From: Verrucomicrobiales bacterium | Lineage (GTDB): Bacteria; Verrucomicrobiota; Verrucomicrobiia; Limisphaerales; JACDHS01 | NCBI GenBank assembly: GCA_028293445.1 | Contig: JAQGOU010000349.1 | Coordinates: 1 to 33,936, forward strand | DNA: 33,936 nucleotides | Direction of reading: 5' to 3' | In this document: positions 1-33,936 of the stretch, piece by piece | Layout: each line of letters opens with the position of its first letter | Numbering within the stretch: the first letter of the stretch is position 1 | Notes under the pieces: generated by a model | Told to the model about the DNA's origin: nothing | Databases searched by the model: none | What the model saw: only the letters and a program-made list of their open reading frames with translations | Translations under genes and position numbers: made by a program

Positions 1-905
1 AAATGGAGAAGCGCTATCAAATTTTCGCCAAAGTAGGGGTCCGCAATATCAAGTCGTTCAACGAACGTCCCAGGGACAAGCCGATTCCGCCTGCGGAGCC
101 GGAACTGCCTTTGATGGCAAAAAAGGAAAAAGTGGAAGCCACTTCCGAAGGTTTTGCCGTGGAACTGGACGAAGAGATCGTGGTTCCTCGCGAAGACGAT
201 ATCATCATTCCCGAGAAGCTCAGCTATGTCGTGGTGATTATCGACGAATTGGCGGATCTCATGCTTGTCGCCCCCGCGGATGTGGAAATGGCGATTGCGC
301 GCATCACCCAGATGGCGCGAGCGGCCGGAATTCATTGCATCGTCGCGACGCAACGTCCGAGCGTCGATGTTATCACCGGTGTTATCAAAGCGAACATCCC
401 GGCGCGTATCGCGTTCCAAGTGGCGGCGAAAGTAGATTCCCGTACGATTCTCGATGCGATGGGCGCGGACAAGTTGCTCGGCAAAGGCGATATGCTTTAT
501 CTGCCACCGGGTTCAGCGAAATTAATCCGTGCGCAAGGTGTGCTGATTACCGACCAGGAAATTCTTAGCGTCGTCGATTTCATTGCGAAGCAAGGGAAGC
601 CTAGTTACGAGTTGGAAATCCACGAGAAGCTGCAAAAAGCGAGCAGCAGTAGTTTCGGGGAGGAAAACGAGGGCGGCATCGACGAGGACGAAGGTCTCAT
701 CGAGCAATGCATCGAGGTGATCCGCACCGAACAAAAGGCCAGCGTCTCGCTCATGCAGCGCCGCTTGCGCCTCGGCTACACACGTGCTGCTCGCATCATG
801 GATGAATTGGAAAACCGCGGTATTGTCGGACCTAGCAAGGGTGCCGAACCGCGGGATATTCTCATCGATCTGGATGGCGGCGGCGCAGATGGTGCGGGGC
901 AGTAG
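1..905 (+). CDS. ftsK: FtsK/SpoIIIE DNA translocase, C-terminal part (5' truncated by window)
   Basis: This is the C-terminal part of the septal DNA pump that moves chromosome ends through the closing division septum. The first in-frame ATG (base 3) is internal: the preceding RecA-like motor core and membrane domain lie outside the window. Visible are the Walker B strand (VVIIDELADLM, about residues 77-87) and the downstream motor motifs (ITQMARAAGIHCIVATQRPS, then IPARIAFQVAAKVDSRTILD). These are followed by LLGKGDMLY and the C-terminal gamma winged-helix domain (SLMQRRLRLGYTRAARIMDE, then ENRGIVGP). In characterised FtsK proteins the gamma domain reads the KOPS polarity sequences and contacts XerD. 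The acidic GGIDEDEG linker before gamma is usual. The gene ends convergently with the minus-strand membrane protein about 105 bp away. Confidence 0.96.
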   Translation, partial: MEKRYQIFAKVGVRNIKSFNERPRDKPIPPAEPELPLMAKKEKVEATSEGFAVELDEEIVVPREDDIIIPEKLSYVVVIIDELADLMLVAPADVEMAIARITQMARAAGIHCIVATQRPSVDVITGVIKANIPARIAFQVAAKVDSRTILDAMGADKLLGKGDMLYLPPGSAKLIRAQGVLITDQEILSVVDFIAKQGKPSYELEIHEKLQKASSSSFGEENEGGIDEDEGLIEQCIEVIRTEQKASVSLMQRRLRLGYTRAARIMDELENRGIVGPSKGAEPRDILIDLDGGGADGAGQ

Positions 906-1010
906 TTTGAACGGGGCGGCCGCGATAAGGTTGCATTCGGAGCGCTTAGCCGTGTCCGTTGACGTCACGTGCCCAGTTATCTCAATCAGACCCAAAAGCT
1001 TTCACCAATT

Positions 1011-2969
1011 CTAATGGCGTCTTCTCCAAAGCGAGAGACGGTCTTCCGGGTCACTCTCCACCTTGGTAAAGTTCTCCGTTAAGGATTCTTTTAGAATTTG
1101 GTTTAGAAGCAGATTCGTCTCGGGAGTGTTGGTGTTCAGGACGCTGCTATCAGCGAATACTGTTTCCTGTTGCAGTAAATGTTGCACGAGAGATTGGATT
1201 TCCGTTCGCTTGAACGTTTCAATCAGACTGCTTCGCAGCGGAGATTGCGTCTGCGATAAAACATGATAGGCCGAAGCGTGATTAGAAAGAATCCAAACCG
1301 TCTTTCCCGGTGAGGTATGGGCGTTAAGGAAACTAACAGAGTTTGCGATTGGTAACTTTTTGGCTGTATCGGTGAACAGATTTCGGAATTTAGGGGACCT
1401 AAAGGCAGCACCTGAATTTATGGTTGAGAAAATAAGCGCGAGTGCCGAGACAGCGATTGTCATTGAGTAGAGCCAGACTGCGACCGGCTTTGGTAGCGTC
1501 CTTTGCGAAAGAATGCGATCAAGGCCCAGCCCCAGGAGCAAGGCCGCGGGAAAGATGATCGCGGTAAAGACGGCAGAATGACTGCGACCCTGGTAATAGG
1601 CAAAAGTTCCTGCACTCAACACGGAAAGAGAGAGAATCAGACCTCGTTCGGGACTGGGTTTATTGAAATAAACACCTGCTGCAAAAACCGTGATAAACGC
1701 GTAAATGAGCCAACTGTGCAACAAGGGCATCGGCAACATGAAAAACCCAAGCCCGTAAAACTGTGTCTGGTATCGTATCAGGGATAAAAAGTCCGGAAGA
1801 TGACTGCATTTGAAGAACAGATACCCGGTCACAACCATACCTGAGAACAAGAGTGAAAGCGCGCTGATGATCACCGGGCGCACGTAGGATTTTTCCTGAG
1901 TCTGAAGATATATAAACCAACTTCCCACACACACGATGCCGGAATCCAGATTCCAAAACGGAGCAAAGCTCAGGATGATAGTGTAGAAAACAGTTCTTTT
2001 TAAATTAGGGTTTTCGGGATGTTTCGAGAGGAAATATAATAAAAGGCCCGGGAAAAATGTTCTCACCCCAACATATTGGAAATAGGGATCATAATAGGAT
2101 CTTTCATCCATGAACGTGGAATAAAAAAAGGAGGTGAAGTGGATCGTCCCGGCCACGACAAAGAATCCAAGCAACCTGGACTTGAACTGCTTCGATCCAA
2201 AGTAAAACAAACAGTAGTGATAAATCACCACGAGCAAGGAAAGAGTGACGGTATAGCCCAAGATCGTAAACTTTCCAAAGAGCCGCCAGACAATGCTAAG
2301 GAATTCAGGATACAACCCGTATTGGTGGAATAGATCAACCGTCAGCGTTTTGCCAGAAAACGTTTGCCAGTTGGCAAACAGCATGGCTTCAGAGTGATTA
2401 TGCATCAAGTAGGGATCGTTTTCAGGAACAAGCCGAACCCAAAAATGGATAAATATGTATGCGAAGGCTAAAGCCCAATAACCTTTGTTGCTGAGATTAT
2501 ATTTTTGAATCGTTTCAAGGTTTAGCTGGTTTTTCTTTTGCAGCGCGTAGAGTGCAAGCCCAAGGAAAAACAGAACCAGGGGAGCACCAGGAATGGCCTG
2601 GAAGTAGAAAAAATATTCTCCGGTCCAAATTGTAAGGACAAAAACGACAGTAAAAATCCAGCTCGCTACTTTATATCTCGGAGGGATCCAGCGTATTTTT
2701 CTGTTCAGAAACCAAGTGAGTGGCAACAGCAAAAACAGAATACTCAAATACGCCACTTTTTCCTGGTTTTCCGGGTTGGCTTCTTTTTTGGAAAAAACAA
2801 ACGCAAAGCTCGTTTCAGGATTAATGGTGCCTGCGGGCACTGCCATGTAGATGACGTAGACGACCAGGGCAAAAATGAAGGTTGCAAGCAATGTCGTGAA
2901 CAAAACCGGACTAAAGTCCGCTTCTGCGGGAGTTTGCTGCGGGGAGGATGCCTTGTCCGTTTTTGCCAC
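1011..2969 (-). CDS. Polytopic membrane protein, possibly GT-C glycosyltransferase-like
   Basis: The 652-residue product has a hydrophilic N-terminal tail (about 20 residues) followed by roughly a dozen hydrophobic segments. It ends in a soluble region of about 130 residues. The first lumenal-type loop contains ENDPYLMHNHSEAML and HQYGLYPEFL, which recall the acidic and aromatic first loop of GT-C membrane glycosyltransferases using polyprenyl-linked sugars. No family-defining motif is complete, so that link is an inference from topology and loop composition. The start codon is GTG, with no strong Shine-Dalgarno sequence before it. The gene lies alone on the minus strand, about 90 bp downstream of the amidase gene, and could be the last gene of that cluster. 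Confidence 0.8.
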   Translation of the reverse strand: MAKTDKASSPQQTPAEADFSPVLFTTLLATFIFALVVYVIYMAVPAGTINPETSFAFVFSKKEANPENQEKVAYLSILFLLLPLTWFLNRKIRWIPPRYKVASWIFTVVFVLTIWTGEYFFYFQAIPGAPLVLFFLGLALYALQKKNQLNLETIQKYNLSNKGYWALAFAYIFIHFWVRLVPENDPYLMHNHSEAMLFANWQTFSGKTLTVDLFHQYGLYPEFLSIVWRLFGKFTILGYTVTLSLLVVIYHYCLFYFGSKQFKSRLLGFFVVAGTIHFTSFFYSTFMDERSYYDPYFQYVGVRTFFPGLLLYFLSKHPENPNLKRTVFYTIILSFAPFWNLDSGIVCVGSWFIYLQTQEKSYVRPVIISALSLLFSGMVVTGYLFFKCSHLPDFLSLIRYQTQFYGLGFFMLPMPLLHSWLIYAFITVFAAGVYFNKPSPERGLILSLSVLSAGTFAYYQGRSHSAVFTAIIFPAALLLGLGLDRILSQRTLPKPVAVWLYSMTIAVSALALIFSTINSGAAFRSPKFRNLFTDTAKKLPIANSVSFLNAHTSPGKTVWILSNHASAYHVLSQTQSPLRSSLIETFKRTEIQSLVQHLLQQETVFADSSVLNTNTPETNLLLNQILKESLTENFTKVESDPEDRLSLWRRRH

Positions 2970-3061
2970 TCTAACGAAGTATAGGAGATTGCTCTCTAAA
3001 CTAAATGCTTATGTTGCGGGCTCTTTAAGATAGCCGGACCTGTTGCGTTTCAGGACCGCCC

Positions 3062-4735
3062 TCACTGACGGCTTCTGCTGCCTTTTAAACAGAATGCCTC
3101 GGGATGTTCCAAATGAAACGGTGTCGCGTCCTGATAGGCTTTCGCGACGGCTAGCAGTTCCGCTTCGCCGAAAAGTTTTCCGACAAAGGAAATAGCCGTG
3201 GGCACTCCATTCGTCGTGAAGCCATTCGGCAAACCAACGGCGGGATGTCCGGTGAGATTGTTCATGAGAAGATTCTGGCCCACATCCCAGGGCGCAACGT
3301 AAACGTCGATATCACGCATCAATTTATCCATTTCCTGGATTACAAGATAACGAATGCGTTGTGCCTGGAGGTATTCCACCGCCGGGACAAAACGTTTTGA
3401 GCGGAACGCGGTAGGCCACGCACCTTTACCCTGCTGCACGAGTAAGTCGTCTTTGTTGTTGCGGGTCAGTTCGTCAAAGAAGGTTGCGCCTTCCGTGCTG
3501 AGCACAAACGAAATAGATTCGACCGGATAATTGGTCGGTAGCGTGATTGGAATGAGTTTCGCGCCGAGCTCTTGGAGTTTCTTTAGGGTGGCGTCATCAA
3601 ACGTGCGGGTTTTCTTCTTCGCGAAATCATCTTTCAAATAGCCGATGCGCAATTTCTTTAAATCAGCTTTCCCCGTGTAATTGAACGGCGCGTCGTAGAG
3701 GGTTTGGTCAAGCCCATCGGGACCCAGGATGGCATTGAAGACGATCGCGCAGTCCTCAACCGTTCGGCCGATTGGCCCGATCTTGTCCATGGTCCAGCTC
3801 AGCGCCATGCAACCGGTGCGACTCACGCGACCGTAGGTCGGGCGTAATCCAGTCACGCCGCAAACTGCTGCGGGAGACAAAATGGATCCGTGTGTTTCGG
3901 AACCAATGGCAAAGGCAAAGAGACCCGCGGCGGTTCCCGCAGAAGACCCGGCGGACGAACCGCTAGAGCCTTGTTTTAGATTCCAGGGATTCCGCGTTTT
4001 GCCGCCGAACCAGGTTTCGCCCATAGCCAATTCGCCCATCGACGTTTTACAAACCAACACGGCACCGGCTTGCTCGAGCTTCTTGATCACCGTCGCGTCT
4101 TCGGCAAAAACTTGGTTGGTATAAGGCGGTGCTCCCCAGGTGGTGGGAATCCCTTTGGTGGCGAATAAATCTTTTGCTCCGTACGGCAAGCCGTGTAACA
4201 ACCCGCGATATTTTCCGGCGGCGATTTCTTTATCAGCGCGACGCGCCTGTTCTAACGCGAGATCCTCGGTCAGCGTGATAACGCATTCCAACTTCGGCCC
4301 AAACGTTTTGAGCCGCCCCAGATACATCTTCGTCAGTTCTTCTGAAGAAACCTGGTGAGATTTGATGAGCGCTGCCAGATTGCCAACAGACCAGAACGCG
4401 ACCTCTTCCAGATTGTCTGGCCGCTTTACCTTCCGAAATGACGAGAACTTTGCCTGTTTGTGTTCATGCGGGATTTTGAATCCAACAGGGATAGGATTGA
4501 ACAAAACGGCGGGCGGCGTTCCGTAGGGAATCTCGGTGTTCCGGATCACGTTGTAATCGCCAAGTCTGGAATTCAACCCGTTGAGCAGCATCTCCCGCTT
4601 CTCATCTGTAAAATGCAGGCCGCTTATCTTTTCAGCCTCGGCGACGGTTTCGCGAGTAATCGCATTTGTGGCTGCTTGTGCATTTAGGGTGCACAGCAAA
4701 ACGGCCAATGTGAGCACTGGGTTAAAGATGTTCAT
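3062..4735 (-). CDS. Secreted amidase-signature family hydrolase
   Basis: This is an amidase-signature (AS) enzyme of the GatA/FAAH fold, which hydrolyses carboxamide bonds. The start at 4735 gives MNIFNPVLTLAVLLCTLNAQA, a clear Sec signal peptide; the longer ORF-track start would bury it behind 12 extra residues. The catalytic Lys is in LPYGAKDLF (about residue 188). The Gly/Ser-rich signature is GSSGSSAGSSAGTAAG, with the cis-Ser about residue 260. The nucleophilic Ser is in GSETHGSI (about residue 284). Spacing between the two serines is 24, as in FAAH and GatA. The TH in place of the usual TG/GG before the nucleophile marks a subfamily distinct from GatA, and export also rules out the tRNA amidotransferase role. 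Substrate unknown. The 557-residue length is somewhat long because of an N-terminal extension before the AS domain. Confidence 0.9.
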   Translation of the reverse strand: MNIFNPVLTLAVLLCTLNAQAATNAITRETVAEAEKISGLHFTDEKREMLLNGLNSRLGDYNVIRNTEIPYGTPPAVLFNPIPVGFKIPHEHKQAKFSSFRKVKRPDNLEEVAFWSVGNLAALIKSHQVSSEELTKMYLGRLKTFGPKLECVITLTEDLALEQARRADKEIAAGKYRGLLHGLPYGAKDLFATKGIPTTWGAPPYTNQVFAEDATVIKKLEQAGAVLVCKTSMGELAMGETWFGGKTRNPWNLKQGSSGSSAGSSAGTAAGLFAFAIGSETHGSILSPAAVCGVTGLRPTYGRVSRTGCMALSWTMDKIGPIGRTVEDCAIVFNAILGPDGLDQTLYDAPFNYTGKADLKKLRIGYLKDDFAKKKTRTFDDATLKKLQELGAKLIPITLPTNYPVESISFVLSTEGATFFDELTRNNKDDLLVQQGKGAWPTAFRSKRFVPAVEYLQAQRIRYLVIQEMDKLMRDIDVYVAPWDVGQNLLMNNLTGHPAVGLPNGFTTNGVPTAISFVGKLFGEAELLAVAKAYQDATPFHLEHPEAFCLKGSRSRQ

Positions 4736-4780
4736 GACAAAATAAGTGCGCGAGATCGACACTCGCGTCATCGGGGAATT

Positions 4781-5320
4781 CTAATTCTTTTCTGGCAATT
4801 CGTGTCCTGGAACGCTGCATTTCGGAGCAGTCCCGACTGCATTGATTGTGTAGCGGCCGGCGGCTGGACATTGCATCGATCCGTTTTTTAGGTAAGGCGA
4901 CAAATCAGTCATGGTAGGAAGATCTCCGGGCGATTTTTTATTCTCAAGCGACCATTGTTCTTTTGCTCCATCGATGAGCCGCAAGTTTATGATGCAGACA
5001 TTCTTTTGGGCAGTCGTCCGTGCCTTCACAAAGTTCGGAATGGCAATGGCCAGCAACAACGGAATCATGAACAGAGAAACTCCCAGGTTGACGTAGCCGA
5101 GAATCAGGCCGGCCAATCCCATGCCCTCTCCTTGCAACGCGCCATTGGATCGGCCGATTTTGGTGCGGGCCTTGTGACCGCAGATGATGGCCGGGATCCC
5201 GCTGAGTGGGCCAAGGCAGAAGACGAACGAAGCAATTCCAAGCACCAGGCTGGTGATAGCCAACCCGTCGGTTTGAGGCGTGGTTGAGCTTGGAAGCGGT
5301 GGAGGAGGTGTGTCGCTCAT
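4781..5320 (-). CDS. DUF4190 protein fused to a pseudopilin-like soluble domain
   Basis: The 179-residue product starts with a Pro-rich cytoplasmic tail (MSDTPPPPLPSSTTPQ). Next comes a DUF4190-type pair of hydrophobic helices around ITSLVLGIASFVFCLGPLSG and GLAGLILGYVNLG, with the conserved small-residue loop CGHKARTKI between them. The second helix runs into AIAIPNFVKARTTAQKNVC. From there the protein looks like the soluble part of type II/IV pseudopilins: INLRLIDGAKEQW, an acidic linker, CPAAGRYTINAVGT and CSVPGHELP. No prepilin-peptidase site (G followed by F and a Glu five residues on) is present, so it should be an ordinary membrane protein rather than a processed pilin. Function unknown. 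The stop lies 45 bp upstream of the amidase start, so the two may be co-transcribed. Confidence 0.82.
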   Translation of the reverse strand: MSDTPPPPLPSSTTPQTDGLAITSLVLGIASFVFCLGPLSGIPAIICGHKARTKIGRSNGALQGEGMGLAGLILGYVNLGVSLFMIPLLLAIAIPNFVKARTTAQKNVCIINLRLIDGAKEQWSLENKKSPGDLPTMTDLSPYLKNGSMQCPAAGRYTINAVGTAPKCSVPGHELPEKN

Positions 5321-5513
5321 TTACTTATTTATTTGAGGAGTAAACAATTTTAGCAAGGTGAAATACTTTCCCCGTTCTATCCTGCCGTGAGTTTTGGCTG
5401 GAACCGCATCATTGGTCTTCGTGGTTACGAGTGGTGTGACAAAATGTCTCACTTGGTTCTCATGGAGGAGGAATTTTCTAAAAAGGAACGAATTCCGGAG
5501 AGGCAGAAAAGGT

Positions 5514-6035
5514 CCGCCATTTTTATGGAAGTTTTCTAGAGTTCTGGTTGAGAGCTGAAATAGTTTCAGGCGCAAATCTCTTCCCCAAAGCTGGCCCGTT
5601 TTCCAAACCGGCCTCACGCCCTTTCCCGGACGGGAGTTTTCAAAAAGATGACCTCATTTTACTTTCCCAGAAAAGTTTTACAAATATTTGGAGGTTCAGA
5701 ACTTCCCCGGAGCTCCTCCCACAAAAATTTGGGTCCGTCCGGGCGCTCGGAAAAACTTTCTACAAATAATTCACGGAGTTTTGCTTCCTCAAAAAACTTT
5801 TTTCGCGAAAATCTTTTTTCCACCTTCCCCAAAACTCTGCCACAAATATTTCATGGAAGTTTCCTTCCAGGAAAAGCCTCCCACAAATAATTCATGGAAT
5901 TTTGCTTCCAGGAAAACCTCGCCACAAAAATAGAAAAGTTTTCTACCTTCCCGGAGAGGCGAAATATATGAATTTCCCTTTTTTAGCTCCGGAAAAACTT
6001 TTCTTTACGTGAAAAACTTTTTTCCGGGAGCCCCA
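5514..6035. repeat. Array 1: degenerate 41-bp tandem repeats
   Basis: Units start with ACAAAWAWTT at 5680, 5721, 5762, 5842, 5883 and 5924. The steps are exactly 41, 41, 80, 41 and 41 bases, the 80 being two degenerate units. The phase extends upstream: CTTTCCCRGA-like blocks sit at 5580, 5621 and 5662, again 41 apart, and a related ATGGAAGTTTTC block lies at 5525. It also extends downstream through 5961-6035 (AGCTCCGGAAAAAC, TTTTTTCCGGGAG). The best-conserved units (5842-5923) share CATGGAA, then TTCCAGGAAAA, then a CTCSCC tail. All units lie in the region between the divergent DUF4190 gene and the isomerase gene. ORFs across it are open only because the unit lacks stops. Confidence 0.85.
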
Positions 6036-6319
6036 AAGCAGGTATCGACAAGAACTTAGGCATTCATGTCGGTTTTGGTGGATGAAATATCCAGTTTTGG
6101 AAAAAAGGGGAACAACGATCCGCTTTCCACAAGCGCGTCGCTCCAAAAAGCGCCCATTTTTTCGAAGAAGTGCGAAGAATTAGGGTTAAAAACCGTAAAA
6201 GAGAGAGCGTCATCTAATTGCTTCCTCGAAACGCCGCACCGTCATTTTGACTCTTTTCAGGCAGGCTCTTGGCGGCCAGTTTTTGATCAATTTTTCCCAA
6301 CCACTGCGCCCGCACCTCT
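6036..6319. other. Intergenic stretch without recognisable gene
   Basis: I see no credible coding region, RNA gene or repeat here beyond possible very decayed array units near 6085-6130 (GGAAAAAAGGGG, CGCTTTCCACAAG). It should contain the promoter of the downstream isomerase gene, but no convincing -35/-10 pair stands out. Confidence 0.5.
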
Positions 6320-6346
6320 CGAGGTGTGCCAAAATGGCACACCTCG
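6320..6346. promoter_or_regulatory. Perfect 12-bp inverted repeat (hairpin or operator)
   Basis: CGAGGTGTGCCA and its exact reverse complement TGGCACACCTCG are separated by AAA. The repeat sits about 94 bases upstream of the isomerase ATG. A perfect GC-rich 12-bp dyad in an otherwise AT-rich, repeat-filled leader is unlikely by chance. It could be an operator for a dimeric repressor or an RNA hairpin in the leader. It has no T-tract on either strand, so a simple terminator is unlikely. Confidence 0.6.
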
Positions 6347-6439
6347 CCATCCTCAGGGCAACCCGACATTGTTTTTCAAGAGGCGTCTTTAGGGTCGAAT
6401 TTTGATGTCTTTTGCGGTCTTTGCCGCCAATGTTTTCCC

Positions 6440-7408
6440 ATGAGAGTTGGAGTGCTTTGTCGAAGTGAAGTCGCGCAAATCGAGTGGGCTCATTCCCTCG
6501 GCTTTCGCTCGGTGGGCATGTTGAAGTTTTTCGAAAGCCCGATGGCACCACCACACACCGAGTGGAAACCTGCCGCCACGCAACTCGCCGCCCGTGCGAA
6601 GGAACTCGATGTCCGCATCTCGGCTATAGGTGCGCTTTATAAAAATCCACTCGATCCCAGGCAAACGGATTACGCACGGGAGGTGTTTCACCGGGCGATC
6701 GAGGTGGCATCGCACATCGGCGTGAAAACGGTCTGTGGTTTTCCTGGCGCGATCGTCGAAACGGAAATCAACGAGAGGGGCGGTAATCCGGTTTATAAAT
6801 CATTCGACCAACATTTTCCTCAATTGCTCGCGTTCTGGGAACCGCTGGCAAAGTTTGCCGCCGACAACGGAGTGCGCATCGCCTTTGAGAACTGTCCCCA
6901 GGGTGCGTGGCACTTGCCGATCATGGGATACAACATGCTCGCTCAGCCCGCCATGTGGGAAAAATTATTCAACGCGACGAAATGCGAGAACATCGGCATC
7001 GAATGGGACGCTAGTCACCTGATGTGTCAGTTCATTGATCCTGTGGAAAACATTCACCGGTTTGGCGCGAAAATTTTTCATGTGCACGCCAAGGATGCTT
7101 ACATCAATCGGCGCTTAATGGAGATTTACGGCATCTGTCATCCCGGTGTGGCTGAGCATCGCTTCTGCGGCTTGGGACAAGCGAACTGGGCCGAGATTAT
7201 TCATGCCTTCATCCGTGCGGGCTACGATTCGGATTTGAATGTGGAAGGTTTTCATGACCCGGTTTTCCGCGATCATGGGGCTTGGATTCCCGATGATTTG
7301 AAAGGCTACGGGCCGACCCGTTGCGCCGGGCAAAAGCTTGAAGAAGCGGGACTCCTGATCGCGAAGCGAACGCTCGAACAATTTACTGCCGGGACCGAAC
7401 GGCTTTAG
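6440..7408 (+). CDS. Sugar phosphate isomerase/epimerase (xylose isomerase-like TIM barrel)
   Basis: The 322-residue product belongs to the AP-endonuclease-2/xylose-isomerase-like TIM barrel family. The start at 6440 (MRVGVLCRSE) fits the first beta strand; the ORF-track extension upstream runs into the hairpin and has no homology-like content. Expected metal ligands are visible at strand ends: Glu about 150 in AFENCP, Asp/His about 190-193 in WDASH, His about 216 in HVHAKD, and Glu about 269 in NVEGFHD. These match the usual divalent-metal site of isomerases and epimerases acting on sugars or inositol derivatives. The exact substrate cannot be told from sequence. The gene stands alone, divergent from the DUF4190 gene and convergent with the YXWGXW lipoprotein gene. 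Confidence 0.9.
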   Translation: MRVGVLCRSEVAQIEWAHSLGFRSVGMLKFFESPMAPPHTEWKPAATQLAARAKELDVRISAIGALYKNPLDPRQTDYAREVFHRAIEVASHIGVKTVCGFPGAIVETEINERGGNPVYKSFDQHFPQLLAFWEPLAKFAADNGVRIAFENCPQGAWHLPIMGYNMLAQPAMWEKLFNATKCENIGIEWDASHLMCQFIDPVENIHRFGAKIFHVHAKDAYINRRLMEIYGICHPGVAEHRFCGLGQANWAEIIHAFIRAGYDSDLNVEGFHDPVFRDHGAWIPDDLKGYGPTRCAGQKLEEAGLLIAKRTLEQFTAGTERL

Positions 7409-7430
7409 CGGCATTGCGAAACGCACCCTC

Positions 7431-7451
7431 CTTCTCCCTCAAAGGGAGAAG
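7431..7451. terminator. Hairpin between convergent genes
   Basis: CTTCTCCCT and AGGGAGAAG form a perfect 9-bp stem with a CAA loop, 23 bases after the isomerase stop and 34 bases before the end of the converging lipoprotein gene. There is no long T-tract on either side, so it may be a weak bidirectional terminator or a REP-like transcript-end element. Confidence 0.5.
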
Positions 7452-7484
7452 ATTTGATGAGCGTCCGTGCGTCCCCTGGACCAC

Positions 7485-7832
7485 CTATCTCCAATAACCT
7501 TCGTAATAAACCCAACCACCGGTCTGCTTTTCCCAATGCCCTGGAATGTAGGTGTTGTAGCCGCGGGGCAAACTTTGCCAATGACCGGCGACCCAATCCC
7601 AGCGCGAGCCAGAGCGTTTCCAATAACCCGGGACCCAGGCACTGTCCGGGCGTGGCGCTCTTCCCATATCCTCGATTGGTGCGGTAGGTGGCGGTTGAGT
7701 GACCACTACTTCTCTCGTAACCACTGGGGCGACAGCACCGGAGCGTTCATGCACGACGACACGACGGGAATAACAACCGGTTGCGAGCGTGGCAGCAACG
7801 GCAACGAGCAGAACTGTTTTCATTGGATTCAT
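7485..7832 (-). CDS. YXWGXW repeat-containing lipoprotein
   Basis: The start at 7832 is fixed by a near-ideal Shine-Dalgarno (AGGAGGT) just upstream, so the 19 extra residues in the ORF track are rejected. The 115-residue product begins MNPMKTVLLVAVAATLATGC, a lipoprotein signal peptide with lipobox LATGC, so the mature protein should be lipid-anchored. After a Val/Pro-rich linker come three aromatic motifs: WVPGYWKRSGSRWDWVAGHW, then YIPGHWEKQTGGW, then YYEGYW. These fit the YXWGXW repeat family of envelope proteins, whose biochemical role is not established. The gene is about 120 bp downstream of the PLD-like gene, on the same strand. Confidence 0.88.
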   Translation of the reverse strand: MNPMKTVLLVAVAATLATGCYSRRVVVHERSGAVAPVVTREVVVTQPPPTAPIEDMGRAPRPDSAWVPGYWKRSGSRWDWVAGHWQSLPRGYNTYIPGHWEKQTGGWVYYEGYWR

Positions 7833-7953
7833 AATTACCTCCTGAAGAAAACTAACCCCTGGGTCGTCCGACAAAAATGCGGGAAACAACTGAGGCGGAG
7901 TTGAGAAAAGTTATGACTCGACGAAACGGCAATGTCCGCCGCAGTTCAAGCGA

Positions 7954-9225
7954 TCACAGTTGAGAGCGGAAACATCCAGCAAAGCACTCGTAAATCTTTC
8001 CAAAAAAGCCCCAACGAAGATCCTTCAAAGTGAGCAGGCGCGATTGAGCTTTGTCCTGCTCAAAGATCCGGATCTGTTCAGCGGCAAAATCCTTGTCGAG
8101 AATGTTAAAGTTGTTCTCGGCATTAATGCGGAAGGAGCGGTGGTCAAGGTTCACGGATCCTGCCGTAACCCAGATGTCATCCACGATCATCTCTTTGCAA
8201 TGATATTGGGCCTGTTGATATTCGTAAAATTTCACCCCCGCCCGGAGCAGCTCTTTCCAGCGGATATGCCCGGCCACTTTGGTGATTTCGGAATCAGTGG
8301 GGCCCGGGATGATGACTTCGATCTTCACGCCACGTTTGCACGCGTCGACCAGAGCCCGAGTGATGAGCTTATCGGGAACGAAGTAGGCATGTTCGAAACG
8401 AATGGATTTCCGCGCAGCCGCAATGGACATGAGATAATCGAGTCGCGCGTTTTCCGCGCCGTCACGCGGGCCGCTTCTGAAACATTGGACGGCCGATTTT
8501 CCTGCGGGTTCCATAGGAGGAAAATAATCGCTCCCCTGCAACACTCGATTGCGTTCGCGCACCCAGTTATCCACGAAGACGCCTTGCAGTTGTGCGACGG
8601 CTGGCCCCTCGATTTTGAAATGGGTATCCCGCCAAAGCGGCGGTGCCTCGGCGTTGCCATCCCAATTGTCGTGAATACCGACGCCCCCCGTGAAACCGAC
8701 TTTGCCGTCGACAACAAGAATTTTCCGGTGATCGCGATGGTTTAGAAAGAAAAAGAAATTCCACCAGTTGGGATGACCGTATTTCACGAACCGAACGCCG
8801 GAGGCGCGCATTTCGTTAATCAGTTTTCGGGGAAGCTTCATGCTGCCGAGCGTGTCCACGATGACATGGCATTTCACGCCTGCCATCGCCCGTTCACTAA
8901 TGGCATGTGCGAATTCCTCACCAACCTTCCCCTTGGACCAGATGTAGGTTTCGAACGTGATCGATTTCTCCGCGTGACGAATCGCATTCAGCATCGCGGG
9001 AAATATTTCGTCGCCGTTGATCAGCGTCTTGATCTTATTGCCGTCCACGAGGGGCGGTCCGAGCAGGTGATTGATCGACTGACGAAACTGGGGGTCGCTT
9101 ACGGAATAATCGGTTTGAATTGGTTGAAGAATTTCTTTTTCTACGGCTACCAGCGGCAAGGCCAAAGCAATTTGCAGAAGGACTGCAGCAGCGCACATTC
9201 GAAGACCATGGTGAAAACGAATCAT
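7954..9225 (-). CDS. Exported phospholipase D / cardiolipin synthase-like protein
   Basis: This is a phospholipase D superfamily enzyme with two HKD motifs: HRKILVVDGKVGFTGG (His, Lys, Asp about 166, 168, 173) and HCKEMIVDDIWVTAGSVN (about 342, 344, 349). Each is followed by the usual Gly/Ser turn. The family transfers phosphatidyl groups (cardiolipin synthesis) or hydrolyses phosphodiesters. The 423-residue length and paired domains resemble ClsB-type synthases. Starting at 9225 gives MIRFHHGLRMCAAAVLLQIALALPL.. as a signal or anchor segment, so the active sites would face the periplasm, unlike ClsA with its two N-terminal helices. The ORF track adds 51 residues upstream that overlap the terminator-side DNA and look non-coding. 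No good Shine-Dalgarno sequence is visible, so the exact start is moderately certain. Confidence 0.88.
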   Translation of the reverse strand: MIRFHHGLRMCAAAVLLQIALALPLVAVEKEILQPIQTDYSVSDPQFRQSINHLLGPPLVDGNKIKTLINGDEIFPAMLNAIRHAEKSITFETYIWSKGKVGEEFAHAISERAMAGVKCHVIVDTLGSMKLPRKLINEMRASGVRFVKYGHPNWWNFFFFLNHRDHRKILVVDGKVGFTGGVGIHDNWDGNAEAPPLWRDTHFKIEGPAVAQLQGVFVDNWVRERNRVLQGSDYFPPMEPAGKSAVQCFRSGPRDGAENARLDYLMSIAAARKSIRFEHAYFVPDKLITRALVDACKRGVKIEVIIPGPTDSEITKVAGHIRWKELLRAGVKFYEYQQAQYHCKEMIVDDIWVTAGSVNLDHRSFRINAENNFNILDKDFAAEQIRIFEQDKAQSRLLTLKDLRWGFFGKIYECFAGCFRSQL

Positions 9226-9288
9226 CAACAGCGCGACATTTAGCGGCTTCGGCGGGGAAATGGACAGCCAAAAGGAATGAGTGGAGCT

Positions 9289-9327
9289 AAAAAAAGAGAG
9301 AGACCGCAAGTTGCCTCGCGGTCTCTC
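9289..9327 (-). terminator. Rho-independent terminator (minus strand)
   Basis: On the minus strand GAGAGACCGC pairs with GCGGTCTCTC (bases 9318-9327 and 9298-9307 of the plus strand) around a 10-base loop, followed by TCTTTTTTTAG. It lies 41 bases after the stop of the golvesin relic and just before the PLD-like gene, so it insulates the latter. Confidence 0.8.
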
Positions 9328-9367
9328 ATGGGTTTTCTGCCGAGATAACTCGGTTATCCAGGAGAAA

Positions 9368-9570
9368 TTATGGGACAAAGACGAACTTCACCGCATCCGT
9401 GATAACCATGGAGCCGGTGCTAAAGTTGTCTTTGATTTGCACGCGGCCACTGCTGCGGTGGAGAAATTGAAGGTGCCAACGAGATTCCACTGGCCATCGG
9501 TACAGCAAACCATCGACTGAACATGGGCGTTGTGCGCTGTTCTGATTCATTGGGGAACGATGCAGTGGTA
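9368..9570 (-). pseudogene. Golvesin-like C-terminal domain remnant (frameshifted)
   Basis: Read on the minus strand, two different frames carry consecutive pieces of a golvesin/xanthan-lyase-type C-terminal beta domain. The first piece, about 9430-9560, gives RTAHNAHVQ and then DGQWNLVGTFNFSTAAVA. The second piece, about 9368-9440, gives VQIKDNFSTGSMVITDAVKF and then VFVP before a TAA stop. The usual family pattern is NAPV..., then W..LGTF.F, then ADAV(K/R)FV at the end. The two pieces are joined by a frameshift near 9440. There is a TGA just upstream of the first piece, and the stretch between HVQ and DGQW is too short. No N-terminal region is present because the upstream terminator intrudes. 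This is a decayed 3' end of a larger secreted protein gene. Confidence 0.7.
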
Positions 9571-9572
9571 CC

Positions 9573-9628
9573 AGAAGAAAAAAAGGGCGTCAACGCAGGC
9601 TTTCCCTGATCGGGGCCTGTTTTGACGC
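9573..9628 (-). terminator. Rho-independent terminator of the ECF-sigma operon
   Basis: On the minus strand GCGTCAA and TTGACGC form the base of a stem (plus-strand 9622-9628 and 9587-9593), continued by GCCTG/CAGGC after a 2-by-2 internal loop. A CCCTTTTTTTCTT tract follows. It stands about 165 bases downstream of the last gene of the sigma-factor operon. Confidence 0.75.
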
Positions 9629-9659
9629 TTTGGCAGCAAACACGTTGGACGTCGGGTCT

Positions 9660-9725
9660 TCAATCCTGCATTTTCTTCGCCAGCTCCAACCACTGTTTAA
9701 ACCAATCTGATTCTGTCCATGTCAT
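9660..9725 (-). CDS. Possible 21-residue small ORF or gene-end relic
   Basis: An ATG-started 22-codon frame encodes MTWTESDWFKQWLELAKKMQ plus a final Asp, ending 32 bases before the operon terminator. The peptide is amphipathic and Trp-rich, and it reads more like natural protein than random frame. No Shine-Dalgarno sequence precedes it, and an in-frame TGA lies 12 bases upstream of the ATG. It could be a tiny protein at the operon end or the last residues of a deleted gene. Confidence 0.22.
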   Translation of the reverse strand: MTWTESDWFKQWLELAKKMQD

Positions 9726-9792
9726 GATGCAATTTCAGGCCGGAAACAAAACAGTGCCACCTGACTGTGAGCTCGGAAAACTGGAGGACCCG

Positions 9793-10251
9793 TCACCGTT
9801 TTTCTGGAGGAGTGGAGGAACGTTCTCCATGATGCGGTGGACCGAAACCTTTTTCCTTAAACTTCTCGAATCGCTCACGACGTTCCCTGGTGATTTTTTC
9901 GAACTTCTCACGCTGTTCCGGAGTGAGTGTTGCGGAAATTTTCTCATGGGCGGCATCGAAAATCTCTTTCATGCGGGGCTCAAAATCGCTGTGCAATTTT
10001 CGGAACTGCTCTCCAGAACTCACAAAAACTTCATGAACATTCGTCTGCTGTGCCGGAGTCATATCCAGTTTGGAGATCAAATCTTCTTCCATCTTCTTCT
10101 GCGCCGACTCAAACCTGTCATGCGCGAATTTGGGGTCACGAACTCCTGGCTCAACGTGGTGTCGCACCACAGAGCGAGTGCCAAACACGCCGACAGCGAT
10201 GCCGGCGAAGAACACCAGTCCGATTACCAGCCATGGTTTGAAACCTTTCAT
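9793..10251 (-). CDS. Spy/CpxP-like periplasmic heavy-metal resistance protein
   Basis: The 152-residue product has an N-terminal membrane anchor or uncleaved signal (MKGFKPWLVIGLVFFAGIAV). A helical, highly charged domain follows, with two LTxxQ-type motifs: LDMTPAQQTNV (about 62-72) and LTPEQREKFEKI (about 113-124). This is the Spy/CpxP/ZraP fold, whose members act as periplasmic chaperones or feedback sensors in envelope and metal stress. The C-terminal tail GPPHHGERSSTPPEKR is hydrophilic and His-containing. The gene starts 3 bases after the stop of the small membrane protein gene, so it is the last gene of the ECF-sigma operon. Confidence 0.82.
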   Translation of the reverse strand: MKGFKPWLVIGLVFFAGIAVGVFGTRSVVRHHVEPGVRDPKFAHDRFESAQKKMEEDLISKLDMTPAQQTNVHEVFVSSGEQFRKLHSDFEPRMKEIFDAAHEKISATLTPEQREKFEKITRERRERFEKFKEKGFGPPHHGERSSTPPEKR

Positions 10252-10254
10252 GAA

Positions 10255-10548
10255 TTAATTCGAGGCAAACAGCCACTCTTCCGCCGCTTGCTGAACGTCT
10301 GCAGTGGTCGTTGTTTCGCTCTGTGTAAAATAAAACTCCGTGGCAATACAGAGACCAATGATCACGACGGCTGCCGCCGCCAGACGCGGAAACAGCTGGT
10401 TCAACTGCTCGAAAAACGAGAGGGGCGTGCTCCGGCGTTGGTCGCGGCGAATTGCCGACACAACACTGTTCTCGAAATTAAACGGCACTTCCGGCGCTTG
10501 TTCTTTCCGCGCTGCTGCCAATAGCTTTTGAATGTTTGAATCGTTCAT
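10255..10548 (-). CDS. Small single-pass membrane protein, candidate anti-sigma factor
   Basis: The 97-residue product has a soluble N-terminal half (MNDSNIQKLLAAARKEQAPE..), one transmembrane helix (RLAAAAVVIIGLCIATEFYF, about 55-74) and a short acidic outer tail. Its ATG overlaps the sigma-factor stop in an ATGA, a sign of translational coupling. Size, topology and position next to an ECF sigma gene suggest a membrane anti-sigma factor, but there is no zinc-binding HxxxCxxC motif. The proposal therefore rests on context only. Confidence 0.75.
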   Translation of the reverse strand: MNDSNIQKLLAAARKEQAPEVPFNFENSVVSAIRRDQRRSTPLSFFEQLNQLFPRLAAAAVVIIGLCIATEFYFTQSETTTTADVQQAAEEWLFASN

Positions 10549-11135
10549 TTTTTCTCAGTCTCCATCTTCAACAAAATCTTTTTCAACTTCGCGCGCGCTC
10601 GAAATGCCCGCACCCGCGTCGCCGCACTGGACCAATCTGTCAATTCACAAATCTCTTTCACGCTCTTGCCTTCAATTTCCTGCAGCGTGAGGACTAACCG
10701 TTCTTCCGCTGTCAGCTCGCGCATGGCTAATTCGAGAATTTCCCGCGCTCGCCCGGGCTCCAGCTCGTCGCGTTGCTCTTCACCCTGCAACCAGTCGAGC
10801 GCATCCTCGCCCAATTCATCAAATCCAATTTCCTTTTTGATCCGCTGCTTTTTGCGGAGATGATCCAGCGCCACATGCACGGCAATTCTTGAGAGCCAAT
10901 GCGAAAAAGGAGCGCGTCCATCAAACTGTTCCAAGGCTTTCCAGGCTTTCAGAAACGTATCCTGCGCCAGGTCCTCGATGAGATGCGCGTCCCGCTCGTA
11001 GCGGTATAAGATGGAAAAGACGAGGCCCTGATGCTGACGAACGATTTCGCCAAAGTCATCGGGCGAACCGTTTCGAATTCGTGCCAGCAATTCCGCTTCA
11101 TCTTTCACCGTTTCGTTTTCACCGACCGCACTCAT
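10545..11135 (-). CDS. ECF RNA polymerase sigma factor (RpoE family)
   Basis: This is a group-4 sigma factor of 196 residues. Region 2 is seen as LIEDLAQDTFLKAWKALEQF and then HWLSRIAVHVALDHLRKKQR, covering the -10 recognition and melting helices. After an acidic linker, region 4 is LTAEERLVLTLQEIEGKSVK, then ICELTDWSSAATRVRAFRAR, a helix-turn-helix for the -35 element. The gene lies between two Spy/CpxP-like genes and is coupled to a small membrane protein. This suggests an envelope-stress regulon in which the sigma factor, its restraint and periplasmic effectors are made together. A candidate ECF-type promoter (see separate entry) upstream of the first gene suggests autoregulation. Confidence 0.93.
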   Translation of the reverse strand: MSAVGENETVKDEAELLARIRNGSPDDFGEIVRQHQGLVFSILYRYERDAHLIEDLAQDTFLKAWKALEQFDGRAPFSHWLSRIAVHVALDHLRKKQRIKKEIGFDELGEDALDWLQGEEQRDELEPGRAREILELAMRELTAEERLVLTLQEIEGKSVKEICELTDWSSAATRVRAFRARAKLKKILLKMETEKK

Positions 11136-11189
11136 CTTCTGAGCGTTTTACCACCTGCTCATCGCTGCCATGAACGGGCAATCCTAGCT

Positions 11190-11663
11190 TCAGTTCTTTT
11201 CCAAAGCTTCTCCGACTTTTTTCAAGACAGCAATTACCGCTTCGTCAGCTTTTTCTTCAAATTGTTTGACCTTGGCAATTTGTTCTTCGGTCAAAATCGG
11301 CCCGATCTTTGCGGACAGTTTCATGCGTTCGACGGCAAAATCACTTTCCGCCGTAGCGACCTTTTTGGACGCTTCACGGACGCTGGCCTCGGTCGCACCG
11401 GAGGCGTGAATCGCCTCGCGCAATGCTTTGCGGCTCGCATGTAAATTCTTGATGATGGGAACAATCGTATCCTTTTCGGCACGCAACTCTGTTTTGATTT
11501 TGTCGAGTTGTTCGTCCTTCAAATCGAGCCCCTTGATGATGCGCTGGAGAACGGGTCCGCGCTCGGAGCGAGCGCCTTCGGCGGCCCGCACTTTATAAAC
11601 CGCGAAACCCCCCGTCATCAGAGCGACGGCTGCAACGAGAGAGAAAAGTCTTTTGTTCTTCAT
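11190..11663 (-). CDS. Spy/LTxxQ-like periplasmic protein
   Basis: The 157-residue product has a signal peptide (MKNKRLFSLVAAVALMTGGF.., likely cleaved near VRAAEG). An all-helical charged domain with LDLKDEQLDKIKTEL (about 47-61) and ILTEEQIAKVKQFEEKAD (about 123-140) follows, both variants of the LTxxQ motif of Spy/CpxP chaperones. It stands 54 bp upstream of the sigma gene on the same strand and is probably the first gene of the operon. It is a paralogue-like partner of the protein at 9793-10251, though the two share only the fold signature. Confidence 0.82.
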   Translation of the reverse strand: MKNKRLFSLVAAVALMTGGFAVYKVRAAEGARSERGPVLQRIIKGLDLKDEQLDKIKTELRAEKDTIVPIIKNLHASRKALREAIHASGATEASVREASKKVATAESDFAVERMKLSAKIGPILTEEQIAKVKQFEEKADEAVIAVLKKVGEALEKN

Positions 11664-11670
11664 ATCACCA

Positions 11671-11702
11671 TTAATACGCAGGAACCCCTAAAAATGTTTC
11701 AA
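11671..11702 (-). promoter_or_regulatory. Candidate ECF-sigma promoter for the Spy-sigma operon
   Basis: On the minus strand TTGAAAC is followed, 17 bases later, by CGTATTAA. This matches the GAAC-like -35 and CGT-containing -10 elements typical of ECF promoters. The predicted transcription start would fall only a few bases before the ATG at 11663, giving an almost leaderless message or implying a start further inside. Confidence 0.45.
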
Positions 11703-11738
11703 GGAAAATTAAGTCGTGAACACGAACAAAGGGGACGG

Positions 11739-11761
11739 CCCCGGTCAGGCCTTTGCCGGGG
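11739..11761 (-). terminator. Weak GC hairpin after the RibD-C gene
   Basis: CCCCGG and CCGGGG form a 6-bp stem with an 11-base loop, 11 bases after the RibD-C stop. On the minus strand it is followed by a C-rich tract ending in CCCCTTTG, so it is at best a weak terminator. Confidence 0.3.
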
Positions 11762-11771
11762 ATCGCACCTT

Positions 11772-12461
11772 CTACGGAAGGACCTTGTAAACAAGAAACA
11801 ACTCGTCCCCAACGCGCTTCATCGATTTCATTTTTAAGCGAGTGGCATCGGCGAGTTTTTGAATCCCTTCACCGTCGGCGAGAGTTGGCGCGTCACGTCC
11901 GCCAAAGATCACGGGACAGAGAGTCAGATATAGTTCGTTCACTACGTTGGCTCGAAACAAAGCCCCATTTACCTCGCCGCCTCCTTCGCAGAGTAAGCGG
12001 TTCACGTTCCATTTCTTTTTCAGCCAACGTAGAGCCGCCACAAAATCGATTTCGGTTTCCCCAAATGTTTCCACGGCGTCTGCGACTTCGCGTAACCGCT
12101 TCAACTTTTTTCCAGCACGCTCTGTGGCCAGAACAATAATCGGTGAAAATCGCCGCTGAAATAGTTTTGCCTCTGGATCCACGTTCCCGGAACCGCTGAC
12201 CACGACGCGAATATTGTATTCAGCCAAGCCGTTCCTGATTCGCATCTTCCGATATTTTTCGCCGCCAGGTCCGAGATCCATGGGGAAGGAATTAATCGTC
12301 CGCGCGCCACTCATGACGGCATCGGCTTGCGAACGCAGTGCCAGCAAGAGTTCCTGATCGCGCTTGCTGCCAAAGGGAGTGAAGTGTTCCTTGCTCGAGG
12401 ACAGTTTGCCATCCGCCGTGGTGGCGACGTTCAGGTAAACAAATGGCAATTCTGCGCTCAT
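11772..12461 (-). CDS. RibD C-terminal domain reductase (dihydrofolate-reductase fold)
   Basis: The 229-residue product is the stand-alone reductase half of RibD. It has the N-terminal strand FVYLNVATTADGKLS, the NADPH-binding SGARTINSFPMDLGPGG region, and the diagnostic LLCEGGGEVNGALFRANVVN, then ELYLTLCPVIFGGRDAPTL. In riboflavin synthesis this domain reduces the ribosylaminopyrimidine to its ribitol form; the deaminase domain is absent here. It may be a dedicated pyrimidine reductase or a related reductase of unknown substrate. The gene is 66 bp downstream of pheA, on the same strand, and could be the distal gene of the scpA-scpB-pheA cluster. Confidence 0.88.
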   Translation of the reverse strand: MSAELPFVYLNVATTADGKLSSSKEHFTPFGSKRDQELLLALRSQADAVMSGARTINSFPMDLGPGGEKYRKMRIRNGLAEYNIRVVVSGSGNVDPEAKLFQRRFSPIIVLATERAGKKLKRLREVADAVETFGETEIDFVAALRWLKKKWNVNRLLCEGGGEVNGALFRANVVNELYLTLCPVIFGGRDAPTLADGEGIQKLADATRLKMKSMKRVGDELFLVYKVLP

Positions 12462-12527
12462 CTTTCAGAGTTTAATATGCATCAGACTCGGCTCGGAAGC
12501 GATTCAGCCCCGGAGAGGCGCACCGCC

Positions 12528-13589
12528 CTATTCCGCATTGGGATACGAGCCCAGGACCTTCACGAAGTTGCAGGCTTGTTCCAGATCAGCGATCGCTTTC
12601 GCAACTTTTTTGTCGCTCATATGACCATCGCAATCGACGAAGAAGAAATACTCCCACGCTTTGCGTTTACTGGGGCGCGACTCAATCTTCGTCATGTTTA
12701 GCTTGTACTTGCGAAACGGCGAGAGCGCGTTGTGCAACGCTCCCACTTCATGCTTGATGCTGAGCATGAGGCTCGTGCGATCGCGCCCGGTGGGCGGACT
12801 GCATTGGCGACCAAGGACGAGAAAGCGGGTGACGTTGATGGCGTTATCCTGCACGCCCTGTTCGAGCACCGGCACATTATATTTTTCTGCGGCCAGCACG
12901 CCGGCGATGGCGGCCGAATTCTTTTCGCGTGAGGCGAATTCCACGGAGCGCGAGTTCGAGGAGGTCTCGATAATCTCGACGTGTGGAAAGTTCTTATGCA
13001 AATAAGAGCGGCATTGCGCCAGCGTCTGTGGATGAACGTAGAACTTCTTGATCTCCTCGCGTTTGAAGCGGCTGACCAGGCACTGCTGAATTTTTAAAAT
13101 GATCTGCGCAACGACTTTGAGATCGCTGTCCACGAACATGTCGAGCGTATGGGTGACAACGCCTTCAGTGGAATTCTCCACGGGAACAACGCCATAATCG
13201 GCGCGTTGTCGGCTCACTTCGGTGAATACGTCCGCAATCGAATTTTGCGGCGCATACTTGAGGCTCGCACCAAACCGGCGAATCGCCGCTTCATGGGTGA
13301 ACGTCGCTTCAGGCCCGAGGAAGGCGATGGCCATCGACTTCTCCAGCGAGAGGGCGCTGGACATGATCTCGCGATAAATCGCACGCAACGATTCATTGGT
13401 GATCGGGCCACCGTTCATTTTGCAAATGCGATCGAGAACAGCCTGCTCCCGGTGTGGTGCGTAAATCTCTTCGCCCGCTTTCAGTTTGATTTCGCCGATC
13501 TCCAGCACGTGCTTCGTGCGCTCGTTGAGCAGTTTGACGATCTGCGCGTCAAGTTTGTCGATCGATTTGCGATGCTCGGGAATGTTCAT
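12528..13589 (-). CDS. pheA: Bifunctional chorismate mutase / prephenate dehydratase (P-protein)
   Basis: The 353-residue enzyme converts chorismate to prephenate and then to phenylpyruvate, the committed steps to phenylalanine. An AroQ-type chorismate mutase spans about residues 1-85 (IDKLDAQIVKLLNERTKHVL, then YAPHREQAVLDRI). The dehydratase spans about 88-270: AFLGPEATFTHEAA, VVPVENSTEGVV and the catalytic-site NVTRFLVLG. The ACT regulatory domain follows, with the phenylalanine-binding ESRPSKRKAWEYFFFVD stretch. The family's architecture is complete, so feedback inhibition by phenylalanine is expected. A GAGG Shine-Dalgarno sequence precedes the ATG, which starts 9 bases after the scpB stop, so it is probably in the same operon. 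Confidence 0.96.
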   Translation of the reverse strand: MNIPEHRKSIDKLDAQIVKLLNERTKHVLEIGEIKLKAGEEIYAPHREQAVLDRICKMNGGPITNESLRAIYREIMSSALSLEKSMAIAFLGPEATFTHEAAIRRFGASLKYAPQNSIADVFTEVSRQRADYGVVPVENSTEGVVTHTLDMFVDSDLKVVAQIILKIQQCLVSRFKREEIKKFYVHPQTLAQCRSYLHKNFPHVEIIETSSNSRSVEFASREKNSAAIAGVLAAEKYNVPVLEQGVQDNAINVTRFLVLGRQCSPPTGRDRTSLMLSIKHEVGALHNALSPFRKYKLNMTKIESRPSKRKAWEYFFFVDCDGHMSDKKVAKAIADLEQACNFVKVLGSYPNAE

Positions 13590-13598
13590 TTGCCTCGT

Positions 13599-14330
13599 TT
13601 AGGAATCAGACTTCGGAGCTTCGCCTGACGGTTCGGTTTTGGCTTCCGTGTCGGGTGCCGTCGCGGTCTCGGTCAATTTGTCTACATCCGCCACCGCCAG
13701 TTGATCGGGCGGCGCCGTGGCCAAGCCGGGGTCCGCCGTCAGAAGTGATTCCGGCTTGGTCACCGGGATGCGACGCAGTTCATCGGCCGACGGCAAATCT
13801 TCCAACGCACGCAGGCCAAAATATTCGAGGAACGCCGGCGTGGTGCTATAAAGCGAAGGCCGTCCCACGACTTCAGCGCGACCACATTGTTCCACCAACC
13901 CGCGTTCGAGCAATGTCTGCATTACGCCATCGACTGCGACGCCGCGGATCTGTTCAATTTCTGCGCGGGTAATCGGCTGCCGATACGCAATGATAGCGAG
14001 TGTTTCCAGACCGGGAGCGGAAAGCCGTGGAGGCCGATTCTTTTGCCCGACCATTGCGATCAGCCAGGGTGCAAATTCCGGTTGGCTGACGAATTGCCAG
14101 GCACCCGCGACGCAGGTCAGTCGAAAACTGCGTTGTGCGGCTTCGTGATCTTTTTGGAGTTGTTCGAGCGCCGTAATGATCTCCTCGTCTTTCGTTTTCT
14201 TCAGTGCGCGCGCCAGTTCGTCCGCGCCTTCCTGATTCGCGGTTTGCGCGAGGATATCACGAAGTTCTTTCGGGCTCATCGGCTTTTGGGCCGAAAACAA
14301 AATGACCTCGAGAATAAATTTTAGTTCCAT
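13599..14330 (-). CDS. scpB: Segregation and condensation protein B
   Basis: ScpB is the winged-helix kite subunit of the SMC-ScpA-ScpB condensin. The N-terminal MELKFILEVILFSAQKPMSP is the first winged helix. The family signature follows as PRLSAPGLETLAIIAYRQPI, TRAEIEQIRGVAVDGVMQTL and GRAEVVGRPSLYSTTPAFLE. The last 50 or so residues are an acidic, Thr/Pro-rich disordered tail (TETATAPDTEAKTEPSGEAP). An insertion of about 30 residues (ALKKTKDEEIITALEQLQKD) between the first helices makes it somewhat longer than the compact family members. Its ATG is 2 bases after the scpA stop. Confidence 0.95.
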   Translation of the reverse strand: MELKFILEVILFSAQKPMSPKELRDILAQTANQEGADELARALKKTKDEEIITALEQLQKDHEAAQRSFRLTCVAGAWQFVSQPEFAPWLIAMVGQKNRPPRLSAPGLETLAIIAYRQPITRAEIEQIRGVAVDGVMQTLLERGLVEQCGRAEVVGRPSLYSTTPAFLEYFGLRALEDLPSADELRRIPVTKPESLLTADPGLATAPPDQLAVADVDKLTETATAPDTEAKTEPSGEAPKSDS

Positions 14331-14332
14331 GC

Positions 14333-15160
14333 CTAATTAGATTGCGGAGTGGATGTGTCGTCCGGCGGTGCCGAAGCCGCAGGCGCCTCGGTTTGTTCTG
14401 GAGGAAGTTCCTCGGTCGCGACTGGCGCCGGTTGCGGTGGAGCTTTGGTGATATCGATGTCGTCGAAATCTTCCGATTGCACGCAGAGAAGCTGCTTCAT
14501 GCGGATCAGTTCCAGTAAGGCGAGAAAGGTGCAGATCACTTCCGGTCGCGCCATTTCTGTCGTGAACAATTCCGAAAACTTCACAAACGGCTTTTCGATA
14601 AGCAGATTGACAATCTGTTCGATCTTTTCGCTCACCGACCATTTGTCTTCGAAAATGTCGCGTAGATCATCGCGTTGATTAACCCGTTTGAGAATCGCAT
14701 TGACCGCGTTGAGCAGATCGAACACCGAGACTTCCGGCTTTTTTGCCAGGGCGGGGAGGTTGAATTCCAGCTTTCCGGGGCGGCGGGCAAAAATGCTTTC
14801 CTGTTCAATTTCACGCACTTGCAATTGCGCGGCGGCGTCCTTGAACTTTTTATATTCAACGAGTTGCCGAATCAGTTCCCAGCGCGGATCTTCTTCGTCT
14901 TCTTCCTCGGCAGCCTGAACCTGCAGATCTTTTGGGAGCAATTCGCGACTCTTGATATACATCAGGGTCGCGGCCATCACTAAAAATTCGCCGGCAACCT
15001 CCAGATCCAGCATCCGCATCACATCGATGTACTCGATGAATTGCGTCGCCAGCTTGGTCAGGTTGACTTCGTAAATGTCGACTTCCTCCTTCTTGATAAG
15101 ATAAAGGAGTAAATCCAGCGGCCCTTCGAAAACCTCAAATTTTACTTTGTACTCGGACAT
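14333..15160 (-). CDS. scpA: Segregation and condensation protein A
   Basis: ScpA is the kleisin bridging SMC heads. The N-terminal YKVKFEVFEGPLDLLLYLIK, then KEEVDIYEVNLTKLATQFIE, is the conserved SMC-neck-binding region, followed by EFLVMAATLMYIKSRELLP. The C-terminal winged helix is seen as FVKFSELFTTEMARPEVICT, then FLALLELIRMKQLLCVQSED. The protein ends in an acidic, Pro/Ala-rich tail of about 35 residues, mirrored by the tail of ScpB next door. It appears to head a scpA-scpB-pheA operon with tight spacing. No clear Shine-Dalgarno sequence precedes its ATG. Confidence 0.95.
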   Translation of the reverse strand: MSEYKVKFEVFEGPLDLLLYLIKKEEVDIYEVNLTKLATQFIEYIDVMRMLDLEVAGEFLVMAATLMYIKSRELLPKDLQVQAAEEEDEEDPRWELIRQLVEYKKFKDAAAQLQVREIEQESIFARRPGKLEFNLPALAKKPEVSVFDLLNAVNAILKRVNQRDDLRDIFEDKWSVSEKIEQIVNLLIEKPFVKFSELFTTEMARPEVICTFLALLELIRMKQLLCVQSEDFDDIDITKAPPQPAPVATEELPPEQTEAPAASAPPDDTSTPQSN

Positions 15161-15241
15161 CAGCGGCGAATTTTAACGCGCGTATCCTAATGGCGGCGAC
15201 TGTCGGTTGGCAACGGAATACTCGGAAGCGGGTGCGGCGAA

Positions 15242-15988
15242 TTATTTCGGCAAGGTGAAAAAAAACGTGGCGCCCTGGTGCGGCTTGCTTTCCGCCCAAA
15301 TGGTACCGCCGTGACGTAAAACCACCCGTTGTGCGATAGCCAGTCCGACGCCGATCCCCTCAAAGTCGGATTCGCCGTGGAGACGCTGAAACAATTGAAA
15401 CAGCTTTTCAGAATATTTCATGTCGAACCCGACCCCGTTGTCGCTGATACAAAATCGGTGCTCACCCTTTTCCTCGCAAAAATGGATTTCGATCTTCGAA
15501 GCCGGAGAATTTCGGGAGAATTTTACGGCGTTACTCAAAAGATGTTTCCAAACCTCGCGCAAGAGAAAGAAATCTCCGCGAACCGTCGGTAGTGCATGGA
15601 TATTGAAATCAATGTTCCGGTCCGCGATCACTTTGCGCAAATCGGTCAGGACATTCTGAACCAGTTCGGTGGAGTTGATTTCAGAAATCGTTATTTCGTG
15701 GCGACCTATCCTGGAATAGGCGAGGAGGCCTTCGATCATCTTGGAAGCTTTCAGGCTGCTAGTACGGATAATCTCGAGAAAGCGCTGGCCTTCGGGGTCC
15801 AGCTTGTCTTTGTAATCAACCAGAACCACATCGGCGAAACCTTCAATGGCCCGGAGCGGGGCACGCAAATCATGTGACACCGCGTAAGCCAGCGATTCGA
15901 GTTCCTTATTCGCTGTTTGGAGTTCAGTCGTAAGTTGGTTGATCCGCTCGTCGGTGGAAGAGGCTGCCTGGGTTGGGTCGTGCAACAT
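15242..15988 (-). CDS. Cytosolic sensor histidine kinase without a sensor domain
   Basis: The 248-residue product has a short N-terminal coiled coil (INQLTTELQTANKELESLAY). The HisKA H-box SHDLRAPLRAIEGF carries the phospho-acceptor His 39. The HATPase_c domain has N-box HLLSNAVKFS (Asn 153), G1 DNGVGFD (183-189) and G2 GIGVGLAIAQ (211-220). The sequence style (NKELESLAYAVSHDLRAPLR) is that of phytochrome- and PAS-type kinases, but no PAS, GAF or transmembrane region is present, and no response regulator gene is nearby. It probably receives its signal by partner binding, or it is the kinase core of a shortened gene. Confidence 0.92.
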   Translation of the reverse strand: MLHDPTQAASSTDERINQLTTELQTANKELESLAYAVSHDLRAPLRAIEGFADVVLVDYKDKLDPEGQRFLEIIRTSSLKASKMIEGLLAYSRIGRHEITISEINSTELVQNVLTDLRKVIADRNIDFNIHALPTVRGDFFLLREVWKHLLSNAVKFSRNSPASKIEIHFCEEKGEHRFCISDNGVGFDMKYSEKLFQLFQRLHGESDFEGIGVGLAIAQRVVLRHGGTIWAESKPHQGATFFFTLPK

Positions 15989-16168
15989 AGATTACAGTCG
16001 ACTTTTAAATTCCTCGCCGAAGGTAATCTTTCTCTCGCGTCTTTCAACCTATATTGCTGAAGCTAAACGGAACCAGGCGATTCGCCCGGGGAAAAGAGGC
16101 GAGAGCAGGACAACAGGTGCCCGCAGTCCTGCACGAGCACACCATGGAGCCATTCGCCTTCGCGCGCT
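15989..16168. other. Intergenic region upstream of the histidine kinase
   Basis: No supported gene or repeat is seen. It should contain the kinase promoter, but no convincing elements are visible. Overlapping short plus-strand ORFs here look random. Confidence 0.4.
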
Positions 16169-16420
16169 TCAAGCCGACCCGCGCATGCTCTCAAGTCGAG
16201 TGCGCACCGACATCGTCTTTTCCAACTGCCGCTGCCATCCCGCCGCCTTCCGCCTTACGGTGAGCGATTCCACTTGCGTGGCAAGGTCGATGAGTCGGCG
16301 CAATCGTTGCTCCTCAAACAAAGCGCGTTGGATCCCGAAATCGAGCGGATGAAACTCCTTCGATCTAAATGGTTCCAGCGAAATTTGGAGGCTCCGTTGT
16401 TTGAATTCTTTAAAGTTCAT
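16169..16420 (-). CDS. Hypothetical small protein, uncertain
   Basis: The 83-residue frame (MNFKEFKQRSLQISLEPF.., ending ..RTRLESMRGSA) is rich in charged residues and predicted helix (EEQRLRRLIDLATQVESLTV). This is more protein-like than the competing frames. There is no Shine-Dalgarno sequence, signal peptide or recognised domain. It lies 69 bases downstream of the basic hypothetical protein on the same strand. It may be a real small gene or chance. Confidence 0.35.
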   Translation of the reverse strand: MNFKEFKQRSLQISLEPFRSKEFHPLDFGIQRALFEEQRLRRLIDLATQVESLTVRRKAAGWQRQLEKTMSVRTRLESMRGSA

Positions 16421-16489
16421 CGTCGTTCGATGAAAAGTTCGGCCGTGCCAAAGAATGAAAAATGGCGCGACGTTCCTCCCCAGGGGAAA

Positions 16490-16942
16490 TTACCGTTTTA
16501 CCAATTTGAAAAACCTGCTTTGCTTGCCGTCTTTAGTTTTGTCCTGATAGAGGAAGGCCAACTTACTCTCGTCAAACCTCTCAAACCATTCGTCCCATTC
16601 CACAGGCTCCAAAGTGCCTTCGCCGGAAAATCCGGGAAAATCGATGCGTAAAAGACCCACGTGCTCCTTTGAACGAGCGGTCCCTTTCACCGAAGTCGGT
16701 GTTCCTCCGCGCGATTCCGCCCATTGCCGAATCGTTTCGTGATCCGTCGTGCTTTGGGATTGTCCGGCTGTCTTGCCCGGAGCAGCCCTGCGCGTTGCGG
16801 TTCCGCTCTTTTTTGTTGCCCTGCCTGCGGGCTTAGCCCTACTGGTGGATTTGATTGAAGCGCGATTTGTTTGCGTCTTCGGCCTTTTCGGCCGACGAGA
16901 AGTCGCTTTGCCCGCTTCGATTTCTGCAGATTCTTTTCTCAT
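16490..16942 (-). CDS. Hypothetical protein with Lys/Arg/Ala-rich N-terminus and conserved acidic C-terminal domain
   Basis: A strong Shine-Dalgarno (GAGGAGA) places the start at 16942, removing 28 residues from the ORF-track version. Residues about 1-75 are basic and low-complexity (RRPKRPKTQTNRASIKSTSR.., GRATKKSGTATRRAAPGKT), like histone-H1-type or AlgP-like tails. Residues about 85-150 form a compact domain: HETIRQWAESRGGTPTSVKG, GLLRIDFPGFSGEGTLEPVE, WDEWFERFDESKLAFLYQD, then SRFFKLV. I have the impression that this C-terminal domain recurs in unnamed proteins of many bacteria, but I cannot name a family. DNA binding through the tail is a guess. Confidence 0.75.
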   Translation of the reverse strand: MRKESAEIEAGKATSRRPKRPKTQTNRASIKSTSRAKPAGRATKKSGTATRRAAPGKTAGQSQSTTDHETIRQWAESRGGTPTSVKGTARSKEHVGLLRIDFPGFSGEGTLEPVEWDEWFERFDESKLAFLYQDKTKDGKQSRFFKLVKR

Positions 16943-17202
16943 AGAAATTCTCCTCAAAGTCGATGGGAACCTCGCACCTGCTATATATTCCACAATCGGC
17001 GAGGAGTGTGTTGCGCTCTGGTTCAAACCTGTCTTCCCGAGTCGTCAAATGCCGGAAGGAAATCTGGGCAGTCTCCCTAATTGAATACAATGGTTCGCTG
17101 CAATGGCTTCAGTTCGGTGAAACCTTAGTGAGCGCTATTTGCTGGAACAGAGGAACTTATTACTGGAGCAACGGGAAGCAGCTCGCGCGCAACCGGCGAT
17201 GA

Positions 17203-18540
17203 TTACTTGATCTGCCCCGTCGCGGCTGCCAAGGCGTATTGCGCTTTATTGAAATCTGCCACGGTTGAAAAATAATCCATTTTCGCGCGGGCGAGGTCTT
17301 GCTGCGCCTGTACGACTTCAAAAACAATACCCACCGCAAACTCCTTGCGTTGCGTCGTCAATCGGACGTTCTCCGTGGCTGACTTCATAATGGCACGGGC
17401 TGATTCCACCAGTTGTCCGAGTGACTGGACCTGAACGGCCGCTTCGATCACTTCCCTTTCAATCTGTTGTAGAATTTTTTCGGAGCGGAGCTTCGCGCTT
17501 TGCAGCTGTGACTTCGAGGCGTCAACCCGTGTGGAATCGAGAATGCCGCCGGGGCCTACGCGCCAGCTGACGGTTGCGGAAAAATCCGCCGTGTCACTGA
17601 AATTGCCCATGGCGGAATCTTTGCCGCCGCCGAGTCCGCCCGCGAACGCCTGCGCGCCCAACGTTGGAATCCACACGCCGCGAGTGGCCGCTTTTTTATT
17701 CTCTTCCGCGGCGGAAACGAGAGCGCGACTTCCCTTGAGTTCAGGGCGATTGGTAAACGCTTTTTGGACCATGCCATTCAAGGTGAAATTCGTCTCGATC
17801 AAGGTGAGCGGTGCCACGTCGCTTTCGATTGCGGAAAGTTCTTCGGAAATCTTTAGACGCAACACTTCAGCCAGCCGGGCCGACGCAAGGCGCTTCTGTG
17901 CGCGGGCCTGTTCCAAAGCAAAACGAAATTTCCCGGTTTGGACTGCCACGCGCAATTTGTCCCCGGCAAACGCCACGCCACCCTCGACCGCGTGCTGCAC
18001 CTGCTCCTCGTAATTTTCAGAAACGCGCATCGCTTCTTCCGTCGTGCGGATCAGCGCCTCGGCTTTTGCGAGTTCGAAATAGTTTTGCGCGGCCAGGGAA
18101 ACACTCTGCAACTGTTGTGACGCCAAGGCGTGCCCAGCCGCTTTCGTGAGTTGCTTGGCCGCAAGCGTTTTGTAAATCGCGTCCCCGAGATCCAGCTGCG
18201 CATTCACAGTCGCGCCGAGGTTGTAAGATTGTTTGTCCGCGCGAAACATATTCCCGGAGACATCCTGAATCTGTCCTTCGTGTCGACGATATCCGATACC
18301 CGGCGCAATCCATGGATAGAAATGTTGCCGGGCTTGTTCTTCCGCCACCTGAGCTTCGGTGAGTTTTTCCCGCGCAATCTGCACATCAATGTTCTGGGCA
18401 CCCGCAAGACGCAACACTGTCGGTAGATCAATGGAGGTTTTCTCAACCTTAATCTCGAGCGCCTGACCAGAGCCAGCGGCAACGATCACCACGGCACACG
18501 CGTAAATCGCAAATCGTAAATCGCAAATCCCCTTGATCAT
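17203..18540 (-). CDS. TolC-family outer membrane efflux protein
   Basis: The 445-residue product is the outer-membrane duct of a tripartite efflux pump. It shows the duplicated coiled-coil pattern of TolC/OEP proteins: QNIDVQIAREKLTEAQVAEE and LAAQNYFELAKAEALIRTTE in the first half, then AFTNRPELKGSRALVSAAEE, GVWIPTLGAQAFAGG and EFAVGIVFEVVQAQQDLARA in the second. The signal peptide is odd. Its first residues (ICDLRFAIYACA) are encoded by a perfect 14-bp tandem repeat, after which a normal hydrophobic core VVIVAAGSGQA follows. The ATG overlaps the adaptor stop in ATGA, so translation is probably coupled. It is the last gene of the RND operon. Confidence 0.93.
   Translation of the reverse strand: MIKGICDLRFAIYACAVVIVAAGSGQALEIKVEKTSIDLPTVLRLAGAQNIDVQIAREKLTEAQVAEEQARQHFYPWIAPGIGYRRHEGQIQDVSGNMFRADKQSYNLGATVNAQLDLGDAIYKTLAAKQLTKAAGHALASQQLQSVSLAAQNYFELAKAEALIRTTEEAMRVSENYEEQVQHAVEGGVAFAGDKLRVAVQTGKFRFALEQARAQKRLASARLAEVLRLKISEELSAIESDVAPLTLIETNFTLNGMVQKAFTNRPELKGSRALVSAAEENKKAATRGVWIPTLGAQAFAGGLGGGKDSAMGNFSDTADFSATVSWRVGPGGILDSTRVDASKSQLQSAKLRSEKILQQIEREVIEAAVQVQSLGQLVESARAIMKSATENVRLTTQRKEFAVGIVFEVVQAQQDLARAKMDYFSTVADFNKAQYALAAATGQIK
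18501..18528. repeat. Perfect 14-bp tandem repeat inside the TolC signal-peptide codons
   Basis: CGTAAATCGCAAAT occurs twice in a row (18501-18514 and 18515-18528), each made of two near-identical heptamers. It falls within the first 14 codons of the TolC-family gene. A 14-bp unit does not preserve frame on copy change. Confidence 0.85.
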
Positions 18541-19592
18541 TTTGCCTCCACCACCGTTACGGGCTGCTTATCAGCCAACGTCATTTTACCGACGGCGATC
18601 ACCGGTTCAGTGCCTGCATAGCCGTCGAGGATTTCAACAAAGGCGCCATCATTGAAGCCAGTTTTGATCGGAGTCTTCTTCGCTTTTCCGTCAACGACGG
18701 TGAAAACTGAAGGGCCGCTTTTCTCCACCATGACCGCTTCCACCGGAAGCAGCAGAACATCATTGTGTTTTTCCACGCCAACCTTTGCCGTTGCATACAT
18801 CCCTGGGCGAAGATCACCGGAGTCATTCGCGAGATCGACTTCCGCCAACATCGTTTTGCTCAGATCATCGAGAACCGGGCTGAAGCGCGTGATGGTGCCT
18901 TGAAATGTTTTTCCCGGCAATCCGTCGACGCCTACTTTCACGGGCAGACCCTTCTTAATGAGGGCCACTTCCGATTCCGGAACGGCGACCTGGACTCGCA
19001 CCGTTTTGATATCCACCAGCGTGACGATCGCCGCGTTTTGCGCGGCGCTGCCGGAGGTCGCCGCTGGGACGAATGCGCCGAGGTCAATGAACCGCTTCGT
19101 GATCACGCCTGAAAAAGGCGCCGTGATTTTTGTGAAACTCAACAAGGTCTCGGCACGTTCCAGATTGGCTTTTGCGATCTGCACGCGGGCTTTAGCAGTA
19201 TCCACATTCTGCGCAACGATGAGGTCAGGTGCCTTTTGTTGTGTGTCGGTGATGCGTTTAGAATCGAGTTCGGCAATCTCTGATTCGGCCTTGCTTCTGG
19301 CGAGATCCGCGATTAGTTCTGGCGCTTCGATTTCGGCGATTACGCCGCCTTCTTTGACTTCATCACCGCGATCCACGGAAATCTTTTTCAAGTAACCGGC
19401 GACCTTGGCGTAAAGCGTCACCTGCTGATTCGCCGTGACGTTGGCGGGCAACGTCACATTGCGCAAAATCTCCCCGCGCTTGGATTGAGCCAGTTTCACG
19501 CTGGCGTTTTGCGCGAAGGCGCTGGGCAATTGGCTCAGGAACACCACGGCGGCCAAGGCGCTCGTGAAGGAACTTCTTAGATTTTGTCGCAT
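18537..19592 (-). CDS. RND efflux periplasmic adaptor (membrane fusion protein, HlyD/AcrA type)
   Basis: The 351-residue adaptor joins the inner-membrane pump to TolC. A signal peptide (MRQNLRSSFTSALAAVVFLS..SAFA) is followed by the barrel-sandwich half-motif VTLYAKVAGYLKKISVDRGD, then EVKEGGVIAEIEAPEL. The alpha hairpin is LARSKAESEIAELDSKRITD.., and the returning lipoyl half is LLSFTKITAPFSGVITKRFI. The beta-barrel (VRVQVAVPESEVALIKKGLP) and membrane-proximal domain (LLLPVEAVMVEKSGPSVFTV) complete the fold. The alpha hairpin is short, as in CusB-like and RND-type adaptors. Its ATG follows the pump stop by 9 bases and its stop overlaps the tolC-like start. Confidence 0.94.
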   Translation of the reverse strand: MRQNLRSSFTSALAAVVFLSQLPSAFAQNASVKLAQSKRGEILRNVTLPANVTANQQVTLYAKVAGYLKKISVDRGDEVKEGGVIAEIEAPELIADLARSKAESEIAELDSKRITDTQQKAPDLIVAQNVDTAKARVQIAKANLERAETLLSFTKITAPFSGVITKRFIDLGAFVPAATSGSAAQNAAIVTLVDIKTVRVQVAVPESEVALIKKGLPVKVGVDGLPGKTFQGTITRFSPVLDDLSKTMLAEVDLANDSGDLRPGMYATAKVGVEKHNDVLLLPVEAVMVEKSGPSVFTVVDGKAKKTPIKTGFNDGAFVEILDGYAGTEPVIAVGKMTLADKQPVTVVEAK

Positions 19593-19601
19593 ACGAAAAT
19601 T

Positions 19602-22600
19602 TTAATCTGCACCCATTCGCGAAACGTGATGGCCGCTCAGCGGATCATCCGGATCCAGTGAAACAGAGGCGCGGCTGGCTGTTCTTCGGAAGATTGCAAA
19701 CACCGACGGCAAAACAAACAACGTGGCAAACGTCGCGGCTACCAGGCCGCCGATGACGGCGCGGGCGAGCGGGGCGGTTTGTTCCGCTCCTTCGCCCAAG
19801 CCGAGCGCCATCGGAATCATACCGGCGATCATCGCGCAGCTGGTCATGAGAATGGGACGCAAACGGGATTGGGCTCCTTCGCGTCCGGCGACATCCGGTG
19901 CCGCTCCAGCGAGGCGACTGCGTTCGGCAAACGTCACGAGCAGAATCGCATTCGCGACCGCCACGCCAATCGACATGATTGCGCCCATGAAGGATTGAAT
20001 GTTCAACGTCGTGCCGGTCAGCCAAAGGGCGATAGCAACTCCGGCGATCACTGCGGGAACCGTTAAAATCACCACGAGCGCGAGTTGGATCGATTCGAAG
20101 TAAGCGGCGAGTAAAAGGAAAATGACGATGATCGCGATGAGCAATCCGGATTTTAATCCATCAAACATTTGTTCCATCGGAACGATCTGTCCACGGACAT
20201 CGACGCGTGTTTTTGCTGGCGGTTCGCCCACCTGTTTCAAGGCTGCTGTAATCTTTTTGGAAACGCTGCCGAGATCGGCTCCGGAAATGTTCGCCGTAAT
20301 CGTGACGAGCCGTTGCATGTTGTAGCGGTCGTATTCACCGACCATCGTCCCTTCGCTCACGCCGGCGAAGTTGCGCAGCAGCGTCGATTTACCATCCTTC
20401 GTACTGACCGGGAGATTCTTGATTTCGTCCAGCGACGTCATCTTCGCTTGAGGCACCTGCACTTGAACCTGATAGCTGACGCCGCTGTTCGCGTCGGCCC
20501 AATAAACTGGCGTTGTGAAACGACTCGAGGAGGTCGCGGTAACAAGTGAGCGCGTCGCGTCGGAGACTTTCACCCCCATCAGGCCGGCGCGTTCACGGTT
20601 GATGTTGATATCGACCGTGGGGTAGTCCATCGATTGACCGAATTGCAAATCGCGCAACGCCGGAATCTTCGCCATCTGCTCGCGGATTTTTTCCGCATAT
20701 TCCCGACTCGCCGCGAGATTCGGTCCGGCCACCGCGACTTCAATCGGCGTCGGTGAACCAAAGCTCATCACGCGACTGACGATGTCGCTCGGTTCGAAGG
20801 AAAACTTCACGTCCGGCATTTTCTCGGCGAACACCTGGCGCATCTTTTCTTTCAGCTGCTCGATGCGAATGGGCGTTCCCGTTTTCAATTGCACCTGCAG
20901 GACTCCCTCTTCGGTCCCGCTGTTCCAGAGATGAATGAGGTTCACCGGATAATTCGGCGCATGAACGCCGACGAACGCCAGCGTGATCGCGACGTTGTTG
21001 GAACCGACTTCATTTTTAATCAGCTCGAGCGTTTGCAAAGCGAGCGCTTCGGTCTTATCGACGCGCGTGCCAGTAGGGGCGCGGAGACGGACGGAAAGTT
21101 GTCCGGCGTCCACCTTCGGGAAAATTTCCGTGCCGAGCCGATTGCCGAAAAAGTAAATGGCCAGGCACGCCACGCCGAGCGACAGGATCAACACGAGCCA
21201 ACGCAGGCCGATCAACGGCGCGAGAATTTTTCCGTAGGCGGTTTGGGATTTGGTGAAAGGCTGCGCAGTCTTGGAATTCGCGACCACTTTATGACGGAGA
21301 GACCAGACCGCCAAAATCGGGACCAACGTGCTGGAAAGAAGGAACGACGCAATCATCGCGAACCCGACCGCGAGGGCGAGCGGAACGAAAAGGGCCTTCG
21401 CCGCGCCGACCATGAAGAACGCCGGAATGAACACGGCGAGAATACAAAGCATCGCCAGCAAACGTGGGACGGCGGTTTCGCGAGTCGCATCGGAAGCCGC
21501 ACGCGCCAAACCTTTGCCTCTACTCAAATGGGAATGGATGTTCTCGATCGCGACGGTCGCTTCATCGACCAGAATTCCGACAGCCAACGCGAAACCGCCG
21601 AGCGTCATCAGGTTGATATTTTGTCCGCTGATCCACAGGGCGAAGGTTGCGCCGAGCAACGACACGGGAATATTGATCACCACGATGAAGGCAGTGCGCC
21701 AATCTCGCAGAAAGAACAGAACCATCAAACCCGTCAGCACGGCTCCGAGCGCCCCTTCCTTCATCAAATCGCGAATCGCGCGCGTGACGTAAGGCGATTG
21801 ATCAAATTCGTAACTGACCTTCACGTCATCGGGCAGGACGCTTTGAAATTTCGGCAGGTTCTTTTTGACGAGGTCAACCACAGCGATCGTGGAGGCGTCC
21901 GCGCGTTTCGTGACCGGGATGTAAACGGTGCGTCGGCCATTCACCAAGGCGTAGCTCGTCACAATATCCGCGGCGTCGGTGACGTCCGCGACGTCGCGCA
22001 CGAAGACGGTTGGATAGACTCCGGCGCGAATCGGGACGGTTTCGAGATCTTTGATGCTCTTGACGATCGAATTGGCCGGAACAATCGGATACTTGTCGCC
22101 GAGCGTCATGTTGCCGGAAGGACTGATCGTGTTCGCGGAAGCGATGGCGTTGACGATTTCGTCCGGCGACATGTTGTAGGACCGGAGGCGATCGGGTTTA
22201 ACAGCGATTACGATGGAACGCGCACTGCCACCAAACGGCGGCGGCGCAGAAACGCCGGGCAATGTGGCGAACAACGGACGCACAGAATTGAGCGCGGCAT
22301 CCTGAAGTTGTCCGACGGTTTTTGTTTCGCTGAAGAAAACAAGATTTCCGACCGGCACGCTGCCGGCATCAAAGCGCATTACGAATGGCGACACAGTGCC
22401 GATGGGCATGAAGGCGCGGGCGCGGTTGACGTAAGAAATCGTTTCGGCCATCGCCGAGGCCATGTCGGTCCCGGGATGGAACTGCAACTTCATAATCGAA
22501 GCGCCCTGGATCGATTTCGATTCCACATGCTCGATACCCGTGATGTAGAGGAAATGGTACTCGTAGTAATAGGTGAGGTAACCTTCCATCTGCGCCGCAT

Positions 22601-22763
22601 CCATGCCGCCGTACGGTTGCGCGACGTAAATGGTGGGAATGCCGAGCGGCGGAAAAATATCCTGCGTCATCCGCTTCACGGCGACCCAGGCGCCAAGGCA
22701 GATCGCGATGATTAGAACAATCACCGTGAGGGGACAGCGCATCGCAGCGGAAACAAGATTCAT
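19602..22763 (-). CDS. RND-family efflux pump, inner-membrane permease
   Basis: The 1053-residue permease is of full AcrB-type length. It has TM1 (MRCPLTVIVLIIAICLGAWV), periplasmic porter domains, and the second helix bundle beginning LGAVLTGLMVLFFLRDWRTA. TM4 reads LGGFALAVGILVDEATVAIE and TM10 reads SIGVAVANAILLVTFAE. In AcrB the proton-relay residues are Asp407, Asp408 and Lys940. Here the TM4 pair is Asp-Glu and the TM10 lysine is replaced by Ala, so proton coupling must differ. The subgroup is closer to HAE-type drug exporters than to CusA metal pumps, because the CusA methionine-pair features are not evident. Substrate unknown. The pump gene is first in its operon, followed by adaptor and TolC. 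Confidence 0.94.
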   Translation of the reverse strand: MNLVSAAMRCPLTVIVLIIAICLGAWVAVKRMTQDIFPPLGIPTIYVAQPYGGMDAAQMEGYLTYYYEYHFLYITGIEHVESKSIQGASIMKLQFHPGTDMASAMAETISYVNRARAFMPIGTVSPFVMRFDAGSVPVGNLVFFSETKTVGQLQDAALNSVRPLFATLPGVSAPPPFGGSARSIVIAVKPDRLRSYNMSPDEIVNAIASANTISPSGNMTLGDKYPIVPANSIVKSIKDLETVPIRAGVYPTVFVRDVADVTDAADIVTSYALVNGRRTVYIPVTKRADASTIAVVDLVKKNLPKFQSVLPDDVKVSYEFDQSPYVTRAIRDLMKEGALGAVLTGLMVLFFLRDWRTAFIVVINIPVSLLGATFALWISGQNINLMTLGGFALAVGILVDEATVAIENIHSHLSRGKGLARAASDATRETAVPRLLAMLCILAVFIPAFFMVGAAKALFVPLALAVGFAMIASFLLSSTLVPILAVWSLRHKVVANSKTAQPFTKSQTAYGKILAPLIGLRWLVLILSLGVACLAIYFFGNRLGTEIFPKVDAGQLSVRLRAPTGTRVDKTEALALQTLELIKNEVGSNNVAITLAFVGVHAPNYPVNLIHLWNSGTEEGVLQVQLKTGTPIRIEQLKEKMRQVFAEKMPDVKFSFEPSDIVSRVMSFGSPTPIEVAVAGPNLAASREYAEKIREQMAKIPALRDLQFGQSMDYPTVDININRERAGLMGVKVSDATRSLVTATSSSRFTTPVYWADANSGVSYQVQVQVPQAKMTSLDEIKNLPVSTKDGKSTLLRNFAGVSEGTMVGEYDRYNMQRLVTITANISGADLGSVSKKITAALKQVGEPPAKTRVDVRGQIVPMEQMFDGLKSGLLIAIIVIFLLLAAYFESIQLALVVILTVPAVIAGVAIALWLTGTTLNIQSFMGAIMSIGVAVANAILLVTFAERSRLAGAAPDVAGREGAQSRLRPILMTSCAMIAGMIPMALGLGEGAEQTAPLARAVIGGLVAATFATLFVLPSVFAIFRRTASRASVSLDPDDPLSGHHVSRMGAD

Positions 22764-22980
22764 GTCGGTGGCCTAGACTTGGGAAGGGAGGGTCGAGTTA
22801 CAAGAGAATTTTCAGTGGCGACCGGGCGAAGGGGGCGAGAGCAAACGGGGTGAAGTCACGCACCTCGTCTGGCATAAAAGTTTTATTAGCTGGTTCATTG
22901 CCAAAGGCGCTCCCTTCCGTTGGATTTTGGAGAAATCGGTAAGAAAACGGGACGGAAACGCTCAAAAGAATAAAAACCGG

Positions 22981-23400
22981 TCAAAAAACGAGTCTTTATC
23001 TGAAAAAGGGCACTTTGCAGCTTCGGAATTTTGGTCCGGAACAGGAAGGGTACGATGTTGTTTCGGAATTCCCGTCCGGAACAGGAAATGGCTCCGTTGT
23101 CGTCCGAAATTCGGGCCGGAGTTGGAAAGAGGTCCAATGTTGGTTCGGAAATCTGGTCCGGAACAGGAAAGAGGTGCGATGTTGCTTCGGAATTTCGGTC
23201 CGGAACAGGAAAGGGCTCCTTTTTGAACCGGAAATCTGCGCCGGAACAGGAAAGAGGTCCAATGTTGCTTCGAAAACGAGCTCTTTCCTGGGAAAGAGGT
23301 CCAATGTTGGTTCGGAAATCTGATCCGGAACGGGAAAGGGCTGCGATGTTGCTTCGGAATTTTGCTCCGGAACAGGAAAGAGGTTTGATTCGTTCCAGAA
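22981..23400. repeat. Array 2: degenerate 40-42-bp tandem repeats
   Basis: The anchor (AACAGGAA or variant, following TCCGG) recurs at 23041, 23081, 23121, 23163, 23205, 23246, 23288, 23330 and 23372. The steps are 40, 40, 42, 42, 41, 42, 42 and 42. Each unit reads roughly AGGAAAGAGGTCCAATGTTG, then SYTCGGAAATYTGGTCCGGA. A variant opening AAAACGAGYTCTTT appears at 22988 and 23273. More decayed copies may reach back to 22940. The array fills the space between the divergent RND operon and PPi-phosphofructokinase gene. ORFs through it (for example 22895-23413) show 14-residue repeats that slip between frames because of the uneven unit length. Confidence 0.88.
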
Positions 23401-23548
23401 ATCCGCCTCTCAAGGGGGGCTCCTTTTGACGCAGAGGAGAAAAGGATCAGTAGCCCCTATGAATTCCGTAAATGACTTGGATCAAAAGTCTGAGCGGCAA
23501 ATCTTTTGACAGGGAACACCTTGGTTTGGCAAGTTCTCGCCCGCCTAT

Positions 23549-24826
23549 ATGTCACAATTGAACGGAAACCTTTTAGTCGGACAGTCCGGCGGACCCACCG
23601 CCGTTATCAACGCCAGTGTCGCCGGTGTTCTCCAGGAAGCTGGCAAACACGAGTGCATCGAAGAAATTTACGGCGGCCTCAACGGAATCTTCGGCATTCT
23701 CAACGAAGAAATCATCGACGTGAACGAGGAGAAGGCCAAAACCATCGAAGGTTTGAAGCACACGCCCGCCGCCGCCCTCGGCACCTGCCGTTACAAAATC
23801 GATTTCAAAAAGAAGCCCGAAAAAGCGGCCAAAGACATGGACCGTCTGTTCGAAGTCTTTGCCGCGCACAACATCCGTTTTTTCTTTTACGCGGGTGGTA
23901 ATGATTCGCAGGACACGTCGCACAAGATTCATCTCGAAGCGGTGAAACGCGGTTACGAACTCCGCGTCATCGGCGTCCCCAAGACGATTGATAACGATCT
24001 TCCGCACACGGACAGTTGCCCCGGATTCGGCTCGGTTATTAAATATAATGCGACGACTGTCATGGAAATCGGCACCGACGTTGGCAGCATGGCGACCGAT
24101 GATGGTTCGTGCTGTATCGTCGAAGTCATGGGCCGTTCCGCTGGTTGGATCGCGGCTGGAACTGTTTTGGCCAAACAAGGCAACCCGGCGAATCCGCCGC
24201 ACATCATTCTCCTGCCGGAATTGCCATTCAAAGAAGAGAAGTTCCTCGCCAAGGTGAAAGAAACGGTGGCCGCTTATAAATATTGCATCGTAGTCGTCGG
24301 CGAAGGTTTGAAGAACGAAGCGGGCGAAGAAATCGGCGCGGACAAAACGCGTCTCGATTCCTTTGGTCATCCGGTTCTCTCTGGCGCGGCCGATAAACTC
24401 GCCGAAATCGTTCAAGGCAAAATTAATCTCAAGACCCGCACCGTGAAACTTGGCTATGCGCAACGCGCCGCCTCGCATTTTGCCAGCGCCACGGATGCCA
24501 ACAACGCCTACGCCTGCGGCGTCGCGGCGGTCAAAGCGGCCGTGGACGGAAAGAGTGGTTTCATGGTGAAGATCGTCCGTACGGGCCAAGGCAAAGGGAT
24601 TAAATGGAGCACTGGTCTCCAACCGCTCGAAGACATCGCCAACGTGGAACATTTCATTCCGAGCGACTGGATTGCCGAAGACGGCTTCCTCCCCGGTGCG
24701 AAATTCATCGAATACGCCGGGCCGCTCATCGAAGGCGAAGTGAAGGTGCCTGTTGAAAACGGCCTGCCGAAATACGCGGTGCTGGATAAGGTTAAGATCG
24801 AGAAGAAGTTGCCAGCGCGCGCTTAA
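23549..24826 (+). CDS. pfp: Pyrophosphate-dependent phosphofructokinase
   Basis: The 425-residue enzyme interconverts fructose 6-phosphate and fructose 1,6-bisphosphate using PPi instead of ATP, so it works reversibly in glycolysis and gluconeogenesis. The N-terminal LLVGQSGGPTAVINAS is the phosphate-binding loop. GGNDS (116-120) has Asp where ATP enzymes have Gly, and VPKTIDND (143-150) has Lys where ATP enzymes have Gly; both residues are diagnostic for PPi use. VMGRSAGWIA (193-202) binds the sugar phosphate, and VVGEGLKNEAGEEIG follows. Length fits the bacterial clade of about 400-residue PPi enzymes. The gene is monocistronic: array 2 lies upstream and a strong terminator directly downstream. 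Confidence 0.95.
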   Translation: MSQLNGNLLVGQSGGPTAVINASVAGVLQEAGKHECIEEIYGGLNGIFGILNEEIIDVNEEKAKTIEGLKHTPAAALGTCRYKIDFKKKPEKAAKDMDRLFEVFAAHNIRFFFYAGGNDSQDTSHKIHLEAVKRGYELRVIGVPKTIDNDLPHTDSCPGFGSVIKYNATTVMEIGTDVGSMATDDGSCCIVEVMGRSAGWIAAGTVLAKQGNPANPPHIILLPELPFKEEKFLAKVKETVAAYKYCIVVVGEGLKNEAGEEIGADKTRLDSFGHPVLSGAADKLAEIVQGKINLKTRTVKLGYAQRAASHFASATDANNAYACGVAAVKAAVDGKSGFMVKIVRTGQGKGIKWSTGLQPLEDIANVEHFIPSDWIAEDGFLPGAKFIEYAGPLIEGEVKVPVENGLPKYAVLDKVKIEKKLPARA

Positions 24827-24850
24827 CGCCTGGTTATCATTGAATCTGCA

Positions 24851-24884
24851 AGCGGCGATCTTCGGATCGCCGCTTTTGTTTTAG
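24851..24884 (+). terminator. Rho-independent terminator after PPi-phosphofructokinase
   Basis: AGCGGCGATC and GATCGCCGCT form a perfect 10-bp stem closed by a TTCG tetraloop and followed by TTTGTTTTAG. It begins 24 bases after the stop codon. Confidence 0.93.
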
Positions 24885-24913
24885 CCAAAGCAGATGGGAA
24901 GTCGTGCCTGTCG

Positions 24914-25504
24914 TTATTGCGAGCCTGCTGGATTCTTCAGAACAAAATCGTTCGTGTAAACGATCTGCGTCGTCGCGTTCGTATCGTAGAGTCGAAAGCG
25001 GAGTTCCGATGCGGAAGTGAACGGAAATTCCCAGAGGACCTGTTCGGTTGTTATTTTCGTTTTTTCATTAACCGAACCGGTATCGAAGTGAACCTGTCGC
25101 TGGAGCCCGGCAATTTCAACGCCATTCGTATCGAGCAGCGCCAGCAGTTGGTGCCCATTCCAGGTGGACGCGAGGAAACCCTGGTTCGAAGACCGTCGGA
25201 GGGTTAAGCCAAGACTGCCTTGGGCTGAATTCGTGATCGCTGCGGGCATGCTCGACTTGCTCCCAACAATTTTGTAGGAAACTTTGTCACCAAGAATTTT
25301 ATTCAGGCTTTCCTGCAACGAGCTGCCGTGAAACATGTGAAATGTTTGACCGCACTCCACCGAGGCAACGGTCACCCTGGATCCGTCCGTCAAATACACG
25401 ATCCGGGGAGGCTTGGGACGCGTGGCGAAGAAAAACACTGCCAGAAGCAAAAACATCGCAATCCCAAAAAAGAGAATGCGTAGAAATGTTTGTTTAGAAA
25501 CCAC
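24914..25504 (-). CDS. Hypothetical membrane-anchored protein
   Basis: The 196-residue product has a GTG start, a basic N-terminus and one transmembrane anchor (LRILFFGIAMFLLLAVFFFA). A soluble, Ser/Thr-rich, probably beta-structured outer domain follows, with no recognised family. An in-frame ATG at 25456 is preceded by GGGA and could be the true start, although it would cut into the helix. A TATAAT on the minus strand at 25511-25516 sits so close to the GTG that a leaderless transcript is possible. It is divergent from the transglutaminase gene, and a functional link is only suggested by that position. Confidence 0.7.
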   Translation of the reverse strand: MVSKQTFLRILFFGIAMFLLLAVFFFATRPKPPRIVYLTDGSRVTVASVECGQTFHMFHGSSLQESLNKILGDKVSYKIVGSKSSMPAAITNSAQGSLGLTLRRSSNQGFLASTWNGHQLLALLDTNGVEIAGLQRQVHFDTGSVNEKTKITTEQVLWEFPFTSASELRFRLYDTNATTQIVYTNDFVLKNPAGSQ

Positions 25505-25620
25505 CGCGATATTATAGCTATTGAACTACTGTTAAAGAAGGGTTGCCAGAGATTTCCAGACTCACGGATTTTGTATCGCGACGTCAAAACGAAGCATGTT
25601 ATCTTCGCCCGCGCGATAGC

Positions 25621-28176
25621 ATGGATCACCAAACACAGAACACTTCGGCAATCGAGTTAATGGGAAGCGCTCAGTTCATCCAGGGGCGAGTTATAATTTC
25701 ACCTTCCGGGCCGTGGGTAAAACAACGGGATTTGGATTTCACTTTCACACCGAAAGTAGCAACTGACTCAACCTATTTGCTCCTGGATCATCAACATAAC
25801 GCCACATCACATGAGTACTTTCAGCGCAGCGTCTTTCGTCTGGAGACACTTTACGCAGCGCGACACCTCGCACAGTGGCAACTCGCATTTTCACCGCGAA
25901 CGCAGGAAGTAATCTTGCATTCTGTCTCCAGTATAAGAGGGATGGAACGTGTAGAACAACTGCGGATGGACCGTTTGAGAATTATCCAACGCGAGAAACG
26001 TCTCGAACAAATGGAAATCAGTGGCGAGATGACGATTATGCTCGTGCTGGAGGATATCCGGGTGGGGGACGTCATCGATTTCAGCTATACGATCCGTCAA
26101 CGCCCCGATTTTCTCCAAAATCGTTTTTCGAGTTTGGTCGAACTGCCGGTGACGCTTCCCGTGCGGGCTTTTCATTTCGACCTGACATTCTGCTCAAATT
26201 CACCGATGCGTTGGAAGAGTAATCAGTCCAGTTTTGCTCCGTCGGAAGAAGATGGCGGCACGCAGAAGCGCTGGAGTTGGATGCTGGAGCATTGTCTACC
26301 TGCTGAAGTGGAACGTAATGTTCCATCATGGCACATCGCAAACAAATGGGTGCAGGTTTCAGACTGTTCGTCCTGGGCCGAGGTGAGTCAGCATGTTCTG
26401 GCCGCGTGGAAGGAGGATTTTGCGGATCCGGTTTTAGAAAGTGTCGCGAATGATATTGTCTCTCGTGAAAGCGGTTTTAGTGAAAGAGCTCAAGCTGCCT
26501 TGCAGCTGGTTCAGGACAATGTTCGTTACCTGAGCGTGAATGATAAATTGGGCGGGCATATGCCTTCTGCGCCCGGCGAGGTGCTAAAACGCAAGTTTGG
26601 CGATTGCAAAGACAAATCATTTCTCCTCGCCCATCTGTTTCGCAAGCTGGGTATATCTGCACGCCCCGTTCTGGTTCACTCGCAGCTGAGAGAAACGATC
26701 ACGCAATTTCTGCCCAGCGCACAAGTCTTTGATCATGCGATTGTCGAATACGAGATTGAAGGAAAACGCTATTGGGCTGACGGCATCATCCCGTTGCAAG
26801 GGGGGTCCACTCCGAGGAGATCCCGACCCGATTATAAAATCGGGCTTCCGATCGGTTTGGGAGTTACCAGCCTTGAGACGATCGGCAGTCCTCAAACGGA
26901 GGGATGCTACGACTTAAAACAGACTTTTATCGTAGACACATCAGGTAAGCCCTCCACATTGATTACCCGTGTAACCGCAACCGGCCATGAAGCAGATCGG
27001 CTCCGCCGTCGTCTCGCCGAAGAAGGTCAGGAATCGGTCGCGAATCAAAACGAAGAATTCTATCGGCTGTTCGATTCACAACTTAAACGCTTAAGCCCGA
27101 TGGAATGGTGGGATGATCGAAAAACTAACTCGATTCAATTGGCTGATGCTTTTGAAGTCTCTGGTTTTGACTGCGATGTTCAACTGTCTTGCGGCGCGTC
27201 CCTGATTCGCTCTGCGCTCGTTCTCCCTCAAGACGGGAAGAAAAAAAGGTCACAGCCTTTAATGATTCCATTCCCACTGCGGTGGCTACAAACGATTGAA
27301 ATTGAATCTCCCTCGTTGCCTCAAGGCTTTTCCAAGCCCGTACACATCCGCACGCCAGCGTTTAAGTTCTCACGTCAAATAACACATCGCGTGGGACATT
27401 GGTCCATTGCTTATTCCTTGGAAACACTCGTCGATTCGATTTCTGGAGATCAATTTGAAAAATATGTGGCCAGTGTTCAGGAGGTAATGGATTCCTTACG
27501 AATTGGAATCTCATTCCCCCGCGGCTATGCCAGTCCGCGACGTGGCCGGAATGCCGGCAATCTAAGCAAACCGAAACAAATCGCTTCAGAAACCATAGCA
27601 TCCACAGACCCGAGCACCGTAATGGCGTTACCAGCAATTGCGGCAGCCCTGATGTCGTTGCCTCAAAATTCGGCCGTTCCCGCAGAACCCATAGTTCAAC
27701 ACACGAAAAACACCGTGCAACCGACAGGGCGATCTTCGACAAGTGATCAACCTCAGACACCGGTTTCACCAAGGATCAGGAAGCTTCCGGTGCGGACGCC
27801 GGAATCCACTGCGGCGGGGGAAGTCCGCAAATCGGCGCGTCGCTGGCTGCTTGCGATGACCATAGCTTTACCAATGGCGATTTTCGTTTTGTATCTCACG
27901 ACGCCTATGCCCCGGGAGGGGAAGCTTGTGGCGACCGTTTTCAGCGTCATTTGGACGGGAATTCCATTGTTTGCGATTTGGAAACGTCAGAACTGGGCCA
28001 AGTATGTTCTCGCAGGGTTTCTTGCTTTAACCTGCCTTTGGTTGACTGTCGGCATCATTGTAATGAAAGACAATCTGGATGTAATTGGCTGCTTTCTGGC
28101 TCTGTGCATTCGTGCGCCCGCCGTCGGTCTGTTGCTCTTTTCGTCCGCGCTCCGTAAGTTCACTTCTCGTAACTGA
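25621..28176 (+). CDS. DUF3857-transglutaminase-like membrane protein
   Basis: The 851-residue protein starts at ATG 25621 in preference to the TTG at 25543, whose extra residues look unstructured. Residues about 30-260 are a DUF3857-type beta domain (FQRSVFRLETLYAARHLAQW, MLVLEDIRVGDVIDFSYTIR). Residues about 280-400 are a transglutaminase-like domain with the full triad: Cys 329 in FGDCKDKS, His 372 in FDHAIVEY and Asp 387 in RYWADGI. A second beta-rich region and a Pro/Ser-rich linker follow. The C-terminus has about four transmembrane helices (WLLAMTIALPMAIFVLYLTT, LVATVFSVIWTGIPLFAIW, YVLAGFLALTCLWLTVGIIV, FLALCIRAPAVGLLLF). The C-terminal helices differ from the usual arrangement with an N-terminal signal peptide. 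With no signal peptide, the catalytic part may stay in the cytoplasm. Substrate unknown. Confidence 0.85.
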   Translation: MDHQTQNTSAIELMGSAQFIQGRVIISPSGPWVKQRDLDFTFTPKVATDSTYLLLDHQHNATSHEYFQRSVFRLETLYAARHLAQWQLAFSPRTQEVILHSVSSIRGMERVEQLRMDRLRIIQREKRLEQMEISGEMTIMLVLEDIRVGDVIDFSYTIRQRPDFLQNRFSSLVELPVTLPVRAFHFDLTFCSNSPMRWKSNQSSFAPSEEDGGTQKRWSWMLEHCLPAEVERNVPSWHIANKWVQVSDCSSWAEVSQHVLAAWKEDFADPVLESVANDIVSRESGFSERAQAALQLVQDNVRYLSVNDKLGGHMPSAPGEVLKRKFGDCKDKSFLLAHLFRKLGISARPVLVHSQLRETITQFLPSAQVFDHAIVEYEIEGKRYWADGIIPLQGGSTPRRSRPDYKIGLPIGLGVTSLETIGSPQTEGCYDLKQTFIVDTSGKPSTLITRVTATGHEADRLRRRLAEEGQESVANQNEEFYRLFDSQLKRLSPMEWWDDRKTNSIQLADAFEVSGFDCDVQLSCGASLIRSALVLPQDGKKKRSQPLMIPFPLRWLQTIEIESPSLPQGFSKPVHIRTPAFKFSRQITHRVGHWSIAYSLETLVDSISGDQFEKYVASVQEVMDSLRIGISFPRGYASPRRGRNAGNLSKPKQIASETIASTDPSTVMALPAIAAALMSLPQNSAVPAEPIVQHTKNTVQPTGRSSTSDQPQTPVSPRIRKLPVRTPESTAAGEVRKSARRWLLAMTIALPMAIFVLYLTTPMPREGKLVATVFSVIWTGIPLFAIWKRQNWAKYVLAGFLALTCLWLTVGIIVMKDNLDVIGCFLALCIRAPAVGLLLFSSALRKFTSRN

Positions 28177-28288
28177 ATCGACTCGGCCGAATGCTTGGAA
28201 GATCAACCCCGTGATTTATAGGAACTGGATGAAACGGGACTTGCCAGCGCCTTTTACCTCAGGCTTACTTTCCGCGTTTGCATCCGCG

Positions 28289-30079
28289 ATGAATTCTGAA
28301 CTTTTAATCAAAGCCAAATCACTCGGTTTTTCCGACCGCCAAATCGCTCACCTCGTTGGAAAAACGGAAGACGACATCCGCGCCGAGCGAAAGAAACAAG
28401 GTCTCGTCCCGAGCTATCGTCTTGTCGACACCTGCGCCGCGGAATTCGAAGCGTACACGCCATACTATTATTCCACCTACGATCGCGGCGACGACGAAAT
28501 CAAGCCGACCAACACTCGCAAGGTGATGATCCTCGGTGGCGGACCAAACCGCATCGGCCAGGGTATTGAATTTGATTATTGCTGCGTGCACGCCGCGTTC
28601 GCGCTGAAAGAAGATGGCTTCGAGACCTTGATGGTGAATTCCAATCCGGAAACCGTCTCCACGGATTACGACACGAGCGATAAATTGTTTTTCGAACCGC
28701 TCACGCTGGAAGATGTCCTGCACATTTACGAACGGGAAAAATGCTGGGGTGCCATTGCGCAGTTCGGCGGACAGACCCCGTTAAATCTCGCGCTCAGTCT
28801 GCAGAAGAACGGGGTCAACATTATCGGCACGTCCCCGCAAAGCATCGAGATCGCTGAAGATCGCAAACTCTTCGCGGCGATGTTGAACAAGCTTTATATC
28901 CCGCAACCGCCGAACGGGCTTGCGACCAACGAGGTGGAAGCGCTCCAGGCTTCGAAGAAATTGGGTTACCCGGTGCTGGTGCGTCCGTCCTTCGTGCTCG
29001 GCGGCCGCGCCATGCAGATCGTTTACTCCGACTCGGAGTTGCAGCATTACATGCGTTTCGCCGTGGAAGCGTCACCCGAACGTCCGGTGCTCGTGGACAA
29101 ATTTTTGGAAGACGCCACGGAAGTCGACGTCGATTGTATTTCGGATTGCGGACATTTCGAGGATCCGAAGAAAGGGACGATTGTCATCGGTGGAATGCTC
29201 GAGCATATCGAATACGCGGGTGTCCACTCCGGTGATGCCGCGATGGTCTTGCCGCCGCACACGCTCTCCAAACAAGTCATTGCGACGATCCGTGAATACA
29301 CGCACGCCATGGCTCGCGAACTGCGCGTCATCGGCTTGATGAATGTGCAATACGCGGTGAAGGGCGACACGGTTTACGTTTTGGAAGTAAATCCACGTGC
29401 CTCGCGCACGGTTCCTTTTGTCAGCAAAGCAATTGGTTTCCCGCTCGCGAAACTCGCAGCCAAAGTCATGGCCGGAAAGAAATTGACGCAGCTTGGTTTC
29501 ACCGAAGAAATCTGGCCGACCTACTGGGCGGTTAAAGAATCGGTTTTCCCGTTCAACAAGTTCCAAGGCCAGGACATTTTGCTGTCGCCTGAGATGCGTT
29601 CGACCGGCGAAGTCATGGGACTCGATGCGGATCTCGGTGTTGCTTATGCGAAGTCGCAGATGGCGGCGAACAGTCCCTTGCCGGTTTCCGGCAAAGTGTT
29701 CATCAGTGTCAGTGACGAGCATAAAAAGGAAGTCGCTGATGTGGCCAAATCATACGTGGCACTGGGCTTCGAAATCATTTCCACCGGCGGCACTGCCAAA
29801 GTGTTGGAAGCAGCCGGGTTGAAAGTGCAACGCGTTTTGAAAATTTCCGAAGGTCGACCGAACACCATCGATCTTCTGAAGAATCGCGAGATCCAACTCG
29901 TGATTAATACACCCTCGGGTCAGGCACCGCGCGCGGATGAAGTTAAAATTCGCACGACAGCGGTTTACTCCGGCACGCCGATCATGACGACGCTCAGCGG
30001 GGCGAAGGCCGCGGCGCTCGGTATCGCAGCGTTGAAGAAGAGCGGTTATGCGGTCAAGACCGTGCAGGAATATCATTAA
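28289..30079 (+). CDS. carB: Carbamoyl phosphate synthetase large subunit, C-terminal half only
   Basis: This 596-residue product aligns with only the second half of CarB. It has the end of the oligomerisation domain (LIKAKSLGFSDRQIAHLVGK, then PSYRLVDTCAAEFEAYTPYY). The second ATP-grasp synthetase unit follows (KVMILGGGPNRIGQGIEFDY, NSNPETVSTDYDTSDKLFFE, SFVLGGRAMQIVY, GLMNVQYAVKGDTVYVLEVN, PRASRTVPFVSK). The last part is the MGS allosteric domain (FEIISTGGTAKVLEAAG). In full-length CarB this unit phosphorylates carbamate. The N-terminal half, which makes carboxyphosphate, is not adjacent, because the upstream gene is the transglutaminase protein. The start is uncertain: ATG 28229, preceded by AGGA, would add 20 residues, but family similarity begins at 28289. 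Split carB genes are known in some prokaryotes. Confidence 0.92.
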   Translation: MNSELLIKAKSLGFSDRQIAHLVGKTEDDIRAERKKQGLVPSYRLVDTCAAEFEAYTPYYYSTYDRGDDEIKPTNTRKVMILGGGPNRIGQGIEFDYCCVHAAFALKEDGFETLMVNSNPETVSTDYDTSDKLFFEPLTLEDVLHIYEREKCWGAIAQFGGQTPLNLALSLQKNGVNIIGTSPQSIEIAEDRKLFAAMLNKLYIPQPPNGLATNEVEALQASKKLGYPVLVRPSFVLGGRAMQIVYSDSELQHYMRFAVEASPERPVLVDKFLEDATEVDVDCISDCGHFEDPKKGTIVIGGMLEHIEYAGVHSGDAAMVLPPHTLSKQVIATIREYTHAMARELRVIGLMNVQYAVKGDTVYVLEVNPRASRTVPFVSKAIGFPLAKLAAKVMAGKKLTQLGFTEEIWPTYWAVKESVFPFNKFQGQDILLSPEMRSTGEVMGLDADLGVAYAKSQMAANSPLPVSGKVFISVSDEHKKEVADVAKSYVALGFEIISTGGTAKVLEAAGLKVQRVLKISEGRPNTIDLLKNREIQLVINTPSGQAPRADEVKIRTTAVYSGTPIMTTLSGAKAAALGIAALKKSGYAVKTVQEYH

Positions 30080-30118
30080 GCCGGTGATACACCGCGGCGT
30101 ACGAGTTCATTGGGCGAT

Positions 30119-32290
30119 ATGACTCCGAAGACAACAGCGCTGCTGCCGTTGCTGAAGCAATACTTTGGCTACACGTCATTTCGTCCGCTTCAGGAGGAAA
30201 TCATTTCCGATTCACTCGCTGGCAAAGATGTGCTCGCGATCCTTCCCACCGGTGGTGGCAAATCTCTCTGCTTCCAATTGCCGGCACTGGCACGGCCCGG
30301 TCTGACGGTCGTCGTCTCGCCGCTGATTGCGTTGATGAAGGACCAGGTTGACTCCCTTCAAGCGAGCGGCATTGCGGCCACTTTTCTCAATTCTTCGCTC
30401 GAAGCAGATGAATCGCGCAAACGTCTGCGCGGCTTGCATCAAGGCGAATATCGTTTGCTCTATGTTGCCCCCGAGCGGCTGATGCTCTCCGGCTTTCTCA
30501 GTGATTTGCAGCGGTGGAATGTGAATCTGATCGCGGTCGACGAAGCGCATTGTATCAGCGAATGGGGACACGATTTTCGTCCGGAGTATCGGCAACTTCC
30601 GACGGTGCGTAGTCTCTTTCCCAACGTCCCGATGATGGCGCTCACCGCGACCGCCACTGAGCGTGTGCGCGAGGATATCATCGCACTGTTAAATCTCGGC
30701 GCCTCGAGTTGTTACGTTGCCAGTTTTAATCGGCCTAACCTGACCTATCGCGTGTTGGCCCGCACGAAAGCTTACGAGCAAACCCTCGCCTTCATTCGCG
30801 AGCGTCGACGCGACTGCGGCATTGTTTATTGTTATAGCCGAAAAAATGCGGAGACCGTCGCGGAGCGGTTGAACGCCGACGGCATCAAAGCCAAAGCGTA
30901 TCACGCCGGCCTCGATGGGAAAGACCGCGCGCGGAATCAGGAACTGTTCCTGCGGGACGAAGTGCGTGTCATCTGCGCCACGATTGCTTTCGGCATGGGG
31001 ATCAATAAGCCGAACGTCCGGTTTGTCATCCATTACGATCTACCGAAGAACATCGAAGGCTATTACCAAGAGACCGGACGCGGCGGACGCGATGGGTTGC
31101 CCGGCGAATGTCTTTTGCTCTTCAGTGCGGCGGATGTGGTGAAGCAAACGCAGTTCATCGAGGAGAAGCCAAATCCGGATGAACAACGCATTGCGCGCGA
31201 ACAATTGCAGCTCATGGTGCATTACGCCGAATCGTCGCAATGTCGTCGCGCGGAGCTGCTCCGTTATTTTGGCGAAACGTTTCCGGAAGAGAATTGTGGC
31301 GCGTGCGATAATTGCCTCACACCCCGTTCCACATTTGACGGCACCATCGCCGCACAAAAGTTTTTATCGTGTGTCTTTCGGATTCGCGAGAAGAGCGGCT
31401 TCGGCGTCGGGTTGAACCATATTGTCGAAGTGCTCACCGGCGGGGACGTGGAAAAGATTCGGCGTTGGGGTCATCACGAGTTGTCGACTTACAATATCGG
31501 CCACGAGCACAGTCGTCCGGAATGGCAGGTCATCGGGCGTGAGTTGGTGCGGCTCGGCTACCTGCGACAGACGACGGAAAAGTTCAGCGTATTGGAGATG
31601 ACGAATGAAGGTCGTGCACTTCTGCGCGAGCGAAAGAAAGTCACGCTCACGAAACCGGTCACGGCTCCCGAGAGTCGAACCAAATCGCCGCGCGCGGGGG
31701 AAATCACCTGCGACGAAGTATTGTTCGAACGCCTGCGCGATTTGCGTCGCAAGCTCGCCGACGAACGCGATGTGCCGGCTTACATTGTTTTCTCCGATGT
31801 CGCGCTTCGACAGATGTCGCGTGATTATCCGTCCAACGACTACGCCTTCGCGCGGATCAGTGGTGTGGGTGAAAAGAAGCTGCGTGAGTTCGGACAAATC
31901 TTTTTGGCGGAAATCGCCTCGCACCTGCAGACGAGTCCAAGGCAAATGTTCGCCGATGATTCCTTCGCGGCGGATCCGGCTCCGAAAGCACATCTGAACG
32001 ATACTTCACGCGAATCGCTGCGGATGTTTCAGGCCGGAGAATCAGTCGAACAGATTGCGCAGAAGCGCACCCTGACTGTTGGCACGGTTTACTGGCATAT
32101 TGCGACCTCGATCGAGTCGGGCCAGCAGGTTGACATCAGCTCGCTGGTGACGAAAGAGGATCAGGAAATAATCGCGGCGGCCTTTGGCAAGTTTGGTTTC
32201 GGCAATCTTACCGGCATGAACGAGAGTCTTGGGAACAAATTCGATTTTGGCATTCTCCGCATCTGCCGGGCTCTGCTGCAAAAGAAGTAG
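30119..32290 (+). CDS. recQ: ATP-dependent DNA helicase RecQ
   Basis: The 723-residue 3'-5' helicase is complete. It has the aromatic/Q motif FGYTSFRPLQEEII, Walker A LPTGGGKSLCF, and DEAH-type Walker B VDEAHCISEWGHDFRPEY. ALTATATERVREDI, ATIAFGMGINKPNVRFVIHY and QETGRGGRDGLPGECLL complete the helicase motifs. The zinc-binding region has the spaced cysteines (SSQCRRAELLRYFGE, NCGACDNC), and the RQC winged helix follows. An HRDC domain spans about 545-620 (FERLRDLRRKLADERDVPAY, FARISGVGEKKLREFGQIF). A C-terminal helix-turn-helix (LRMFQAGESVEQIAQKRTLT, VGTVYWHI) is typical of longer RecQ proteins. ATG 30119 is chosen over the TTG nine bases upstream. It is 39 bp downstream of carB. Confidence 0.96.
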   Translation: MTPKTTALLPLLKQYFGYTSFRPLQEEIISDSLAGKDVLAILPTGGGKSLCFQLPALARPGLTVVVSPLIALMKDQVDSLQASGIAATFLNSSLEADESRKRLRGLHQGEYRLLYVAPERLMLSGFLSDLQRWNVNLIAVDEAHCISEWGHDFRPEYRQLPTVRSLFPNVPMMALTATATERVREDIIALLNLGASSCYVASFNRPNLTYRVLARTKAYEQTLAFIRERRRDCGIVYCYSRKNAETVAERLNADGIKAKAYHAGLDGKDRARNQELFLRDEVRVICATIAFGMGINKPNVRFVIHYDLPKNIEGYYQETGRGGRDGLPGECLLLFSAADVVKQTQFIEEKPNPDEQRIAREQLQLMVHYAESSQCRRAELLRYFGETFPEENCGACDNCLTPRSTFDGTIAAQKFLSCVFRIREKSGFGVGLNHIVEVLTGGDVEKIRRWGHHELSTYNIGHEHSRPEWQVIGRELVRLGYLRQTTEKFSVLEMTNEGRALLRERKKVTLTKPVTAPESRTKSPRAGEITCDEVLFERLRDLRRKLADERDVPAYIVFSDVALRQMSRDYPSNDYAFARISGVGEKKLREFGQIFLAEIASHLQTSPRQMFADDSFAADPAPKAHLNDTSRESLRMFQAGESVEQIAQKRTLTVGTVYWHIATSIESGQQVDISSLVTKEDQEIIAAAFGKFGFGNLTGMNESLGNKFDFGILRICRALLQKK

Positions 32291-32351
32291 CAGCCGGAGT
32301 TTGTCTTTGATGTTTTGAGGCGTTCCAACCTCTGATACACTTTTCCCGAAC

Positions 32352-32822
32352 ATGAGCGATCCCTACAACGAGATTCTGGAAGGCGAACAGTTCCTGCGCC
32401 AACCCCTAGGTGCGCGCCATGAACAAATCTGCGCCTTCCTCCATCAACGTATCGCCGACAGCCTCAAAAATGTGCCGACCACACGCTTGCTCGCACCGCG
32501 ATCAACCGTGCAGGTATCTCCGCGGACGACCGTTCGCCCGGACTTGACGCTGGTCACCGCGGAGACCGGAAAAGTCTGGCTCGTGGCGGAGATCATTAAC
32601 TCCGGCGACCACCACGCGGATACCGTGTTGAAAAAAGAGATCTACGAAAACTGGAATGTGCCACGCCTCTGGATGATCGATCCGCGTTATGACAACGTGG
32701 AAATTTATCACGGTACCCCGCACGGTTTGTCCCTCAAGAAAATCCTGGCAAATCGGGAGAAGCTCACCGAAGCGCTCCTGCCGGAATTGCAGATTGAAGT
32801 GACGGAACTGTTCCGGTCTTGA
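32352..32822 (+). CDS. Uma2-family (DUF820) PD-(D/E)XK nuclease-like protein
   Basis: The 156-residue product fits the Uma2/DUF820 restriction-endonuclease-like fold. ARHEQICAFLHQRIADSL is the N-terminal helix. RPDLTLVTAETGKVWLVAEI provides the PD and the following acidic strand residue. HADTVLKKEIYENWNVPRLW, then MIDPRYDNVEIYHG, completes the core, with a Lys after the Asp as in the family. Uma2 proteins are abundant and mostly uncharacterised; some are linked to mobile or selfish elements, but no partner gene is visible here. The ATG at 32352 has no strong Shine-Dalgarno sequence. Confidence 0.85.
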   Translation: MSDPYNEILEGEQFLRQPLGARHEQICAFLHQRIADSLKNVPTTRLLAPRSTVQVSPRTTVRPDLTLVTAETGKVWLVAEIINSGDHHADTVLKKEIYENWNVPRLWMIDPRYDNVEIYHGTPHGLSLKKILANREKLTEALLPELQIEVTELFRS

Positions 32823-32904
32823 TGCCAGTATTTCGGTAAAACGAGGGGTGGAATCCATCGCGAAGGATCCCAACGAGTTTTTGTCCCTTCCGTAGTGGTC
32901 TGGA

Positions 32905-33285
32905 CGCCAGATCCGGTGTCTTCGGCCCGTTTTTCTTCAAAATCCTAAATCCGGGACCTTTTTGGACGTTTAAAAAACCTTCCGCCAAATTCCGGCAACT
33001 TTTTAAAGCCTTTTAAGAGGCCATCCTGAATTCCGGAGGGTAAAAAGAGGGTTTTAAAAGTCTCCGCGATATTCCGGCGACTTTTTAAAGGCTTTAAAAA
33101 CTTGCCGGAATTCGGCGGCAGGTTCCCGAAGGCTTTTAGAAGGCCATCCAGCGTTCCGGCGGATTTTAAAAGGGTTTAAAAACTTGCCGGAATATCGCGG
33201 CGAGTTTTTTAAGCCTTAAAAAAGTCGCCGGAATTTGGCGGAAGATTTTTTAAGGCTTTTAAAATCCTCTGGAAGCGAGAAAGGC
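32905..33285. repeat. Array 3: 41-bp periodic repeats in both orientations
   Basis: The core TCCGG (or a decayed form) recurs at 32950, 32991, 33032, 33073, about 33112, 33155, about 33196 and about 33235, which is a 41-base phase. Units combine ATTCCGGCRACTTTTTAAAG with AGGCCATCC-type tails. Others read in the opposite direction (CTTTAAAAACTTGCCGGAAT), so 33061-33118 forms a large imperfect inverted pair. The block GGCCATCC occurs at 33019 and 33142, 123 bases apart, which is exactly three periods and points to a higher-order unit. The array fills the gap between the converging Uma2 and uracil-DNA glycosylase genes. Confidence 0.85.
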
Positions 33286-33465
33286 TCTCAAAACGTTCCG
33301 AAACGCTTGCTTTTGTCGTTTTTCGCCTCTTTTTCGGTTTCGAACAGCCTTTTCGGAAGAATCCGCCCGATTTTCGAATTCCACGTGAGTCCAGAGAGGC
33401 GGCGCCAGGTGCTCACCCCGGCGGAAGAAGTCCGGGGTCACGAAAGAGGGGGAAATCGACGGATT

Positions 33466-33936
33466 TTAGGCCTTTAGGAAATAACCGCGTTGCTTGTCGC
33501 TGATCGGTTTTCCGAGTCGCTCCAGGACCTCCAGCATATCTTCCCAGACATTCCGTTTCTCGCTAAGCGCCTGGTTGCGCAGGAGGTACGAAGGATGATA
33601 GGTCGGCATGGTCGGGATATCCCGGTAAGTCATCCATTTTCCACGCAGTTTTGTGATTCCGAGGCCTTTACCAAAGAGCCCTTCCATCGCCGTGCCACCC
33701 AGGGCGACAATGACCTTGGGCTGGATCAAATCGATTTGCTCCAGGAGATATGGCAGACAGGTGTTCATCTCCTCGGGCGTCGGCTTGCGATTCCCCGCTT
33801 CTCCCGCCGGCATGTCGGGGCGGCATTTCAAAATGTTCGCAATGTAGATGGACTCGCGGGCATAGCCCATCGTCTGGATGATTTTCGTGAGGAGTTGACC
33901 GGCTTTGCCGACGAACGGTTCGCCCTGTTCATCTTC
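33466..33936 (-). CDS. Family-4 uracil-DNA glycosylase (5' end beyond window)
   Basis: This enzyme removes uracil from DNA in base-excision repair. The visible C-terminal 156 residues extend past the ORF-track ATG: the frame is open to base 33936, with EDEQGEPFVGKAGQLLTKII, the family's substrate-pocket motif. IYIANILKCRPD and NRKPTPEEMNTCLPYLLEQI carry two of the four cysteines that bind the [4Fe-4S] cluster. VIVALGGTAMEGLFG and MPTYHPSYLLRN, with the DNA-contacting HPSYLL motif, complete the fold. The N-terminal cysteines and the GEAPG motif lie outside the window. It is sometimes fused to or mistaken for a DNA-polymerase-related protein in older annotations. Confidence 0.93.
   Translation of the reverse strand, partial: EDEQGEPFVGKAGQLLTKIIQTMGYARESIYIANILKCRPDMPAGEAGNRKPTPEEMNTCLPYLLEQIDLIQPKVIVALGGTAMEGLFGKGLGITKLRGKWMTYRDIPTMPTYHPSYLLRNQALSEKRNVWEDMLEVLERLGKPISDKQRGYFLKA

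Follow-up and report, generated by a model that had tools for sequence, protein, structure and literature searches.

Tandem arrays of mostly unrelated sequence with a unit of 41-43 bases, usually palindromic, between the genes of an uncultured Verrucomicrobia-type bacterium and a relative in its family

The bacterial interspersed mosaic elements (BIME) and REP sequences are intergenic, occur many times per genome, and consist of clustered palindromes at regular spacing; REPs share one or a few sequences per genome and carry end tags (PMC2817692, PMC3733652). Published reports place GTAG repeats in Verrucomicrobia (PMC3733652). Tandem repeats that arise at many loci with different sequences, about half of them intergenic, have been described in Borgs, where the units are perfect and of varied length (PMC9879509); a text search of that paper for palindromes returned nothing. 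Here, we examined a window of 33,936 nucleotides (the whole stretch of DNA analysed), which is one contig (C306) of a 6.9-Mb, 659-contig genome from an uncultured Verrucomicrobia-type bacterium. The window contains three tandem arrays, listed in Table 1. No description of such arrays was found in the open papers searched.

Table 1. Coordinates of the repeat features in the window and of related features mentioned in the text
Feature	Position	Strand	Description
Array 1 element	5624..6120	.	About 500-base dispersed non-coding element with four further copies in the genome (contigs C600, C93 twice, C567)
Period-41 core of Array 1	5671..6003	.	Units start at 5671, 5711, 5751, 5792, 5831, 5872, 5913, 5955, 5993 in the wrap-around alignment
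Example palindrome of Array 1	5849..5874	.	TTTCATGGAAG TTTC CTTCCAGGAAA; repeated one unit later at 5890-5915
Array 2	23020..23384	.	Period 42 (42/125), sequence unrelated to Array 1; dyad symmetry not significant (p 0.67); in the gap upstream of a 6-phosphofructokinase-like gene (tentative name)
Array 3	32973..33260	.	Period 41 (123/82/41), unrelated sequence; strong dyad (0.78 of pairs on the axis complementary)
Array in G001 (same family, other genus)	L157:1032-1285		43-bp unit, upstream of the orthologue of the 6-phosphofructokinase-like gene
Array in G037 (another family of the order)	L088:485-740		GTGA-N6-TCAC palindromes every 21 bp
Non-array repeat family in G001	L067:4464-4630, L070:1993-2156, L075:4953-5119, L130:2647-2850, L114:2332-2474		Separate dispersed ~160-bp family with ordinary indels
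Lag 114-120 repeats	L029:12677-15071, L134:11874-12860		Multiples of three, probably coding repeats

The preliminary description reported that the unit starts of Array 1 are locked to a 41-base phase, and this observation is confirmed. The motif ACAAA[A/T] occurs between 5490 and 6060 only at 5680, 5721, 5762, 5842, 5883 and 5924, with spacings of 41, 41, 80 (= 41+39), 41 and 41. Three sites share each of two phases, against at most two in 5000 shuffles. Lag 41 is the best of lags 20-69 for segments 5500-5640, 5514-5680, 5640-5800, 5680-5950 (0.48 identity against a mean of 0.26) and 5880-6040. The signal upstream is weak (0.32-0.34), although lag 41 is still the best in two of the three upstream segments tested (lag 40 wins in 5560-5720), and the proposal that the phase continues to about 5525 is, therefore, supported only faintly. 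The windowed z value for lag 41 is 7.5 in 5681-6120, and with a slightly different scan the same region reaches 7.6 at lag 121, about three units; values above 7.5 were not reached in 20 shuffled loci.

The five copies of the Array 1 element have pairwise identities of 68-88% and align over 497 columns with 214 variable columns and no gap. The alignment stays gap-free beyond the periodic core. Short open frames of 80-81 aa overlap Array 1, but stops are present in all six frames of all five copies, substitutions are spread evenly over codon positions, and 41 is not a multiple of 3; an origin as a protein-coding repeat or pseudogene is refuted. No Rfam family matched the window, no presence on plasmids was detected, and a search for Array 1 DNA in 38 relatives of the order returned only its own genome.

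Array 1 belongs to a genome-wide class, which the preliminary description could not have known. In 586 kb of this genome, 47 autocorrelated arrays were found, most with lag 41 or its multiples, and in 687 kb of G001, the one other family member examined, 41 were found, again mostly with 41-43 or multiples. For unit lengths of 25-60, Tandem Repeats Finder gives 32 rows of 41-42 in this genome and 41 rows of 41-43 in G001, against three rows (26, 28, 30) and one row (33) of any other length. In 611 kb from 34 genomes outside the family (33 genomes of the order and a named Pedosphaera contig), one array of the kind was seen, that of G037, which displays the same geometry with a different sequence grammar; a match to it in the genome G021 lay in what reads as coding sequence. 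About a tenth of each family genome was sampled, the window's own genome being 89% complete and fragmented, and the density extrapolates to several hundred arrays per genome, or 2-3% of the sampled DNA. Of the 62 arrays of the two genomes, 18 had no called gene on one side because they lie at or near the end of a contig or sampled stretch, so arrays may break assemblies.

Circular comparison of the 62 consensus units gives 42 unrelated sequence families, 30 of them singletons: 28 families of period 41, 12 of 42 and 2 of 43. The input to this comparison was limited to 40-44, and the absence of other lengths rests on the raw histograms described above; families, axes and tests were chosen after seeing the data, and p-values are not corrected for this. 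The lack of a palindrome sequence shared genome-wide argues against REP/BIME elements spread by REP-associated Y1 (RAYT-like) transposases, a possibility otherwise suggested by the regular intergenic palindromes and the hundreds of arrays expected per genome. GTAG is visible in few of the consensus units, as read by eye, which is inconclusive as to end tags. Y1 transposases are not enriched, with 3 PF01797 matches in the window's genome and 7 in G001, within the range of the other order members (0-30). This explanation is considered very unlikely, although the association of RAYT genes with arrays was not assessed gene by gene.

Despite their unrelated sequences, the arrays share a geometry. 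In about 80% of them, bases pair across one set of dyad axes spaced every half unit (~20.5 bp, two helical turns), often with 0.45-0.78 complementary bases against ~0.25, and 82% beat column-permuted arrays at p<0.05. Two palindromes usually lie in each unit, with arms of ~8 bp and unconstrained centres of 3-5 bases, and complementarity ends beyond ~18 bp of separation. Some arrays, however, show no significant dyad (Array 2 of the window, L075, L125, L126 and L073), and over the whole Array 1 element the dyad is weak (P=0.01 in the window copy, 0.08-0.33 in the other copies). Across families, Fourier power exceeds that of column-permuted arrays at 10.25 bp (AT/GC ratio 1.9, p=0.015; purine/pyrimidine 2.4, p=0.001) and at 20.5 bp (purine/pyrimidine 2.3, p=2e-4), with no correction for the number of harmonics, and is absent in other intergenic DNA. 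The arms are AT-rich, whereas the dyad and linker are GC-rich.

Two inverted repeats per unit could also correspond to hairpins acting as RNA or as extruded single-stranded DNA, each ~20 bases forming a stem-loop. In the palindrome of Array 1, the T-A pair around TGGAA/TTCCA is C-G in the C93 and C567 copies, a double change that is compatible with either pairing in a hairpin or half-sites in double-stranded DNA. By contrast, G-T mismatches across the axes are no commoner than A-C mismatches (362 and 387, respectively), and compensatory double changes within arrays are not in excess (20 against 16.8+-3.5), though the counts are small. In the array L111, the half-site variants GTAAG and GGAAG combine freely within palindromes, as read by eye, which breaks pairing, and a hairpin needs no 10.25-bp composition period. 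We take these data as favouring half-sites in double-stranded DNA, and the hairpin explanation appears unlikely.

The preliminary description further proposed that a phase kept despite sequence decay is unusual for neutral tandem repeats, and suggested comparing substitutions and indels across strains. This comparison was run on paralogous copies instead, and supports the proposal. With one pair per family, gap openings per mismatch are 26/462 (0.056) in arrays and 63/465 (0.135) in other non-coding dispersed repeats of the same two genomes (Fisher p=2e-4); the non-array set includes the outskirts of Array 1 copies, which is conservative. In the Array 1 family, 0 gaps against at least 214 changes gives p=2e-10. 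With long gaps allowed, the pair of loci L030/L047 has gaps of 41 and 41 in the array and eleven gaps of 1-4 bp in its flanks, and L120/L118 has a gap of 82 in the array and six gaps of 1-9 bp outside. Three pairs of the L072/L080/L115 family have ~60 mismatches each and no gap. Exceptions exist: L075/L126 has two 1-bp gaps inside the array, L119/L123 has opposite 1-bp gaps (one on each side) plus 18+25 = 43, and L069/L072 has a 5-bp gap at the array's edge. Free indels, the outcome that would have contradicted the proposal, were not seen.

The positions of the arrays were also compared between the two genera, using gene calls that are simple longest-ORF picks. Arrays lie upstream of the G001 orthologues of the 6-phosphofructokinase-like gene of the window (L157), of the 179-aa gene (L073) and of a gene next to L047:1137 (L071), and the 66%-identical orthologue of the 19602-22763 gene has an array with a gene in between (L161). 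The two arrays upstream of the 6-phosphofructokinase-like gene belong to unrelated sequence families, as if arrays were replaced at a kept slot. Five other tested genes had no array close by. Because 44 arrays were placed between genes and 131 gaps were of at least 300 bp, roughly a third of long gaps hold an array, and we judge the positional agreement not significant. The arrays show no preference for gene orientation.

We tentatively favour an explanation in which the arrays are phased ladders of weak sites for a dimeric DNA-binding protein that binds cooperatively along one face of the double helix, such as a nucleoid organiser, a silencer or a supercoil-handling protein. A unit of four helical turns usually holds two ~17-bp palindromes whose dyads are two turns apart, so that all dyads face the same side. 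Half-site sequence could then drift and be homogenised within each array, whereas an indel that shifts the phase would be selected against. The protein, its cooperativity and the cellular role are inferred, and no protein was identified. One specificity cannot easily read 42 unrelated sequences, and a shared purine-right arm preference is only weak (26 of 36 families, p=0.011; second axis not significant).

The chief rival, which we consider less likely, is a selfish satellite: all arrays would descend from old 41-bp arrays, with unequal exchange keeping the unit length, template switching at palindromes keeping the symmetry, and nothing selected for the host. In agreement with this view, units are homogenised within arrays (up to 96% matches in G001), arrays are dispersed with their flanks as multi-locus families, whole-unit gains and losses occur, and density is high without orientation preference. 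However, unit length would be expected to drift over 42 unrelated families, the ends of the Array 1 element outside the periodic core are also gap-free, and exchange between units does not by itself create dyads or a 10.25-bp composition period. Even if the arrays are selfish, the narrow 41-43 bp range across unrelated families asks for a length-measuring step in how bacterial satellites arise.

Repeat families are usually recognised by shared sequence. Here the shared property is length and symmetry, so sequence searches would not reveal the class. If spacing is what is selected, these genomes offer dozens of independent natural experiments on how a protein reads DNA geometry, and a route to an unknown bacterial nucleoid or silencing factor. 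A more far-reaching and rather doubtful possibility is that only geometry is under selection in these rapidly turning-over arrays, which would form a sequence-relaxed DNA scaffold for a protein filament or chromatin-like particle, comparable in logic to phased satellites in eukaryotes. No PF00808 histone-fold gene was found in the 39 genomes searched.

A comparison with described systems reveals both shared and distinct features. CRISPR arrays are not matched, as whole 41-bp units repeat head to tail without unique spacers. Like the Borg tandem repeats, the arrays occur at many loci with different sequences, but Borg units are perfect and of varied length. As in BIME and REP elements, regularly spaced palindromes lie between genes at many places in the genome; by contrast, sequences differ between arrays, the spacing is ~20.5 bp, unit length is near-invariant, and gaps between divergent genes are used too.
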